From Allomuricauda sp. F6463D (lineage in GTDB: Bacteria > Bacteroidota > Bacteroidia > Flavobacteriales > Flavobacteriaceae): a stretch of 64,000 nucleotides of DNA. A program made the position numbers and the translations under genes. The stretch spans positions 744,001-808,000 of the forward strand of contig NZ_JALKAN010000001.1 of NCBI RefSeq assembly GCF_023015965.1, read 5' to 3'. Each line of letters begins with the position of its first letter. Within the stretch, counting starts at the first letter, position 1. Below the pieces are notes generated by a model. That model was not told the origin of the DNA. It worked only from the letters and a program-made list of their open reading frames with translations, and made no database searches. This document shows positions 1 to 64,000 of this stretch, piece by piece.

Positions 1-970
1 GATCGTGTCGCCCTTTTCCTTGGGTGGTTACTTTTTCACCTGCTTTATTAATGGTCTCATAAGACTGCAATACCGTAGCAACGGGCTTAAAAGCCACACT
101 AAAATAGATATCCATCCCATTGCTTATGCCACCCTGTACCCCACCACTACGATTGGTTTTAGTGGTACCATCTGGATTAAAGGCATCGTTGTGCTCACTT
201 CCCTTCATGGCCACCCCGGCAAAGCCACTACCATACTCAAAACCTTTTACCGCATTGATGGACAACATGGCCTCTCCCAGTCTGGCGTGTAACTTATCAA
301 AAACAGGTTCTCCAAGACCAACTGGTACATTTTGGATAACGCAGGTAATCACTCCTCCGATGGTATCCCCTTCTTTTTTAATGGATTTGATATAATCCTC
401 CATTTGTTGGGCCATTTGGGTATCGGGACAGCGAACTGCATTGGATTCTATCAAGGAAAAATCCAACTCTTGGTACGGTTTCTCCAATTTCATATCCCCG
501 ACCTGCGAAACAAAGGCATTGATTTTTATTTCCTTTAAAAACTGTTTGGCAATGGCGCCACCCACTACCCTACTGGCTGTTTCCCGAGCAGAGCTTCTAC
601 CGCCTCCGCGATAGTCGCGAAACCCATATTTTTTATCGTACACATAATCTGCATGCGATGGTCGGTACGAATCCTTAATGTGTGAATAATCCTTGGATTT
701 CTGGTTGGTATTATGAATAGCAAAACCTATAGGTGTTCCCGTGGTCTTTCCTTCAAAAACACCAGAATATATTTCAACGGTATCTGGCTCTTTGCGCTGT
801 GTTACAATCGCAGATTGCCCTGGTTTTCTACGGTTAAGCTCCCATTGAATTTTGTCCAAATCCAACTCAATTCCGGCAGGACAACCGTCTATGATGCCTC
901 CCAAAGCTTTTCCATGAGATTCACCAAATGTGGTGAGCCTAAAAAGTTGTCCAAAAGAATTTCCTGCCAT
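1..970 (-). CDS. aroC: chorismate synthase, 3' end beyond window
   Basis: Chorismate synthase makes chorismate from 5-enolpyruvylshikimate-3-phosphate with reduced FMN, the last step of the shikimate pathway in the cytoplasm. Reading the minus strand from the ATG at 970 gives an N-terminus [20 protein letters not shown], with the family signature GESHG, followed by RPSHADY, the [10 protein letters not shown] nucleotide-binding stretch and IGGVITC. The frame is open to base 1, giving about 323 residues. The family is usually about 350-360 long, so only the C-terminal tail is missing. It is transcribed away from the LpxH-like gene and has its own promoter match just upstream. Identification is firm. 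Confidence 0.95.
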
Positions 971-992
971 TGAATATAAAATTTTACTGCCC

Positions 993-1021
993 CAAAGGTA
1001 GACGTTACAAATCTAATTCAA
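993..1021 (-). promoter_or_regulatory. predicted aroC promoter (TTG-N18-TACCTTTG)
   Basis: On the minus strand a TTG (1021-1019) is followed after 18 bases by TACCTTTG (1000-993), an exact match to the TAnnTTTG -7 element known from Bacteroidota. Transcription would start near 986, about 16 bases before the aroC ATG. A second TAGATTTG at 1015-1008 could be an alternative -7 element. Prediction from motif and position only. Confidence 0.55.
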
Positions 1022-1163
1022 AAACAGTGTTATGGCTTAATATTATTGTAACATATTTAGTTTCAAGATGATGATTATTTAACAATATCCTCATGTATTA
1101 ATGACTTCGATTTGATATTAAAATAAATACCATGATTTAATTTTATAATCAAACCCTATAGCA

Positions 1164-2075
1164 TTGAAAAAAAGGAAATTAGAATTAGTCGTTATCTCAG
1201 ATACTCACTTGGGAACCTATGGTTGTCATGCCGACGAGCTCATTACCTACCTAAATAGTATCCAACCCAAAAAGCTTATTTTAAATGGTGACATCATTGA
1301 TATTTGGCAGTTTAGCAAAAGATATTTCCCTCCTTCCCATTTAAAGGTTCTAAAAAAAATCATTGGCATGGCCTCCAAGGGTACCGAGGTATATTATATT
1401 ACTGGAAATCATGATGAAATGCTTCGTAAGTTCAGTGATACTTCCATGGGAAACTTTAAAATAATGAACAAGTTGGTTTTGAACTTGGATGGTAAAAAAG
1501 CTTGGTTTTTTCATGGTGATGTGTTCGATGTTTCCATACAAAATGCCAAATGGTTGGCCAAATTGGGCGGGTATGGTTATGACTTTTTAATATTGACCAA
1601 TTATTTTCTCAATTGGTGTCTGGCCAAAATGGGACGCGAAAAATATTCGCTTTCCAAACGAATCAAAAATAGTGTCAAGGGTGCGGTAAAGTATATCAAT
1701 AATTTTGAAACGACAGCAGCAGAACTCGCCATTGAAAATCATTATGATTATGTTGTCTGTGGACATATACATCAGCCTAAAAAAGAGGTTTATGAAAACA
1801 AACACGGGAGCTGCACCTACTTAAATTCAGGGGATTGGATAGAAAACCTGACAGCTTTGGAATATTCCTTCAAACGATGGAAAATTTACCATTACAACCA
1901 CGATAGGCTATCCCCGTTTTTTATGGATGAAGACCTCAAAGAGATGGATATGAACGAACTCATAGCCTCCATCACCAATAGCGGAATTACCAACACGGAT
2001 GTTGACGCTGAGTATTTGAACGAAAATAAGACTGACAATGATTTCTTAGATAACCAGGGCTTTTCTCAAGATTGA
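1164..2075 (+). CDS. LpxH-type metallophosphoesterase (probable UDP-2,3-diacylglucosamine diphosphatase)
   Basis: A calcineurin-like phosphoesterase of the YbbF/LpxH kind; LpxH removes UMP from UDP-2,3-diacylglucosamine in lipid A synthesis. The metal-binding motifs are in order: DTHLG at residues 13-17, NGDIID at 41-46, GNHDE at 81-85 and GHIH near residue 200. The start is a TTG: an in-frame TAA lies a few codons upstream and no ATG is available. At 303 residues it is longer than the classical 240-residue LpxH, with an acidic, Asn/Asp-rich tail. Its stop lies inside the 3' end of the convergent oxidase gene. The LpxH activity is inferred from family; another phosphoester substrate is possible. 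Confidence 0.8.
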   Translation: MKKRKLELVVISDTHLGTYGCHADELITYLNSIQPKKLILNGDIIDIWQFSKRYFPPSHLKVLKKIIGMASKGTEVYYITGNHDEMLRKFSDTSMGNFKIMNKLVLNLDGKKAWFFHGDVFDVSIQNAKWLAKLGGYGYDFLILTNYFLNWCLAKMGREKYSLSKRIKNSVKGAVKYINNFETTAAELAIENHYDYVVCGHIHQPKKEVYENKHGSCTYLNSGDWIENLTALEYSFKRWKIYHYNHDRLSPFFMDEDLKEMDMNELIASITNSGITNTDVDAEYLNENKTDNDFLDNQGFSQD

Positions 2076-4961
2076 AACCGGGTGTTGCGCCTCCCTTTTC
2101 GTCCCATCTTTAATTTGATGCCTACAGCTTGTGCCATTTGCCGCTATCAAAGTGTCTTCTGGACTCTTCGCCACTGCTGGGAACAACTTGAGCCCCCCAA
2201 CCTTCATACTGGTTTCATAATGCTCCTTCTCATATCCAAACGAACCCGCCATACCACAACAACCTGATGGTATAATGGTCACTTTATAATTTTTTGGAAG
2301 ATTGAGCATATCAAAGGTCACCTTTTGGTTGCTCAATGCTTTTTGGTGACAATGCCCATGTATTTTAACGCTTCGTTCTTCTTCGGTAAAACTATCGGAA
2401 GTAATATGTCCGGCAGCAATTTCAGCAGCAAAAAATTCTTCTATTAAAAACGAATTGGCAGCTAGTTTTTCCAACTGATCCTTATCGTCGTGCAAGCGTT
2501 GATATTCGTCTCTAAAGGACAAAATGGCCGAAGGTTCCAATCCAACGATGGGTAAACCTGCATCTAAAATATCTTTTAACTTTTTCATATTTGCGCCTAC
2601 CAGGTTTTTGGCCTGCTTTAAATATCCTTTGGACAAATAGGTCCTACCACTTTCTCCATAAAACAGTTCTATATCGTAGCCTAGCTTGCAAAGAAGTTCT
2701 ATTGCATCCTTGCCCACCTCAATATCTAGATACTTTACAAATTCATCCACATATAGTACTACCCGTTTTTTGGAAATATCAGTACGTTTTACACGATATT
2801 TTTTTACATGGTTCTTAAAATTGAATCGACCTACTTTGGGCAGTGTACGTTCAGGGGCCACACCAACAGCTTTTTTTAGCATTCCACCTACTATTTTGGA
2901 CTCGTACATCCAATTGGTTATCCCTGACACTTTACTTCCCAATGCATTTAATTGGGTATTATAGGCAAACAGTTTGCTTCGCAAAGAATAACCGTTAGCT
3001 TCTTGATAGTTATACAGAAACTCAGCTTTTAATGCCGCAACATCGACATTACTAGGGCATTCACTGGCACATGCTTTACAGCTCAAACACAAATCGAATG
3101 CATTTTTAAGCTCTTCATGGTTGAACCTATTGGTCTTTTCTGAATTGGTCAAAAATTCACGCAACGCATTGGCCCTACCGCGCGTCGTGTCTTTTTCATT
3201 TTTTGTAGCTTGATAACTTGGGCACATCCCACCATTCATGTGGTGACTTTTTCTGCAATCCCCACTACCATTGCATTTTTCTGCAGCTTTTAAAATACCC
3301 TCACTGTCTGAAAAATCCATCAAGGTTTTCACAACGGGTTCTTCACGATCGACTTCGTAGCGTAAAGATTCATCCATCGGGTATGCGTCCACGATTTTTC
3401 CAGGGTTCAATATACCATTAGGGTCAAAAAGTGTTTTTACCCTTTTCAACAATTCATAATTGGTTTCACCGATCATCAAGGGAATGAACTCGGCCCTCAC
3501 AATTCCATCACCATGTTCACCACTAAAGCTCCCGTGGTATTTCTTGGTCAGTTTTGCCACATCAGTAGTAATGCTTCGAAACAGTACTACATCTTCAGAT
3601 TTTTTTAAATTGAGGATAGGCCGTAAATGTAATTCTCCCGCACCGGCATGGGCATAATACACCGCACTTTGGTTGTACCCTTTCATTATCTGTGTAAACT
3701 CACCGATAAAATCCTTCAAATCCTCTAAAGCAACAGCAGTATCTTCAATACACGCCACCGCTTTTTTGTCCCCGACCATATTTCCTAAAAGTCCAAGTCC
3801 TGCTTTACGAAGCTCAATGGCCTTATTAATATCATCGCCGTACAAAACAGGATTGGCATAGCTTAAACCAGACCGTTCAATCGTCTTTAATAGATTATCC
3901 AATTGCTTGTTCAGGTCCTCTTTGGTATCGGCTTTCACTTCCAGCATTAATATCCCGGCAGGATCCCCTTCCACAAAAAAACGGTTGGCTAATTGTGCCC
4001 GGTTGTTTTTAGTGCAATCCAGAATAACTTTATCCATCATTTCGCACAAATGAAGGTTGTGTTTCATTACGGGAGCCACATCCGATAAACAATCTTCCAG
4101 ACTTTTATAGTGCGTGGCCACCATAGCCGCGTATTGTGGCGGCAAATCGTCCAATTGCAGGGTAATCTCAGTTGTAAAAGCAAGGGTACCCTCACTACCC
4201 GATAACAACTTACATAGATTAAAATTCGCACCACTATCCCCCATTACAGGGTTGTTGAGCAGTTCATCTACCGCATAACCTGTATTTCTTCTGTGTATAC
4301 TTGGTTTTGGAAACTCTGATGTTATTTTGTTTTGTGTTTCAGGCTTAGAAAGTTCTTCGAATAAGCTGTTGTGAATTTTGGCTTCCAACGCATCACCTTT
4401 CTTTCTTTCTTCAAACTCCGGCTTGGAAATCTCCGAGAAAAACGCATCGCTTCCATCGGACAGGATACAGTGCATTGCCAAAACTTTATCCCTAGTTACT
4501 CCATATTGGATTGATGTGGTCCCAGATGAATTATTCCCTACCATACCCCCAATCATGCAGCGATTGGAAGTAGAGGTGTTTGGTCCAAAAAAAAGGCCAA
4601 AAGGTTTTAAATATAGATTAAGCTCGTCACGAACAACGCCCGGTTGTACCGTAACTTGCTTGTTATCCTTATCCAAACTTATGATTTTAGTAAAATAACG
4701 ACTTACATCCACCACAATACCATCACCCACACATTGACCTGCCAAAGATGTACCGGCAGTTCTCGGTATTAGTCCAATTTTGTTTGTATTGGCAAATGCA
4801 ACCAAAACCTTTAAATCATCATTGGTTCTAGGGTAGGCCACCGCTGTGGGCATCTTACGGTATACCGAAGCATCGGTAGCATACAATGTTTTGCTCAATT
4901 CATCAAACAACAACTCGCCTTCCAAGGCATCTGAAAGGTCTTTTAACAAATTTTTATCCAA
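2046..4961 (-). CDS. FAD-linked oxidase/Fe-S oxidoreductase fusion (D-lactate or glycolate dehydrogenase type)
   Basis: A 971-residue fusion of a GlcD/Dld-type FAD enzyme with a GlcF-type iron-sulfur subunit, expected to oxidise a 2-hydroxy acid such as D-lactate or glycolate and pass electrons to the respiratory chain. The N-terminal half has the FAD_binding_4 features PRTAGTSLAG and GGMVGNNSSG, then the C-terminal oxidase motif GEHGDGIVRAEF near residue 480. The second half has Cys clusters, among them CLSCKACASECP, and a cysteine-rich CCG domain ending in GCCGMAGSFG. The substrate cannot be told from sequence. It overlaps the convergent phosphoesterase gene tail-to-tail by 30 bases. A TAGTTTTG -7 match lies at 5020-5013. 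Confidence 0.88.
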   Translation of the reverse strand: MDKNLLKDLSDALEGELLFDELSKTLYATDASVYRKMPTAVAYPRTNDDLKVLVAFANTNKIGLIPRTAGTSLAGQCVGDGIVVDVSRYFTKIISLDKDNKQVTVQPGVVRDELNLYLKPFGLFFGPNTSTSNRCMIGGMVGNNSSGTTSIQYGVTRDKVLAMHCILSDGSDAFFSEISKPEFEERKKGDALEAKIHNSLFEELSKPETQNKITSEFPKPSIHRRNTGYAVDELLNNPVMGDSGANFNLCKLLSGSEGTLAFTTEITLQLDDLPPQYAAMVATHYKSLEDCLSDVAPVMKHNLHLCEMMDKVILDCTKNNRAQLANRFFVEGDPAGILMLEVKADTKEDLNKQLDNLLKTIERSGLSYANPVLYGDDINKAIELRKAGLGLLGNMVGDKKAVACIEDTAVALEDLKDFIGEFTQIMKGYNQSAVYYAHAGAGELHLRPILNLKKSEDVVLFRSITTDVAKLTKKYHGSFSGEHGDGIVRAEFIPLMIGETNYELLKRVKTLFDPNGILNPGKIVDAYPMDESLRYEVDREEPVVKTLMDFSDSEGILKAAEKCNGSGDCRKSHHMNGGMCPSYQATKNEKDTTRGRANALREFLTNSEKTNRFNHEELKNAFDLCLSCKACASECPSNVDVAALKAEFLYNYQEANGYSLRSKLFAYNTQLNALGSKVSGITNWMYESKIVGGMLKKAVGVAPERTLPKVGRFNFKNHVKKYRVKRTDISKKRVVLYVDEFVKYLDIEVGKDAIELLCKLGYDIELFYGESGRTYLSKGYLKQAKNLVGANMKKLKDILDAGLPIVGLEPSAILSFRDEYQRLHDDKDQLEKLAANSFLIEEFFAAEIAAGHITSDSFTEEERSVKIHGHCHQKALSNQKVTFDMLNLPKNYKVTIIPSGCCGMAGSFGYEKEHYETSMKVGGLKLFPAVAKSPEDTLIAANGTSCRHQIKDGTKREAQHPVSILRKALVI

Positions 4962-5049
4962 TTTGGAATACTTTTTGGGAACTAATACTGTTTTTCAAAC
5001 GTAAATTTAACACAAAACTATCTCTAATTTTTAACTTAACGAGAACCTG

Positions 5050-5553
5050 ATGAAAATTACCACATTATTTTCAGTATTTATTTTGTTTGCAACAGCCAGC
5101 CTAAGCGCACAGAGCATATCGGAACATGCCTTGGGACTTAGATTGGGAGACAGCGACGGCTTTGGAGCCGAAATTTCTTACCAAAAGTCCATTGGACAAT
5201 ATAACCGTGCCGAATTTGATTTAGGCTGGAGGGACAGTCGCCATTTTGACGCTTTTAAAATAACCGGAGTATACCAATGGGTACACCAGTTGGATGGCAA
5301 TTTTAATTGGTACTACGGCGTTGGCGGTGGCTTGGGCAGCGTAGACTTTGACTATCCGGGAGACCCCGATTTTGATGATGACAACGACGGACTTTTTGTA
5401 TTCGCAGCAGGTGATATCGGTATAGAATACGATTTTGATATCCCACTGCTCCTATCCTTGGACTTTAGACCGGAAATTGGCCTGATTGGGTATAATGGCT
5501 TCGACAATGACTTTGATTTTGACATCGCATTGGGTATCCGATACCAATTCTAA
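5050..5553 (+). CDS. small outer-membrane beta-barrel protein, function unknown
   Basis: A 167-residue exported protein. It begins with a clear signal peptide (MKITTLFSVFILFATASLSAQ, cleavage expected after SLSA). The rest alternates hydrophobic and polar residues in short Gly/aromatic-rich strands (for example WYYGVGGGLGSVDFDY) and ends in phenylalanine (GIRYQF), the usual end of outer-membrane barrels. One loop is unusually acidic (PGDPDFDDDNDG) and may bind cations or face outside. No enzyme motif is seen. It is a single gene followed by a strong terminator. The role is unknown; a porin-like or structural envelope protein is the general expectation. Confidence 0.75.
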   Translation: MKITTLFSVFILFATASLSAQSISEHALGLRLGDSDGFGAEISYQKSIGQYNRAEFDLGWRDSRHFDAFKITGVYQWVHQLDGNFNWYYGVGGGLGSVDFDYPGDPDFDDDNDGLFVFAAGDIGIEYDFDIPLLLSLDFRPEIGLIGYNGFDNDFDFDIALGIRYQF

Positions 5554-5574
5554 TTAAGAAAATTTTACAAAAAA

Positions 5575-5607
5575 CCCTTGGCACATAGAAGTGCCAAGGG
5601 TTTTTTT
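5575..5607 (+). terminator. rho-independent terminator after the barrel gene
   Basis: A perfect 10-bp stem, CCCTTGGCAC (5575-5584) and GTGCCAAGGG (5591-5600), closes a 6-base loop and is followed by seven T. It lies 21 bases after the stop codon of the barrel gene. Confidence 0.9.
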
Positions 5608-5651
5608 ATGCCATAAGTATTGAATACCTTAGCACCCTAAACATTTTTGAA

Positions 5652-6767
5652 ATGAAAAGATTACTTGTAATAACCTTTGGAGTTCTATTTTTAACTGCTT
5701 GTAATTCCGACCCCAAAGGATACACTTTGAATGGTACGATATCGGGGGAACCTGAAAATGGCACCAAAATATTTTTAAAGACTACAGATTCCCTAAACCA
5801 GCTAATCGATATTGACACCGCTGCAGTTGAAAATGGTTTGTTCAGCTTTAACGGAAACCAAATCGAACCTAAAATGCACTATTTATTTGTGGATCAAGTT
5901 AATGGCAATGTTCCTGTAATTCTTGAAAATGGAACTATTGCAGTGGAGTTCCAAAAAGATAGTATGGACCTAGCAAAGATCAAAGGCACCGAACAAAATG
6001 ACTTGTTTATGGGCTTTTTGACAGAGTCCCGTCAATTATCACAACGTGCGAGATCCATGCAAGATGATATGCGCGTAGCAGCACAGCAAAGAGATACAGC
6101 TACCGTTACCGCATTGCGCGAAGAGTTTATTGAGTTTCAGGAAGATGCGAAGAATTTTAACACCACTTACGTCAAGGAGCATCCCAATGCATACATTTCC
6201 GTACTGATTATTGGAAATCTATTGGCCACAAAGGCACTTCCGGTTGACGAAATCAAAACAATGTTCGAAGGGCTTTCTTCAAACATGAAAGCGATAGAAC
6301 CGGCAAAGCAAATAGCAGAACAACTTGATAATTTAAAATCTACCGAAATCGGTGCGGTTGCGCCAGATTTCTCTGCTCCTACGCCAACTGGCGATGTGCT
6401 TGCCCTTAGTGATGTCACCTCCAATGCAAAACTAACCCTAGTGGACTTTTGGGCCGCTTGGTGCAGACCTTGTCGCATAGAAAATCCCAATATTGTTTCA
6501 GTTTACAACAAATACCACGAAAAAGGTTTTGATGTTTTAGGCGTTTCTTTGGACAACCAAGAAGAGCATTGGAAAAATGCAATAGAGTCAGATGGTTTGG
6601 CTTGGAACCATATTTCCAATTTACAGCGTTTTCAAGACCCAATTGCTCGTTTGTACAATATCAATGCAATTCCTGCCGCATTCTTAATGGATCAAAACGG
6701 TGTTATCGTTGCGAGAGACTTAAGAGGTCCTGCTTTGGAACAAAAAGTTGCTGAACTGCTCAACTAG
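5652..6767 (+). CDS. TlpA/ResA-type thioredoxin lipoprotein with DUF4369-like N-terminus
   Basis: A secreted disulfide oxidoreductase of the TlpA/AhpC-TSA class. The N-terminus is a lipoprotein signal with lipobox LTAC (Cys about residue 17), so the protein should be anchored to a membrane facing the periplasm. Residues about 25-120 match the beta-rich DUF4369 region common in Bacteroidota (GTISGEPENGTKIFL). A helical linker follows, then a thioredoxin fold from about residue 235 with active site WAAWCRPCRIENP (CxxC with Arg-Pro between the cysteines) and the conserved cis-proline loop AIPAAFL. Single gene, 371 residues, between two terminators. Likely a thiol-disulfide reductase; the partner proteins are unknown. 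Confidence 0.88.
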   Translation: MKRLLVITFGVLFLTACNSDPKGYTLNGTISGEPENGTKIFLKTTDSLNQLIDIDTAAVENGLFSFNGNQIEPKMHYLFVDQVNGNVPVILENGTIAVEFQKDSMDLAKIKGTEQNDLFMGFLTESRQLSQRARSMQDDMRVAAQQRDTATVTALREEFIEFQEDAKNFNTTYVKEHPNAYISVLIIGNLLATKALPVDEIKTMFEGLSSNMKAIEPAKQIAEQLDNLKSTEIGAVAPDFSAPTPTGDVLALSDVTSNAKLTLVDFWAAWCRPCRIENPNIVSVYNKYHEKGFDVLGVSLDNQEEHWKNAIESDGLAWNHISNLQRFQDPIARLYNINAIPAAFLMDQNGVIVARDLRGPALEQKVAELLN

Positions 6768-6790
6768 CGAAGCATTCAACAAAACAATAG

Positions 6791-6817
6791 AAAGCCCGTA
6801 TAATTCGGGCTTTTTTT
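6791..6817. terminator. terminator between convergent thioredoxin and rhomboid genes
   Basis: Stem AGCCCG (6793-6798) pairs with CGGGCT (6806-6811) around a 7-base loop, followed by a run of T to 6817. The arm is flanked by A on its left side, so it may also stop transcription from the minus-strand rhomboid gene that ends at 6823. Confidence 0.8.
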
Positions 6818-6822
6818 ATTAC

Positions 6823-7473
6823 TCATATTTTACCCATTTTGTCCAAAACAAATAATATAACAATAGGGACAGCCAAGAGTATAACAATCAAAGTATCGGT
6901 CACAAAAAGCTCTGGTTTAAACAACAAGGTGGCAGCATAGCCACCTATAGCTCCTCCAAAGTGTGCCGTATGACCAATATTGCCCAATCTACTCTTCATC
7001 CCATAAATGGAATACAACAGATAAGCAATCCCCAAAACATAGGCGGGTAAGGGAATGGGGATAAACATAATACCCAACCGCATATCCGGGTTCAATAATA
7101 TTGCTGCATACAAAACTCCCATAACGGCTCCACTAGCCCCAACAGCGCTATAAAAAGGTTCATCCTTATGAAAAAAGAGCGCAAGTAGGCTACCTGCTAT
7201 TAAGCTCACAAAATAAATAATCAAAAATTTAGCAGGTCCAAACCAGCTTATGACCACATCAGAAAAAAAATAGAGCGTAAACATGTTAAGAAATAAATGG
7301 GAAATGTCTACATGCAAAAAACCCGATGTCACCATCCGCTCACGCTGCCCTGCCTGTATGGCATTGATACTGAACTTATATCTATCAAAAAAAGCCATGT
7401 TGTTGAATCCCCGCAGTGATACCAAGACATTAGCGGCCATAATGGCTATGGTTGCAATATGTAAATTGAGCAT
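6823..7473 (-). CDS. rhomboid family intramembrane serine protease
   Basis: A polytopic inner-membrane protease that cuts transmembrane segments of other proteins. The catalytic serine lies in GASGAVMGV and the catalytic histidine in HTAHFGGAIGG, both within hydrophobic helices; an HVDISHLFLNMF segment matches the conserved second-helix region. Six hydrophobic segments fit a basic six-helix core at 216 residues, with no extra cytosolic domain. The start ATG is at 7473. It is divergent from the acyltransferase gene and shares with it a palindromic promoter region. Its substrate is not predictable. Confidence 0.9.
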   Translation of the reverse strand: MLNLHIATIAIMAANVLVSLRGFNNMAFFDRYKFSINAIQAGQRERMVTSGFLHVDISHLFLNMFTLYFFSDVVISWFGPAKFLIIYFVSLIAGSLLALFFHKDEPFYSAVGASGAVMGVLYAAILLNPDMRLGIMFIPIPLPAYVLGIAYLLYSIYGMKSRLGNIGHTAHFGGAIGGYAATLLFKPELFVTDTLIVILLAVPIVILFVLDKMGKI

Positions 7474-7492
7474 ATAAATAAAGGTTTGGGTT

Positions 7493-7510
7493 CAAATATA
7501 GCTATATTTG
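7493..7510. promoter_or_regulatory. perfect palindrome forming two back-to-back -7 elements
   Basis: CAAATATAGCTATATTTG is an 18-bp perfect palindrome. The right half, TATATTTG at 7503-7510, is a TAnnTTTG -7 element for the acyltransferase (start 7527). The left half read on the minus strand is the same element for the rhomboid gene (start 7473). TTG triplets lie 14 bases upstream on each side, shorter than the usual 17-23. Predicted from motif only. Confidence 0.5.
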
Positions 7511-7526
7511 CACACAAGAATAGTCT

Positions 7527-8426
7527 ATGCAGCTCGTAGTTTTTATCCTTGTTTATCCGTTGCTTTGGATAATATCCAGGCTTCCGTTTAAAGTATTGTA
7601 CTTACTGTCCGATGGAGTATATCTATTGCTATACAATCTTATTGGCTATAGAAAAAAAGTTGTTCGGAACAACCTTGAACTTGTCTTTCCTGAAAAATCT
7701 GAAGAAGAACGCTTAAGAATAGAGAAAAAATTCTACAGGCACTTATGCGATATGTTCTTAGAGATGATAAAAACATTGGGGATCACCAACGAACAAATGA
7801 AGAATAGATATGTTTTTACAAATGTTGAAGTTTTTCAAAAGCTGGAGAATGAGGGGAAACATATTATGATAATGATGCCCCATTATGCAAGTTGGGAATG
7901 GGTGTTCTCTTTAAACTCAATGGTGAAATCAAAGGCATACGCTGTTTATCAACCCATACAAAATAAATATTTTGACAAATTGGTACGGGACATACGAAGC
8001 AAGTATGGGACAACACTTATAAAAACCTTTGAAACCCGGGAAATTATTGCAAAGGCAACACAGACAAATGAATTAATAACTGTTGGAATAATCAGTGATC
8101 AATCGCCTATGTTGAACAGGGCTCGTCATTGGGCCAACTTTATGGGGGTTTTTGTACCAATACATGTAGGTGCCGAAGAAATATGCAAAAAAAATGGAAT
8201 TATCCCGGTATACCTTAAGGTAAAAAAGGTTGGGCGTGGGTATTACCAGGCTACTTTTAAAACTTTGGCAGAAAAACCCGAAGAAGTGGAAGATTATAAA
8301 ATCTCCGAAGCATTTATAAAAGAAACGGAAAAATCTATTCGCGAAGCTCCAGAGTATTACTTCTGGACGCACAAACGTTGGAAACATAAAGATAAAGCCC
8401 CAAAAGAGTTTCAACCAAAAGATTAA
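7527..8426 (+). CDS. LpxL/HtrB-family lysophospholipid or lipid A acyltransferase
   Basis: A 299-residue membrane-bound acyltransferase of the LpxL/HtrB family, which transfers acyl chains to lipid A precursors. The N-terminus is a hydrophobic anchor (residues about 1-40). The catalytic HX4E motif is HYASWE in MMPHYASWEWVF near residue 117. The family blocks SDQSP and HWANFMG follow, and the C-terminus has the usual YFWTHKRWK. In Bacteroidota, members of this family can also act on aminolipids or phospholipids, so the exact acceptor is open. A metallophosphoesterase of the LpxH type lies in the same window but not in the same operon. Confidence 0.88.
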   Translation: MQLVVFILVYPLLWIISRLPFKVLYLLSDGVYLLLYNLIGYRKKVVRNNLELVFPEKSEEERLRIEKKFYRHLCDMFLEMIKTLGITNEQMKNRYVFTNVEVFQKLENEGKHIMIMMPHYASWEWVFSLNSMVKSKAYAVYQPIQNKYFDKLVRDIRSKYGTTLIKTFETREIIAKATQTNELITVGIISDQSPMLNRARHWANFMGVFVPIHVGAEEICKKNGIIPVYLKVKKVGRGYYQATFKTLAEKPEEVEDYKISEAFIKETEKSIREAPEYYFWTHKRWKHKDKAPKEFQPKD

Positions 8427-8442
8427 AAAAACCGGTCAATTC

Positions 8443-9831
8443 CTAAATCCCTGCCACCTCTTTGATTTCACCAATAATACGATCTGCCAAATTATCGGCT
8501 TCTTGTTGCGACTTGGCTTCTGTGTAAATTCGGATAATTGGTTCCGTATTGGATTTTCTTAGATGCACCCAGTTTTCAGGAAAATCGATTTTTACACCGT
8601 CAATCGTTGAAACCTGTTCGTTCTTATATTTATCGTGCATAGCTTCCAAAAGAGCATCCACGTTTAAATTTGGAGTCAATTGTATTTTCTTTTTGCTCAT
8701 AAAATAACTGGGGTAACTTGCACGAAGTTCGGCCACGGTACCACCTTTTTCCGCCATCAACATCAAGAACAAAGCTGTCCCTACCAAAGCGTCGCGTCCA
8801 TAATGACTTTCAGGATAAATAATCCCGCCATTACCTTCACCTCCGATGATGGCATTACTGTCTTTCATTTTGGTAACCACATTCACCTCTCCTACTGCAG
8901 CAGCCTTATATGTGCCGCCATGTTTTTCGGTAACATCGCGTAGCGCCCTGGAAGATGAAAGGTTGGAAACGGTGTTTCCTTTGGTTTTGCCCAACACATA
9001 ATCAGCGCAAGCCACCAAAGTATATTCCTCACCGAACATTTCACCATCATTACTTATAAATGCCAAACGATCCACATCAGGATCCACCACAATTCCAAAA
9101 TCGGCTTTTTCTTCCACTACTTTTTTGCAGACATCCCCTAAATGCTCTTTCAAAGGCTCTGGGTTGTGGGGAAAATGGCCCGTAGGATCACAATAAAGTT
9201 TCACCACTTCCACGCCCAGTTCTTCCAATAATTTGGGAATCGCGATACCCCCAGTGGAATTTACACCATCGACCACCACTTTAAAACCTGCTTTTTTAAT
9301 GGTTTCTGCATCCACCAAAGGCAATTCCAAAACTTCATCTATATGGATATCGATATACGAATCATTTTTAATGATCTTGCCCAAATCATCGACCTCTGCA
9401 AATTCAAAATCTTCTTTTTCTGCCAACGCCAAAATTTTGGCCCCTTGCTCTGCATCCAAAAACTCACCACGTTCGTTCAATAGTTTCAACGCATTCCATT
9501 GTTTCGGATTATGGCTGGCAGTCAATATGATACCTCCATCTGCCTTTTCCAATGGAACTGCAATTTCTACCGTAGGTGTGGTGGAGAGGTCCAAATCAAT
9601 CACATCAATGCCCAGACCTACCAATGTAGAAACCACCAAATTCTGGATCATCTCACCGGACAATCTGGCATCCCGTCCAATTACCACTTTCAAATCCTCT
9701 TTATTGGAATACGCTTTTAACCAAGTCCCATAAGCAGCGGCAAATTTAACCGCATCCAATGGTGTTAGGTTGTCGTTTGTATTTCCCCCGATGGTTCCTC
9801 GTATTCCCGAAATTGATTTGATTAGTGTCAT
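8443..9831 (-). CDS. glmM: phosphoglucosamine mutase
   Basis: Converts glucosamine-6-phosphate to glucosamine-1-phosphate for UDP-GlcNAc, peptidoglycan and lipid A synthesis. A phosphohexomutase of 462 residues: the catalytic phosphoserine loop TASHNPKQWNALK is near residue 100, the metal-binding loop is DPDVDRLA near 240, the sugar-binding GGEGNGG near 325, and the phosphate-binding RKSNTEPIIRIY at the C-terminus. The order and spacing match the family in full. Distinguishing GlmM from a phosphomannomutase rests on overall resemblance to the Bacteroidota form. A -7 match, TATATTTG, lies at 9859-9852. Confidence 0.85.
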   Translation of the reverse strand: MTLIKSISGIRGTIGGNTNDNLTPLDAVKFAAAYGTWLKAYSNKEDLKVVIGRDARLSGEMIQNLVVSTLVGLGIDVIDLDLSTTPTVEIAVPLEKADGGIILTASHNPKQWNALKLLNERGEFLDAEQGAKILALAEKEDFEFAEVDDLGKIIKNDSYIDIHIDEVLELPLVDAETIKKAGFKVVVDGVNSTGGIAIPKLLEELGVEVVKLYCDPTGHFPHNPEPLKEHLGDVCKKVVEEKADFGIVVDPDVDRLAFISNDGEMFGEEYTLVACADYVLGKTKGNTVSNLSSSRALRDVTEKHGGTYKAAAVGEVNVVTKMKDSNAIIGGEGNGGIIYPESHYGRDALVGTALFLMLMAEKGGTVAELRASYPSYFMSKKKIQLTPNLNVDALLEAMHDKYKNEQVSTIDGVKIDFPENWVHLRKSNTEPIIRIYTEAKSQQEADNLADRIIGEIKEVAGI

Positions 9832-9922
9832 AATTGTTTAAAAAGTTTGTGCAAATATAGTTGGGCATATTCTATTCCACGATTTGAATTTGTAAATTTC
9901 GACCTAAAAGGAATTTGCTCCG

Positions 9923-10516
9923 ATGAACTTCTTGGCACACATCTATCTTTCATTTGATAATAAAGAAATTACCTTGGGCAATTTTATTGCAGACCATATC
10001 CGTGGCAACAAGTACAAACATTTCCCCGATAACATTCAAAAAGGCATCCTTTTACATCGGGAAATAGATACCTTTACAGATTCACACCCCATTGTGAGGC
10101 AAAGCAGTAAACGCCTTCACCAAAATTATAGTCATTATAGTCGGGTCATTGTTGATATTTATTACGATCATTTCCTGGCAAAAAACTGGCATGAATATTC
10201 CGACACACCCTTGGATGAATTTGTGGAATCCTTCTACGATTTGCTGGAAGATAATTATGATTTACTTCCCATGGCCACTAAACGGATGATGCCCTACATG
10301 ATTGCGGACAATTGGCTATTGAATTATGCAAACTTGGCCGGGATTGACCGGGTTCTCCATGGAATGAACCGACGAACCAAAAACAAATCCAGAATGAATT
10401 TTGCCATTTTAGATCTTGAAGAACATTATCTTGATTTTGAGAATGAGTTCACTTCCTTTTTTAAAGAATTGATTACCTTTTCCAAACAAAAATATATTTC
10501 CCTATGCGAAGACTAA
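9923..10516 (+). CDS. acpH: acyl carrier protein phosphodiesterase
   Basis: Member of the AcpH (DUF479) family, which removes the phosphopantetheine arm from acyl carrier protein. The opening MNFLAHIYLSF and the conserved IADHIRGN, LHREIDTFTDSHP and DHFLA blocks carry the expected His/Asp residues. At 197 residues it has the usual length. The following ggt gene begins before this one ends (13-base overlap in another frame), so the two are probably co-transcribed although their functions are unrelated. Confidence 0.88.
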   Translation: MNFLAHIYLSFDNKEITLGNFIADHIRGNKYKHFPDNIQKGILLHREIDTFTDSHPIVRQSSKRLHQNYSHYSRVIVDIYYDHFLAKNWHEYSDTPLDEFVESFYDLLEDNYDLLPMATKRMMPYMIADNWLLNYANLAGIDRVLHGMNRRTKNKSRMNFAILDLEEHYLDFENEFTSFFKELITFSKQKYISLCED

Positions 10517-12186
10517 TCCTCCTACTGCCCTTTATCCTATTCATTAATTGCAAACAACAACCCGCTACGCAAACCGGACTTATTACCGAAAAAGCCATGG
10601 TGGTTTCGGCACGGGATGAAGCATCTCAATTGGCCTCCGATATTATGCAAAAAGGTGGGAATGCTTTTGATGCCATGGTTGCCACAGAGTTATCCTTGGT
10701 AGTTGCATATCCTTTTGCCGGAAGTGTTGGCGGCGGTGGCTTTATGGTTTACCGCAAAAACAATGGCGAAGTTGGAGGTATCGATTATAGAGAAAAAGCT
10801 CCCCTAGCCGCCCATAAAGATATGTATCTGGACTCTTTGGGGAACGTAATTCCGGGCATGAGCACCTCTGGTGGAACTGCTGTGGGCGTACCTGGCACAG
10901 TGGCGGGGGTCCTTGAAGTTCACAGAAAGTTTGGAAAACTTCCATTGACGGACATTATTAACCCTATAATTGACTTCGCAAATAGAGGCGTTGTGGTCAC
11001 GGAGAAGCAAGCAAAACGTTTAGAAGGGTATCGGGACCAATTTATTGAGGCCAATGGGGACGGCACCAAGTTTGCGGGGCCTTTTAGGGCTGGCGACACC
11101 ATAAAATACCCAGCTTACGCCAAAACCCTTCAAAAAATTGTTGAAGAAGGACGAGACGGTTTTTACAAAGGTGAAGTGGCTCAAAAACTGGCCGCATTTG
11201 TACAGGAAAATGGAGGTTTGATCACTGAAGAAGATTTGGCCAAATACGAAGCCGTCTGGAGAGACCCGATAGTTTTTGATTATAAGGATATTAAAATTAT
11301 TTCAATGAGTCCGCCCAGTAGCGGAGGGGTCACTATCAACCAAATGTTTAAAATGATGGAACCCTATGATATTTCAAAATTTGGGCATAATTCGGCAAAG
11401 ACCATTCAACTGTTCACTGAAGCATCTCGACGTGCATATGCAGATAGGAATTACTTTTTGGGAGACCCTGATTTTGTGGATATTCCTTACAACATGATTC
11501 TGGATGATGAATATCTCCAAGAGAGAATGGCAAATTTCTCCTTTGACAAAGCCACGCTGTCATCTAAAGTAAGCCATGGCGAGGTGGAAATCATTGAAAG
11601 TGCACAAACCACACATTTTTCCATTGTGGATAGTGATGGCAATGCAGTTTCCGTTACATCTACCCTAAACGGAGGTTATGGGTCTAAACTGTATTCTGAA
11701 GAGCTGGGTTTCTTCTTGAACAACGAAATGGATGATTTTAGTGCAAAGCCCGGTGTACCCAACATGTTTGGGCTCATTGGTGCCGAAGCCAATAGTATTG
11801 CCCCTGAAAAACGCATGTTGAGCAGTATGACGCCGACCATTGTAGAAAAAGATGGTGAATTGTATATGGTTGTGGGAACACCAGGAGGATCAACCATTAT
11901 TACAGCCGTAGCGCAAACTATTTTAAACGTATATGAGTTTAACCTGAGCATGCAGGAAGCAGTAAATGCTCCAAGGTTCCACCATCAGTGGTTACCGGAT
12001 TTAGTGATATTTGAACCTGAAGGGTTTTCGGAAGAACTCAAAACTGAATTAAAATCCAAAGGATATATAATCAATGAAGAACGTACACCAATTATTGGTA
12101 AAGTAGATGCTATTCGTGTTCTCCCCAATGGAAAGTTAGAAGGTGGAGCTGACAAACGAGGGGATGATACCGCGGTCGGATTTTAA
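10504..12186 (+). CDS. ggt: gamma-glutamyltransferase
   Basis: Gamma-glutamyltransferase cleaves glutathione and other gamma-glutamyl compounds outside the cytoplasm and matures by autocatalytic cleavage. The catalytic threonine is the second T of TTHFSIVDSDGNAVSVT, around residue 367, giving a large and a small subunit; the oxyanion region SSMTPTIV and the loop GTPGGSTIIT are present. The N-terminus is hydrophobic and ends in INCKQ, which could be a lipoprotein cysteine though the lipobox is not canonical. 560 residues, full length. Start ATG at 10504 overlaps the acpH end. The ATP-grasp gene follows 10 bases later. Confidence 0.93.
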   Translation: MRRLILLLPFILFINCKQQPATQTGLITEKAMVVSARDEASQLASDIMQKGGNAFDAMVATELSLVVAYPFAGSVGGGGFMVYRKNNGEVGGIDYREKAPLAAHKDMYLDSLGNVIPGMSTSGGTAVGVPGTVAGVLEVHRKFGKLPLTDIINPIIDFANRGVVVTEKQAKRLEGYRDQFIEANGDGTKFAGPFRAGDTIKYPAYAKTLQKIVEEGRDGFYKGEVAQKLAAFVQENGGLITEEDLAKYEAVWRDPIVFDYKDIKIISMSPPSSGGVTINQMFKMMEPYDISKFGHNSAKTIQLFTEASRRAYADRNYFLGDPDFVDIPYNMILDDEYLQERMANFSFDKATLSSKVSHGEVEIIESAQTTHFSIVDSDGNAVSVTSTLNGGYGSKLYSEELGFFLNNEMDDFSAKPGVPNMFGLIGAEANSIAPEKRMLSSMTPTIVEKDGELYMVVGTPGGSTIITAVAQTILNVYEFNLSMQEAVNAPRFHHQWLPDLVIFEPEGFSEELKTELKSKGYIINEERTPIIGKVDAIRVLPNGKLEGGADKRGDDTAVGF

Positions 12187-12196
12187 TTTTAAGTGA

Positions 12197-13114
12197 ATGG
12201 AATTTGATGTTGTTGTTTTGACGGACCATAGGTATGTGGCCCCAAAAAAAAGTAGCCCTTATATTAAAAATGTATTGCTCGAAGACCAACTGGTTCTGGA
12301 GGCATTAGAAAATCAAGGTTTTAATGTAGTTCGAAAATCATGGGACGATTCCAATTTTGATTGGTCGACCACAAAATTCGCCCTGTTTCGAACCACTTGG
12401 GACTATTTTGACAGATTTTCTGAATTTTCCAAATGGTTGGAATCTACTTCAAAAAGAACACGCTTCATCAATTCCCAAAAACTCATTTATTGGAACATTG
12501 ATAAGCATTATTTGCAAGATTTATCAAATAATGGAGTGACTATTCCCAAGACGGTTTTTATTGAAAAAGGTACAACTATCACACTGGCAAATGCAATTTC
12601 AAATTCCGAAGTGAACAATGGGTTCAATACTGATGCTTATATTTTAAAACCCTGTGTTTCTGGAGCAGCACGTCATACCTATAAGATTCATAAAGATGCG
12701 ATTGAAAATTATGAGAGTATTTTCCAAAAATTGGTGGCCGAAGAGGCCATGATGCTCCAAGAGTTTCAAAAAAACATTGTATCGGAAGGAGAAATATCCA
12801 TGATGGTATTTAATGGCGAATTTACCCATGCAGTTTTAAAAATCGCCAAACCGGGAGATTTTAGGGTTCAGGATGATTTTGGAGGCACCGTTCACAATTA
12901 TACACCCAATCAAGAACAAATAGCGTTTGCCCAGGGCGTAGTTAAAGCTGCGCCTGAGCTTCCCATTTATGCCAGAGTGGATATTTTTAGGGACAACGAA
13001 GGTAATTGGGCCTTGGCCGAACTGGAAATTTTTGAACCCGAGCTTTGGTTTCGGCTCAACCATAAAGCGGCAGACAAACTTGCATTTGCCATCAAAAATA
13101 AATTCTTTGCTTAA
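12197..13114 (+). CDS. ATP-grasp domain protein of the glutathione synthetase-like class
   Basis: A 305-residue cytoplasmic enzyme expected to join a carboxylate to an amine or thiol using ATP. The N-terminal domain has FRTTWDYFDRF near residue 65, which I associate with the family that includes the cycloserine-pathway ATP-grasp enzyme DcsG. The ATP-grasp core shows YILKPCVSGAARHT (lysine and glycine-rich loop), MLQEFQKNI (hinge) and a C-terminal LAELEIFEPELWFR with the metal-binding acidic residues. It follows ggt by 10 bases, so a gamma-glutamyl or other small peptide product is conceivable, but that is inference. The substrate is unknown. Confidence 0.72.
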   Translation: MEFDVVVLTDHRYVAPKKSSPYIKNVLLEDQLVLEALENQGFNVVRKSWDDSNFDWSTTKFALFRTTWDYFDRFSEFSKWLESTSKRTRFINSQKLIYWNIDKHYLQDLSNNGVTIPKTVFIEKGTTITLANAISNSEVNNGFNTDAYILKPCVSGAARHTYKIHKDAIENYESIFQKLVAEEAMMLQEFQKNIVSEGEISMMVFNGEFTHAVLKIAKPGDFRVQDDFGGTVHNYTPNQEQIAFAQGVVKAAPELPIYARVDIFRDNEGNWALAELEIFEPELWFRLNHKAADKLAFAIKNKFFA

Positions 13115-13117
13115 GGG

Positions 13118-13870
13118 TTATTTGGCAATTTGCTTTTTCAATTCTTCCATCGATTGTTGCAACTGTTTCAACAAACCAGTTTCGGTAGTGGCATCCACAT
13201 TAAAGGTAAGTTTACTGCTCACTTCCCAAACTTCTTGGATTTGAAAAGGCTTGATCTCGTATGGAGGATACGTTTCATTTAAAGAAATCAGCGTAATATT
13301 ATTTGAGTTTGGCTTTCGCTCTATTTTTTTAACCATTACCGAATCTTGAAGTACTACAACATACATCTTATTTGAACTCACATAATCAATATGCTCGATA
13401 GCGCGGGCCAAAACCCAATCGTTGGGCCTCAAATTCGGTAACATACTATCCCCTTCCACTTGAAAACCACGATATGTGGCATTTCTAAATTCTGGAATAG
13501 GCATATCAAAAGCAGGTAATTGCCGATACCAACTCGTATCTGAAATATTTTGGGGATATCCGGCCGCAGCTTTGGCATTCACCATCACCATGTTGTCATT
13601 GTCCGAATTATCTACGGTAACCACTTTGGGGATAACGCTGGTTTTGGAAGTATCCAAATGTTTCTGGTCACTTTCTCCAAATAACCACAGCGGATTTATT
13701 TTAAACTGTCGCAAAAGTTCAGAAACTACCTTTCCAGAAAGTTTGGTCCTACCCCGCTCAATATCGGCAGTTGTGTTCTTAACCCCCAACAACTTTGCAA
13801 ACTCAGTTTGGGTATGTCCGAGTTCCCTCCGGATATCTATAAAACGCTTTATGGTCAATTCATTTTCCAC
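13118..13870 (-). CDS. XRE-type repressor with S24 (LexA-like) peptidase domain
   Basis: A CI/LexA-like regulator. Residues about 8-64 form a helix-turn-helix domain (HTQTEFAKLLGVKNTTADIE). The C-terminal S24 domain has the nucleophile Ser142 in EGDSMLP and the general-base lysine at 181/182 in VMVKKI. An Ala103-Gly104 bond in KAAAGYP sits where LexA-type proteins cut themselves. The start is GTG; no ATG occurs before residue 94. Its predicted promoter places the transcript start on or beside this codon, suggesting a leaderless mRNA. It is divergent from a radical SAM gene across an array of four repeated sites, so it very likely represses both. Self-cleavage on DNA damage is inferred. Confidence 0.85.
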   Translation of the reverse strand: MENELTIKRFIDIRRELGHTQTEFAKLLGVKNTTADIERGRTKLSGKVVSELLRQFKINPLWLFGESDQKHLDTSKTSVIPKVVTVDNSDNDNMVMVNAKAAAGYPQNISDTSWYRQLPAFDMPIPEFRNATYRGFQVEGDSMLPNLRPNDWVLARAIEHIDYVSSNKMYVVVLQDSVMVKKIERKPNSNNITLISLNETYPPYEIKPFQIQEVWEVSSKLTFNVDATTETGLLKQLQQSMEELKKQIAK

Positions 13871-13874
13871 ATTT

Positions 13875-13964
13875 CAAATATACATCATTTGGATTATTTC
13901 CAAAACATTTTATGGATTATTTCCTTATTTGGATTATTTCCATATCTTTGATAGGAATATTTCC
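13875..13964. promoter_or_regulatory. four-site operator array with divergent promoters
   Basis: GGATTATTTCC occurs three times (13891-13901, 13914-13924, 13931-13941) and the related GGAATATTTCC once (13954-13964). Start-to-start spacings are 23, 17 and 23 bases, a symmetric layout. For the S24 gene, TTG (13903-13901) and TATATTTG (13882-13875) are 18 bases apart, with site 1 between them. For the radical SAM gene, TATCTTTG at 13943-13950 is a -7 element flanked by sites 3 and 4. Binding by the S24 protein is inferred from position. Confidence 0.75.
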
Positions 13965-13969
13965 AAGTT

Positions 13970-15232
13970 ATGAATTTTGATAGGATACGCGAAAAACTAA
14001 ACATCTTGGCCGATGCCGCTAAATATGATGTTTCCTGTGCCAGCAGTGGGAGTAATAGGACAAACAAAGCCAAAGGCTTGGGAAATGCTTCCAAGATGGG
14101 TATCTGCCACACCTACACAGCAGATGGCCGCTGTGTTTCCCTACTAAAAATACTGCTCACCAACCATTGTATTTTTGATTGTGCCTACTGTGTTACCCGA
14201 AAAAGCAATGATGTTCCCCGAGCAGCTTTCAAAGTACAAGAAGTGGTAGATCTTACCATCAATTTTTACCGAAGAAACTATATTGAAGGATTATTCTTGA
14301 GTTCTGGAATATTCAAAAGTCCGAACCATACCATGGAACGTTTGGTTGCAGTGGCCAAAAAACTGCGTGAAGAAGAAAACTTCAACGGTTACATCCATTT
14401 AAAATCGATACCCGGAGCGAGCGATGAACTCATGTACGAAGCAGGCCTGTATGCCGACCGGCTTTCAGTTAATATTGAAGTTCCAACAATTTCTGGGCTG
14501 AAGCTATTGGCTCCTGACAAGAAGCATGAAGATTTTATCAAACCTATGGAAAAGGTGAAAAACGAAATCGTGCGGTATCAATCGGAACGAAAAACAATTA
14601 AAAACACTCCAAAATATGCTCCAGCAGGACAAAGCACCCAAATGATCGTGGGCGCCTCTGGAGAGTCGGATAAGGATATTATGTATTCGGCAACCCACTA
14701 TTACAAAACCTATAATATGAAACGGGTATATTATTCTGGTTACGTACCTGTCACCCACGATTCCCGCTTACCAGCCATAGGTTCAGCTGTGCCCATGCTT
14801 AGGGAAAACCGGTTATACCAAACCGATTGGTTAATGCGATTTTACGGATTCTCTGTGGGTGAGTTATTGAACAGCCAACATCCCAACTTGGATATGGATG
14901 TGGATCCAAAACTCTCATGGGCCCTTCGGAACCTACAGTATTTTCCTGTGAATGTGAATACTGCCGAAAAACATCTATTGGCAAGAATTCCAGGTGTAGG
15001 GATGCGTTCGGTGCACAAGATTATGATGGCCCGCAAGTATCGGAATTTGAACTGGGACCACTTAAAGAAAATCGGAGTGGCCCTCAACCGTGCCCAATTT
15101 TTTATGGTGTGCGATTCCAGTTACTGGGAACGCCGCGATTTGGATGCGGATAAAATAAAAGGCATGATCCTGCAGAATTCTTCAGGAAAGTTTCGGGGTC
15201 AGTACAGTACGCAATTGTCATTGTTCAATTAA
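13970..15232 (+). CDS. radical SAM protein, putative DNA modification/repair type (TIGR03916 family)
   Basis: A 420-residue radical SAM enzyme of the group named rSAM_link_UDG because it is linked to uracil-DNA-glycosylase-like proteins. The [4Fe-4S] cysteines are Cys67, Cys71 and Cys74 (CIFDCAYC, CX3CX2C); further conserved cysteines at 23, 46 and 55 precede them. A helix-hairpin-helix (ARIPGVGMRSVHKIM) near residue 345 would bind DNA. Sites of the S24 operator array overlap its -7 element and the region just before its ATG. The partner gene follows after a hairpin repeat. The reaction is not established to my knowledge; repair or modification of DNA is inferred from the HhH motif and the linkage. 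Confidence 0.88.
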   Translation: MNFDRIREKLNILADAAKYDVSCASSGSNRTNKAKGLGNASKMGICHTYTADGRCVSLLKILLTNHCIFDCAYCVTRKSNDVPRAAFKVQEVVDLTINFYRRNYIEGLFLSSGIFKSPNHTMERLVAVAKKLREEENFNGYIHLKSIPGASDELMYEAGLYADRLSVNIEVPTISGLKLLAPDKKHEDFIKPMEKVKNEIVRYQSERKTIKNTPKYAPAGQSTQMIVGASGESDKDIMYSATHYYKTYNMKRVYYSGYVPVTHDSRLPAIGSAVPMLRENRLYQTDWLMRFYGFSVGELLNSQHPNLDMDVDPKLSWALRNLQYFPVNVNTAEKHLLARIPGVGMRSVHKIMMARKYRNLNWDHLKKIGVALNRAQFFMVCDSSYWERRDLDADKIKGMILQNSSGKFRGQYSTQLSLFN

Positions 15233-15254
15233 TAATATGAAATCGACAATCTTA

Positions 15255-15312
15255 TCATTTCGAAGAAGTTCACGACCAAGAAATCTAGATTTCAAACATT
15301 CGTTCGAAATGA
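15255..15312. repeat. hairpin repeat element (REP-like)
   Basis: Outer arms TCATTTCGAA (15255-15264) and TTCGAAATGA (15303-15312) are perfect inverted repeats, and a second palindrome GAAATCTAGATTTC sits at 15280-15293 in the centre. The whole resembles the small intergenic hairpin repeats that I associate with Flavobacteriaceae. It separates the radical SAM gene from its partner. Confidence 0.65.
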
Positions 15313-15338
15313 CATCAAAATAATATAACATAAACGCT

Positions 15339-16115
15339 ATGAACACATCAACAACCTTAGTTTACGACGGCAGTTTTAACGGATTTTTGACCGCCGTTTT
15401 TATGGCCTTTGATGAAAAGATCAATGTGGCCGACATTCAGAAGAACAACCAAACACAAAGTGGGTTGTTTTCCGATACCGAAACCGTTTTTACCCATGTG
15501 GAAAAAGCCAAGCGTGTATGGAACGGCATCCGAAACAAGAGTCATAACGCCATATCCAATGTATACTTCGCTTTTTTGAGTGAGTCTGAGGGTGTGGAAA
15601 TGATACTCTACTCCTACATCCAGAAATTGATGCGAACCAATAACGGCAAATATTTGGACTATGCAGACCCTACAGTACTCCATATTGCCCAATTATCTAA
15701 AAAAGTAGGGCGGGAAAAACACCGGATGGAAGCCTTTGTTAGGTTTCAGTTAACTAAAGATGGCATCTACTTCGCGAATATTGAACCCGATTTTGATATG
15801 TTGCCCCTTATCTCCAAACATTTTCGGGACCGCTATGCGGACCAAAAATGGTTGATTTATGACGTTAAACGTAAATACGGCATTTATTACGATTTAAATC
15901 ATGTAGAAATGGTCTCTTTGAACTTAAAGGATATCCACCACAACAAAATGACAAAAAATGATGCTTTTACCAGCGAAGAATACGAATATCAAACTCTTTG
16001 GAACGATTATTTCAAAAGCACAAATATTGCATCGCGCATTAACCCAAAATTGCATAAGCAGCACGTTCCCAAAAGGTATTGGAAGTATTTAAGCGAAAAA
16101 AAGGAGGCTGTTTAA
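15339..16115 (+). CDS. DUF4130/TIGR03915 putative DNA metabolism protein, partner of the radical SAM gene
   Basis: A 258-residue protein of the SAM_7_link family, which is regularly encoded beside the radical SAM gene above. It opens with the typical LVYDGSFNGFLTAVF block and later has DPTVLHIAQLSKKVGREKHRMEAF and FRDRYADQKWLIYD. In many bacteria this domain is fused to a uracil-DNA-glycosylase-like domain; here the protein ends at RYWKYLSEKKEAV with no such domain. No catalytic motif is recognisable. It probably acts with the radical SAM enzyme on nucleic acid, under the same S24 operator, although a repeat element lies between the genes. Function is inferred from association only. Confidence 0.82.
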   Translation: MNTSTTLVYDGSFNGFLTAVFMAFDEKINVADIQKNNQTQSGLFSDTETVFTHVEKAKRVWNGIRNKSHNAISNVYFAFLSESEGVEMILYSYIQKLMRTNNGKYLDYADPTVLHIAQLSKKVGREKHRMEAFVRFQLTKDGIYFANIEPDFDMLPLISKHFRDRYADQKWLIYDVKRKYGIYYDLNHVEMVSLNLKDIHHNKMTKNDAFTSEEYEYQTLWNDYFKSTNIASRINPKLHKQHVPKRYWKYLSEKKEAV

Positions 16116-16186
16116 ATAAATTATTTAATATAGTAAGAAATCTTCCCCATACAAAAAAGCATTTACAATAAAATTTAATAATTGTT

Positions 16187-17281
16187 ATGTCCGAAGATTT
16201 TTTTCAAAAACCGTTCACTGAAGATACTAATGTTAAGTTATCGCTTTATAAAGAGTATCTAAAAGAATGGTTTCCTGTCTTTATTGCTGCCCATAGACCA
16301 TTCAAGAAAATAGTTAATTTGTTTGATTTCTTCTGTGGTCCTGGAAAAGATTCAGAAGGCAAGTTTGGGAGTCCGCTTATTACTCTTGAAATTTTAAAGG
16401 AATACCAAGAACATGTTCAAAATACTTCAGTTCAAATTAACCTTTATTTCAATGACTCTGAAAATGACTATATTAAAACTTTGAAGAAAAATATTGAAGA
16501 ATTTGGCATTCCAATGGGTAAAATCAATATTCACTTTTACAACAAAGATTTTATCGAATTATTTCCAGAACTACTTCCAAAAATGGTTAATGCCGCAAAT
16601 CTTATTTTTCTAGATCAGTTTGGTGTAAAATATGTTAATGAAGAAAGATTTAAAGTTCTTGTGGGATTACCCGTAACAGATATAATTTTCTTCATATCTT
16701 CTTCCACGTTCAACCGTTTTCACAACGATGGCAATGTTACAGATGTGATTGGATTATCTTCAGAAGAAATACAGAAAAAGCCTTTTTATGAAATTCACAG
16801 GTTGGTTCATGAAAAATATTCTGAGCTAGTACCTGAAAAAGCATCGTACCTACTTGCTCCTTTTTCAATAAAAAAAGGCACAAATATTTATGGCTTAATA
16901 TTTGGAAGTGGGCACCCCTTGGGTATGGAGAAATTTTTAGGCATTTGTTGGAAACAGGATGAGGAAACTGGCGAAGCAAATTTTGATATTCAAGGCGATA
17001 AAAAATTAATCTATGCTCCTTCCCTATTTCCAGAACTAAATGATCAGAGAAAAATACCAACTTTTCAAAGAGAGTTGAAAGAAAAAATATTAAGCGGAGA
17101 ACTTACTTCAGATTTAGAAATTTTCATTCATATGATAAATAATGGCTTTATTGGAAAACATGTTACTGAAGTCATCAATGATTTAAAGAGTTCTAAAAAA
17201 ATAAAAATTAAGTATCCATCGTTCAAATGTTCAACTGTTTGGAAGTATAATAGAGAACCTCAAAAAATCGAAATTTTATAA
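16187..17281 (+). CDS. tcmP: three-Cys-motif partner protein TcmP, methyltransferase-like
   Basis: A 364-residue protein that I assign to the TcmP family, named because its gene sits next to one encoding a three-cysteine-motif protein, as here (2 bases apart). The fold looks like a SAM-dependent methyltransferase: glycine-rich loop DFFCGPG at residues 47-53, an acidic strand end NLYFNDSEND near 85-94, KDF at 120-122 and LDQFG at 142-146 where related proteins tend to have a D-P-F-G type motif. The C-terminal third is probably a separate winged-helix-like region (LEIFIHMINNGFIGKHVTEVINDLK). The reading frame looks richer in A/T than its neighbours, which could mean recent transfer. Activity is unproven. 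Confidence 0.8.
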   Translation: MSEDFFQKPFTEDTNVKLSLYKEYLKEWFPVFIAAHRPFKKIVNLFDFFCGPGKDSEGKFGSPLITLEILKEYQEHVQNTSVQINLYFNDSENDYIKTLKKNIEEFGIPMGKINIHFYNKDFIELFPELLPKMVNAANLIFLDQFGVKYVNEERFKVLVGLPVTDIIFFISSSTFNRFHNDGNVTDVIGLSSEEIQKKPFYEIHRLVHEKYSELVPEKASYLLAPFSIKKGTNIYGLIFGSGHPLGMEKFLGICWKQDEETGEANFDIQGDKKLIYAPSLFPELNDQRKIPTFQRELKEKILSGELTSDLEIFIHMINNGFIGKHVTEVINDLKSSKKIKIKYPSFKCSTVWKYNREPQKIEIL

Positions 17282-17283
17282 TT

Positions 17284-18003
17284 ATGGCTCAATCTAGTAT
17301 CGAATGGACGGAAATGACTTGGAATCCAACCACAGGTTGCACTAAAGTAAGCCAGGGTTGTAAATTCTGCTATGCTGAGGTAATGTCCAAACGACTTCAA
17401 GCAATGGGAGTTGACAAGTACAAAGATAATTTCAAGGTTAGAATACATGAGTCCGAATTAAAAACACCTTACACATGGAAAAAGCCTAAAATGGTATTTG
17501 TAAACTCGATGAGTGATTTGTTTCATCCAGAAGTTCCATTATCATTCGTACAAAAGGTGTTTCAAGTAATGAATGATAATCCGCAACATATTTTTCAAAT
17601 TTTGACAAAAAGACATGAAAGGTTGTTGGAATTACATGAAAAATTGAACTGGACACCCAATATTTGGATGGGAGTTTCAGTAGAAAATTATGAAGTTAAA
17701 CACCGCATAAATTATCTTCGAAAAACCAATGCTAAAATTAAATTTTTGTCATTAGAACCTCTAATTGGCCCACTTCCTAATTTAAACCTTAATGAGATTG
17801 GTTGGGTAATTGTAGGAGGAGAAAGTGGAAGAAAGCCACGACCTATAGAACCTCAATGGGTAGAGGACATTCAGAACCAATGTAAAAAAGCGGGCGTTGC
17901 CTTCTTTTTCAAACAATGGGGAGGCACAAACAAGAAAAAAAGTGGACGTCTACTGAACGGTCGTACATATGATGAAATGCCCGATCATAGGTTAATTGCT
18001 TAA
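17284..18003 (+). CDS. three-Cys-motif / phage Gp37-Gp68 (DUF5131) family protein
   Basis: A 239-residue protein of the DUF5131 family, distantly like radical SAM enzymes. Near the N-terminus Cys19, Cys26 and Cys29 form CX6CX2C (GCTKVSQGCKFC), longer than the standard CX3CX2C but suited to a [4Fe-4S] cluster. Other family blocks are FVNSMSDLFHPEVP, QILTKRHERL, WMGVSVEN, KFLSLEPLIGPL, VGGESG and FFFKQWGG. It begins 2 bases after the TcmP gene and is surely co-transcribed and probably translationally coupled. Its stop codon directly abuts the end of the convergent broken gene. The reaction is unknown; the TcmP/three-Cys pair is a recurring unit of unknown role. Confidence 0.83.
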   Translation: MAQSSIEWTEMTWNPTTGCTKVSQGCKFCYAEVMSKRLQAMGVDKYKDNFKVRIHESELKTPYTWKKPKMVFVNSMSDLFHPEVPLSFVQKVFQVMNDNPQHIFQILTKRHERLLELHEKLNWTPNIWMGVSVENYEVKHRINYLRKTNAKIKFLSLEPLIGPLPNLNLNEIGWVIVGGESGRKPRPIEPQWVEDIQNQCKKAGVAFFFKQWGGTNKKKSGRLLNGRTYDEMPDHRLIA

Positions 18004-18515
18004 CTATTTACCCCTCTCTCCTACAAAATGGTCACTTTTAGCTTTAAACAGAACATTAAAACTGGTTAAACTACCATAAATACGGGTAATGTATTGTTGA
18101 AGGTCCACCTTTTCTTGGTCGTCCAAGTTTTTGCTACTGTTTATTTTTTGTTCCATCACGCGGATGCGGTCGCGCACCATCACAATTTTATGGAAAAAGG
18201 TCTCAATTGGTATTTCTTTGTTGGCAGCTCCAAAATTAATTTACCACCTTTCCATTTATCTGCAATAGCCACTTTTTCATGGGTATCGCTCCATTTTTCC
18301 AATATCTTCACTAAAGAACGCTCCACATCAAAAAAACTGACACTGTCCACTTCATCTTCCACACCTTCTATCACTTCAAATTCGGCGTCCAAATCAATGG
18401 TTTCCAATCCATTTTCCAAAAAAGTAACCCAATAATGTTTGGACGACACATTCGTTACCACCCCTTTTCCATACTCTGGATGATCAATTCTTGACCCTAT
18501 ACCTAGTAATTTCAT
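18004..18515 (-). pseudogene. frameshifted conserved Bacteroidota protein of unknown function
   Basis: Reading from the ATG at 18515 gives MKLLGIGSRIDHPEYGKGVV, continuing in frame to about 18236. The reading then shifts: the original frame ends at a TGA at 18180, while a new frame gives NKEIPIETFFHKIVMVRDRI, then EQKINSSKNLDDQEKVDLQQ and a normal end at the TAG at 18004-18006. Adding one base to the T4 run (AAAA at 18232-18235 on the plus strand) restores one continuous protein of about 170 residues. It may be a real mutation, a slippage site, or a sequencing error. The intact protein resembles a conserved Flavobacteriaceae family with a KOW-like start (HPEYGKGVV). Function unknown. Confidence 0.75.
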
Positions 18516-18635
18516 TTCTATATCGTTAATATCATTTCCAAACTCAAAAATAAACCATCGATGAACAAAAACGAAACCAAAAGGCCACTTCCTTTTTACA
18601 TCCCAAATCGCTACTTTTGATGTTTGCTATGATTT

Positions 18636-21497
18636 ATGATCAACTACGAAGAACATATTGAGGTTAAGGGCGCAAGGGTCCATAACCTAAAAAATATAGA
18701 TGTTACCATTCCACGCGAAAAACTTGTTGTAATCACAGGGCTTTCGGGGAGTGGAAAATCCTCTTTGGCATTTGATACCATCTATGCTGAGGGCCAGCGT
18801 AGGTACATCGAAACTTTTTCTGCCTACGCCAGACAGTTTTTAGGCGGACTGGAACGCCCCGATGTGGATAAAATCGACGGGCTTTCACCGGTAATCGCCA
18901 TTGAACAGAAAACCACCTCCAAATCGCCCCGCTCCACTGTGGGAACAATTACCGAAGTTTACGACTTCTTACGCTTGCTCTTTGCACGCGCTGGAGATGC
19001 TTACAGTTATAATACCGGCGAAAAAATGGTAAGCTACAGCGATGAACAAATCAAAGACTTGATTATTGAATCGTACCGGGAGAAAAAAATCAATGTACTT
19101 GCCCCTGTCATCAAATCCAGAAAAGGACATTACCGCGAACTTTTTGAGCAGATTGCGAAGCAAGGTTTTGTAAAGGTGAGGGTCGATGGTGAAATTACCG
19201 ATATTACCAAAGGTATGAAGGTAGATCGCTACAAAACCCACGATATCGAGATTGTAATAGATCGTTTAAAGGTTGGCGATAGTGAAGATTTTCATAAACG
19301 ATTGAGCGAAACCATCAACACGGCCATGTACAGTGGCGATAATGTGCTTATGGTTTTGGAGGAAGGCGAAATGGAACCGCGTTATTTTAGTCGGGACCTT
19401 ATGTGCCCATCCTCAGGAATCTCCTACCCTACACCTGAACCCAATACATTTTCTTTTAACTCACCCAAAGGAATGTGCCCAGAATGCAGCGGACTTGGAC
19501 ATGTATTTCAGGTAAACGAGGATAAAATCATCCCCAACAAAAAGGTTTCCATAAAATCGGGTGGACTTGCCCCGTTGGGCGAATACAAAAATTCCTGGGC
19601 CTTCAAGCAATTGGAAACCATTGCCCAACGCTATTCGTTTGACCTCACTGATGCCATTGAAAAGATTCCAGAAGAAGCCATGGACGTTATCTTGAACGGT
19701 GGCAAGGAAAGTTTTGAGGTGGATTCCAAAAGTTTGGGCGTAAAACGACAATATAAAATTGATTACGAAGGTATTTCCAACTTCATCAAAACCCAATATG
19801 AAGAAGCCAATTCCACTTCGATAAAACGATGGGCCAAAGACTACATGGACCAAGTAAAGTGTCCGAATTGTAAAGGTTCTCGCCTCCGAAAAGAATCTCT
19901 TTATTTTAAAATAGCAGGTAAGAACATTGCCGAACTGGCGCATTTGGATATTGCCGAACTAGCTGGTTTTTTCCAACATTTAGAGGATACACTGCAAGGC
20001 AACCAAAAAAAGATTGCCGAGGAAATCATAAAAGAGATCAAAACACGCGTTGGTTTCTTGTTGGATGTTGGGCTAGATTATCTTTCATTGAACCGAAGCT
20101 CAAAATCACTTTCGGGTGGCGAAGCACAACGTATAAGGCTTGCCACACAGATAGGTTCGCAATTGGTGGGTGTACTCTACATTTTGGACGAGCCAAGCAT
20201 CGGTTTGCACCAACGGGATAATGAACGGTTGATCAAATCCTTGGAAGCGCTTCGCGATATTGGAAATTCGGTCATTGTAGTGGAACACGACAGGGATATG
20301 ATTGAAAGTGCGGACCATGTTATTGATATTGGTCCCAAAGCAGGTAAACATGGTGGTGAAATTATTTCTGAAGGAAGCCCCAAAGAATTGATAGAGCATC
20401 ACACGATGACCGCCCAATACATAACAGGGGAAGTGGAAATCCCTGTTCCAGAGCAAAGACGAAAAGGTACGGGCAAAAAAATCACACTTACGGGTTGTAC
20501 GGGCAACAACCTTAAAAATGTGACCGTGGATTTTCCTTTGGGCAAACTTATCGGAGTTACGGGAGTTTCTGGTAGTGGCAAGTCCACCCTGATCAACGAA
20601 ACCCTCTACCCCATTATGAACGCTCACTACTTTAACGGGGTGAAAAAACCTATGCCTTACAAAAAAATTAAAGGGCTTGAACATATTGATAAAGTTATCG
20701 ATATCAACCAATCTCCAATTGGACGAACACCTCGTTCCAATCCAGCTACGTACACCGGGGTTTTTAGCGAAATACGATCCTTGTTCTCTAAAACCACCGA
20801 AGCTACCATACGAGGTTATAAACCCGGAAGGTTTAGTTTTAATGTGGCCGGAGGAAGATGTGAAACTTGTCAAGGAGGTGGACTCAAGGTCATTGAAATG
20901 AATTTTTTGCCCGATGTATATGTGGAATGCGAAACTTGTAATGGAAAAAGATTCAATAGAGAAACTTTAGAAATCAGATACAAAGGGAAATCCATTGCGG
21001 ACGTATTGGAAATGACCATTAACGAGGCTGTGGGATTCTTTGAGAATATTCCAAAAATTCATCGTAAACTTGAAACAATAAAAGATGTAGGGTTGGGTTA
21101 TATATCATTGGGACAACAATCCACTACCCTTTCAGGGGGCGAAGCCCAAAGAGTAAAGTTGGCCACAGAGCTTTCCAAGCGAGATACTGGAAACACTTTT
21201 TACATCCTCGACGAACCAACCACAGGCCTACATTTTGAAGATATTCGAGTACTTATGGAGGTACTTGACCGTTTGGTGGACAAAGGCAACACAATATTGG
21301 TGATCGAACATAATATGGATGTGATCAAAATGGTGGACCATATTATCGATATTGGTTACGAAGGTGGTAGAGGCGGCGGAAAGGTTGTTGCAAAAGGTAC
21401 TCCCGAACAGGTGGCGAATGACAAAAAAAGCTATACCGCAAAGTTTTTAAAGAAAGAATTGGACAATACTAAACAAAAAATTGCAAGAGCAGTTTAA
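18636..21497 (+). CDS. uvrA: UvrABC excinuclease subunit A
   Basis: The damage-recognition ATPase of nucleotide excision repair. It has two ABC modules: Walker [13 protein letters not shown] near residue 33 and [12 protein letters not shown] near 650; signature [12 protein letters not shown] and [12 protein letters not shown]; Walker [11 protein letters not shown] and [10 protein letters not shown]. Zinc-binding cysteine pairs are at [17 protein letters not shown] and, in the second half, CETCQGGG and CETCNGKR. 953 residues, full length. A TACTTTTG -7 match is at 18612-18619, 17 bases before the ATG. The LOG-family gene follows by 14 bases. It stands beside the S24/radical SAM cluster but has its own apparent promoter. 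Confidence 0.97.
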
Positions 21498-21511
21498 AAG
21501 AATATACAACT

Positions 21512-22204
21512 ATGCAAATGCGAGACGAACAACATTCCAAAGGGTGGAATGAGATCAAGACAAATGATTCTTGGGCCATATTTAAGATTATGGGCGAGTT
21601 TGTCAATGGATATGAGAAATTAAGTGCTATAGGGCCTTGTGTTTCTATTTTTGGGTCGGCCAGGGTTCGAGAAGGACACCCTTATTACGATCTGGCGGTA
21701 AAGGTTGCGGAAAAGATTTCTGAAGCTGGTTACGGTATAATCACCGGTGGCGGACCAGGAATCATGGAGGCAGGTAACAAAGGTGCAAAATTGGCTGGAG
21801 GCACATCCGTAGGACTAAACATCGACCTTCCTTTTGAGCAACACGACAACCCTTTTATAGATGAAGACAAGAGCCTCGATTTTGATTACTTTTTTGTTCG
21901 CAAAGTAATGTTTGTTAAATATTCGCAAGGTTTTGTGGTAATGCCCGGAGGGTTTGGGACCTTGGATGAGTTCTTTGAGGCACTGACCTTGATTCAAACA
22001 CACAAAATTCATAAATTTCCAATAATTCTTGTCGGAACTGAATTTTGGAAAGGATTGTTGGATTGGATCAAGAATACCTTGGTCGAAGAAGGAAACATTA
22101 GTCCAAAAGATTTGGACCTCATAAAATTAGTGGACACAGAGGAAGAAGTAGTCGAAATTATAGATGCTTTCTACAAAGGTAGAACCCTTAGTCCAAACTT
22201 TTAA
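21512..22204 (+). CDS. LOG-family (TIGR00730) Rossmann-fold protein
   Basis: A 230-residue member of the family once called lysine decarboxylase-like and now known to include cytokinin-nucleotide phosphoribohydrolases, which release the base from nucleoside 5'-monophosphates. The signature motifs GGGPGIMEAGNKGA and PGGFGTLDEFFEALT carry the catalytic arginine/glutamate region. It follows uvrA by 14 bases and is probably in the same transcript. In bacteria without cytokinins the substrate is likely AMP or a damaged purine nucleotide, which would suit a repair operon, but that is inference. The next gene may begin inside or just after it. Confidence 0.87.
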   Translation: MQMRDEQHSKGWNEIKTNDSWAIFKIMGEFVNGYEKLSAIGPCVSIFGSARVREGHPYYDLAVKVAEKISEAGYGIITGGGPGIMEAGNKGAKLAGGTSVGLNIDLPFEQHDNPFIDEDKSLDFDYFFVRKVMFVKYSQGFVVMPGGFGTLDEFFEALTLIQTHKIHKFPIILVGTEFWKGLLDWIKNTLVEEGNISPKDLDLIKLVDTEEEVVEIIDAFYKGRTLSPNF

Positions 22205-22214
22205 TCTTTACGTA

Positions 22215-25049
22215 TTGATTATCCATCGTGAATTTCTAAGCATTTTGCTACTTATTAGTATGTTGTGCCCCAATTTATGGGGGCAACATAAAAATGAAAT
22301 AGTGGCCACACTCGATGGACCAACCAACCAAATCCGGATTCGCCAACACTTTACTTACACCAACCCATCGGATAAAGGGCTTTCCACGCTATACTTCAAT
22401 GATTGGAACCACGCTTATTCCAATAAAAATACAGCCCTCGCCAAACGATTTGCGGAAGAATTCAACAGGAGTCTTCATTTGGCGAAAGATAGAGAGCGTG
22501 CAAAAACAACCATTAGAAGCATTGTGGATGATAACTATACCGGGTTGGATTGGAAGCGGGACAATAATAAAGACATTATAGCTGTAACCCTCAACGAAAT
22601 TCTGAAACCCGGGGAGTCCCTACAGCTTTTTTTTACCTATACCATTAAATTGCCTACAGCTAAATTTACTGGGTATGGATACACGGATAACGGAGGTTAC
22701 AATTTAAAAGATTGGTATTTTACACCCGCTGTTTTTGATGGAAATTGGAACCTGTACAATAACATTAATCTTGACGACATTTTTACCGAGGTTACAGACA
22801 CTCGGATCAACTTTACTTTTCCTGAAGATTTGTATTTGGCCTCAAACTATCGCACTTCTAGTGTTTCCAGCTTTCCTGGAGGACAAAACGTACAGCTTAT
22901 TGCCAACAAAAGAAAAAATTGCGAGATCATCCTAACTACCGATGATAGGTTCACCAAACACATTACAGACAACATAATGGTTACCACGGATATAGAATCC
23001 AATAAATACGAAGAAATACCCCAAGGAATCTCAATAAATAAAATAACACAGTTTCTTCACGAAAATCTAGGGGCGTATCCGCATGGCAATCTTTTGGTAA
23101 GTGAATTTGATTACAGTAAGTCTCCCTTGTATGGTATTAGTCAACTTCCATCATTTATAAGACCGTATGAAGAGCAGTTTCAGTTTGAAATGAAGTTCTT
23201 GAAAACGACTATTCGCAGTTACCTGAAAGAATCTTTATATCTAAATCCACGTAAAGAACAATGGGTAAACGACGCCATTGGATTTTATCTAATGATAAAA
23301 TTTGTGGATGAAAATTACCCTAATCAAAAATTGGCTGGAAAGCTCTCCAAAATTTGGGGGCTTAAAAACTTCCATTTTGCCCAAATGGAATTCAATGAAC
23401 AGTATTCGCTCTTTAGTATGCTTTCAGCACGAAAAAACATAGACCAAGCCTTAACAACTTCCAATGATTCCTTGATTAAGTTCAACCAAAAAATCGCCAA
23501 TGCGTATAAAGCCGGTCTTGGAATGTCATATCTATCTGCCTATTTAGGTGAAAAAAAGATAGATAGTACTATCCTGGACTTTTATCAAAATAACAAACAA
23601 AAGAAATTTGTAAGTGCCGCTGATTTTAAAAAGACCATAGAAAAATATTCAAACAAAGAGGTTGATTGGTTTTTTGACACCTATGTGGCAACGGATAAAA
23701 AAATAGATTTTAAAATCAAAAAAATTCAAAAAACGGAGGATTCCATAACTTTCGTGCTAAAAAACAAACGGGGCACCAATGTTCCCATATCGGTTTTCGG
23801 GCTCGAAAATGATTCGGTAGTCTCCAATTATTGGTTTTCAGGTATAGATAGTACCAGGAGCATTACTATTCCACGTAAAAGTGAAGACCGATTAGTTTTG
23901 AACTACGATCAAAAAATTCCCGAATTTAATCAAAGGGACAACTGGAAAACTTTAAATGGTTTTTTCTCAAGCAATAAAAAATTGAAATTTCAATTCTTTA
24001 AGGATACGGAAGACCCATATTATAACCAAGTATTTTATGTTCCGATTGTAAACTTCAATTTATATGATGGTGTAACACCCGGATTACGGCTTTACAATAA
24101 AACTTTTTTGGAGAGACCTTTTCAGTACGATATATCACCGACCTACTCGTTTTTAGAGCATACCATGGTGGGTAAAGCCAGCTTCAGATACCGTAAGTAT
24201 CACAAAAAGACAGGTTTGTTTGTGTCCAATTATTCATTTTCAGCATCTACCTCTCATTTTCAAGAAAATTCTCGTTTTACCACCCTAACACCTGCGGTAA
24301 GTTTTGGTTGGCGTCCCAACGACCTGCTTTCCAACCGTAGACAATACCTGTTGCTACGGTATAGAAGCGTTTTTAGAAACATTGATCAAAATTTGGAGGG
24401 CGAGTTGGATACCGATCCCGATTATGGTGTTATCAATGCACGATTTACCGATGTGGACAATAGTATCCTCAATTATTCATCTTGGTTCTTGGATGCCCAG
24501 CATTCCAGTGAATTTACCAAGATTGCCTTCGAGTGGGAATACAGAAAATTGTTCCATAGTAACCGACAGCTGAACCTACGATTTTATGCTGGTAAGTTTT
24601 TACGTAACAAAACAAAATCCAACTTTTTTAGTTTTGCCCTGGATAGACCAACGGATTACATGTTCGACCTTGCCTATCTAGGTAGATCGGAAAGTTCTGG
24701 GATCTATAGCCAACAAGTAATAATTGCAGAAGGAGGGTTTAAATCCAAGTTAGAAAATCCATTTGCCAATGATTGGATAGCGACCACCAATGCCAGCACA
24801 AATATTTGGAGATGGATAGAGGCTTATGGTGATCTTGGCTTTATAAAGAACAAAGGTGATAATACTCATTTTGTTTATGACTCCGGTATCCGATTAAATT
24901 TAGTGACAGATTATTTTGAACTTTACTTTCCAGTATATTCCAACAGAGGATGGGAAATTGCTCAAAACAACTATGGGCAAAAGATTCGGTTTATAGTTAC
25001 CATAAGCCCTAAAACCCTCATCGGACTATTTACTCGCAAGTGGTTTTAA
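22215..25049 (+). CDS. M1-peptidase-like protein without zinc motif, with C-terminal barrel
   Basis: About 944 residues. I chose the TTG at 22215, giving MIIHREFLSILLLISM then CPNLWGQ as a signal peptide; an ATG at 22260 or a start inside the LOG gene are alternatives. The first 250 residues resemble the N-terminal beta domain of M1 aminopeptidases (VATLDGPTNQIRIRQHFTY, LKDWYFTPAVFDGNW). Where M1 enzymes have HExxH and a downstream glutamate, this protein has SYLKESLYLNPRKEQWVND then AIGFYLM, so no zinc site. From about residue 590 it is strand-rich with aromatic residues (FRYRKYHKKTGLF) and ends KTLIGLFTRKWF, as outer-membrane barrels do. Probably a non-peptidase surface protein; function unknown. 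Confidence 0.7.
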   Translation: MIIHREFLSILLLISMLCPNLWGQHKNEIVATLDGPTNQIRIRQHFTYTNPSDKGLSTLYFNDWNHAYSNKNTALAKRFAEEFNRSLHLAKDRERAKTTIRSIVDDNYTGLDWKRDNNKDIIAVTLNEILKPGESLQLFFTYTIKLPTAKFTGYGYTDNGGYNLKDWYFTPAVFDGNWNLYNNINLDDIFTEVTDTRINFTFPEDLYLASNYRTSSVSSFPGGQNVQLIANKRKNCEIILTTDDRFTKHITDNIMVTTDIESNKYEEIPQGISINKITQFLHENLGAYPHGNLLVSEFDYSKSPLYGISQLPSFIRPYEEQFQFEMKFLKTTIRSYLKESLYLNPRKEQWVNDAIGFYLMIKFVDENYPNQKLAGKLSKIWGLKNFHFAQMEFNEQYSLFSMLSARKNIDQALTTSNDSLIKFNQKIANAYKAGLGMSYLSAYLGEKKIDSTILDFYQNNKQKKFVSAADFKKTIEKYSNKEVDWFFDTYVATDKKIDFKIKKIQKTEDSITFVLKNKRGTNVPISVFGLENDSVVSNYWFSGIDSTRSITIPRKSEDRLVLNYDQKIPEFNQRDNWKTLNGFFSSNKKLKFQFFKDTEDPYYNQVFYVPIVNFNLYDGVTPGLRLYNKTFLERPFQYDISPTYSFLEHTMVGKASFRYRKYHKKTGLFVSNYSFSASTSHFQENSRFTTLTPAVSFGWRPNDLLSNRRQYLLLRYRSVFRNIDQNLEGELDTDPDYGVINARFTDVDNSILNYSSWFLDAQHSSEFTKIAFEWEYRKLFHSNRQLNLRFYAGKFLRNKTKSNFFSFALDRPTDYMFDLAYLGRSESSGIYSQQVIIAEGGFKSKLENPFANDWIATTNASTNIWRWIEAYGDLGFIKNKGDNTHFVYDSGIRLNLVTDYFELYFPVYSNRGWEIAQNNYGQKIRFIVTISPKTLIGLFTRKWF

Positions 25050-25156
25050 TTGCCATATCGATAATAATAAGCTCAATTTACCCATTTGTATTATAGAATA
25101 ATCATTTATAGCATTATTTTTTTAAGGGTTATTCATTTAATCGACGTATTTTCAAG

Positions 25157-25187
25157 TTGCAATTCTGATGGATTTTTTGTAATTTCG
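25157..25187 (+). promoter_or_regulatory. predicted promoter of the oxo-acid dehydrogenase gene
   Basis: TTG at 25157-25159 is followed after 20 bases by TAATTTCG (25180-25187), one mismatch from the Bacteroidota -7 element TAnnTTTG. The gene's ATG is at 25207, so transcription would start about 13 bases before it. Motif-based only. Confidence 0.5.
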
Positions 25188-25206
25188 CACAAATCTTCAA
25201 TAATAC

Positions 25207-27618
25207 ATGAAACCCGACCCAAGCACAAGTAACGATATTTCTTTTGACGATTTTAAATCACAGATTTTACAGGATTATGAAACCGCCGTCACTAGTAGGG
25301 AATGTAGTTTGATGGGAAGACGGGAGGTACTCTCCGGCAAAGCGAAATTTGGAATTTTTGGGGACGGTAAGGAACTTCCACAGTTAGCTATGGCAAGAGC
25401 CTTTCAAGATGGTGATTTTAGAAGTGGATATTACCGTGACCAAACTTTTATGATGGCGCTTGGATACTTAAGTCCAAAAGCGTTTTTTCACGGACTCTAC
25501 GCCACTACCGACATAGAAAAGGAGCCAATGAGCGCCGGAAGGCAAATGGGCGGTCATTTTATGACACATAGTTTAAATGAGGACGGTACATGGAAGAACC
25601 TTACAGAACAAAAAAACAGTAGTGCCGATATCTCTTGTACTGCAGGACAAATGCCTCGATTACTTGGTCTTGCGCAAGCATCCAAAATTTACCGTAATGT
25701 AGAGGGCATCGACCAAACCAACTTTTCCAAAAATGGAAACGAAGTAGCATGGGGAACAATAGGCAACGCCAGCACCAGTGAAGGGCATTTTTTTGAAACA
25801 TTGAATGCTGCGGGGGTAATGCAAGTTCCTATGGTAATTTGTATTTGGGACGATGAATATGGAATTTCCGTACCCTCGGAATACCACACCACCAAAGGTG
25901 ATATTTCAGAAGCGCTAAGTGGGCTCCAACGCGATGAGGACAAGAAAGGCTTTGAGATTCTAAAAGTAAACGGATGGGACTATACCGCCCTTATCCATGC
26001 CTTTGAAAATGCTTCGGACATTGCGCGTGAAGACCATGTGCCTGTACTTATCCATGTAGTTGAACTTACACAGCCACAAGGCCATTCCACATCAGGATCC
26101 CATGAAAGATATAAGTCGTCGGAACGCTTGGAGTGGGAGCGCGAAAATGACTGCAATAAACGATTTAGGGAATGGATACTTGAAAATGGCATTAGCACAG
26201 AAGAAGAACTTAAAAAAGTTGAACGGGAAATAAAGCACAAGGTCCGTGCAGCTAAAAAACAAGCATGGTCAGAGTTTATAGAACCTCAATTGAAAACTAA
26301 AAAGGAGTTGGTGCAATTGCTTGACAAAGCTGCGAGACAAAGCCCTAACAGAGCTTTCATAATCAAGCTAAAAAATGATTTGATTGCCATTGAGGAGCCC
26401 GTAAAAAAGGATTTAGCTTCTAAGGCTAGGAAAGCATTACGCTATTTATTGGGAGAATCCACTCCCGAGAAAAAACAACTTCAACAGTGGGTGGACAATT
26501 TCATCACAACAAATGAATACTTGTATGGTTCCCATTTGTACAACGAAGTAGGTAACAAAGCCACAAAAATTGCCCCTGTACCTCCCTCCTATTCGGATAA
26601 TGCCGATAAAGTAGATGGTAGGGTCATTTTAAGGGATAATTTTGACAAACTGTTCAGTAAGTACCCAGAGGCTTTGGTTTTCGGTGAGGATACTGGAAAT
26701 ATTGGAGATGTCAACCAAGGGCTCGAAGGACTTCAGAAGAAATTTGGCAAACTTCGTGTAGCAGACACAGGAATAAGGGAAACCACTATAATTGGTCAAG
26801 GCATTGGAATGGCTCTGCGTGGTTTGCGCCCCATTGCCGAAATACAATATTTAGACTACATCTTTTACGCCATACAGACCTTGAGCGACGATTTGGCCAC
26901 TTTAATGTACCGCACCGTAGGTAAGCAAAAAGCACCGCTCATTGTACGTACTCGAGGCCACAGACTGGAAGGAATCTGGCACTCAGGCTCACCCATGGGT
27001 GGACTGATTCATTTGCTCAGGGGAATGTACATCCTAGCTCCCAGAAATATGACCCAAGCTGCCGGTTTTTATAATACACTTATGAAAAGTGATGAACCGG
27101 CCTTAATCATTGAAAGCCTTAACGGATATCGGTTAAAAGAACAAAAACCTTCTAATTTGGGTGAATTCTGTACACCCATTGGAAAGGTAGAAACACTCAA
27201 GGAAGGAACGGATATCACTTTGTTATCGTACGGTTCCACTCTTAGAATTGTAGAGAAAGTAGCCCAAGACCTTTTAGAGGTGGGTATAGATGTCGAAGTA
27301 ATCGATGCCCAATCCCTGCTTCCTTTTGATTTGGAACACGACGTGGTAAAAAGTTTGAAAAAAACCAATAGGTTCTTGGTAATCGATGAAGATGTTCCAG
27401 GTGGCTGCTCGGCGTATTTGATGCAGGAAGTTGTTGAAAAACAAGGAGGTTATCGATACTTGGATAGCGCTCCTCAGACTTTATGCGCTAAGGCACATCG
27501 TCCAGCATATGCATCAGACGGCGATTACTTCTCCAAGCCTAATGCGGAAGATATATTCGAGAAAGTCTATCAAATTATGCACGAAACCGATCCTAAATCC
27601 TATCCAATGCTTAGGTAA
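25207..27618 (+). CDS. branched-chain 2-oxo acid dehydrogenase E1, fused alpha and beta subunits
   Basis: The thiamine-diphosphate-dependent E1 component that decarboxylates oxo acids from Val, Leu and Ile, feeding branched-chain fatty acid synthesis. The alpha half spans residues about 1-400 (SAGRQMGGHFMTHSLN, then GNASTSEGHFFETLNAAG and WDDEYGISV as the ThDP region). The beta half spans about 470-803 (VFGEDTGNIGDVNQGLEGL, RVADTGIRETTIIGQGIGMA, RTRGHRLEGIWHSGSPM). Bacteroidota commonly encode this two-subunit fusion. In the ThDP motif the usual GDG...NN pattern reads GNA...DD. No E2 or E3 gene is in the window. Full length at 803 residues, single gene. Confidence 0.88.
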   Translation: MKPDPSTSNDISFDDFKSQILQDYETAVTSRECSLMGRREVLSGKAKFGIFGDGKELPQLAMARAFQDGDFRSGYYRDQTFMMALGYLSPKAFFHGLYATTDIEKEPMSAGRQMGGHFMTHSLNEDGTWKNLTEQKNSSADISCTAGQMPRLLGLAQASKIYRNVEGIDQTNFSKNGNEVAWGTIGNASTSEGHFFETLNAAGVMQVPMVICIWDDEYGISVPSEYHTTKGDISEALSGLQRDEDKKGFEILKVNGWDYTALIHAFENASDIAREDHVPVLIHVVELTQPQGHSTSGSHERYKSSERLEWERENDCNKRFREWILENGISTEEELKKVEREIKHKVRAAKKQAWSEFIEPQLKTKKELVQLLDKAARQSPNRAFIIKLKNDLIAIEEPVKKDLASKARKALRYLLGESTPEKKQLQQWVDNFITTNEYLYGSHLYNEVGNKATKIAPVPPSYSDNADKVDGRVILRDNFDKLFSKYPEALVFGEDTGNIGDVNQGLEGLQKKFGKLRVADTGIRETTIIGQGIGMALRGLRPIAEIQYLDYIFYAIQTLSDDLATLMYRTVGKQKAPLIVRTRGHRLEGIWHSGSPMGGLIHLLRGMYILAPRNMTQAAGFYNTLMKSDEPALIIESLNGYRLKEQKPSNLGEFCTPIGKVETLKEGTDITLLSYGSTLRIVEKVAQDLLEVGIDVEVIDAQSLLPFDLEHDVVKSLKKTNRFLVIDEDVPGGCSAYLMQEVVEKQGGYRYLDSAPQTLCAKAHRPAYASDGDYFSKPNAEDIFEKVYQIMHETDPKSYPMLR

Positions 27619-27715
27619 TGAATATAGATGTTTTTATTCATGAAATATTTTTCGTTAATTATTGTTTCGTTTTTAAAACATAATTTATATTTTCACGAGG
27701 ACTAAATTTCCCCAC

Positions 27716-28093
27716 ATGAAAAACAACACTTTGGTACACGTAGGGCTTGCATTATTAAGAATTGCGCCCTCGGTATTTATGCTTACCCATGGTTACCCAA
27801 AACTCATGAAACTTATCAGCGGAAACACAGAATTTGCCAACCCATTTGGTATTGGACAGGCACCGTCACTTTTCTTGGCGGTTGTAGGCGAATTTATCTG
27901 TCCCCTTCTTATTATTATTGGGTTTAAAACAAGATGGGCGGCCATACCAACGGCCATAACCATGTTCGTAGCTGCGTTTATGATTCACTCTGCCGACCCT
28001 TTTAGTGTAAAAGAAAAGGCTTTGCTGTTTTTAGTGATTTTCATTACAATAATACTGTTGGGCCCTGGTAAATACAGTATTGACAAAAGATAA
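27716..28093 (+). CDS. DoxX family membrane protein
   Basis: A small integral membrane protein of 125 residues with four hydrophobic segments and the DoxX/DoxD family features LRIAPSVFMLTHGYPKL near the N-terminus and FICPLLIIIGFKTRWAA in the third helix. The family is linked to redox and quinone-related membrane functions, but no activity can be assigned here. A GAGGAC sequence before the ATG is one of few ribosome-binding-like sequences in the window, and TTG-N21-TATATTTT (27662-27693) is a weak promoter match. It faces the holA gene, whose end is 8 bases away. Confidence 0.85.
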   Translation: MKNNTLVHVGLALLRIAPSVFMLTHGYPKLMKLISGNTEFANPFGIGQAPSLFLAVVGEFICPLLIIIGFKTRWAAIPTAITMFVAAFMIHSADPFSVKEKALLFLVIFITIILLGPGKYSIDKR

Positions 28094-28101
28094 ACAATCA
28101 A

Positions 28102-29103
28102 TCAAATAATTTTGTAGAGAAGCTCTTTTAGCAAATCAGCTTGAGCCATATTGCTGGCACCGACTCCTTTGCCTTTTAAATCCAAGGTTCTAAGACTGGA
28201 AATAATACCGCTAACTCGTTTCATGGGGTAATTTTTTGCCGCAACCACGTACTCGTTTACAAAGTAAGGATTTACACCCAAGACTTTCGCTACATTACTG
28301 GGTGAGTGGTCGTTGAGTCCATGATATTGCAATAGTTGTGTAAAAAACGTGTTTAATAGGGTAACGGTTACTACAAAAGGATTGTCTTTTGGGTTTTGTG
28401 CAAAATAATCAATGATCCGTGAGGCCTTTTTTACATTGCGCTCTCCAATTGCCTTTTTCAATTCAAAATTATTGAAGTCTTTGCTAATACCAATATGCTC
28501 CTCTATTAGGTCAGGAGTAATCTCCGTGGCCGGCGGTACAACTAAGGTCAACTTATCAAGTTCGTTATTGATTTTACTCAAATCCGTTCCTAAATACTCT
28601 ACAAGCATCACACAAGACTTGGGCGACATCTTATATTTTTTATTCGCCAATGTTCGTCTGATCCAATCGGCCACCTGATTTTCGTAAAGTTTTTTACTTT
28701 CAAAAAGCTCTCCATTTTTTTTAATGGTCTTATAGAGTTTTTTACGTTTGTCCAACTTTTTATACTTGTAACAAAGTACCAAAATAGTGGTCGGTTGTGG
28801 ATTCTCCGCATAGGAAGCTAGATTTTCTATGGTTCTGGATAGATGCTGCGCCTCTTTTACAATAACGACCTGATGTTCGGCTATCATGGGAAACCGCTTG
28901 GCATTCGCAACCACTTCATCAACACTGGTCTCTTTTCCATAAAGCACCATTTGATTAAAACCCTTTTCATCTTCGCTAAGCACATTGTCCGCGATGTATT
29001 GAGAAATACGATCAATATAATAAGGCTCCTCCCCCATCAAAAAATAGATCGGTTTCGGATTACCTTTGTTTATTTCCGCGACAATCGCTTTTACTTTGTC
29101 CAT
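28102..29103 (-). CDS. holA: DNA polymerase III subunit delta
   Basis: The delta subunit opens the beta sliding clamp for loading at the replication fork. At 333 residues it has the family layout: an N-terminal AAA+-like domain beginning KAIVAEINKGNPKPIYFLMGEEPYYID, ending LVLCYKYKKLDKRKKLYKTI, then the middle helical region LVEYLGTDLSKINNELDKL, and a C-terminal collar domain with NPFVVTVTLLNTFFTQLLQYHGL. It lacks an intact Walker A motif, as is normal for delta. It is divergent from the small HsdR_N protein gene, 26 bases away. Confidence 0.9.
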   Translation of the reverse strand: MDKVKAIVAEINKGNPKPIYFLMGEEPYYIDRISQYIADNVLSEDEKGFNQMVLYGKETSVDEVVANAKRFPMIAEHQVVIVKEAQHLSRTIENLASYAENPQPTTILVLCYKYKKLDKRKKLYKTIKKNGELFESKKLYENQVADWIRRTLANKKYKMSPKSCVMLVEYLGTDLSKINNELDKLTLVVPPATEITPDLIEEHIGISKDFNNFELKKAIGERNVKKASRIIDYFAQNPKDNPFVVTVTLLNTFFTQLLQYHGLNDHSPSNVAKVLGVNPYFVNEYVVAAKNYPMKRVSGIISSLRTLDLKGKGVGASNMAQADLLKELLYKII

Positions 29104-29129
29104 TCAAAATATTTCACCAGTTTTGTCCA

Positions 29130-29576
29130 ATGCAAGATTTGAACTTTCCACCATATTCATTTCGAATCAAAAATAGCCAAAATAGACAGTACATTTTTGA
29201 TGGAATACGGAAAAAATTTGTAGTACTGCAACCAGAAGAGTGGGTACGCCAACATGTACTACGCTATTTGGTATCTACAAAAAACTACCCAAAAAGCCTC
29301 ATCAATGTAGAAAAACAACTTACGGTAAATAAACTAAAGAAGCGATATGATGTGGTTGTGTTCAATCCGGATGGCACAATTTACCTATTAATAGAATGTA
29401 AAGCACCGGAAGTTGGAATAACACAATCCGTTTTTGACCAGATAGCACGGTACAACTATCAACTAAAAGCAGAGTACCTAATGGTGACCAATGGCTTGGA
29501 ACATTACCATTGTGAGATGGACTTTAAAAATGAAAAATACAGGTTTTTGGAGGATATTCCTGATTTTAGCCGTTAA
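29130..29576 (+). CDS. stand-alone HsdR N-terminal-domain nuclease-like protein
   Basis: A 148-residue protein matching the N-terminal nuclease domain of type I restriction subunit R, without helicase domains or HsdM/HsdS neighbours. PD-(D/E)xK-type residues are visible: an aspartate in KKRYDVVVFNPDG and the pair in LLIECKAPEV, followed by the glutamine-containing QIARYNYQLKAEYLMVTNG. This small form is common in Bacteroidota next to holA, as here, and may serve DNA maintenance rather than restriction. Active-site residues look intact, so nuclease activity is plausible but unproven. The glycosyltransferase gene follows after 12 bases. Confidence 0.82.
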   Translation: MQDLNFPPYSFRIKNSQNRQYIFDGIRKKFVVLQPEEWVRQHVLRYLVSTKNYPKSLINVEKQLTVNKLKKRYDVVVFNPDGTIYLLIECKAPEVGITQSVFDQIARYNYQLKAEYLMVTNGLEHYHCEMDFKNEKYRFLEDIPDFSR

Positions 29577-29588
29577 TTTGCCACCGTT

Positions 29589-30590
29589 TTGAAAATCGCC
29601 GTAGTCATACTCAATTGGAATGGAGAAACCTTACTGGAAAGGTTTCTACCCTCAGTTACCAAGTATTCCAAAGGAGCTGAAGTATTTGTTGTCGACAACG
29701 CGAGTACAGATGGTTCGGTATCATTTGTAAAACAAAATTATCCCAACATTGGCATTGTACAAAATAGTTTAAACGGAGGTTTTGCCAAAGGCTATAACGA
29801 TGGTCTGAAACATATTGATGCCGACGTATTCTGCCTCTTGAATTCTGATGTAGAAGTTGCTCCCAATTGGTTAGAACCCATAAAAGAAACTTTTGAAACC
29901 CTTCCCCATGTTTCAATCATCCAACCCAAAATACTTGACCTAAACCAAAAGGACCATTTTGAATATGCCGGTGCTGCCGGGGGATACCTTGACATGTTTG
30001 GGTACCCTTTTTGTAGAGGGAGGATTTTCCAGACCATTGAAAAGGACGAAGGCCAATATGATGATGTCAAAGAAGTTTTTTGGGCCACTGGTGCCTGTAT
30101 GTTTATAAAAAGTGATGTTTTTAGATCTCTTGAAGGCTTTGATGAGGACTACTTTGCCCACCAAGAAGAAATTGATTTATGCTGGAGAGCAAAAAATGCT
30201 GGGTACAAAGTTTATTATGTTGGTCAAAGTAAGGTTTATCATTTAGGAGGAAGTACATTGTCCAATATGAATCCCAAGAAAACTTTTCTCAATTTTAGGA
30301 ACTCACTTTACTCCATCACCAAGAATTTACCGGGAAAAAAAGCTTTCCCCATCATTTTCGTTCGATTGATTCTGGATGCCATTGCTGCAATACGATTTGT
30401 ATTCCAATTAAAATTCGATCACTGTTTCTCTATATTTAGAGCTCATTTCAGTTTTTATGTTAACTTTATAAAAATGTACAGAAAACGGGAAAAAGCAAAT
30501 TTTTTATTAAAATACTACATTACAACATCCATAGTGTGGTCTTATTTCGTACATCAAATAAAGAATTTTAACATTTTAGTAAAAGATTAA
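29589..30590 (+). CDS. family 2 glycosyltransferase
   Basis: A GT-A fold glycosyltransferase of 333 residues, rhamnosyltransferase-like. The start is a TTG at 29589 that leads directly into KIAVVILNWNGETLLERFLP, the usual beginning of this family. It has VDNASTDGS (nucleotide binding), CLLNSDVEV where the DXD-type metal site is expected, FWATGACMFIKSDVF, and the HQEEIDLCWRAKNAGYKVYYV acceptor-side block. C-terminal residues about 255-333 are hydrophobic and basic and may be membrane-associated. It probably adds a sugar to a surface glycan; donor and acceptor are unknown. It lies 12 bases after the HsdR_N gene. Confidence 0.88.
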   Translation: MKIAVVILNWNGETLLERFLPSVTKYSKGAEVFVVDNASTDGSVSFVKQNYPNIGIVQNSLNGGFAKGYNDGLKHIDADVFCLLNSDVEVAPNWLEPIKETFETLPHVSIIQPKILDLNQKDHFEYAGAAGGYLDMFGYPFCRGRIFQTIEKDEGQYDDVKEVFWATGACMFIKSDVFRSLEGFDEDYFAHQEEIDLCWRAKNAGYKVYYVGQSKVYHLGGSTLSNMNPKKTFLNFRNSLYSITKNLPGKKAFPIIFVRLILDAIAAIRFVFQLKFDHCFSIFRAHFSFYVNFIKMYRKREKANFLLKYYITTSIVWSYFVHQIKNFNILVKD

Positions 30591-30685
30591 CGAAGCCGAA
30601 ATATGGAAGCCTTGCTTTTTAGCTAATTTTGGTGTAGTTATTTAATATTTGATAATCTAACAATCCTTAAATTATACTCTGAACT

Positions 30686-31558
30686 ATGAAAAAAGTTTTT
30701 CTAGGAACACTAGCGATGACGATCCTTTTATCTTCCTGCGTGTCGCAAAAGAAATATTCTGAACTGGAAGCCCAACACAAAGAAACCCAAGACCTCTTGA
30801 ATTCTGCAACCGTTAAACTAAACGGCTGCTTGGAAGAAAAAGCAACAGCGGATTCTAGGTTAAAAACACTTGAAGATCAAAACGCATTTTTAAAAGCGAA
30901 CAACCAAGAGCTCATCAACAATATGGGCAATTTAACAACGCTTACCACCAAAGGTGCTGAAAACCTTGAGAAATCCCTTGAGAGCCTTCAAGAAAAAGAT
31001 CTTACTATCAGAAAGCTTCAAAACGCCGTTACACGTAGAGATTCTGTAAACCTTGCATTGGTACAGAGCTTAAAAGGTGTATTGGGCAACTTGGATGATG
31101 AAGACATCGAAATAAGTGTTGAGAAAGGTGTGGTATTTGTATCCATTTCCGACAAATTGTTATTTAGAAGCGGAAGCTACAACGTAACCAATGCTGCTAA
31201 AGAAGTACTTGGTAAAGTGGCCAAAGTGGTGAACAACAAGCCTGACTTTGAGTTTATGGTAGAAGGACACACTGATAATGTGCCAATTAAAACTTCAGAA
31301 CTTGCAGACAACTGGGACTTGAGTGTGAAAAGAGCAACTTCTGTGGTTAGGATTCTACAAAATGACTTTGGTGTAAGCCCAGCTAGAATGACAGCTGCTG
31401 GACGTAGTCACTATATTCCACTTGTAGACAACAATACATCTGCAAACAGAGCTAAAAATAGAAGAACACGTATCGTTGTACTTCCAAAAATTGACCAATT
31501 CTATAATATGATAGAAGAAGGAATGAAAGATCCTGCTATCGGTGGAACTGGTAACTAA
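30686..31558 (+). CDS. OmpA-family lipoprotein with coiled coil
   Basis: A peptidoglycan-associated envelope protein. The N-terminus is a lipoprotein signal (lipobox LSSC, Cys about residue 18). Residues about 25-125 are a heptad-rich coiled coil (KYSELEAQHKETQDLLNSA). The C-terminal OmpA domain has VEGHTDNVPIK, the diagnostic NWDLSVKRATSVVR block and NRAKNRRTRIVV, so the diaminopimelate-binding Asp and Arg are present. It probably tethers the outer membrane to the cell wall. A TAATTTTG -7 match is at 30624-30631. A related but degenerate protein is encoded at 41438-42211. Confidence 0.9.
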   Translation: MKKVFLGTLAMTILLSSCVSQKKYSELEAQHKETQDLLNSATVKLNGCLEEKATADSRLKTLEDQNAFLKANNQELINNMGNLTTLTTKGAENLEKSLESLQEKDLTIRKLQNAVTRRDSVNLALVQSLKGVLGNLDDEDIEISVEKGVVFVSISDKLLFRSGSYNVTNAAKEVLGKVAKVVNNKPDFEFMVEGHTDNVPIKTSELADNWDLSVKRATSVVRILQNDFGVSPARMTAAGRSHYIPLVDNNTSANRAKNRRTRIVVLPKIDQFYNMIEEGMKDPAIGGTGN

Positions 31559-31580
31559 GAAAATTTTTACCAATAAATGA

Positions 31581-31607
31581 AAAAGCGGCCAATTGGCCGC
31601 TTTTTTT
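31581..31607. terminator. terminator between convergent OmpA-type and Sua5-family genes
   Basis: AAGCGGCC (31583-31590) pairs with GGCCGCTT (31595-31602) around AATT and is followed by a T run to 31607. The left arm is preceded by A residues, so it can act in both directions between the two convergent genes. Confidence 0.88.
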
Positions 31608-31609
31608 AT

Positions 31610-32233
31610 TTAATAAATTTCCAAACTTCCTTTCCCCTCTCGAATGACTTCGGGTTCATCACCAGAAAGATCTATAACCGTAGAAGCTACATTATCTCCA
31701 TAACCACCATCGATTACAACATCTACAAGGTTTTGCCATTTCTCAAAAATAAGCTCTGGGTCGGTAGTGTATTCCAAAACATCATCGTCGTCCCTAATCG
31801 AAGTAGAAACAATAGGATGTCCCAACTCGGACACCAGTGCCCTAGCAATGGCATTGTCCGGCACACGAATACCCACTGTTTTCTTTCTCTTAAAATCTTT
31901 TGGAAGATTATTGTTACCCGGAAGGATAAATGTATAAGGCCCCGGAAGGGTTCGTTTTAAAATCTTAAAGGTAGAACTGTCAATCTGTCGAACATAATCG
32001 GATAAGTTGCTTAAATCCGCACATATAAAGGACCAGTTCGCTTTTTCCAATTTTACTCCCTTTATTCTTGCAATACGTTGCAATGCCTTTGAATTGGTAA
32101 TATCACAACCAAGACCATACACTGTATCTGTAGGGTAGATTACAAGCCCTCCTTTCCTAAGCACGTTGACAACTTTCTCAACTTGTTTAGGATTTGGATT
32201 TTCTTCATAAAGTTTTATCAGCTCCGCCATCAA
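31610..32233 (-). CDS. L-threonylcarbamoyladenylate synthase (Sua5/YciO/YrdC family)
   Basis: Forms threonylcarbamoyl-AMP from threonine, bicarbonate and ATP for the t6A37 tRNA modification. The family sequence VLRKGGLVIYPTDTVYGLGCD is near residues 25-45, followed by the RIKGVK lysine/arginine motif, SFICADLSNLSDYV, LPGPYTFILPG and the serine/asparagine-rich VSTSIRDDDD. At 207 residues it is the short YciO/YrdC form without the Sua5 C-terminal domain. YciO-type paralogues may differ in activity, so the exact subfamily is uncertain. The gene ends at the shared bidirectional terminator. Confidence 0.85.
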   Translation of the reverse strand: MMAELIKLYEENPNPKQVEKVVNVLRKGGLVIYPTDTVYGLGCDITNSKALQRIARIKGVKLEKANWSFICADLSNLSDYVRQIDSSTFKILKRTLPGPYTFILPGNNNLPKDFKRKKTVGIRVPDNAIARALVSELGHPIVSTSIRDDDDVLEYTTDPELIFEKWQNLVDVVIDGGYGDNVASTVIDLSGDEPEVIREGKGSLEIY

Positions 32234-32289
32234 TAAAAAATTAAGTCAAATACATTAAAGACCTACAACAAAGATACTACTTATTGCCT

Positions 32290-32409
32290 CTAATCAGATA
32301 GATACAGCCATCCACCAAATAGGTTAAAGCGCTCCCATGTTTCAAAGCCCGTTAAGGCAAATACCCCATTCATCAATCCATATGGGTGTTTGGTTGATTT
32401 TGACCATAA
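32290..32409 (-). other. coding-like remnant in an intergenic region
   Basis: The 216-base gap between the Sua5-family gene and the next plus-strand gene holds a minus-strand open stretch of 39 codons ending KHPYGLMNGVFALTGFETW, then ERFNLFGGWLYLSD and TAG at 32290. It contains an in-frame ATG (32373) but is open further upstream to 32409. Its aromatic-rich, natural-looking residue order suggests the 3' end of a decayed gene or a tiny protein. I do not recognise the family and see no other signal there. Confidence 0.3.
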
Positions 32410-32449
32410 TTATTGAAATAAATCATTCATTTTTAAGAAAAAGTGTGCT

Positions 32450-33037
32450 ATGAAAGTATCAATAAACATTCTTTTTATATACATCGCAGTGCTAATGCTT
32501 GTAGTACGCTGTCAAATTAGTAATCGTAATTCCAAGATGAAAAAAATTGATATGAAGGAAACTCTCGCAAAATTGGACCAGTTGATGGTTCAATTACATC
32601 AAATGAATGCTCCGGATTGTGAAGACTTGGATGAAATCGTTACAATAAACGAGAAAATGAGAAGAATGATTGAAAACGTAAGGTCGGTTACAGCGTTTGA
32701 TGATCTAGTAAACAGTTTCGACCAGAACAATCATAAAATGAACTTCTCTGTTTCCAACGATGGAAACTTTGGTGTTTTCTCTTGGCATTCCAAAATGGAT
32801 TGTCTGGGAATTCATATTAAAAATATAGCACTTTATAAGACTGACGGACGAATTGTCGCTTCATCGTTGTACGGAGAGCCAATGGCTTACTATAAGATAA
32901 CTAGTATGAATCTTAACAAGCACAAAACCATATATCTGCTAAAAGGAAGTTCATCTATAAAAGCATCGGATTCTATACTAAAAACATACACAATAACCAA
33001 TGGCGATTTGGTAGAGTCAAGAATCTCACTACAGTAA
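32450..33037 (+). CDS. hypothetical exported or membrane-anchored protein
   Basis: I do not recognise this 195-residue protein. It starts with a hydrophobic segment (residues about 4-20, INILFIYIAVLMLVV) followed by RCQIS; the cysteine at 21 could be lipidated but the lipobox is poor. The next 70 residues are helical and charged (MKKIDMKETLAKLDQLMVQL, CEDLDEIVTINEKMRRMIE). The second half looks beta-rich (MNFSVSNDGNFGVFSWHSKM). No catalytic motif is visible. It stands alone, convergent with the membrane hydrolase gene 17 bases away. Confidence 0.6.
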   Translation: MKVSINILFIYIAVLMLVVRCQISNRNSKMKKIDMKETLAKLDQLMVQLHQMNAPDCEDLDEIVTINEKMRRMIENVRSVTAFDDLVNSFDQNNHKMNFSVSNDGNFGVFSWHSKMDCLGIHIKNIALYKTDGRIVASSLYGEPMAYYKITSMNLNKHKTIYLLKGSSSIKASDSILKTYTITNGDLVESRISLQ

Positions 33038-33054
33038 ATAGATTCAAGAAATGA

Positions 33055-35283
33055 CTATTTTCCTAATCTATCGGCTTTTTCATAAAACCCAATATCATCC
33101 AATACAATAACTCCAAGAGAGTCCTTATCAAATACCAAATGAATACTTTTTAGTTTATCCAGTTTCAGACTATTATTTTTCTTTACAAAAGAAGATATCG
33201 GAACATAACAACTCTTGAGTTGGGTCTCGGTTTCTTTACCAATCATATCCTTATCCAAAAAATCAAACTTAGTGAACTTGGTTTTTATTTTACCCGGAAG
33301 CCTATTTTCTTCAGACAACTCAACTGAAGCCATATTATCCAAACTATCTTTAAGAACTATACTAAAATTAAACCCTGTTTTTTGTGTTTCAGCTTTTTCA
33401 TCTTCTTGATTCCTGTTTTTTAACTCGGAAATATCTCCCATTGCTATGGAAAATGCCAGGGAATCCACTGAACTAAAATCCGAAATAGTTGGTAGTACAA
33501 TGCTATAAACTGGAATGGAATCGTTATCGACGTTTGTTTTATGGTTCCAACCAAGTACTAAAGCATTGTTCTGTTGGCTATCTCCATCTCTAGATTCCAA
33601 TTCCATCTCGCGCCAGACTTTTAAGTTTTCGGCCATCAGATTGATACCTCCGGATGCACTGGTTACATCCATATCATCTTCAAAATTCACCAATATATTT
33701 TTGTACGTATCCGCATACTGACTCAAATAATCTTCTTTGGGCAACCAATCATTAACCAAATCCACATTTTTAAACATCGGCAGGTAATTCTTATTCCCTT
33801 TAAGCACTGCCTCTGCAAAACCACTAACATAGACTTTGGCCACTTGGCGCTGTTCTTCACCACTGACCAAAGGCTCAAGATTGAGCAACCATTTCATTGG
33901 AGCTCCAAAGTCTGACCTTCCCCAAGAAGAATTGAACTGGCCATGGTTTGCATGGTTCATATAGAGCCCCGCCTTAAATCCATTAAAATCATCAGAAAAA
34001 TTAAGTCTATGATAAGGACGCATTCCCCAGAAACTAGTCTCATCGGAATCATATGCGCCTTGAATAGTCAAATAATTAATGTTCTTTAAACTGATCTCTC
34101 TATTGTAGCGATAGTCGGTGGGAGCAATCGTAATAACTCCTTTTATTCCATAATTGAAATCAAACTTTTGGTTGCCGTTGTCAGGAAATCTATCCAATGT
34201 ATTAAAAGCTGCTGCAATGGATACGGCCTCCCCTCCTCTGGAATGTCCAACAAGAACAATATTGTCCATATCCACCTTACCCTTAAGCTCGGCACGCTCT
34301 CCATGGTTCCACTTCTCCCACAGTTCCAAATGTTTAAGTAACATCCATCCCCTAGTTGGCATTTCCTTCCCACGAAAATCACCGGACCAATGTCCATTGA
34401 TAAAGTTTTCATCCACAGACACCCCTATTACTCCTCTACTGGCCAAGAGTTCACCAAGGTAAGCATAACCGCCATCCGAATAATCAATCATGCTGTGGTT
34501 TCCGTGCACCATCATCACCATAGGAAATGGCCCCTCACCTATAGGCATATAAACCCTTGCGTTCAATGGAAAACTATCCACTCCAAATCCCCAAAATTTT
34601 TCGCGCCACTTCTTCTTTTTCCCTTTCCATTCGGGAAGTAATAAAGTGGCATCTACTGTTGGTGTTTTTATTTTAATCCCCTCTGCAAATTCTGATCTTT
34701 TTTGATCTGTACCGCTTCCATAGGTAAAAACTTCCACATCAAAATTTCCTTTTATTGATGGATCCTCAACACCCATTTCACTCAAAGAGATAATATCTAC
34801 CGCTTTACTGTTTGTTGCTGTATCTATATAAGGGTCTCCATCCAAGGAATTGAATCCATAAAACCCTACGGCCACAAGCACTAAGCTCAAAACTACGAGC
34901 GTGCCTCCTACTTTTACATTTTTCGTTTTGATGATTTGCCAAACACCCAAGGTGAATAATACCAAACAGGCAAAGCCAAACAAAGCAAGACCATAAAACA
35001 GAACCGATGGCCAACGAAAGGCGAACATGCGCATGATGTACAATACCAAAAAACCACTTAAAACTGTTGTGATTAGTGACAAGGGCACTTTTTGTGCCAG
35101 TGGTCCCATCCAAGTAAGCAATACTTTTAATATTACAAGCAATACAATACCTAAACCTATACCTGTAAGCATAGTTACCCATGCAGGGTACCCTAAGGCA
35201 TAGTGATAACCAGCTACTCCAAAAAGCACTATTATAAGGATAGCAACAGCAAGAAATACAGGTTTGAGAAATAATTTTTTCAT
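33055..35283 (-). CDS. membrane-anchored alpha/beta hydrolase
   Basis: A 742-residue protein with an unusual layout. Residues 1-145 hold five hydrophobic segments (about 8-26, 35-57, 68-85, 92-116, 124-143). The alpha/beta hydrolase domain follows at about 220-480: oxyanion region MVMMVHGNHSMIDYSDGG, nucleophile elbow VLVGHSRGGEAVS (Ser near residue 348), and a likely catalytic His in NHANHGQFN. The last 200 residues are beta-rich (VNFEDDMDVTSASGGINL) and may be a carbohydrate-binding-like domain. The substrate, perhaps a polymer ester or lipid at the envelope, is unknown. Single gene with no visible terminator. Confidence 0.78.
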   Translation of the reverse strand: MKKLFLKPVFLAVAILIIVLFGVAGYHYALGYPAWVTMLTGIGLGIVLLVILKVLLTWMGPLAQKVPLSLITTVLSGFLVLYIMRMFAFRWPSVLFYGLALFGFACLVLFTLGVWQIIKTKNVKVGGTLVVLSLVLVAVGFYGFNSLDGDPYIDTATNSKAVDIISLSEMGVEDPSIKGNFDVEVFTYGSGTDQKRSEFAEGIKIKTPTVDATLLLPEWKGKKKKWREKFWGFGVDSFPLNARVYMPIGEGPFPMVMMVHGNHSMIDYSDGGYAYLGELLASRGVIGVSVDENFINGHWSGDFRGKEMPTRGWMLLKHLELWEKWNHGERAELKGKVDMDNIVLVGHSRGGEAVSIAAAFNTLDRFPDNGNQKFDFNYGIKGVITIAPTDYRYNREISLKNINYLTIQGAYDSDETSFWGMRPYHRLNFSDDFNGFKAGLYMNHANHGQFNSSWGRSDFGAPMKWLLNLEPLVSGEEQRQVAKVYVSGFAEAVLKGNKNYLPMFKNVDLVNDWLPKEDYLSQYADTYKNILVNFEDDMDVTSASGGINLMAENLKVWREMELESRDGDSQQNNALVLGWNHKTNVDNDSIPVYSIVLPTISDFSSVDSLAFSIAMGDISELKNRNQEDEKAETQKTGFNFSIVLKDSLDNMASVELSEENRLPGKIKTKFTKFDFLDKDMIGKETETQLKSCYVPISSFVKKNNSLKLDKLKSIHLVFDKDSLGVIVLDDIGFYEKADRLGK

Positions 35284-35429
35284 AAGGCGAGGTTAGTTGG
35301 TTTGGTCTAAATATTATGGCTAACAGCCTTGAATTTAAACAATTTTAACCACTCGAACCTATTTCTTAAAATTAAATAGGAAATCGCTAAACCAGTGGCA
35401 CCTATATTAAAAAAAAGCCTATAAATGTT

Positions 35430-37760
35430 TTAACCATTGTCTAAAACCTCAAGTTTGGCAAAACGAAGAAGTAATTTTTTAATCCCCCCTTGATCAAAGT
35501 GAATTTCTGCTTTTCTATCATTTCCAACGCCTTCAATGTTGAGTATTTTTCCTCTTCCAAATCGAGTGTGGTTCACACGTGCCCCAGTGACCAGTGCAGG
35601 GTCAATGTCCATAGTTTTAGTTGGTGAAGAAATTTCCGGTTTCAATTTTCTTAATTTCCGCAACTGGTTTTCATTAGGCTTTTTAACACTTGGAGGGGTG
35701 CCATTTTTGGGTTTTATTTGCCTCAATTTACTTTTATCAACCTCCCCAAAAATGTCCTTGTTGATTGTGGATTTATACCGATACCCATCATTTAGGGGTG
35801 TTAAGTTCTCCACGTATTGTTCCTCTATTTCCTCCAAAAACCGACTAGGTTCGGCATCGATGAGCTTGCCCCATCGGTATCTGTTTTGGGTATAGGTGAG
35901 AAAGGCTTGTTTTTCTGCTCGTGTCAAGGCCACATAGAACAATCTTCGTTCTTCCTCCAGTTCGCTTCGGGTATTCATGCTCATGGCAGATGGAAACAAA
36001 TCCTCTTCCATTCCAACAATATATACATAAGGAAACTCTAACCCTTTGGCCAAGTGAATAGTCATAAGGGCTACCCTGTCATCATCATCGATATCTTTGT
36101 CCATATCGGTGGCCAGGGCCACATCTTCCAAAAACTCGGTGAGGCTTCCCGTAGCATCGGCAATTTCTTTTTGCCCTTCCACAAAATCTTTGATACCGTT
36201 CAATAGCTCTTCGATATTCTCCATCTTGGCTATTCCTTCTGGAGTACCGTCCTTTTTAAACTCCAAAAGCAGGCCTGTTTTCTTGGCTACATGTTCTGCC
36301 AAGATAAAAGCATCCGAACCTTCATTCATTATCTGAAAGCTCTTGATCATAGTCACAAAATCGGTCAACTTACGCTTCGTTCCTGCGTTAATGTTCAAAT
36401 TGAGCTTATCCAAATGTTCTACTACCTCATAAATCGAACGATTATAATGATTTGCTGCCACTACAAGCTTATCTATGGTGGTTTGACCAATGCCCCTGGT
36501 CGGAAAATTGATGACACGTTTAAGAGCCTCCTCATCCTTCGGATTGATGATTAGCCGTAAATACGCTAGAACATCTTTGATTTCTTTTCTTTGGTAGAAA
36601 GACAAACCTCCATAAATACGATAGGGAATATCGCGTTTACGCAGCGCATCTTCAATGGCCCTTGACTGTGAATTGGTCCTGTACAATACGGCAAAATCCC
36701 CGTTTTGCATTTGGTTCTGCATTTTATTCTCAAATATGGAACCTGCAACATACCTACCCTCTTCCGCATCTGTAACACTGCGATGGATTTTTATGAGCCC
36801 ACCATCATCATTGGAAGTCCAAACATTTTTCTCTAACTGATTTTTATTGTTTGCTATAATGGAATTGGCAGCGTTGACAATATTTTTGGTGGAACGGTAG
36901 TTTTGCTCCAACCGATACATGCCCACATTGTCATAATCCTTTTGAAAATTCAAGATATTACTGATGTTAGCACCTCGGAAGGAATAAATACTCTGTGCAT
37001 CATCCCCTACCACACAAATATTCTGATATCTATCAGAAAGTGCTTTTACAATAAGGTACTGTGAATGGTTCGTATCTTGGTACTCATCAACCAATATATA
37101 ACGAAAACGGTCTTGATATTTCATCAACACTTCAGGGAAACGGGTCAATAGCTCATTGGTCCGCAACAAAAGGTCATCAAAATCCATGGCACCAGCCTTA
37201 AAACATCTATCCACGTAATTTTGATAAATCTCCCCCAGTCTTGGACGCTTTGCCATGGCATCGGCCTCCATCAACTCTGGATTCTGAAAATATGCCTTAA
37301 CGGTGATCAAACTATTTTTATAAGATGAAATCCGGTTCTGTACCTGTTTGTATTTGTAGATATCCTTGTCCAATCCCATCTCCTTGATGATTGCAGCGAT
37401 CAAACGTTGAGAGTCTTGCGTATCATAAATGGTGAAATTGCTCGGGAATCCCAGTTTATCACCATCAAAACGCAACAATTTGGCAAAAACGGAGTGGAAC
37501 GTTCCCATCCAAAGGTTCTTGGTCTCGGAACTACCTACGATTGTGGCAATACGTTTCTTCATCTCACGTGCTGCCTTATTGGTGAAAGTCAATGCCAAAA
37601 TATTGAAGGAATCCACTCCCTGTTCCATCAAGTGGGCTATTCTATACGTTAGCACCCGAGTTTTACCCGAACCTGCCCCAGCAATTACCATCAGAGGTCC
37701 ATCCTTGTGCAGTACGGGAGCGCGCTGCGCATCATTCAAATCATCTATAAAATTACTCAA
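35430..37760 (-). CDS. uvrD: UvrD/PcrA-type ATP-dependent DNA helicase
   Basis: A superfamily 1A 3'-5' helicase for DNA repair and replication-fork clearance. Motifs in order: Q-motif LNDAQRAPV, Walker A AGAGSGKTRVLTYRIAHL, LTFTNKAAREMKKRI (Ia), VDEYQDTNHSQY (II), VGDDAQSIYSFRGA (III), EQNYRST (IV), and TIHLAKGLEFPYVYIVGMEE and YVALTRAEK (V, VI). The C-terminus ends in a basic, Tudor-like region (GARVNHTRFGRGKILNIEG). I prefer the TTG at 37760, which gives MSNFIDDLNDAQ as in relatives; a further in-frame TTG at 37799 would add 13 residues. About 776 residues. Confidence 0.93.
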   Translation of the reverse strand: MSNFIDDLNDAQRAPVLHKDGPLMVIAGAGSGKTRVLTYRIAHLMEQGVDSFNILALTFTNKAAREMKKRIATIVGSSETKNLWMGTFHSVFAKLLRFDGDKLGFPSNFTIYDTQDSQRLIAAIIKEMGLDKDIYKYKQVQNRISSYKNSLITVKAYFQNPELMEADAMAKRPRLGEIYQNYVDRCFKAGAMDFDDLLLRTNELLTRFPEVLMKYQDRFRYILVDEYQDTNHSQYLIVKALSDRYQNICVVGDDAQSIYSFRGANISNILNFQKDYDNVGMYRLEQNYRSTKNIVNAANSIIANNKNQLEKNVWTSNDDGGLIKIHRSVTDAEEGRYVAGSIFENKMQNQMQNGDFAVLYRTNSQSRAIEDALRKRDIPYRIYGGLSFYQRKEIKDVLAYLRLIINPKDEEALKRVINFPTRGIGQTTIDKLVVAANHYNRSIYEVVEHLDKLNLNINAGTKRKLTDFVTMIKSFQIMNEGSDAFILAEHVAKKTGLLLEFKKDGTPEGIAKMENIEELLNGIKDFVEGQKEIADATGSLTEFLEDVALATDMDKDIDDDDRVALMTIHLAKGLEFPYVYIVGMEEDLFPSAMSMNTRSELEEERRLFYVALTRAEKQAFLTYTQNRYRWGKLIDAEPSRFLEEIEEQYVENLTPLNDGYRYKSTINKDIFGEVDKSKLRQIKPKNGTPPSVKKPNENQLRKLRKLKPEISSPTKTMDIDPALVTGARVNHTRFGRGKILNIEGVGNDRKAEIHFDQGGIKKLLLRFAKLEVLDNG

Positions 37761-37897
37761 GGGCCAGTAGCTTTTAAAAGTAAGTGTGAAATTAGCCAAT
37801 ATAGAACTTTTGCTAAAATGAAGCTTTAAATATTTATAAACACTGTTCTCGGATTTGGCTTGAATTTTAAATATATTTAAACCCTTAACTAAAAAAA

Positions 37898-38440
37898 ATG
37901 ATGAATCTTAAACACTTTTCTTTGTTCGTATTAATTATTATTGGTTTTGCTGGGTTTGCACAAGATAAAAAGTCCGGTCCGGTAATAGAAGGGTACGGTC
38001 AAGTTTGGGCCATAGAAAACCCTGATTTCAAAACCAACACTTCACAAGAGTTTAAAGTAGCCTTTGATGTAAAGGACGGGCCTGAGTCCGATACCGAAAT
38101 CAATATAAATTTTGATACCGTTGCCCGCTTTTTAAATATGCATGCGCAAAGTGGGATACCTTTGTCCCAAATAAAAGTAGCACTGATTGTCCATGGTTCA
38201 TCTTCCAGAAACCTGCTTACTGATCAGGTCTATCAAAGCAGATATCAGGTGAAAAATCCCAATCGTGAACTTGTAGAGAAATTGATAAGTGCCGGAGTAG
38301 AGGTTATACTGTGTGGGCAATCATCTAAATCCAGGGATTTGCCCAAAGAAGATTTGGTTCCCGGTGTTAAAATTGCCCTATCCGCGATGACGGCAAGTAT
38401 TCAATTGCAAGGCCAAGGGTATCGTCTAATGAAATTATAA
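37898..38440 (+). CDS. DsrE-family exported protein
   Basis: A 180-residue protein with a signal peptide (LKHFSLFVLIIIGFAGFAQ) and a DsrE/DsrF-like domain: LNMHAQSGIPLSQIKVALIV, followed by NRELVEKLISAGVEVILCGQS with the single cysteine often conserved in this family, and VPGVKIALSAMTASIQLQGQG at the end. Family members move sulfur or bind small ligands, but periplasmic forms like this have no known role. The start could be either of two adjacent ATG codons at 37898 and 37901. The amidohydrolase gene begins about 12 bases after its stop, so the two are likely co-transcribed. Confidence 0.82.
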   Translation: MMNLKHFSLFVLIIIGFAGFAQDKKSGPVIEGYGQVWAIENPDFKTNTSQEFKVAFDVKDGPESDTEININFDTVARFLNMHAQSGIPLSQIKVALIVHGSSSRNLLTDQVYQSRYQVKNPNRELVEKLISAGVEVILCGQSSKSRDLPKEDLVPGVKIALSAMTASIQLQGQGYRLMKL

Positions 38441-38452
38441 ATCAAATTGCTT

Positions 38453-39739
38453 ATGAAAAACATTTTAGCACTTGCACTCTGCGTGGTAAGTTTATCCATG
38501 CATGCCCAAGACCGTGGGCTGGAAAAGGACATTGCAGCAGTCGAATCAAAGGTGATTGAATGGCGTCGTGATATGCACCAAAACCCTGAACTCAGCAACA
38601 GGGAGTTTAAGACTGCCGAAAAAATAGCGACCCATTTAAAGTCTCTTGGGATTGAGGTGCAAACCGGTGTTGCACATACAGGTGTGGTTGGCCTTTTAAA
38701 GGGAAACCATCCCGGAAAAGTTGTTGCCCTTAGAGCCGATATTGATGCATTGCCTGTTACCGAAAGGAACGACCTTCCATTTAAATCGGAGGTTACATCC
38801 GAATATTTAGGACAAGAAGTTGGTGTAATGCACGCTTGTGGGCACGACACCCATATAGCCATAATGATGGGGACCGCAGAGGTTTTGGCTAAGAATAAGG
38901 ATAAAATCCATGGAACCATCAAATTTATATTCCAACCTGCCGAAGAAGGAGCACCTCCCGGAGAAGAAGGTGGTGCGGAACTTATGGTAAAGGAAGGCGT
39001 TCTTGAAAACCCTAAAGTAGATGCAATTTATGGACTGCATATCGGTTCTTACCTGCCTGTAGGACATATTGCTTACAAGCCAGGTGGCGCGTTGGCTGCC
39101 GCCCAGCGATTTGTGGTCAAGATTAAAGGAAAACAATCACATGGTTCGCAGCCATGGGGAGGGGTTGATCCTATCTTTGTAGCTTCCAAAATTGTGGATG
39201 GTTACCAATCCATCATCAGCCGTGAATTGGAACTGACCAAAGAAGCAGCAGTGATCACTGTTGGAAAAATCAGTGGAGGGGTGCGGAACAATATCATTCC
39301 GGAAAGTGCTGAACTCATAGGTACCATTAGAACCCTGGACTACGACATGCAAAAGCAAGTAAATGCCAGGATGAAAGAAATGGCAGAAACCATTGCAAAA
39401 GCATACCGTGCGGAAGCTACTGTGGAAATTGCCAAAGGACTTCCAATTACCTACAACGATCCAGATTTGACCGCAACATCCTTACCAAGTCTTCAAGAAG
39501 TGGCGGGAGCTGAAAATGTACATTTGATTAAAGCTATAACCGGAGCCGAAGATTTTTCATTTTATCAAGAAAAAATACCTGGCTTCTTTTACATTTTAGG
39601 TGGAAAAGACCCAAATGCAGGGCCTGATGAGCATTTCCCTCATCACACACCCGATTTCAAAATTGATGACAGTGGTTTAAACCTAGGTGTAAAAGCCATG
39701 ACAGAAATTGCACTGGACTATTTGGACAGAAGCAAGTAA
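38453..39739 (+). CDS. exported M20-family amidohydrolase
   Basis: A zinc amidohydrolase of the IAA-amino acid hydrolase/hippuricase branch of family M20. A signal peptide (KNILALALCVVSLSMHAQ) sends it to the periplasm. The metal-site region shows VVALRADIDALPV, GVMHACGHDTHIAIMMG and QPAEEGAPPGEEGG, with a second-domain histidine in GKQSHGSQPWGGVDP and a C-terminal ligand in GAEDFSFY and HFPHHTPDF. 428 residues from the ATG at 38453; a TTG two codons earlier (38447) is also possible. It probably cleaves N-acyl amino acids or small peptides. It follows the DsrE gene closely. Confidence 0.9.
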   Translation: MKNILALALCVVSLSMHAQDRGLEKDIAAVESKVIEWRRDMHQNPELSNREFKTAEKIATHLKSLGIEVQTGVAHTGVVGLLKGNHPGKVVALRADIDALPVTERNDLPFKSEVTSEYLGQEVGVMHACGHDTHIAIMMGTAEVLAKNKDKIHGTIKFIFQPAEEGAPPGEEGGAELMVKEGVLENPKVDAIYGLHIGSYLPVGHIAYKPGGALAAAQRFVVKIKGKQSHGSQPWGGVDPIFVASKIVDGYQSIISRELELTKEAAVITVGKISGGVRNNIIPESAELIGTIRTLDYDMQKQVNARMKEMAETIAKAYRAEATVEIAKGLPITYNDPDLTATSLPSLQEVAGAENVHLIKAITGAEDFSFYQEKIPGFFYILGGKDPNAGPDEHFPHHTPDFKIDDSGLNLGVKAMTEIALDYLDRSK

Positions 39740-39756
39740 GATCTAAAATAACTATG

Positions 39757-39802
39757 AGCCCCAATATTATCTCCAGCATTTGGAATTTGAATGTTGGGGC
39801 TT
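39757..39802 (+). terminator. possible terminator after the amidohydrolase gene
   Basis: AGCCCCAA (39757-39764) pairs with TTGGGGCT (39794-39801) around a 29-base loop that contains further weak pairing. It is 17 bases after the stop codon but lacks a real T run, so it may be a weak terminator or a processing hairpin. Confidence 0.4.
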
Positions 39803-39834
39803 GATATTTGTAGCTACTACTTCAAATTGCGCAA

Positions 39835-41400
39835 ATGGAAGCATTCCTTGATTTTTTGGCCAACATCCCTTGGTGGGTTTGGATATTATTTTTTATCCTC
39901 TTGGTAGCCATACGTGATATCTTTTTTCAAAAAGCTCATACTATTAGCCATAACTATCCCGTAGTAGGCCACTTACGTTACTGGTTGGAGAGCATAGGGC
40001 CCGAAATGCGCCAGTATTTTGTAGCCAACAACCGAGAAGAACTTCCCTTTAATCGAATAGAGCGTAGTTGGATCTATGCATCCGCTAAAAAAGAGAACAA
40101 CTACGAAGGTTTTGGAACAGATAGGGACATCTACAAACACCAGCATATTTTTATTAAGAATGCGATGATCGGGTTTCAATCACCTAAGGATCATACCAAT
40201 ACCAAACACCCTTACTTTTTACCTTGCGCCAAGGTTATGGGTGCATACAACCAACGTAAGAAACCGTATCGTCCAGCTTCCATAATCAATGTTTCTGCCA
40301 TGAGCTTTGGTTCTTTGTCCGCTGCCGCCATTGAATCTCTGAACGCAGGCGTTGAAAAATGTGGGGCCTATCATAACACAGGCGAAGGTGGACTTTCACC
40401 CTATCACAAACAAGGCGGTGATGTTATTTTTCATTTTGGAACGGGCTATTTCGGTGTTCGATCTAAAGATGGAGGGTTCTCCATGGATAAATTAAAAGTA
40501 TTGGTAGATGAAAACCCATGTATCAAAGCAATTGAAATAAAACTCTCGCAAGGAGCGAAACCAGGTAAAGGAGGGGTGCTTCCTGGTTCAAAAATTACGC
40601 CAGAACTAGCTGAAATAAGAGGTGTTGAGGTTGGAGTAGATGTTATATCCCCCCCTACTCACAAAGCCTTTTCAACAATTCCCGAACTTATGGACCTCAT
40701 AGAGTCCATTGCAGAGGAAACAGGGCTTCCAGTGGGTATTAAAGGTGCCGTTGGAAAGGTGGACCAATGGCAGGAACTCGCGGATTTAATGAAAAAAACT
40801 GGTAAAGGTCCCGATTTTATAACCATTGATGGTGGAGAAGGTGGAACAGGAGCGGCACCCCCAAGTTTTGCGGACCACGTTTCCCTACCTTGGAGCTACG
40901 GGTTTACCTCTGTGTACAAAATATTTTTGGACCATGGCCTTACCGAAAGAATCGTATTTATAGGCAGCGGCAAATTAGGATTTCCCGGTAAAGCGGCCAT
41001 GGCCTTTGCCATGGGGGCGGATTGTATTAATGTGGCGAGAGAGGCCATGATGAGCATTGGGTGCATACAAGCTCAAGTATGCCACACCAATAGGTGCCCT
41101 GCCGGTGTTGCCACCCAGAGTAAATGGCGACAGAGCGGTATAAATGTACCCTTGAAATCCGATAGGTTGGCACAATATTTTAACACATTTAAAAAAGAAT
41201 TTTTAGAAATAACCCACGCTGCAGGATACGAACATCCTTGTCAATTTCATATGGAAGATATACAGGTAAATGTGGATGATGATTATCTTAGCAGCGACAT
41301 TAGAAAGATTTACAAATACCAAAAAGATAAAGTACCATTTACCTCTATGCAAGATCTGTATCAATGTGAACATCTAGGAGGCAAAAAGGAACTTAATTAA
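39835..41400 (+). CDS. FMN-binding glutamate synthase-domain protein (GltB-like), membrane-anchored
   Basis: A 521-residue protein with the FMN-binding synthase domain of glutamate synthase but none of its amidotransferase, GXGXG or accessory domains. The N-terminus has one transmembrane segment (IPWWVWILFFILLVAIRDIFF). The core has ISAMSFGSLS-like SAMSFGSLSAAAIESLN, GEGGLSPYH, IKLSQGAKPGKGGVLPG, the DGGEGGTGAAP flavin phosphate loop and CHTNRCPAGVATQ, where the cysteines match the 3Fe-4S site region. Such stand-alone proteins are widespread; some are argued to make glutamate, others to act on different substrates. The electron donor is unknown. Single gene. Confidence 0.88.
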   Translation: MEAFLDFLANIPWWVWILFFILLVAIRDIFFQKAHTISHNYPVVGHLRYWLESIGPEMRQYFVANNREELPFNRIERSWIYASAKKENNYEGFGTDRDIYKHQHIFIKNAMIGFQSPKDHTNTKHPYFLPCAKVMGAYNQRKKPYRPASIINVSAMSFGSLSAAAIESLNAGVEKCGAYHNTGEGGLSPYHKQGGDVIFHFGTGYFGVRSKDGGFSMDKLKVLVDENPCIKAIEIKLSQGAKPGKGGVLPGSKITPELAEIRGVEVGVDVISPPTHKAFSTIPELMDLIESIAEETGLPVGIKGAVGKVDQWQELADLMKKTGKGPDFITIDGGEGGTGAAPPSFADHVSLPWSYGFTSVYKIFLDHGLTERIVFIGSGKLGFPGKAAMAFAMGADCINVAREAMMSIGCIQAQVCHTNRCPAGVATQSKWRQSGINVPLKSDRLAQYFNTFKKEFLEITHAAGYEHPCQFHMEDIQVNVDDDYLSSDIRKIYKYQKDKVPFTSMQDLYQCEHLGGKKELN

Positions 41401-41437
41401 AAACATTATAACTTACACCCAAAATTATATACTACTT

Positions 41438-42211
41438 ATGAAAAAAATATTACCCCTTATTCTAATGCTAATTGTAGCTACAAGTGCTTTTTCTCAAAAG
41501 AAAAGTGAACTTTTTGCTGAAATTGACGTATTAAAAACGCGAGTTTCTGAAGTTGAACAGGAATTGGCCAAGGCAAAACGAGAAATATCTTCTAGCAGTG
41601 CAGAGGCAGAAGCTTTAAAATCGGAAAATGTAACCTTACGTGATGCGAATGCCACCCTTTTAGGCAACTTGAGCAACTTCTCGGAACTATCCAAAAAGAA
41701 CTCTGACAACGTAGACCGTGCCATGGATGCCTTGGCAAGGAAGGAAAGACAATTGAGCGGTATCAATGATATGATTTCTGCGAACGATTCCACCGCCATT
41801 GTTTCTTTGACTCGAATTAAACAAACCTTGGGTGAAAATGCCAAAGTTGGTGTTGAGGGAGGTATTGTTGTTATCAGCAATAGTTTAAATGCACTTTTTG
41901 GTTCGGATACTTCAGCTGAGTTGACCGAAGAAGGAAAAACGTGGTTGACCGGGGTAGCCAATGTAATCAAAACCAACCCTGATTTTAAGGCCGAAGTGGA
42001 AGGTTTGAACATTACCGGAGAGTTTGGTTCCACCTACAATCAAGTGGCGGCTATTGCTACAGAACTGATTGCTAGTTTGGAAGTTCCTGCTGAAAGTATC
42101 GCAGTTTCTGCCAAGGATGGTAATTTTAAAGAAGGTATCAATATTAAATTGCAACCGGATTACAAGGGTTTTTATGCCAAAGCCAAAGAAACTGCCAACG
42201 TGGTCCAATAA
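41438..42211 (+). CDS. degenerate OmpA-like protein with coiled coil
   Basis: A 257-residue exported protein (signal peptide KKILPLILMLIVATSAFSQ). Residues about 22-110 form a coiled coil (EIDVLKTRVSEVEQELAKAK). The following part aligns by eye with the OmpA-family lipoprotein at 30686: KKNSDNVDRAMDALARKERQ against TKGAENLEKSLESLQEKDLT, and TNPDFKAEVEGLN against NKPDFEFMVEGHTDN. The peptidoglycan-binding core (HTDN, then the LS..RA and NRR..I motifs) is missing. It is probably a paralogue that kept the shape but lost murein binding. It has no lipobox. The role is unknown. Confidence 0.7.
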   Translation: MKKILPLILMLIVATSAFSQKKSELFAEIDVLKTRVSEVEQELAKAKREISSSSAEAEALKSENVTLRDANATLLGNLSNFSELSKKNSDNVDRAMDALARKERQLSGINDMISANDSTAIVSLTRIKQTLGENAKVGVEGGIVVISNSLNALFGSDTSAELTEEGKTWLTGVANVIKTNPDFKAEVEGLNITGEFGSTYNQVAAIATELIASLEVPAESIAVSAKDGNFKEGINIKLQPDYKGFYAKAKETANVVQ

Positions 42212-42286
42212 CCTTTCATCGTAAATACTTTTTGTGCTTTTGATACGTTCTTGGTAGTGTAAAATCAATAAAAACCAAACTACCTT

Positions 42287-42808
42287 ATGAGTGGAGATCA
42301 AACCCTTCAGTTATTTGCTTATTTACTTCCAGCAGTTGTAACCGGTATGGTTGCTTTCTATTTTTTTAGATTACATACCAAAAATGAAGACGGACGCAGG
42401 AGATTTTTGTTGCACAAAGACTCTCAAAAGGAGACTTTACCAATTCGTTTGCAAGCATATGAGCGTATGGCGCTCTTTTTAGAACGTATGGCACTGAACA
42501 ATCTTGTGGTGCGTGTTGCACCAACAGGTAAAAGTAAAAGTGATTACGAAAATCTGCTAATAAAACAAATTGAAACTGAATTTGAACATAATTTATCCCA
42601 ACAAATTTACATGTCAGATTCTTGCTGGAATATAATCAAAACAGCAAAAAACGCAACAATACAGATTATACGCTCCGCTGGAATGAGTGAAACTGATTCG
42701 CCCCATAAACTTCGAGAAGATATTCTTAATGAGACCATGGAGAAAGAGTCTCCATCCAACGCAGCTTTGGCCCTTGTAAAAAAGGAAGTCACAGAACTAT
42801 GGAAATAG
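42287..42808 (+). CDS. conserved single-pass membrane protein, function unknown
   Basis: 173 residues with one N-terminal transmembrane segment (LFAYLLPAVVTGMVAFYFF) and a cytosolic helical domain: PIRLQAYERMALFLERMA, NLVVRVAP and YENLLIKQIETEFEHNLSQQ. I recognise it as a type found widely in Flavobacteriaceae, but no function is known to me. The basic and amphipathic helices suggest interaction with membrane or a protein partner. It converges with the patatin gene, 3 bases away, with no terminator visible between them. Confidence 0.7.
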   Translation: MSGDQTLQLFAYLLPAVVTGMVAFYFFRLHTKNEDGRRRFLLHKDSQKETLPIRLQAYERMALFLERMALNNLVVRVAPTGKSKSDYENLLIKQIETEFEHNLSQQIYMSDSCWNIIKTAKNATIQIIRSAGMSETDSPHKLREDILNETMEKESPSNAALALVKKEVTELWK

Positions 42809-42811
42809 CAA

Positions 42812-43726
42812 CTATTCTTGCCTTTCAGGTTCGATTGGGCTAGTTTCTTCGTTCTTATTCTTGGCATATAAATAACCCCGTTTCCACCACAGCGTCATTC
42901 GTTCTTTATTAAAAATCAATGAATTTGTGGTGAGAATGGTCGGTGTATAATAGAAATTGATGATGGCATCCTTTTGATTGGCTACAAATTTCCCAATACG
43001 AATGTTCTGGTTTTCGATTCTGTCCAAAACAAACCCAAAAATCGTAGTGATCAAATCAAAAGGGTTTTTAGATGACATTCGGTTTAGATAGTTTATTTCA
43101 GTATGCAACACAACTACATCAACCTCTGTTGCACCACGGTTCAAAGCCTCCTCAATAGGTACTAGGGTCCCCAATCCACCATCGGCATATTCGCAACCAT
43201 TCTTTTTTACCAAGCTCATAAAAGGTGTGTAATTCGAAGAAATCCAAATCCAATCACAAAACTCATCATAGGTACAATCATTTATGGATTTGTATTCCAC
43301 CTGATTCAGCGAAAGATTGGACACTGTGACCACCACGTCCATATTACTCTCCTTTAACTCATTGAATTCTTCCACGGTAATAGATCTACGTATCAGTTTT
43401 CGAAGATTTTCACTCTCCCCAAAGGTTTTTTTTCCTTTTATAAAATTTTTGAGAACGTTCCAGTGATTGATGGCAATAGTCTCGACTCCATATTTTTTCT
43501 TGATGATAAACGGACAGTTATTAAAGATGCTGTCCTGATTAACCGAAGAATAAATATTTTTAATCTTGTCCAGTTTATTCAGTGCCAAATGTGATATTAG
43601 CAAACTGCCCGTAGAAGTTCCAACGAACAAATCGTAGTCATGCTGGGCTTCTTGAATCAAAAATTGAGCTACACCACCTGCAAAAGCACCTTTGCTACCT
43701 CCACCAGAAATGACCAATGCCCTCAT
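42812..43726 (-). CDS. patatin-like phospholipase
   Basis: A 304-residue acyl hydrolase with a Ser-Asp dyad. The oxyanion loop is GGGSKGAFAGG near the N-terminus, the nucleophile elbow GTSTGS (Ser near residue 39) and the catalytic aspartate in DGGLGTLVP near residue 185. No signal peptide is seen, so it is probably cytoplasmic or exported by another route. The ATG overlaps the stop of the upstream aminopeptidase by 4 bases (ATGA), which indicates translational coupling. Lipid substrate unknown. Confidence 0.9.
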   Translation of the reverse strand: MRALVISGGGSKGAFAGGVAQFLIQEAQHDYDLFVGTSTGSLLISHLALNKLDKIKNIYSSVNQDSIFNNCPFIIKKKYGVETIAINHWNVLKNFIKGKKTFGESENLRKLIRRSITVEEFNELKESNMDVVVTVSNLSLNQVEYKSINDCTYDEFCDWIWISSNYTPFMSLVKKNGCEYADGGLGTLVPIEEALNRGATEVDVVVLHTEINYLNRMSSKNPFDLITTIFGFVLDRIENQNIRIGKFVANQKDAIINFYYTPTILTTNSLIFNKERMTLWWKRGYLYAKNKNEETSPIEPERQE

Positions 43727-45813
43727 TCACCTAAAGTTTTGTTCAAATATTGCTTTTCTTGCTGACTTAACAAAGGGTACAGCCCCTTAATACGTGCTAC
43801 GTTTCCTTCTGCCCTTAAAAATTCTTCCAATATTTTTCGGGCTGATTTTTTAAAATGCCATACATGATGACTACATGATTCAACCAAATTTTTTAGTGTA
43901 ACATCAGTAAAGCCCCCTATAGTTTTTAAGTATTGGAATGCCAGCAAACGTGTCTCAAAATGGTGTTCGGCTCCTGTATACTCACTCAATTCATCAAAAT
44001 ATAGCGCCTTGTCGTCTGGGTTATATTCTTGGGTCACCAAAGCTAAAGTCAACCAAAGTAGTCGAATGTTTTTATTGGGAAAACCAGTAATTTCATTGGT
44101 TTCATCAAGGTATTTGTTCCTATTTTCAGGGAAATCCGTCCATAATCGGTATAAAGCGACTTCCACAGTGGTATAGCTCTTATCTTTTAAAAGCACTTCG
44201 ATATCTGTCTGAAGCGCTGTTGGTATGCTACTTTGGGACAACAAAACAGCTTGTCTTACTTTTAAGCCCTCCGATTTTAAAATATTGGTCAAAAATTCCG
44301 AGGATAACTTACCTCCGTGATTCAACAAGAGGTTTTCTTTAAGTTTATTGGATTTTATGTTACCCCAAACGCGTGTTACTATTTTTTCGGAACGCTCCGG
44401 CTCTTCCCTTAGCTTATCTTTTATTTCAAAATATTTTTTTATGGATTTGTTCTGCTTTTTTAAAAACAAAATCCCTTCGTCATATGGAAAATCTGGGTTT
44501 TCCAACCATGTTTTTTCAAAATTTGATAGATCCACACCCGAAACCTTTTCCATTACTTTCATAAAATCAGCTATGGTCACATTTTTAAAGGCGAATTCTT
44601 CAAGATAGTTTTTTATTCCTTTTTTAAAATTGGCTTCTCCTATCCTATCTCGTAGCATAACTAGTGCCCAAGCCCCTTTTTCGTAAAACGTTAAGCTGCC
44701 TGCGTTTGGATTACGAAGTGCTTCTCCCCCGTCATCTCCAGAAAAACGCTGTAAGGCGTTGGCTGTTTCCAATAAATGCCAATAGTAATAATCGTCACCA
44801 AAGATGTCCCTTTCCGCCAGGTACGCATAAAATGTTGCAAAACCTTCGTGCAACCAATGGTTTTCACTGCTAGTTTCGGTAACCAAATCACCAAACCACT
44901 GGTGAGCCAGTTCGTGGGCATTGACATTTACATAATTTTTGTCCACAAATGCCGTGGAATCTATTACATACTGGTTGGAAAAAATGGTGCAAGTGGTGTT
45001 CTCCATTCCCGCATATAAAAAATCTTGTACGGGAACTTGTTTATAGTTCTGCCAAGGATAGGCAACACCTATTTCGGTCTCCAAAAAGTCAAAAATACGC
45101 TTCGTGTATCGATACGTTGGTTCCACTTTTGAAAAATCCGTGGGTTTGTAGTACAACTCAACAGGTACGCCCGAAGTCGATTCAATAGTTTTTTTGTTAT
45201 AATTTCCAATGGCAAAACCTACCAGATAGCTACTCATAGGTTCTTGCATATCAAACTGCCATAAATACCCTTTAGAATCTGGCAAAGTGTCTCTTTTAAT
45301 CAAGTGGCCATTAGAAATTACGGTATAGTTTTGCTTCAATTTAATCGCAAGGTCAAATTCTACTTTTTCCATCATATCATCAAAGCTGGGCAACCAATGG
45401 CTAGTATATTTTCCCTGGCCCTGGGTCCAAACCTGTTCGTTGTTCCTTACACCATCATCCCAGCCTAAAAAATATACCGTTTGTTTTGGTTGGGCTACAA
45501 AATCCAAGGATAGAAAATACGTTCCATCTTTTTTTAGTTTCCCATTAACGGTTATTTTTCGACCGTTATAATTATAATCAACTTTTTTACCATCGAGTAC
45601 AACAGATGAAAAATCAAGATCCACTGCGTCAAGATATATGGAACCCACATCTTCAATTACATCAATTTGATAGGTTACGCTACCATTTATGCGGTTTTCG
45701 AAAGGCTCGGGTTCAATCAAAACATCTGCATGTACAAAGTCAACCTTATCCTGAATTTGACCGAACAACACTTCTACAATTAGGAAAAAAACAACAATGG
45801 GACTCAGCTTCAT
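43723..45813 (-). CDS. M1-family zinc aminopeptidase, exported
   Basis: A 696-residue metallopeptidase. The signal peptide (KLSPIVVFFLIVEVLFGQ) puts it in the periplasm or outer surface. The exopeptidase substrate motif is GAMEN-like (AGMENTTCTIFSNQ), and the zinc site is intact: HELAHQWFGDLV with the third ligand Glu in HEGFATFYAYL, plus the tyrosine-containing YEKGAWALVMLRD. The C-terminal part is a helical repeat domain. The next gene is a patatin with a 4-base overlap. In contrast to the M1-like protein at 22215-25049, this one should be active. Confidence 0.93.
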   Translation of the reverse strand: MKLSPIVVFFLIVEVLFGQIQDKVDFVHADVLIEPEPFENRINGSVTYQIDVIEDVGSIYLDAVDLDFSSVVLDGKKVDYNYNGRKITVNGKLKKDGTYFLSLDFVAQPKQTVYFLGWDDGVRNNEQVWTQGQGKYTSHWLPSFDDMMEKVEFDLAIKLKQNYTVISNGHLIKRDTLPDSKGYLWQFDMQEPMSSYLVGFAIGNYNKKTIESTSGVPVELYYKPTDFSKVEPTYRYTKRIFDFLETEIGVAYPWQNYKQVPVQDFLYAGMENTTCTIFSNQYVIDSTAFVDKNYVNVNAHELAHQWFGDLVTETSSENHWLHEGFATFYAYLAERDIFGDDYYYWHLLETANALQRFSGDDGGEALRNPNAGSLTFYEKGAWALVMLRDRIGEANFKKGIKNYLEEFAFKNVTIADFMKVMEKVSGVDLSNFEKTWLENPDFPYDEGILFLKKQNKSIKKYFEIKDKLREEPERSEKIVTRVWGNIKSNKLKENLLLNHGGKLSSEFLTNILKSEGLKVRQAVLLSQSSIPTALQTDIEVLLKDKSYTTVEVALYRLWTDFPENRNKYLDETNEITGFPNKNIRLLWLTLALVTQEYNPDDKALYFDELSEYTGAEHHFETRLLAFQYLKTIGGFTDVTLKNLVESCSHHVWHFKKSARKILEEFLRAEGNVARIKGLYPLLSQQEKQYLNKTLGE

Positions 45814-45859
45814 ATCATCATCTTATCAAAAGTCCTTCCAAATTACATATTTTAGTTCG

Positions 45860-47965
45860 ATGAATCCCAATTTTCTACAAACTCCCGTAGCATATCTTAA
45901 AGGTGTTGGTCCAAACAGAGCCGATGCCCTTAAGTCCGAATTGGGCATTGAAACGTTTAAAGACCTATTGCACCTCTTTCCCAATCGATATTTGGACAAA
46001 ACCAGTTATTACAAAATAAATCAACTGCAGCCCAGTGGTGCCGATGTTCAAGTCATAGGAAAATTGGTTCACATTAAAATAGTAGAACAAAAAAGAGGAA
46101 AACGTTTAGTAGCCTCCTTTGTGGACGAAACAGGACAAATGGACCTCGTGTGGTTTAGAGGGCATAAATGGATCAAGGAAAATTTAAAACTGAACGAACC
46201 CTACGTGGTTTTTGGTAAAGTAAACAAGTACGGAAGCACATTCTCCATGCCCCACCCCGAAATGGAAACCCTACAAAAGCATCAACAGGGATTAAAATTG
46301 GCCATGCAGCCCATCTACCCCTCAACTGAAAAATTGAGCAACAAGGGTATCACCAACAGAGTCATTGGTAAAATGATCCAACAGTTGTTTTTGGAGTGCA
46401 AGGGACAATTTCCAGAATCGTTATCGCCTTCAATTTTGGACGAGTTAAAGTTGATCACTAAAAGTGCCGCACTATTCAATATTCATTTTCCAAAAAATCA
46501 AGAATTATTGGCCAAAGCACGGTTTCGTTTAAAGTTTGAAGAGTTGTTTTTCGTCCAATTGCGACTCATTTCTCAAAATTTACGAAGAAAGCAAAAAATT
46601 AAGGGGATGCCGTTCGGTAATGTGGGCGAAAAATTTACTGAATTCTTTGAAAACCACCTGCCTTTTGAACTCACCAATGCCCAAAAAAGAGTTATCAAAG
46701 AAATTCGGGGCGATTTGGGCAGCAACGCCCAAATGAATCGATTGTTACAAGGCGATGTGGGCTCCGGTAAGACGATTGTAGCATTGATGTGCATGCTCTT
46801 GGCCATCGACAACGGTTTCCAGACTTGCCTGATGGCTCCCACTGAAATATTGGCTACGCAGCACTACAATGGACTTAAGGAACTTTTGGCCAACATGGAT
46901 ATTAAGATTGCCTTACTGACGGGGTCCACCAAAAAATCCGAACGCACCTTGCTCCACAATCAATTGGAGAATGGCAATTTGAACATTCTCGTTGGCACCC
47001 ATGCTGTTTTGGAAGACAAAGTACAGTTCCAAAACCTTGGTTTGGCCATTGTGGACGAGCAGCACCGATTTGGCGTTGCACAGCGTTCCAAACTGTGGCA
47101 CAAAAATCAGATACCGCCCCACATATTGGTAATGACGGCGACCCCTATTCCAAGAACTCTAGCCATGAGCCTATATGGCGATTTGGATATTTCGGTGATC
47201 GATGAATTGCCACCTGGCAGAAAACCAATCAAAACCGTGCACCGTTATGACAGTAACCGATTAAAAGTATTTGGATTCATCAAAGATGAAATTAAAAAAG
47301 GGAGACAGATCTATATAGTTTACCCATTGATCCAAGAATCCGAAGCACTGGATTACAAAGATTTGATGGATGGCTACGAAAGCATTGTTCGTGATTTTCC
47401 GCAACCCGACTATCAGATTTCGATAGTGCACGGCAAAATGAAGCCTGCCGACAAAGACTACGAAATGGAACGTTTTGTGAAAGGTGAAACCCAGATCATG
47501 ATTGCCACCACGGTCATCGAAGTAGGTGTGAATGTTCCCAATGCATCCGTTATGATCATTGAGAGCGCGGAGCGATTTGGGCTTTCCCAATTGCACCAAC
47601 TTCGTGGTCGTGTTGGACGAGGTGCTGAACAAAGTTTCTGTATTTTAATGACGAGCCATAAACTATCCGAAGATGCTAAAACCCGTTTACAGACGATGGT
47701 GGGAACCAATGATGGTTTCAAAATTGCAGAGGTTGACCTTAAGCTTCGCGGTCCAGGGGATTTAATGGGCACCCAACAAAGTGGCATGCTAAATCTTAAG
47801 ATTGCGGATATCGTCAAGGACAATCAAATCCTAAAAACCGCTCGTTATCACGCCGTTCAATTACTTAAACAAGACCCAAGACTCGAAAAAGCAGAAAATG
47901 CACCTATTCTCAACGCCTATTCCAAGATGATGGCCAATAAAACCATTTGGAATTATATTAGTTGA
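45860..47965 (+). CDS. recG: ATP-dependent DNA helicase RecG
   Basis: RecG reverses stalled replication forks and processes Holliday junctions. I place the start at the ATG of MNPNFLQTPVAYLKGVGP (45860); an earlier in-frame ATG at 45797 would add 21 unlikely residues inside the divergent gene. The N-terminal wedge domain includes the OB-fold region (IKIVEQKRGKRLVASFVDE). Helicase motifs follow: LLQGDVGSGKTIVALM (I), APTEILATQHY (Ia), VDEQHRFGV (II, DEQH), VMTATPIPRTL (III), EVGVNVPNA and QLRGRVGRG (V, VI). 702 residues, full length. Confidence 0.95.
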   Translation: MNPNFLQTPVAYLKGVGPNRADALKSELGIETFKDLLHLFPNRYLDKTSYYKINQLQPSGADVQVIGKLVHIKIVEQKRGKRLVASFVDETGQMDLVWFRGHKWIKENLKLNEPYVVFGKVNKYGSTFSMPHPEMETLQKHQQGLKLAMQPIYPSTEKLSNKGITNRVIGKMIQQLFLECKGQFPESLSPSILDELKLITKSAALFNIHFPKNQELLAKARFRLKFEELFFVQLRLISQNLRRKQKIKGMPFGNVGEKFTEFFENHLPFELTNAQKRVIKEIRGDLGSNAQMNRLLQGDVGSGKTIVALMCMLLAIDNGFQTCLMAPTEILATQHYNGLKELLANMDIKIALLTGSTKKSERTLLHNQLENGNLNILVGTHAVLEDKVQFQNLGLAIVDEQHRFGVAQRSKLWHKNQIPPHILVMTATPIPRTLAMSLYGDLDISVIDELPPGRKPIKTVHRYDSNRLKVFGFIKDEIKKGRQIYIVYPLIQESEALDYKDLMDGYESIVRDFPQPDYQISIVHGKMKPADKDYEMERFVKGETQIMIATTVIEVGVNVPNASVMIIESAERFGLSQLHQLRGRVGRGAEQSFCILMTSHKLSEDAKTRLQTMVGTNDGFKIAEVDLKLRGPGDLMGTQQSGMLNLKIADIVKDNQILKTARYHAVQLLKQDPRLEKAENAPILNAYSKMMANKTIWNYIS

Positions 47966-48131
47966 AACCGATTAGGTTTGTAATCCAAAGTTGAAATTAA
48001 CAATCGCCCCTACTTTGTTATAAATTGAAAATCAATCTCTAAGATTTGTTAACTTTAATTACTACAGCTTGAAATTGCGGTTGAACATCGTAATTTTACA
48101 CGAACAGAAAATCATTTTTACATACAAATTT

Positions 48132-48139
48132 TAACTTTG
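48132..48139 (+). promoter_or_regulatory. possible -7 element of the leu operon
   Basis: TAACTTTG matches the TAnnTTTG element exactly and would start transcription about 20 bases before leuC. No TTG lies at a proper distance upstream. Unlike the ilv operon, the 200-base region between recG and leuC shows no leader peptide rich in Leu codons and no strong hairpin. Confidence 0.35.
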
Positions 48140-48165
48140 TAGGCTTACAAATTATTGAAGACACA

Positions 48166-49578
48166 ATGAGCAAGACACTATTTGATAAAGTTTGGGATTC
48201 CCACGTGGTAAAGCATATCGAGAATGGTCCAGATGTACTCTTCATCGACCGACATTTGGTACATGAAGTAACGAGCCCCGTAGCATTTTTAGGATTGAAA
48301 AACAGAGGTATTAAAGTATTGTACCCGGAACGTACTTTTGCAACCGCCGACCACAATACCCCGACCTTAAACCAACACTTGCCAGTAAAAGACCCATTGT
48401 CCGCCAATCAATTAAGGGCTTTGGAGGAAAATGCCACCGCACATGATATTCCATATTGGGGGCTTGGACATAAGAAAAACGGAATCGTACACGTAATAGG
48501 CCCAGAGAACGGGATAACCGTACCAGGAGCCACCATTGTTTGTGGAGATTCACACACCTCTACGCACGGAGCCTTCGGTGCCATTGCTTTTGGTATTGGT
48601 ACCAGTGAGGTAGAAATGGTGCTGTCCACGCAATGTATTATGCAGCCCAAACCCAAAAGTTTGCGCATCAATGTAAATGGAGAATTGAGTGAAGCCGTTA
48701 CCCCGAAGGATGTAGCCCTTTTCATCATTTCCAAATTATCTACTTCCGGTGCCACAGGCTATTTTGCAGAATATGCCGGAGATGTCTTCAAAAATATGTC
48801 CATGGAAGGCCGTATGACGGTTTGTAACCTAAGTATTGAAATGGGTGCCCGTGGTGGTATGATTGCTCCAGATGAGAAAACTTTTGACTATGTTGAAGGA
48901 AGAGAATACACTCCAAAAGGAAAAGATTGGGACAAAGCAATGGAATACTGGAAAACCCTGTATTCTGACGAAGATGCGGTCTTTGATAAAGAAGTAACTT
49001 TTGATGCCAGTGAAATAGAGCCTATGATCACTTTTGGCACCAATCCAGGAATGGGCATGGGTATAAGTAACAACATCCCTTTTGCAGACACTATTGATGG
49101 AGCCAAAGCCACTTACAAAAAGTCGTTGGAATACATGGATTACAATGAAGGTGAACCTATGGTGGGTAAACCTATAGACTTTGTTTTCCTTGGAAGCTGT
49201 ACCAATGGTAGGATTGAAGATTTTAGAGCCTTTACTTCCATCATCAAAGGAAGAAAAAAAGCCGACAACGTAACCGCTTGGTTGGTTCCAGGCTCCCATA
49301 AAGTTGAAGATGCCATTAAAAAAGAAGGTATTTTGGATATTCTTACGGAAGCTGGTTTTGAATTGAGAGAACCCGGTTGTTCCGCTTGTTTAGCCATGAA
49401 CGACGACAAGGTTCCTGCTGGAAAATATGCCGTGAGCACCTCCAACAGAAACTTTGAAGGTAGACAAGGTCCTGGAGCTCGTACTTTACTTGCTAGTCCT
49501 TTAGTAGCCGCAGCAGCAGCCGTAACCGGAAAAGTAACCGACCCAAGAGAGTTAATGAACGAGGAGGTTTTAGCTTAA
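48166..49578 (+). CDS. leuC: 3-isopropylmalate dehydratase, large subunit
   Basis: Aconitase-family enzyme that isomerises 2-isopropylmalate to 3-isopropylmalate in leucine synthesis, as a heterodimer with LeuD. It has the signature opening [13 protein letters not shown], the substrate region [15 protein letters not shown], and the [4Fe-4S] cysteines in [12 protein letters not shown] and [10 protein letters not shown]. 470 residues, full length. First gene of leuC-leuD-leuA-leuB; leuD follows after 75 bases that carry a short A/T-rich repeat. Confidence 0.96.
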
Positions 49579-49618
49579 CAACAAACAATGAGTACAGTTA
49601 ACAATAGACAATCCATTG

Positions 49619-49650
49619 TTAATTGATAATTGAAAACTGATAATTGAAAA
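49619..49650 (+). repeat. A/T-rich TTGATAATTGA repeat before leuD
   Basis: TTAATTGATAATTGAAAA then CTGATAATTGAAAA stands directly before leuD (ATG 49654). The 19-base string TTGAAAACTGATAATTGAA (49630-49648) recurs exactly at 51820-51838 before leuB. Just upstream, AACAAT and ATTGTT form a small inverted repeat. Confidence 0.6.
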
Positions 49651-49653
49651 AAG

Positions 49654-50250
49654 ATGGCTTACGATAAATTCAACATATTAAAAAGTTCAGCGGTACCATT
49701 ACCCATTGAAAACGTGGATACCGACCAGATTATCCCTGCACGATTCCTTAAAGCTACCGAGCGTAAAGGATTTGGCGACAACTTGTTCCGTGATTGGAGA
49801 TACAATCCAGATGGAACACCCAAAGAGCAATTTGTATTGAACAACCCCATATACTCTGGAAAGATATTGGTTGGAGGCAAAAACTTTGGATCAGGTTCTT
49901 CAAGAGAGCACGCTGCTTGGGCCGTTTACGATTATGGTTTCCGTTGTGTTGTTTCTAGTTTCTTTGCGGATATATTTAGAGGTAACTGTTTAAACATAGG
50001 TGTACTTCCCGTTCAAGTAAGCGCTGAGTTTTTGGACAAAATTTATAAGGCGATTGAAGCCGACCCAAAAACCGAATTGGAAATCAGTCTACCAGAACAA
50101 AAGATTACCATTTTGGCCACAGGTGAAAGCGAAAGCTTCGACATCAATGATTACAAAAAGGACAATATGCTCAATGGTTTTGATGATATCGACTATTTGT
50201 TGAACATCCAAGAGGATATTGAAAAATACGCCGAAAACACGCCTTTATAA
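49654..50250 (+). CDS. leuD: 3-isopropylmalate dehydratase, small subunit
   Basis: The swivelling small subunit that completes the LeuCD active site. It shows NVDTDQIIPARFLK near the N-terminus, and GKNFGSGSSREHAAWAV followed by SSFFADIFRGNCLNIGVLPV. At 198 residues it is the usual length. It is followed by leuA 30 bases later. It is preceded by the A/T-rich repeat. Confidence 0.95.
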   Translation: MAYDKFNILKSSAVPLPIENVDTDQIIPARFLKATERKGFGDNLFRDWRYNPDGTPKEQFVLNNPIYSGKILVGGKNFGSGSSREHAAWAVYDYGFRCVVSSFFADIFRGNCLNIGVLPVQVSAEFLDKIYKAIEADPKTELEISLPEQKITILATGESESFDINDYKKDNMLNGFDDIDYLLNIQEDIEKYAENTPL

Positions 50251-50280
50251 GCTATTGGTCGGAACACTACGGCAGAAAAC

Positions 50281-51798
50281 ATGAAAACACGCACCATAGA
50301 AATTATGGACACCACCCTTAGGGATGGTGAACAAACATCAGGGGTATCTTTTTCTGCATCGGAAAAACTCACCTTGGCCAAGCTCCTCATTGAAGAACTT
50401 CAAGTAGACAGGATTGAGGTTGCCTCTGCCCGTGTTTCCGAAGGAGAACTGCAAGCAGTTAAAAACATTACAGATTGGGCCGCCTCGGAAGGTTATTTGT
50501 CCAAAGTGGAGGTATTGACATTTGTGGACAATGGTGTGTCGCTTAAATGGATGCAAGAGGCAGGTGCAAAAGTTCAAAATTTACTCACCAAAGGTTCATT
50601 GAACCATTTAACACATCAACTTAAAAAGACTCCAGAACAGCATTTTGCAGAAATAGAAAACACTATTTCAGAAGCTCAAAAACTTGGAATAGAAACCAAT
50701 GTGTATTTAGAAGATTGGAGCAACGGAATGCGAAATTCCAAGGACTATGTTTTACAGTATTTGGACTTTTTGACCAAACAGCCTGTAAAGCGGATTTTGT
50801 TGCCCGATACATTAGGGATTCTAACACATACAGAATCAAGTGTGTTCCTAAAGGAAATCATTGAAAGATATCCTAATACGCATTTTGATTTTCACGGTCA
50901 TAACGATTACGATTTAAGTGTTGCAAATGTTATGGAAGCCCTAAAAGCTGGAGCACACGGATTGCACCTCACCGTAAATGGAATGGGCGAACGCGCAGGT
51001 AACGCACCTCTTGCAAGTGCTGTTGCCGTAATCAATGATTTTTTACCTGAAATTAAAATCGGAGTAAAGGAATCATCTCTTTATAAAGTAAGTAAATTGG
51101 TTTCTGCATTCACGGGATTCAGTATACCTGACAATAAACCTATCGTAGGTGACAATGTATTTACCCAAACAGCTGGAATACATGCAGATGGAGACAGTAA
51201 AAAGAATCTTTACTTTAACGATTTACTGCCCGAGCGATTTGGCAGAAAACGTAAATATGCCCTAGGTAAAACATCTGGGAAAGCCAATATTCAAAAGAAT
51301 CTTCAAGAACTTGGCTTGACCTTGAACGATAACGAACTGAAAAAGGTTACAGAGCGAATCATTGAACTTGGAGATAAAAAAGAACGCGTTACCAAAGACG
51401 ATTTACCGTATATCATTTCCGATGTGTTGGACAGCAACCTACATCAGCAAAAAGTGTTTGTGAAGTCCTATGTGCTTACCCACTCGAAAGGATTAAAACC
51501 CTCCACTACCCTTTCCATTGAAATTGAAGGCAAAACATATGAAGAAAATGCGCAAGGAGATGGACAATTTGATGCGTTTATCACAGCATTGAAAAAAGTA
51601 TATAAAAAAGAGGGGCGGGAATTACCAAAATTGGTGGATTATGCTGTTAGAATCCCTCCGGGAAGTAACTCCGATGCATTGTGCGAAACTGTGATAACAT
51701 GGCAAACGCAGGAAAAAGATTTCACTACACGTGGTCTGGATTCAGACCAAACGGTATCCGCCATAAAAGCCACGGAGAAAATGTTGAATCTCGTATAA
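50281..51798 (+). CDS. leuA: 2-isopropylmalate synthase family enzyme (LeuA or citramalate synthase)
   Basis: Condenses acetyl-CoA with a 2-oxo acid; by position between leuD and leuB it should be the leucine-pathway enzyme acting on 2-oxoisovalerate. It opens IMDTTLRDGEQTSGVSFSA (HMGL-like TIM barrel), has DFHGHNDYDLSVANVMEALK with the metal-binding histidines, GMGERAGNAPLAS, and the FTQTAGIHADGD loop. The C-terminal 140 residues (about 365-505) form the LeuA regulatory domain that senses leucine in true LeuA. Citramalate synthases share this whole architecture, so isoleucine-pathway use cannot be excluded from sequence. 505 residues. Confidence 0.82.
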   Translation: MKTRTIEIMDTTLRDGEQTSGVSFSASEKLTLAKLLIEELQVDRIEVASARVSEGELQAVKNITDWAASEGYLSKVEVLTFVDNGVSLKWMQEAGAKVQNLLTKGSLNHLTHQLKKTPEQHFAEIENTISEAQKLGIETNVYLEDWSNGMRNSKDYVLQYLDFLTKQPVKRILLPDTLGILTHTESSVFLKEIIERYPNTHFDFHGHNDYDLSVANVMEALKAGAHGLHLTVNGMGERAGNAPLASAVAVINDFLPEIKIGVKESSLYKVSKLVSAFTGFSIPDNKPIVGDNVFTQTAGIHADGDSKKNLYFNDLLPERFGRKRKYALGKTSGKANIQKNLQELGLTLNDNELKKVTERIIELGDKKERVTKDDLPYIISDVLDSNLHQQKVFVKSYVLTHSKGLKPSTTLSIEIEGKTYEENAQGDGQFDAFITALKKVYKKEGRELPKLVDYAVRIPPGSNSDALCETVITWQTQEKDFTTRGLDSDQTVSAIKATEKMLNLV

Positions 51799-51805
51799 CG
51801 ACCTA

Positions 51806-51838
51806 TTGATAATTATATATTGAAAACTGATAATTGAA
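51806..51838 (+). repeat. A/T-rich TTGATAATTGA repeat before leuB
   Basis: TTGATAATTATATATTGAAA, then ACTGATAATTGAA, lies directly before leuB (ATG 51842). It shares an exact 19-base string with the repeat in front of leuD. Confidence 0.6.
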
Positions 51839-51841
51839 GAA

Positions 51842-52897
51842 ATGAAATTAAACATAGCACTCTTGGCCGGAGATGGAATTGGCCCAGAAGTAATCGACCA
51901 AGCTGTAAAAGTATCCGATGCCGTAGCTGCAAAGTACGGACATGAAATAAACTGGACACCTGCCCTCACTGGAGCCGCCGCCATTGATGCCGTAGGCGAG
52001 CCATACCCAGATGAGACCCACGAAGTGTGTGCAACCGCAGATGCTGTACTTTTTGGAGCTATTGGCCATCCACGTTTTGACAATGACCCCTCAGCTAAAG
52101 TACGTCCAGAACAAGGGTTACTGAAAATGCGTCAGAAATTAGGTTTGTTTGCCAACGTGCGTCCAACCTTTACTTTTCCATCATTAATAGATAAATCCCC
52201 ATTAAAGAGAGAACGTATCGAAGGTACGGACCTAATTATTCTTAGAGAATTGACAGGTGGGGTGTATTTTGGTGAAAGAGGCAGGAAAGATGATAGTAAC
52301 ACTGCTTTTGACACCATGACCTACCAACGTTTCGAAATACAACGTTTGGCAAAAAAAGGTTTTGAAATGGCCATGAAGCGTGGTAAAAAATTATGTTGTG
52401 TGGACAAGGCCAATGTTTTGGAATCTTCCCGTTTATGGAGAGAGACCGTACAAGCCATGGAAAAGGATTATCCAGAAGTAGAAGTGTCCTACGAATTTGT
52501 GGATGCCGTTGCCATGAGATTGATTCAATGGCCCAAGGGCTACGACGTAATCATAACCGCCAACCTTTTTGGCGACATTTTAACTGATGAAGCCTCCGTT
52601 ATTTCGGGTTCTATGGGACTAATGCCGTCTTCTTCATTAGGTAGTGATGTTTCACTGTACGAACCCATTCACGGTTCCTATCCGCAAGCAACAGGTAAAG
52701 ATATCGCCAACCCATTGGCCACGATTCTATCGGCCGCAATGTTGTTTGAAGATAAAAACCTTACAGAGGAAGCTCAAGCTATTAGAGATGTGGTCAACAA
52801 ATCTTTAGCCGAAGGTATTGTTACCGAAGACCTTGCCGAAGGAGGGAAAGCATACAAAACCAGCGAAGTTGGTGATTGGTTGGCCAAGAATATTTAA
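51842..52897 (+). CDS. leuB: 3-isopropylmalate dehydrogenase
   Basis: NAD-dependent oxidative decarboxylation of 3-isopropylmalate, giving the oxo acid that is transaminated to leucine. The start MKLNIALLAGDGIGPEVIDQ is typical. It has the substrate arginines in LFANVRPTFTF and LRELTGGVYFGERG, the lysine in CCVDKANVLE, the metal aspartates in NLFGDILTDEASVI and the adenine-side HGSYPQATGKDIANP. 351 residues, full length. Last gene of the leu operon; a hairpin repeat and a terminator follow. Confidence 0.96.
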   Translation: MKLNIALLAGDGIGPEVIDQAVKVSDAVAAKYGHEINWTPALTGAAAIDAVGEPYPDETHEVCATADAVLFGAIGHPRFDNDPSAKVRPEQGLLKMRQKLGLFANVRPTFTFPSLIDKSPLKRERIEGTDLIILRELTGGVYFGERGRKDDSNTAFDTMTYQRFEIQRLAKKGFEMAMKRGKKLCCVDKANVLESSRLWRETVQAMEKDYPEVEVSYEFVDAVAMRLIQWPKGYDVIITANLFGDILTDEASVISGSMGLMPSSSLGSDVSLYEPIHGSYPQATGKDIANPLATILSAAMLFEDKNLTEEAQAIRDVVNKSLAEGIVTEDLAEGGKAYKTSEVGDWLAKNI

Positions 52898-52933
52898 TCA
52901 AACCGAGAAATCGTTCCAAAACACAGATGCATC

Positions 52934-52988
52934 ATTCTGAATTTATTTCAGAATCTCATCATTTGGGAACCTGAAAGAAGTTCAGGTT
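52934..52988. repeat. double-hairpin intergenic repeat (REP-like)
   Basis: Two perfect inverted repeats stand side by side: ATTCTGAA (52934-52941) with TTCAGAAT (52947-52954), and AACCTGAA (52968-52975) with TTCAGGTT (52981-52988). Similar double hairpins are, from memory, common between genes of Flavobacteriaceae. It lies between leuB and the shared terminator. Confidence 0.65.
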
Positions 52989-53027
52989 GACGTTGACCCT
53001 ATTTTAAAGAGTTTTTCAAAAACAAGG

Positions 53028-53059
53028 AAGCCCGAGCAAACAAAGTACTCGGGCTTTTT
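53028..53059. terminator. terminator after leuB, facing gapN
   Basis: AAGCCCGAG (53028-53036) pairs with CTCGGGCTT (53048-53056) around an 11-base loop, followed by T residues. It ends the leu operon and, having A/T on both sides, could also stop transcription from the minus-strand gapN gene. Confidence 0.85.
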
Positions 53060-53061
53060 CT

Positions 53062-53166
53062 TTATGATCTCTCATCAGATATTTTTTTCACACGTTCGTA
53101 CTCCATCGTGATGACACTGATCAGATCATTGCAAAAGTCTTTCTCACTACAAAATATAATCCGTAC
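53062..53166 (-). other. short coding-like stretch downstream of gapN
   Basis: On the minus strand, in a frame different from gapN and overlapping its last codons, 34 codons read [20 protein letters not shown] then MEYERVKKISDERS and TAA at 53062. The residue order looks like a protein. Only the final 14 codons have an ATG (53106). It may be a gene remnant or a tiny coupled protein; I cannot identify it. Confidence 0.25.
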
Positions 53167-54739
53167 TCAAGAAGTTGCTCACTTTAGCCTCCATCAATTG
53201 TTCTACCGTTTGGGTATTCAAATCATTGTCTTTAAAAGCCACAAAGGTTCTTATGGAAAAAGACCTTAGCGCATCGTGCACGCTCAAAGTGGACTGTGCC
53301 GAGTCTTTCCTGCCAGTGAACGGATACACATCTGGACCTCTTTGGCAAGAACTGTTCAGATTTACCCGGCATACCAAGTTGGCCAAGGTATCGATAAGCG
53401 GTGACAGCGTGTAAACATCTTTTCCGAACAAACTTACTTGCTGCCCGTAGTTAGATTCGGCCATGTCATCCAAAGGTTCTTCAATCTCTTTAAAAGAAAG
53501 TACCGGGATTATTGGCCCAAACTGTTCTTCTTGATAAACCCGCATATCCTTGGTAACAGGATACAGCACAGCCGGCCATATGTAATTATCAAAATGCTTG
53601 CCCCCTTTTTTGTTGATAATTTTTGCTCCTTTAGCGAGTGCATCATCCAACAATTCTTGAATGTAAGCTGGCTTATCCGATTCCGGAAGCGGTGTAAGAT
53701 TAACCCCTTCATCCCATGGGTTGCCAAATTTCAATCCGTCCACTTTCTCTGCAAAGCGTTTCAAAAATTCATCCTTAACATCATCGTGAACATATACCAC
53801 TTTTAGTGCGGTACAGCGTTGCCCATTAAAGGACAATGTACCCGAAATACATTCGTTTATGGTCAAATCCAATTCGGCATCGGGCAATACGATGGCCGGG
53901 TTTTTGGCTTCCAAGCCCAAAACCAAACGCAATCTATTACTTTTTGGATGCTGCTCCTGTAAGGCATTGGCAGATTTACTGTTTCCAATCAAAGCCAATA
54001 CATCAACCTTTCCTGTTTTCATAATAGGCGCTGCTACGGCTCTTCCCCGACCAAACAGGATATTTACCACTCCTTTGGGAAAACTACTCTGAAAAGCCTC
54101 TAAAAGTGGTGTAATCAACAAAACTCCATGCTTTGCAGGCTTAAAAATGGTTGTGTTCCCCATAATAATGGCCGGAATCAATAAAGCAAAGGTTTCATTT
54201 AATGGGTAATTGTATGGACCAAGGCATAAAACCACTCCCAATGGACCCCTGCGAATATGGGCGTAGACACCATCATGCTTCTGAAACTTGGCAGCATCAC
54301 GATCTAGTTGTTTATAATCCTCAATAGTATCATAAATATACTCAACGGTACGATCAAATTCCTTGTAAGAGTCAGGTTTGGATTTACCTATCTCCCACAT
54401 CAAAAGTTTTACTACTTCCTCTCGCTTCCCCTCCATCTTCTTCACAAAGGTTTCCATACATTCTATACGGTCCTTAACTTTCATTGTAGGCCAAAGCCCC
54501 TGACCTTTATCGTATGCAGCTAAAGCGGCATCCAAAGCATCCAGTGCTTCAGGTTCTCCCATATCTGGAACGCTGCCCAAAGTAGTTGGGGCATATTCCT
54601 CTGTAGATGATATTGTAGAAATTACAGGACTTGTAGCTCCTTCCCATTGGCGCAATTCCCCATTGACCAAATAGGTTTTCTCATGTATTTCTTCCGTGAT
54701 TTGAAATGCCTCAGGAATTGATGCTTTAATTGTTGCCAT
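53147..54739 (-). CDS. gapN: non-phosphorylating NADP-dependent glyceraldehyde-3-phosphate dehydrogenase (ALDH family)
   Basis: An aldehyde dehydrogenase of 530 residues of the GapN type, which oxidises glyceraldehyde-3-phosphate to 3-phosphoglycerate with NADP and yields NADPH. It has [12 protein letters not shown] and FKPAKHG (cofactor binding), [13 protein letters not shown] (general-base Glu) and [15 protein letters not shown] with the catalytic Cys near residue 295. The end region [19 protein letters not shown] is the part most typical of GapN. Start ATG 54739; a TAGTTTTG -7 match lies at 54799-54792. It lies between the leu and ilv operons and is not obviously part of either. Confidence 0.82.
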
Positions 54740-54899
54740 TGATTGTTGTTTTAAGTGGTTAGTGTTGAATAAATCGGTCGATCATTCTATACAAAACTAA
54801 CATAAAAATGAATGAAAACATCTTAGTTTTCAATCCATTAGTAACGAAAACGTTGGAGAACACAGTTTATAAGAATGATACTCGAAATTGTTGGTGTCA

Positions 54900-56165
54900 T
54901 CACACCAAATACTGAAAAAGATGAGGTTTGTCGTTCAAATAATCCCCGTAAAAATTATTGTCTTTCATACGCTGAACCAATGGCTCCAAATCTTCCGGTG
55001 ATTTAAGCTCAACACCAACGATTGCCGGTGCATTTTCCCTACTCGATTTTTTAGAATATTCAAAATGGGTAATGTCATCCGTAGGACCTAGAATGTCCGC
55101 TACAAATTCCTTAAGTGCGCCTGGGCGTTGTGGAAACTTAACAATGAAATAGTGCTTTAGTTTCGCATATAATAATGCCCGTTCTTTGATTTCGGCTGTA
55201 CGGGTAATATCGTTATTGCTTCCACTTATGACACAAACTACATTTTTCCCTTTTATCTCTTCTTTAAAATAGTCAAGCGCAGCTATGGTCAAAGCTCCTG
55301 CTGGTTCTACCACAATGGCATCCCGATTGTACAGATTAAGGATGGCTTGGCACACTTTTCCTTCGGGAACGGTTATCATCTTATGCAGATAATCTCTACA
55401 TATGGGATATGTTAATGCACCTACCTTTTGAACGGCGGCCCCATCGATAAACTTATCTATCTTTTCAAGTTCCACCAATTCACCTTTTTCAATGGATTTG
55501 AGCATGGAGGGTGCACCTTCGGGCTCTATACCAATGATTTTTGTGTCTGGTGACAAGGCTTGGAACGCACCACATAATCCGGAGGCCAATCCTCCACCGC
55601 CAACGGCAACAAAAACAAAATCAATGGGCTCCGTGGATTGTTTAAGAATTTCCAATCCTACAGTTGCCTGACCTTCTATGGTTTTTTCATCATCAAACGG
55701 GTGTACGAATGTTTTGCCTTCAGCTTCACAGAATATTTGGGCGGCTTTTTTGGAGTCATCAAAAGTATCGCCTTCCAAAACCACATCTACCCACTCCCCA
55801 CCAAACATTTTGGTCTGGTCTATTTTCTGTTTCGGGGTCACTACGGGCATGTAAATGGTTCCTTTTACCTTCAAATGACTACATGCAAAGGCAACACCTT
55901 GCGCATGGTTTCCTGCACTTGCGCAGACAACTCCACTATCCAATTGTATTTGGGAGAGGGAGCTTATCTTGTTATAGGCTCCACGTATTTTATAGCTCCG
56001 TACCCTATGAAGATCTTCCCGTTTTAGTAGAATATTGGCCCCATAAGTTTTGGAATAGCGGATACTTTGCTGCAAAGGAGTTTCTTCTGCCACCTGGGCG
56101 ATAGTCTTTGCTGCTAAATAAATATCCGCTATTTGCGGAAAATAAATTTCCACAGTTTCACTCAT
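54900..56165 (-). CDS. ilvA: threonine ammonia-lyase (biosynthetic)
   Basis: PLP enzyme that converts threonine to 2-oxobutyrate, the first step of isoleucine synthesis. The PLP lysine is in RVRSYKIRGAYNK near residue 60, with SAGNHAQGVAFAC and the glycine-rich phosphate loop VAVGGGGLASGL. A single ACT-like regulatory region closes the 421-residue protein (IVKFPQRPGALKEFVADIL), as in the shorter, one-domain biosynthetic forms. It is the last gene of ilvD-ilvB-ilvN-ilvC-ilvA, 18 bases after ilvC, so it would be under the same leader control. Confidence 0.93.
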   Translation of the reverse strand: MSETVEIYFPQIADIYLAAKTIAQVAEETPLQQSIRYSKTYGANILLKREDLHRVRSYKIRGAYNKISSLSQIQLDSGVVCASAGNHAQGVAFACSHLKVKGTIYMPVVTPKQKIDQTKMFGGEWVDVVLEGDTFDDSKKAAQIFCEAEGKTFVHPFDDEKTIEGQATVGLEILKQSTEPIDFVFVAVGGGGLASGLCGAFQALSPDTKIIGIEPEGAPSMLKSIEKGELVELEKIDKFIDGAAVQKVGALTYPICRDYLHKMITVPEGKVCQAILNLYNRDAIVVEPAGALTIAALDYFKEEIKGKNVVCVISGSNNDITRTAEIKERALLYAKLKHYFIVKFPQRPGALKEFVADILGPTDDITHFEYSKKSSRENAPAIVGVELKSPEDLEPLVQRMKDNNFYGDYLNDKPHLFQYLV

Positions 56166-56183
56166 AGGGCCAATGGTTTTGTT

Positions 56184-57659
56184 TTATCCGATTGGCTTCA
56201 TGGCCGTCATCGAAGCACGCAATCTAGCACCAACAACTTCTACATCGTGCTCTCGGATGGCTTGGTTTACTGCGATCAGTTTTACGTTATCCACACCGGT
56301 GTCTTTTCCCTCACCAAAGTGTTTTCCAATGATATCGGTATCCACTTGCTTCATAAAGTCGGTTAAAAGTGGCTTACAAGCGTGATCGAACAGGTAACAT
56401 CCATACTCGGCAGTATCGGAAATAACACGGTTCATCTCAAATAATTTTTTTCTTGCGATTGTATTAGCAATCAATGGGGTCTCGTGCAATGATTCGTAAT
56501 ATGCAGATTCACCTATAATTCCAGACTCTGTCATGGTTTCATACGCCAATTCTACTCCAGATTTCACGAAAGCGACCATTAACACTCCATTGTCATAATA
56601 TTCTTGTTCAGAGATTTCCATGCTGCCTGCGGGAGTTTTCTCAAATGCGGTCTCCCCTGTTTCGGCTCTCCAATCCAATAGGTTTTTATCTCCATTATCC
56701 CAATCTTCCATCATGGTCTTGGAAAAGTGTCCGCTCATAATATCGTCCATATGTTTTTCGAACAATGGACGCATGATCACTTTTAACTCTTCTGCCAAAT
56801 CAAAAGCTTTGATTTTTGCCGGATTGGACAAACGGTCCATCATATTGGTGATACCTCCTTGTTTTAATCCCTCTGTGATGGTTTCCCATCCGAATTGAAT
56901 CAATTTTGAGGCATATGCTTCATCCACACCTTTTTCCACCATTTTATTGAAAGAAAGGATAGATCCTGTTTGCAACAAACCACAAAGAATGGTCTGCTCC
57001 CCCATCAAATCCGATTTAACTTCTGCCACAAAAGATGATTCCAAAACTCCTGCCTTGTCGCCACCAGTTCCGGCTGCGTAGGCTTTGGCTTGCTCCAAAC
57101 CTTTTCCTTCCGGGTCATTTTCTGGGTGAACGGCAATTAACGTTGGCACACCGAATCCTCTTTTGTACTCTTCACGCACCTCAGAACCTGGGCTTTTTGG
57201 CGCTACCATGATCACGGTTATGTCTTCTCGCACCTGCATTCCCTCTTCAACGATGTTAAAACCATGGGAATACGAAAGTGTAGCTCCTTTTTTCATCAAA
57301 GGCATTACTGCACTAACCACTTTGGTGTGCTGCTTGTCTGGAGTAAGATTGATCACTAAATCAGCATCAGGAATCAATTCTTCGTAGGTGCCTACGGTAA
57401 AATTGTTCTCTGTTGCATTTTTATAGGATTGCCTTTGTTCTTTGATTGCGGCCTCACGTAAGGTGTATGACACATCCAAGCCGGAATCGCGCATGTTCAA
57501 CCCTTGGTTTAATCCTTGGGCGCCACAGCCAACTATTACAATCTTTTTTCCTTTTAAAGCGGTAACACCGTCAGCAAACTCGCTGGAATCCATAAATCTA
57601 CATTTTCCCAACTGGGTCAGTTGTTCGCGAAGTGATAGTGTGTTAAAGTAATTTGCCAT
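56184..57659 (-). CDS. ilvC: ketol-acid reductoisomerase (class II, long form)
   Basis: NADPH-dependent isomerisation and reduction of acetolactate and acetohydroxybutyrate in Val/Leu/Ile synthesis. The dinucleotide loop is [18 protein letters not shown] near residue 45. At 491 residues it is the long class II form with a duplicated C-terminal knotted domain, like the enterobacterial enzyme; metal-ligand glutamates lie in [12 protein letters not shown] and in the C-terminal repeat ([20 protein letters not shown]). Fourth gene of the operon, 33 bases after ilvN. Confidence 0.95.
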
Positions 57660-57692
57660 TTTTGATATTTGATTTTTAACTGTTTAGTGTTT

Positions 57693-58220
57693 TTATAATT
57701 CTTGTAACATTTCGGATATGGGCATCGTAGCTTTTGAAACCGCTATACGACCCGACCGCACAAACTGCATAATTCCGTAAGGCTCCAATGCCGCGTGCAT
57801 TTCATCAATCTCGTGCTTGCGACCTGTTTTTGCCAAAGCAAAAAAATCTCGACTTACCGTTACGATCTGTGCGTTGCTTTCTTTGATTATATTTTGAATC
57901 TGACGTTCATCAAACAATAAATGCGATGCAATTTTAAATAAAGCAGATTCTTGGTAAATGGTCTCATCATCGGTATGATAAAACGCTTTTATAACCTCTA
58001 TCTGCTTTTCAATCTGACCAACAATTTTACGCGTCCATTCTTCTGTTGTATACACTACAATTGTGAATTTAGATACGCCTTTTATTTCTGATTTTGAAAC
58101 GTTTAAGCTTTCTATGTTAATATGTCGCTTTAAGAATATCCCTGATATTCTGTTAAGCAATCCTACGTGATTTTCGGAATACACCGATATGGTATACCAT
58201 TGTTTTTCCATAATATTCAT
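57693..58220 (-). CDS. ilvN: acetolactate synthase, small regulatory subunit
   Basis: Regulatory subunit that binds the catalytic subunit and confers feedback control by valine. An ACT domain covers residues about 8-80 (YTISVYSENHVGLLNRISGI, with the effector-site glycine region), and a second domain the rest (IQNIIKESNAQIVTVSRDFF, MQFVRSGRIAVSK). 175 residues. The start could be the first ATG (58220) or that of MEKQWYT three codons later. It follows ilvB by 66 bases. Confidence 0.9.
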   Translation of the reverse strand: MNIMEKQWYTISVYSENHVGLLNRISGIFLKRHINIESLNVSKSEIKGVSKFTIVVYTTEEWTRKIVGQIEKQIEVIKAFYHTDDETIYQESALFKIASHLLFDERQIQNIIKESNAQIVTVSRDFFALAKTGRKHEIDEMHAALEPYGIMQFVRSGRIAVSKATMPISEMLQEL

Positions 58221-58286
58221 TGCTCTTGCACCTTTTCAGATTGAGTGGAATATTTTCCCTTGTTTCAAAATTGATGCGTATTTGTT

Positions 58287-60020
58287 TTATTTTAATCTGA
58301 TGTCGGAAACTGAAGCTCCAGATGGAATCATCGGGAATACGTTATCTTCCTTTTCCACCTTCACTTCTAAAAAATAAGGATCTTTGGACGCCATCATTTC
58401 TTCAACTGCTTCTTTCAAATCTTCACGTTCTGAAACCCTTCTGGATTTAATATGATATCCCTCTGCTATTTTTACAAAATCCGGATTGGTCATTACCGTG
58501 GAAGCGTACCTTCTTTCAAAAAACAATTCTTGCCATTGACGTACCATTCCCAAGTGTTCGTTGTTCAACACCACGATTTTCACAGGTACATTATGCTGAA
58601 ATATGACACCTAACTCTTGAATGGTCATTTGATAGCCACCGTCACCGATTATTGCAACCACTTCGCGGTCCATTGCACCCATTTTGGCCCCAATGGCCGC
58701 AGGTAGCCCAAATCCCATAGTACCCAATCCACCAGATGTTATATTACTCTTGGATTGTTTGAACTTGGCATAGCGACAAGCAATCATTTGATGCTGTCCC
58801 ACATCGGAAACAATTACCGCCTTTTGTCCAGAGGCAACATTGATTTTCTCAATCACTTCTCCCATGGTCAACCCTTCTTTGGTTGGGTGAATATCTTTAT
58901 CAATCAATGTATCGTATTCTTTTTGATACATTTTATCGAACTCGCCTTTCCAAGCTGTATGCTCTTTTTTGTCCACTAAAGGCAATACCATTTCCAAGGT
59001 TTCCTTCGCATTGCCCAGCACAGCAACATCCGCTTTAACATTTTTGTTGACTTCTGCAGGGTCTATCTCAAAATGAATGACTTTGGCCTGCTTTGCATAT
59101 GAATCTAAATTTCCTGTTACCCTATCATCAAAACGCATTCCTATGGCTATAAGCAGATCACATTCGTTGGTAAGCATATTAGGAGCATAATTTCCATGCA
59201 TACCTACCATACCCACATTCAATGGATGTTCGGTGTCCAATGCCGAAAGCCCTAAAATAGTCCAAGCTGCTGGAATCCCCGTTTTTTCCACAAAGGCTTT
59301 GAACTCCGTCTCTGCCTCTCCTAAAATTACACCTTGACCAAATACAATAAATGGCTTTTTAGCACTATTGATCAATTCGGCCGCTTTTTCTATACTACTG
59401 GGCTCGGCTTTTGGAACAGCATTATAGCTTCTTACGCCTGTGCATTTTTCATATACAAAATCAAGTTCATCGAATTGTGCATTTTTGGTAATATCCACCA
59501 AAACAGGCCCTGGTCTACCAGATCGAGCTATATAAAATGCCTTAGCCATTATTTCAGGAATTTCTTCCGCTCTGGTTACCTGATAATTCCATTTGGTCAC
59601 TGGAGTTGAAATACCAACAATGTCCGTTTCCTGAAAGGCATCTGAACCCAGCAAGTGTCTTGGCACTTGCCCTGTAATGCATACCATTGGAGTGGAATCT
59701 ATCTGGGCATCGGCTATTCCCGTAACCAAATTTGTAGCTCCAGGCCCAGAAGTTGCCATAGCGACTCCTACTTTTCCCGTTACCCTGGCATAACCTTGGG
59801 CGGCATGGGTAGCGCCTTGCTCATGACGTGTTAATATGTGTGTGAGTTTATCTTGAAATTTATATAACTCATCATAAACGGGCATAATGGCTCCTCCTGG
59901 ATATCCATATATCAAATCAACTCCCTCAGCCAGCAAGCAATGAATAATGGCCTCTGCACCTGATATCCTGATTGCTTTTTCTTTCTTACTATCTTTTTTT
60001 TGTGCTTTTAATGTCTCCAT
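58287..60020 (-). CDS. ilvB: acetolactate synthase, large catalytic subunit
   Basis: ThDP- and FAD-dependent condensation of pyruvate with pyruvate or 2-oxobutyrate. It has the catalytic glutamate in RHEQGATHAAQGYARVTG, the FAD region GMVGMHGNYAPNM and IGMRFDDRVTGN, and the ThDP motif IGDGGYQMTIQELGVIFQHN (GDG...) followed by VLNNEHLGMVRQWQELFF. 577 residues, full length. It lies between ilvD (36 bases) and ilvN (66 bases). Confidence 0.95.
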   Translation of the reverse strand: METLKAQKKDSKKEKAIRISGAEAIIHCLLAEGVDLIYGYPGGAIMPVYDELYKFQDKLTHILTRHEQGATHAAQGYARVTGKVGVAMATSGPGATNLVTGIADAQIDSTPMVCITGQVPRHLLGSDAFQETDIVGISTPVTKWNYQVTRAEEIPEIMAKAFYIARSGRPGPVLVDITKNAQFDELDFVYEKCTGVRSYNAVPKAEPSSIEKAAELINSAKKPFIVFGQGVILGEAETEFKAFVEKTGIPAAWTILGLSALDTEHPLNVGMVGMHGNYAPNMLTNECDLLIAIGMRFDDRVTGNLDSYAKQAKVIHFEIDPAEVNKNVKADVAVLGNAKETLEMVLPLVDKKEHTAWKGEFDKMYQKEYDTLIDKDIHPTKEGLTMGEVIEKINVASGQKAVIVSDVGQHQMIACRYAKFKQSKSNITSGGLGTMGFGLPAAIGAKMGAMDREVVAIIGDGGYQMTIQELGVIFQHNVPVKIVVLNNEHLGMVRQWQELFFERRYASTVMTNPDFVKIAEGYHIKSRRVSEREDLKEAVEEMMASKDPYFLEVKVEKEDNVFPMIPSGASVSDIRLK

Positions 60021-60056
60021 AAGCCAGTATTTAGGGAGATACCCCTATAATTATTG

Positions 60057-61739
60057 TTAAAACAAATCGGTAACACAGCCTTTTGATGCAGATGATACCG
60101 TTTTGGCATATTTATATAAACTTCCCGATTTAATTTTTAATTCAGGTTGTTTCCATTCTTTTTTCCGTTGCTCATATTCTTCGTCCGAAATATTGATATT
60201 GATGGTATTGTTAATCGCATCAATTGTTATTTCATCACCATTCTTGACCAATGCGATTCCTCCTCCTACTTGAGCTTCGGGAGAAACATGCCCCACCACA
60301 AAACCATGTGAACCGCCGGAAAACCTACCATCGGTAATCAAAGCAACATCTTTACCCAATCCAGCACCCATGATGGCGGATGTAGGTTTTAGCATTTCGG
60401 GCATTCCAGGGGCGCCTTTGGGTCCTTCGTAACGAATAACCACCACATCACCTTTTTGCACTTTACCTGTATGGATTCCTTCGTTAACAGCGGTTTCACT
60501 ATCAAAAACGCGAGCGGTTCCCGTAAACTCCAATCCTTCTTTACCCGTAATTTTAGCAACCGCACCTTCAGAGGCCAGGTTACCATATAAAATTCGGATG
60601 TGCCCGGTTTCCTTTATTGGCTGATCTTTTTTTCTGATGATATCCTGACCCTCGACCAAGTCTGGGGCACCTAACAGATTCTCTGCCAAGGTTTTTCCTG
60701 TGACAGTTATACAATCACCATGAAGCATTCCTTCCTTGAGCATATATTTTAATACGGCAGGAACACCGCCCACATTGTGTAGGTCTTCCATCAAATATTT
60801 GCCACTAGGTTTTAAATCTGCCAACAACGGTGTTGTTTCACTAATCCTTGTAACATCTTCCAAAGTAAAATCTACCTCAGCGGCATGTGCAATTGCCATA
60901 AAATGCAATACTGCATTTGTGGAACCACCTAGCACGGTAACCAACCTAAAGGCATTTTCCAAGGATTTTTTGGTAACAATATCCCTTGGTTTAATATCTT
61001 CTCTCAACAAGTTGTACAAAGCTGCACCCGATGCTTCACAATCCGTTTGTTTTTTATCATTTACAGCAGGGATAGAAGAGTTAAAAGGCATGGACATTCC
61101 CATGGCTTCAATGGCAGACGCCATCGTATTGGCTGTGTACATTCCTCCGCACGCCCCTGCCCCGGGACAAGCTTTATGTATCACCTCTTTATATTCGGTT
61201 TCTCCAATGGCGCCTGCGACCTTTTGTCCGTAAGCCTCAAAGGCCGAAATAATATCAAGTTTTTTATTGTTATGACACCCTGGTGCAATGGTCCCTCCGT
61301 ATACTAAAATTGACGGTCGGTTCAACCTTAATTGTGCCATTAGGGCTCCGGGCATATTTTTATCGCAGCCAACTACCGTTACCAATCCATCATAACTCAT
61401 GGCGTGGACAACAGTTTCAATGGAATCCGCAATAATATCCCTTGAGGGCAACGAGTATCGCATTCCTGGGGTACCATTCGAAATACCATCGCTCACCCCT
61501 ATTGTATTGAATATAAGTCCGACCAAATTAGAAGACTCTACTCCTTTTTTTACATCGAGCGCTAATTTGTTCAAATGCATGTTGCATGGGTTACCTTCGT
61601 ATCCCGTACTTGCAATTCCTATTAACGGTTTTTGTAGATCTTCATCTGTTAACCCAATCGCGTGCAACATGGCTTGTGCTGCTGGTAGTGTTGGGTCCTG
61701 TGTTACCTTTTTACTAAACTTGTTCAATTCCATTGTCAA
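60057..61739 (-). CDS. ilvD: dihydroxy-acid dehydratase
   Basis: Iron-sulfur dehydratase that makes the oxo acids of valine and isoleucine. It has cluster-ligand cysteines in the N-terminal GNPCNMHLN block, in [19 protein letters not shown] and in [19 protein letters not shown], plus [20 protein letters not shown] near the C-terminus. 560 residues, full length. The start is ATG at 61739 or ATG at 61733 (two codons later). It is the first structural gene of the ilv operon, 188 bases after the attenuator hairpin. Confidence 0.95.
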
Positions 61740-61926
61740 ATTTCATTCAAATACAGAGTTCTTCTGAATTTATACTGTAATTCAAAGATAAATGTTTAAA
61801 AAGCCTTAGATTTTTAACAGTTACCTGCTATTTAAATCCACTGGAAACATAATAAACATAAATGTTTGTAATTCAGTTTTTTAACTTAATTAAAAATCCA
61901 ATATTCAATTAAATTTATTGCAAATG

Positions 61927-61960
61927 AAAAGGCCTGTATCGTATGGGATACAGGCCTTTT
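61927..61960 (-). terminator. ilv attenuator terminator hairpin
   Basis: AAAAGGCCTGTATC pairs perfectly over 14 bp with GATACAGGCCTTTT around a 6-base loop; on the minus strand it ends in four T. It stands 20 bases after the leader stop codon and 188 before ilvD. The 5' arm (CTGTATC) can instead pair with GATACAG at 61982-61976, which starts within the leader stop codon, giving an antiterminator. It may additionally end transcripts from pxpABC. The U run is short, so efficiency is uncertain. The remaining bases 61740-61926 show no further feature that I can support. Confidence 0.75.
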
Positions 61961-61980
61961 AAGTCAAAAGCAAGTCTGTA

Positions 61981-62037
61981 TCACCCCGATATTGGGACAA
62001 TAATGACTTCTACTATGACTATGTTATTTCTTTTCAT
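61981..62037 (-). CDS. ilv operon leader peptide (attenuation)
   Basis: ATG at 62037 to TGA at 61981 encodes MKRNNIVIVEVIIVPISG, 18 residues with five Ile (three ATA, two ATT) and four Val codons: half the peptide is branched-chain amino acids that the downstream operon makes. The stop codon shares two bases with the antiterminator arm, so a ribosome that finishes the peptide would cover that arm and let the terminator form, while one stalled at Ile/Val codons would leave it free. This is the classical layout of enterobacterial ilv leaders. It has no clear Shine-Dalgarno sequence. Seen in sequence; regulation inferred. Confidence 0.8.
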   Translation of the reverse strand: MKRNNIVIVEVIIVPISG

Positions 62038-62073
62038 ACTTCAATAGTACAAAAAATAAAGAGTCTTTAAAAC

Positions 62074-62081
62074 CAAAAATA
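62074..62081 (-). promoter_or_regulatory. possible -7 element of the ilv leader transcript
   Basis: TATTTTTG on the minus strand is an exact TAnnTTTG match, putting a transcript start near 62067, about 30 bases before the leader ATG. A weaker variant, TATTTTTTG, is at 62058-62050. The nearest TTG upstream is about 25 bases away, inside the end of pxpC, which is longer than usual. Confidence 0.4.
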
Positions 62082-62091
62082 AAAATTGTTT

Positions 62092-62931
62092 CTAAACTAA
62101 TTTAAACAAAAGTTCGTCCCCATACTTTTTCTGAGCCAGTACAGAAATGGATTCTTCGGAAAGTTGTAAAATTCTAGGATACCCTCCCGTTGTTTGACCA
62201 TCTTTCATTAAAATGATTAGGCGGCCTGCAGGGGTAAGCTGAATGGTGCCTGGTAAAGTTCCCGAGGTCAGCATGGAATGTGAGTGTCCTGCTATTAATT
62301 CCGAAAGTTGATAGGCCATTCTATTGTTCTCTTTGGATACCGTAAAAGCTTTTGTGAATATTTCTGCGAGTTGACCATCGGACAACAACGAAAACTCCGG
62401 CCCCTTGTACACTTTTAGTGTATTTTGTCCAAAATGCTCCTCAATTTTAACTTCAGATATTTTTGGTTTGTAGGCTAGCGTCTTATTATATGGTATCTGG
62501 GCACCAACCGTAATCCTTGATTTTTTAGTGACAGGATAAAACTGAGATCGACTGTTGAGCAATTTCTCGGTTTGAATACCATCTTTTATGGCCAAATACC
62601 CCCTAAAACCTACTTCCAATCTTCCGTAGGTTAAAATATCGCCCTTTTCAACCTTAACTATTTTGTAATTATCAATCGTTTCGTTATTAAGCGTTGCGGC
62701 AATATGGGCTCCGGCCAAACAGATATAGGTAGGCTCTTCAAATTGAAGCGTAGGGCCCGTCATGGTGATTTCCAACACAGCTTCATTCTCATCATTATCC
62801 AATAACAAATTGGCTTTTTTGACAGATGCCACGTCCATCGCACCAGAAATGGGTACGCCAATATCACGATACCCATACCTACCAAGGTCTTGGATGGTCA
62901 AATAAAGGCCGGTTTTTAACACTTTAAGCAT
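62092..62931 (-). CDS. pxpC: 5-oxoprolinase subunit C (biotin-dependent carboxyltransferase-like)
   Basis: One of three proteins of the bacterial ATP-dependent 5-oxoprolinase (PxpABC), which opens the 5-oxoproline ring to glutamate. It opens KVLKTGLYLTIQDLGRYGYR, the KipA/AHS2-type signature, then GVPISGAMD, LEITMTGPTLQF, ISEVKIEEHFGQN and SGTLPGTIQLTPAGRLIILM with the final QTTGGYPRI. 279 residues. Its ATG overlaps the end of pxpB by 8 bases. The ilv leader peptide begins only 54 bases after its stop. Confidence 0.92.
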   Translation of the reverse strand: MLKVLKTGLYLTIQDLGRYGYRDIGVPISGAMDVASVKKANLLLDNDENEAVLEITMTGPTLQFEEPTYICLAGAHIAATLNNETIDNYKIVKVEKGDILTYGRLEVGFRGYLAIKDGIQTEKLLNSRSQFYPVTKKSRITVGAQIPYNKTLAYKPKISEVKIEEHFGQNTLKVYKGPEFSLLSDGQLAEIFTKAFTVSKENNRMAYQLSELIAGHSHSMLTSGTLPGTIQLTPAGRLIILMKDGQTTGGYPRILQLSEESISVLAQKKYGDELLFKLV

Positions 62932-63658
62932 TTAATACAACTTTTTCGGGTTCGTAAATACCCACTTCACCTTCAATCTTATGGAGTTCGTATTCTGCTT
63001 TAGATATGTTCTCAAACTGTATTTTATCTCCCACTTTCACAAAACAAGGGTCTTTTTTAGTTGGGTCGAACAAGTCAACAGGACAATTCCCTATAATGTT
63101 CCATCCTCCAGGTGATTCTTGGGGATAAATTCCTGTTTGTTTGCCTGCCAATCCTACTGAACCCTTCTGTACTTTCAATCTCGGTTCAGCTCTACGGGGA
63201 ATTTCCAAAGATGACGGAAGCCCGCCCAAATACATAAATCCGGGCAAAAACCCGATACCATAGACCACATATTGATGGGAAGTATGCTGACCAATCAATT
63301 CTTCTATCGAGAGACCCAGTGTTTTGGCCGCCTCTTCGATATCCATTCCAAACTCAAGGTCATAGCAAACGGGTAAGGTCCATAAATGCTGAATTCGCTC
63401 TGTTTTAGATTTGGCCTGTTTATCGTGACAGTCTAGAATTATGTTTTTGGTCTTTTCAAAATCAATATGGTCTTTGTTATAGACCATGGTCAAGGAGTTA
63501 TATGCAACTGACATTTCCCAGCCGGGAATTTTCAGCCCTTTAAAAGCATCCATAAAATCGAGGATGTCCGCCAAAATGGATTCACTTACCTTATTGGGCC
63601 ATTCTACTAAAACAGCTCGTTCTCCAAAGGGTTTGATGCTGATGGGGTAACTTTTCAT
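62924..63658 (-). CDS. pxpB: 5-oxoprolinase subunit B (KipI-like)
   Basis: The AHS1/KipI-type subunit that pairs with PxpC. I chose the ATG at 63658 (MKSYPISIKPFGERAVLVEW); a longer frame to 63745 is in-frame but lies inside pxpA and adds unlikely residues. It has CYDLEFGMDIEEAAKTLGLS, the conserved GIGFLPGFMYLGGLP and VGLAGKQTGIYPQESPGGWN blocks. 244 residues. It overlaps pxpA by four bases (ATGA) and pxpC by eight, so the three genes form one translationally coupled unit. Confidence 0.92.
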   Translation of the reverse strand: MKSYPISIKPFGERAVLVEWPNKVSESILADILDFMDAFKGLKIPGWEMSVAYNSLTMVYNKDHIDFEKTKNIILDCHDKQAKSKTERIQHLWTLPVCYDLEFGMDIEEAAKTLGLSIEELIGQHTSHQYVVYGIGFLPGFMYLGGLPSSLEIPRRAEPRLKVQKGSVGLAGKQTGIYPQESPGGWNIIGNCPVDLFDPTKKDPCFVKVGDKIQFENISKAEYELHKIEGEVGIYEPEKVVLNA

Positions 63659-64000
63659 TTTTGTATTTGCACCTGGTTCTTGGCTAATTCTGCTGAAAGA
63701 TACATCAATATTTTTAAGGCTGAAACCGTATCGCCGTGTATACAAAGTGTATTTGCATATATTTTCATGGATTCGTTATTTATCGAAATCACCTCATTTT
63801 TTTTTATGATGGGTAAAATATGCTGTAACACTTTTTCGGGTTTTTCAATAACGGCATTATCTTTTTTCCTGGAGACCAGTGTAAGATCAGAATGATAATT
63901 TCTGTCTGCAAAGGCCTCATACCAAACCCTGAATCCACGTTCGTTAGCCATCTTTGCGATCACCGAACCAAAAGGAACATAGAGTATGGCATCATTCCTA
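63655..64000 (-). CDS. pxpA: 5-oxoprolinase subunit A (LamB/YcsF family), 5' end beyond window
   Basis: C-terminal part, about 114 residues, of the LamB/YcsF-type subunit. The frame is open to the window end and reads RNDAILYVPFGSVIAKMANE, then GFRVWYEAFADRNYHSDLTL, with the conserved EAFADR motif. Near the end it has TLCIHGDTVSALKIL, the family's CIHGD motif. The full protein is about 250 residues. Its stop overlaps the pxpB start by four bases. Confidence 0.9.
   Translation of the reverse strand, partial: RNDAILYVPFGSVIAKMANERGFRVWYEAFADRNYHSDLTLVSRKKDNAVIEKPEKVLQHILPIIKKNEVISINNESMKIYANTLCIHGDTVSALKILMYLSAELAKNQVQIQK

What the first reader, a model, noticed from the sequence alone, without database searches (positions are those of the whole stretch)
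61927..62037. Complete-looking transcription attenuator for the ilv operon
The sequence shows an 18-codon leader with nine Ile/Val codons (MKRNNIVIVEVIIVPISG), a stop codon that runs into GATACAG, and a perfect 14-bp hairpin whose 5' arm contains the complement CTGTATC. All parts of a ribosome-stalling attenuator lie in the right order 188 bases before ilvD. Family knowledge comes from enterobacterial ilv leaders. What is notable is finding it in a Bacteroidota genome, where leaders must be translated without strong Shine-Dalgarno sites, and that the leader lacks Leu codons although the pathway also feeds leucine.
Basis: partly seen in the sequence, partly recalled or inferred. Interest (0 to 1): 0.85.

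Follow-up and report, generated by a model that had tools for sequence, protein, structure and literature searches.

The report
Ile/Val leader-peptide attenuator of ilv operon
Before its isoleucine/valine genes this flavobacterium carries a tiny translated message that, by where the ribosome stops on it, should decide whether transcription goes on; many relatives keep the device, and some stack two or three of them in a row.

Summary
On the minus strand an 18-codon leader with 5 Ile and 4 Val codons (62037-61981), a stop codon fused to GATACAG, and a perfect 14-bp terminator (61960-61927) lie before ilvD-B-N-C-A. It is the most Ile/Val-rich of 1246 small ORFs in the window. Of 57 same-genus genomes with enough upstream DNA, 46 keep it; 11 lack it or show remains. 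Inner and outer protector helices and the terminator show compensatory changes. Best reading: a ribosome-mediated transcription attenuator. (2) A second promoter-like box, TAtcTTTG, lies between terminator and ilvD in 59 of 59 genus genomes, so part of transcription may bypass the attenuator. (3) In other Flavobacteriaceae two or more Ile/Val attenuators stand in series before ilvE or ilvD in 36 of 79 loci examined, three in 3 of them. Leader-peptide attenuation in a flavobacterium was reported before in general terms (PMC9723704). No regulation was measured here.

The parts
62042..62049 (-). P1: -7 promoter box TACTATTG, ending 4 nt before the leader start codon
   Evidence: TAnnnTTG at exactly 4 nt in 44 of 46 genus genomes, 5 nt in 1, box broken in 1; sigma-A box TAnnTTTG lies at -12..-5 in F. 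psychrophilum (PMC9723704 section 15), which puts +1 on the A of AUG; no conserved -33 element seen
61981..62037 (-). leader peptide ORF MKRNNIVIVEVIIVPISG*, 5 Ile + 4 Val codons
   Evidence: sequence, rank 1 of 1246, frame kept in 46 of 57 genus genomes
62016..62020 (-). outer protector helix, 5' strand (AGTCA)
   Evidence: pairs with 61966-61962; 34 double-changed cells, 81.2% of cells paired; formed in the fold of the whole leader
61994..62002 (-). strand 1 of the inner protector stem 1:2, inside the Ile/Val codons
   Evidence: fold; 95.8% of cells paired, 13 double-changed
61979..61987 (-). partner strand of stem 1:2, across the stop codon
61976..61982 (-). GATACAG, antiterminator strand 2, overlaps the TGA stop
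   Evidence: complement of 61953-61947; 100% paired in 40 sequences, one-sided changes only (members were chosen by a pattern that asks for both arms)
61962..61966 (-). outer protector helix, 3' strand (TGACT)
61927..61960 (-). intrinsic terminator, 14 bp (strand 3 = CTGTATC 61953-61947, strand 4 = GATACAG 61940-61934)
   Evidence: 100% of cells paired in 40 sequences, 25 double-changed
61734..61926 (-). conserved intergenic block between terminator and ilvD
   Evidence: blocks conserved also in genomes without the attenuator
61783..61790 (-). P2: -7 promoter box TATCTTTG, 49 nt before ilvD
   Evidence: TATCTTTG (55) or TATATTTG (4) in 59 of 59 genus genomes, 48-52 nt before the ATG
60057..61733 (-). 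ilvD, dihydroxy-acid dehydratase
   Evidence: TIGR00110, over cut-off
58287..60020 (-). ilvB, acetolactate synthase large subunit
   Evidence: TIGR00118, over cut-off
57693..58220 (-). ilvN/ilvH, acetolactate synthase small subunit
   Evidence: TIGR00119, over cut-off
56184..57659 (-). ilvC, ketol-acid reductoisomerase
   Evidence: NF003557, over cut-off
54900..56165 (-). ilvA, threonine ammonia-lyase
   Evidence: TIGR02079, over cut-off

Best explanation
A ribosome-mediated transcription attenuator that senses charged tRNA-Ile and tRNA-Val for the ilvDBNCA operon. RNA polymerase starts at P1, at or next to the A of the leader AUG (inferred from promoter geometry), so the ribosome loads on a leaderless 5' end. 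With enough Ile and Val it runs to the stop codon, which is part of strand 2 (GATACAG), covers that strand, and the 14-bp hairpin 3:4 ends transcription. When Ile or Val runs short it stalls on the Ile/Val codons, which form strand 1 of the protector stems; these open, GATACAG pairs with CTGTATC as soon as that is made, and the loop-side half of the terminator is blocked until polymerase has passed. Without a ribosome the two-layered protector (outer AGTCA/TGACT, inner 1:2) hides strand 2 and termination follows. The antiterminator must act kinetically: the finished terminator is the more stable fold. A second promoter-like box, P2, downstream of the terminator probably supplies attenuator-independent ilv transcription. 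Shown: sequence, conservation, pair changes, gene context. Inferred: transcription starts, stalling, readthrough.
For: Leader, stop, strand 2 and terminator in order; not chance. Kept in 46 of 57 genus genomes. Double-changed cells in terminator (25), inner protector (13) and outer protector (34), each above all 500 shuffles; Val-to-Ile codon changes in the outer helix are matched in the non-coding partner strand (pairs 19:79 and 21:77). RNAalifold, given no structure, finds inner protector and terminator. Other genera show the same architecture before ilvD, ilvE or ilvB with other sequences. Codons follow the first gene downstream: 8 leaders before ilvA hold 61 Ile and 1 Val, against 171 Ile and 139 Val in 46 genus leaders before ilvDBNCA. 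In 13 modules the stop region pairs on average better with its own terminator arm (-9.7 kcal/mol) than with swapped (-6.7) or after shuffling (-5.8). In 16 of 84 genomes checked (6 of 46 genus, 10 of 38 others) the upstream gene appears divergent, so the hairpin cannot be its terminator there.
Against: No expression data. The terminator wins in each of 18 ribosome positions modelled, so the switch must be kinetic. 11 of 57 genus genomes lack it. P2 could bypass it. The 2:3 pairing shows only one-sided changes, and genus members were picked with a pattern that includes both its arms. The shuffle control is not significant for the number of pairs with double changes (369, 498 and 200 of 500 shuffles reach it), only for the number of cells, and related sequences can exceed shuffles without structure. 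RNAalifold does not return the outer protector. In one search, 5 of 13 modules were matched by more than 5% of their own shuffles, and a 14th was not found by the script. The T-run in the window is short.
Confidence: 0.9

Rival explanations
1. The hairpin is only the transcription terminator of the upstream gene (pxpC-like), and the small ORF is a chance frame; ilvD is read from its own promoter P2.
For: The upstream gene ends 54 nt before the leader in the same direction; the upstream gene is codirectional in 37 of 46 genus and 25 of 38 other genomes checked; P2 is in 59 of 59 genus genomes; 11 of 57 do without the attenuator.
Against: The upstream gene appears divergent in 6 of 46 genus and 10 of 38 other genomes that keep the device, unclear in 3 and 3; leader frame, codons and protector stems change together; chance control.
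Confidence: 0.03
2. The attenuator is real but minor: P2 carries most ilv transcription and a DNA-binding regulator at the conserved 190-nt block is the main control.
For: P2 box in 59 of 59 genus genomes and in 37 of 41 other loci with one visible attenuator, 36-52 nt before the gene, kept where the attenuator is deleted (L016) or absent.
Against: The attenuator is kept in 46 of 57 genus genomes with covarying stems, so it seems to matter enough to be selected; no 5' end data exist.
Confidence: 0.3
3. The terminated leader works in trans, as a small RNA or as a functional micropeptide, like the trans-acting trpL products of Sinorhizobium (recalled, from no call).
For: A short, independently transcribed RNA is predicted; the first residues (mostly MK) are fairly constant in the genus.
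Against: Peptide sequences differ between genera while Ile/Val richness and the stems are kept; no target was sought.
Confidence: 0.07
4. A riboswitch or T-box rather than a translated leader.
For: Terminator and antiterminator alone would also fit these.
Against: No Rfam family at gathering score in the window or in nine other sources except Bacteroid-trp in L230; the reading frame and pathway-matched codons call for translation.
Confidence: 0.01

Closest known systems
Enterobacterial ilv and other proteobacterial leader-peptide attenuators (recalled; Vitreschak et al. 2004 seen only in a reference list)
   Same: Translated leader rich in end-product codons, overlapping protector/antiterminator/terminator stems, biosynthetic operon downstream.
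   Different: No common Rfam family was found (best Thr_leader, 29.1 bits against a cut-off of 55); here the stop codon itself is part of strand 2, the leader mRNA appears leaderless, and a promoter-like box follows the terminator.
Leader-peptide attenuation in Flavobacterium psychrophilum (PMC9723704; passages, and section 15 part 1 of 2)
   Different: Which operons is in supplements that could not be opened; 'ilv' and 'isoleucine' do not occur in its main text. It found only 5.5% of mRNAs leaderless.
Bacteroid-trp RNA, RF01692 (table row of PMC2864571 seen)
   Same: Bacteroidetes peptide leader before a biosynthetic operon; scores above cut-off in relative L230.
   Different: Trp codons; no match to the window or to the ilv leaders searched.
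Tandem attenuators of Salmonella mgtCBR (PMC3641672; abstract, and section 11)
   Same: Two ribosome-mediated attenuators in series in one leader, as in relatives found here.
   Different: There the signals differ (ATP, proline) and the stem-loops do not resemble intrinsic terminators; here two or three modules of the same Ile/Val kind, each with an intrinsic terminator. The window itself has one.
rimP-leader with a second terminator in tandem (PMC2965389, passages)
   Same: Two terminators in series before one gene.
   Different: No amino-acid leader peptides are described for it in the passage seen.
Leaderless leader peptides of Streptomyces lividans (PMC8079986, passages)
   Same: Leader peptide transcribed without a 5' UTR.
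   Different: Found by RNA-seq there, inferred from promoter geometry here; actinobacterial, Leu and Trp leaders in the passages seen.

Membership tests
Ribosome-mediated (leader-peptide) transcription attenuator | Short leader ORF rich in codons of the pathway's end products | tested here: met
   9 of 18 codons Ile/Val; rank 1 of 1246
Ribosome-mediated (leader-peptide) transcription attenuator | Intrinsic terminator between leader ORF and first gene | tested here: met
   14-bp hairpin 61960-61927, conserved with 25 double-changed cells; short T-run in the window
Ribosome-mediated (leader-peptide) transcription attenuator | Mutually exclusive antiterminator placed so that a stalled ribosome frees it and a finishing one covers it | tested here: met
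   By sequence and position only: GATACAG on the stop codon against CTGTATC; one-sided changes only, and the finished terminator is the more stable fold
Ribosome-mediated (leader-peptide) transcription attenuator | Matched biosynthetic operon downstream | tested here: met
   ilvD, ilvB, ilvN, ilvC, ilvA over NCBIfam cut-offs
Ribosome-mediated (leader-peptide) transcription attenuator | Conserved in relatives with compensatory changes | tested here: met
   46 of 57 genus genomes
Ribosome-mediated (leader-peptide) transcription attenuator | Readthrough responds to charging of the matching tRNA | not testable with these tools
   needs RNA and mutants
Rfam Thr_leader (RF00506), nearest Rfam hit | Score above the curated cut-off | tested here: not met
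   29.1 bits against 55
Bacteroid-trp (RF01692) | Score above the curated cut-off in the window | tested here: not met
   none in the window; met only in L230, one of ten sources
Tandem attenuators (mgtCBR-like) | Two attenuators in series in one leader | tested here: not met
   window has one module; met in relatives
Leaderless leader mRNA | Transcription start at the leader start codon | tested here: inconclusive
   box-to-start spacing of 4 nt in 44 of 46, no 5' end data

The most novel reading that the evidence does not exclude
Flavobacteriaceae regulate ilv operons with a modular, stackable attenuator: single modules (as in the window) with a leaderless leader at P1 plus a second promoter behind the terminator, or two to three complete Ile/Val attenuators in series, each with its own leader, protector and intrinsic terminator, mostly without that second promoter-like box. 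Same-signal attenuators in series would multiply their termination probabilities, giving a lower basal level and a steeper response than one device can; near-identical neighbouring modules (L205) show how such an array can grow.
Probability: 0.7. Interest if true: 0.75.

Novelty: new variant of a known kind. Interest (0 to 1): 0.6.

Why it matters
It gives a compact, covariation-supported attenuator in a group that starts translation without Shine-Dalgarno sites, and so a direct test of whether transcription and translation are coupled there and whether a leaderless start is how the ribosome gets close behind polymerase. The serial arrays in relatives look like natural cascades of switches with the same input; among the papers my searches returned, only mgtCBR was described as tandem leader-peptide attenuators, with two different inputs.

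Tried and rejected
Rfam at E up to 1 on window 53000-64000 gave four hits, all below cut-off. Terminator-of-the-upstream-gene was rejected on divergent neighbours. T-box and riboswitch were rejected for lack of a match. I looked for a Leu leader before leuC: none and no terminator seen by eye in 47966-48165. A pattern search of the own genome for the P1-to-start motif found only this site, so it revealed no further leaderless leaders. Of 60 further R1 hits fetched, 40 read as ilv leaders and 20 did not; the false ones lie mostly above E 1e-6. My module-finding script also finds 11 modules on the reverse strands of its 79 sequences, so single calls by it are no proof, and it missed modules in at least six loci that reading showed. 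My first count of the P2 box outside the genus was wrong in part: several gene starts were mis-set and three loci with one visible attenuator (G202, G282, G357) were left out of the lists given; one search recounts with anchored starts (37 of 41 single, 5 of 36 serial). Four serial loci (G153, G181, G201, G696) were also not in the list.

Full report
Observation. The window is base 744001-808000 of contig 11 of G000. On its minus strand the leader, the stop codon fused to GATACAG and the 14-bp hairpin lie as described, followed 193 bases later by ilvD, ilvB, ilvN, ilvC and ilvA. The leader is the most Ile/Val-rich of 1246 ORFs of 10-40 codons in the window, and no ORF of at least 16 codons as rich arose in 20 random windows.

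Conservation in the genus. IlvD was found in 59 of 60 genus genomes, and upstream DNA was read for all 59 (L001-L059); two stretches were too short (L022, L051). Of the other 57, 46 carry leader, TGATACAG-like stop and CTGTATC hairpin and 11 do not: L016 keeps only the 3' arm of the terminator, L034 looks decayed, and L035, L037, L038, L044, L048-L050, L052 and L054 show none. The core of the peptide is mostly V-(V/I)-I-I-(I/V)-P-x-x-(E/G). The 46 were chosen by a pattern that asks for both antiterminator arms, so that pairing is partly circular.

Structure. Forty of the 46 (six near-identical ones dropped) were aligned (A1). Terminator 3:4: all 560 cells paired, 25 double-changed. Inner protector 1:2: 95.8% paired, 13 double-changed. 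In all three no shuffle of 500 reached the observed number of double-changed cells; for the number of pairs with such changes 498, 369 and 200 of 500 shuffles did, and the tool warns that related sequences can exceed shuffles without structure. Slid controls were lower in all three for cells paired, double-changed cells and covariation score. Antiterminator 2:3: 100% paired, one-sided changes only, as a strand that must pair with two partners would show. RNAalifold, given no structure, returns 1:2 and 3:4 but not the outer helix. In single-sequence folding the complete terminator wins for each of 18 ribosome positions, while before strand 4 is made a ribosome stalled at codon 11 or 13 leaves a -15.8 kcal/mol antiterminator fold. 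So the switch, if it works, is kinetic.

Start of the leader. TAnnnTTG ends exactly 4 nt before the leader start codon (37 ATG, 9 GTG) in 44 of 46 genomes, 5 nt in one, and is broken in one. In F. psychrophilum the sigma-A box TAnnTTTG lies at -12 to -5 (PMC9723704, section 15 part 1), which places +1 on the first base of the start codon. Of the 41 loci outside the genus with one visible attenuator, 38 were given, and 25 of these have spacing 4 or 5; 7 have no such box in the 40 nt upstream. The fifth base is A (40), C (4) or G (1) in the 45 genus boxes, not the consensus T. The leader mRNA is therefore probably leaderless; this is inference, and that paper found only 5.5% of mRNAs leaderless. 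In the 32 serial loci given to the first leader more often has spacing 8 or more or no box by this pattern (19 of 32).

Second promoter. TATCTTTG (55) or TATATTTG (4) lies 48-52 nt before ilvD in 59 of 59 genus genomes, those without attenuator included. With gene starts anchored on the protein sequence, TAnnTTTG lies 36-52 nt before the gene in 37 of 41 other loci with one visible attenuator (not in G202, G277, G282, G357) and in 5 of 36 serial loci; the difference also holds among ilvD-first loci alone (37 of 40 against 5 of 19), while 0 of 18 ilvE-first loci have it. Chance was about 5% per locus for a wider range, with the starts. So one attenuator plus P2 and serial attenuators mostly without P2 look like two designs, though first gene and kinship are confounded with this.

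Beyond the genus. Model R1 hits 131 of 397 family genomes at E of 1e-3 or better. I read 28 other best loci and 60 further hits: all 28 and 40 of the 60 are Ile/Val leaders, the other 20 mostly plain terminators. Model R2 hits 95 of 397 at 1e-5. In 395 class genomes R2 hits 107 at 1e-3; of these I read 22 loci and ten further stretches, and most beyond the family are plain terminators, but related devices with other sequences stand in other families: TGAGAAAG/CTTTCTC before ilvB (L151, L152, L154-L156) and modules before ilvE (L153, L157, L162, L163). Gene names in relatives rest on reading the protein starts; NCBIfam confirms ilvE in L206 and L069, ilvB in L151, and trpE as best but sub-cut-off match of a partial frame in L230. 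The family is Flavobacteriaceae: G302 and G452 of it share both leader peptides with named Gelidibacter loci (L197, L203).

Serial attenuators. The 79 loci examined are R1/R2 hits, not a random sample. A script found two modules in 30, and reading added six (G141, G153, G181, G201, G259, G696): 36 in all, in 27 genus labels. Three of them (G152, G319, G364; L205-L207) have three modules before ilvE, the last two of which are near-copies in L205 (in L207 two of the three by reading). The script finds 11 modules on reverse strands, but the first module is conserved in peptide (about NIISIIVIVIISQ) and in structure: of 15 pairs that RNAalifold finds on 22 of these first modules, 11 have double changes. 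In the named scan, which used a pattern for the second module, the script sees two modules in 20 of 27 loci, from Tenacibaculum, Gelidibacter, Lutibacter, Polaribacter and unnamed Flavobacteriaceae. A further family has two modules before ilvE (L153, L229).

Codon logic. In genus g128 of the family IlvA was found in 15 of 41 genomes. Eight of the 15 loci show a clear leader before a CCTCC/GGAGG-type hairpin and ilvA, with 61 Ile and 1 Val; one more (L288) was doubtful and left out, and six showed none. Whether ilvA is alone in its operon there was not checked. The 46 genus leaders before ilvDBNCA have 171 Ile and 139 Val. The leader codons thus seem to follow the pathway downstream. First and second leaders of serial loci do not differ clearly (6.5 Ile and 2.4 Val against 6.3 and 2.0 per leader). 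The leu cluster in the window has no such leader.

Known or new. Leader-peptide attenuation upstream of amino-acid operons of a flavobacterium was reported in 2021 (PMC9723704, passages), short ORFs reminiscent of leader peptides were noted in Bacteroides thetaiotaomicron (PMC7366714, passages), and Bacteroid-trp is in Rfam. Rfam holds no match at gathering score for the ilv leaders searched (ten sources). Searches for ilv or isoleucine attenuation in Bacteroidetes returned no paper on that subject by listing; [quoted passage not shown] That library lacks most subscription papers. I therefore file the window's device as a clear attenuator, a variant within a known kind, and the serial arrays as the most novel part.

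Noticed in passing
L205, L206, L207 (upstream of ilvE): Three leader-plus-terminator modules in series; in L205 modules 2 and 3 are near-copies, which suggests a recent duplication.
   Followed up: partly
window 48166-52897 (+): leuC, a leuD-like gene (not searched), a leuA-like gene and leuB; the leuA-like product scores best to (R)-citramalate synthase CimA (672.9 bits, cut-off 950), so the cell may have both the threonine (ilvA) and the citramalate route to isoleucine.
   Followed up: no
L016, upstream of ilvD: Natural loss of leader and most of the attenuator with the P2 box intact: a ready-made comparison strain.
   Followed up: no
L279, L282-L284, L286, L287, L290, L293 upstream of ilvA: Leaders that are Ile-only (seven) or nearly so (L290, one Val) before ilvA, with a CCTCC/GGAGG-type terminator.
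   Followed up: yes
L230, 282-396: Bacteroid-trp leader (RF01692) with Trp-Trp-Trp before a trpE-like gene.
   Followed up: no
window 61926-61791: Conserved blocks upstream of P2 (for example TTGAATATTGGATTTT and a CTG-N-CAG dyad) kept where the attenuator is lost; possible regulator sites.
   Followed up: no
L074 (G138), L083 (G411), L117 (G238): Extra sequence lies between the two attenuator modules (first leader about 280-300 nt before the second).
   Followed up: no
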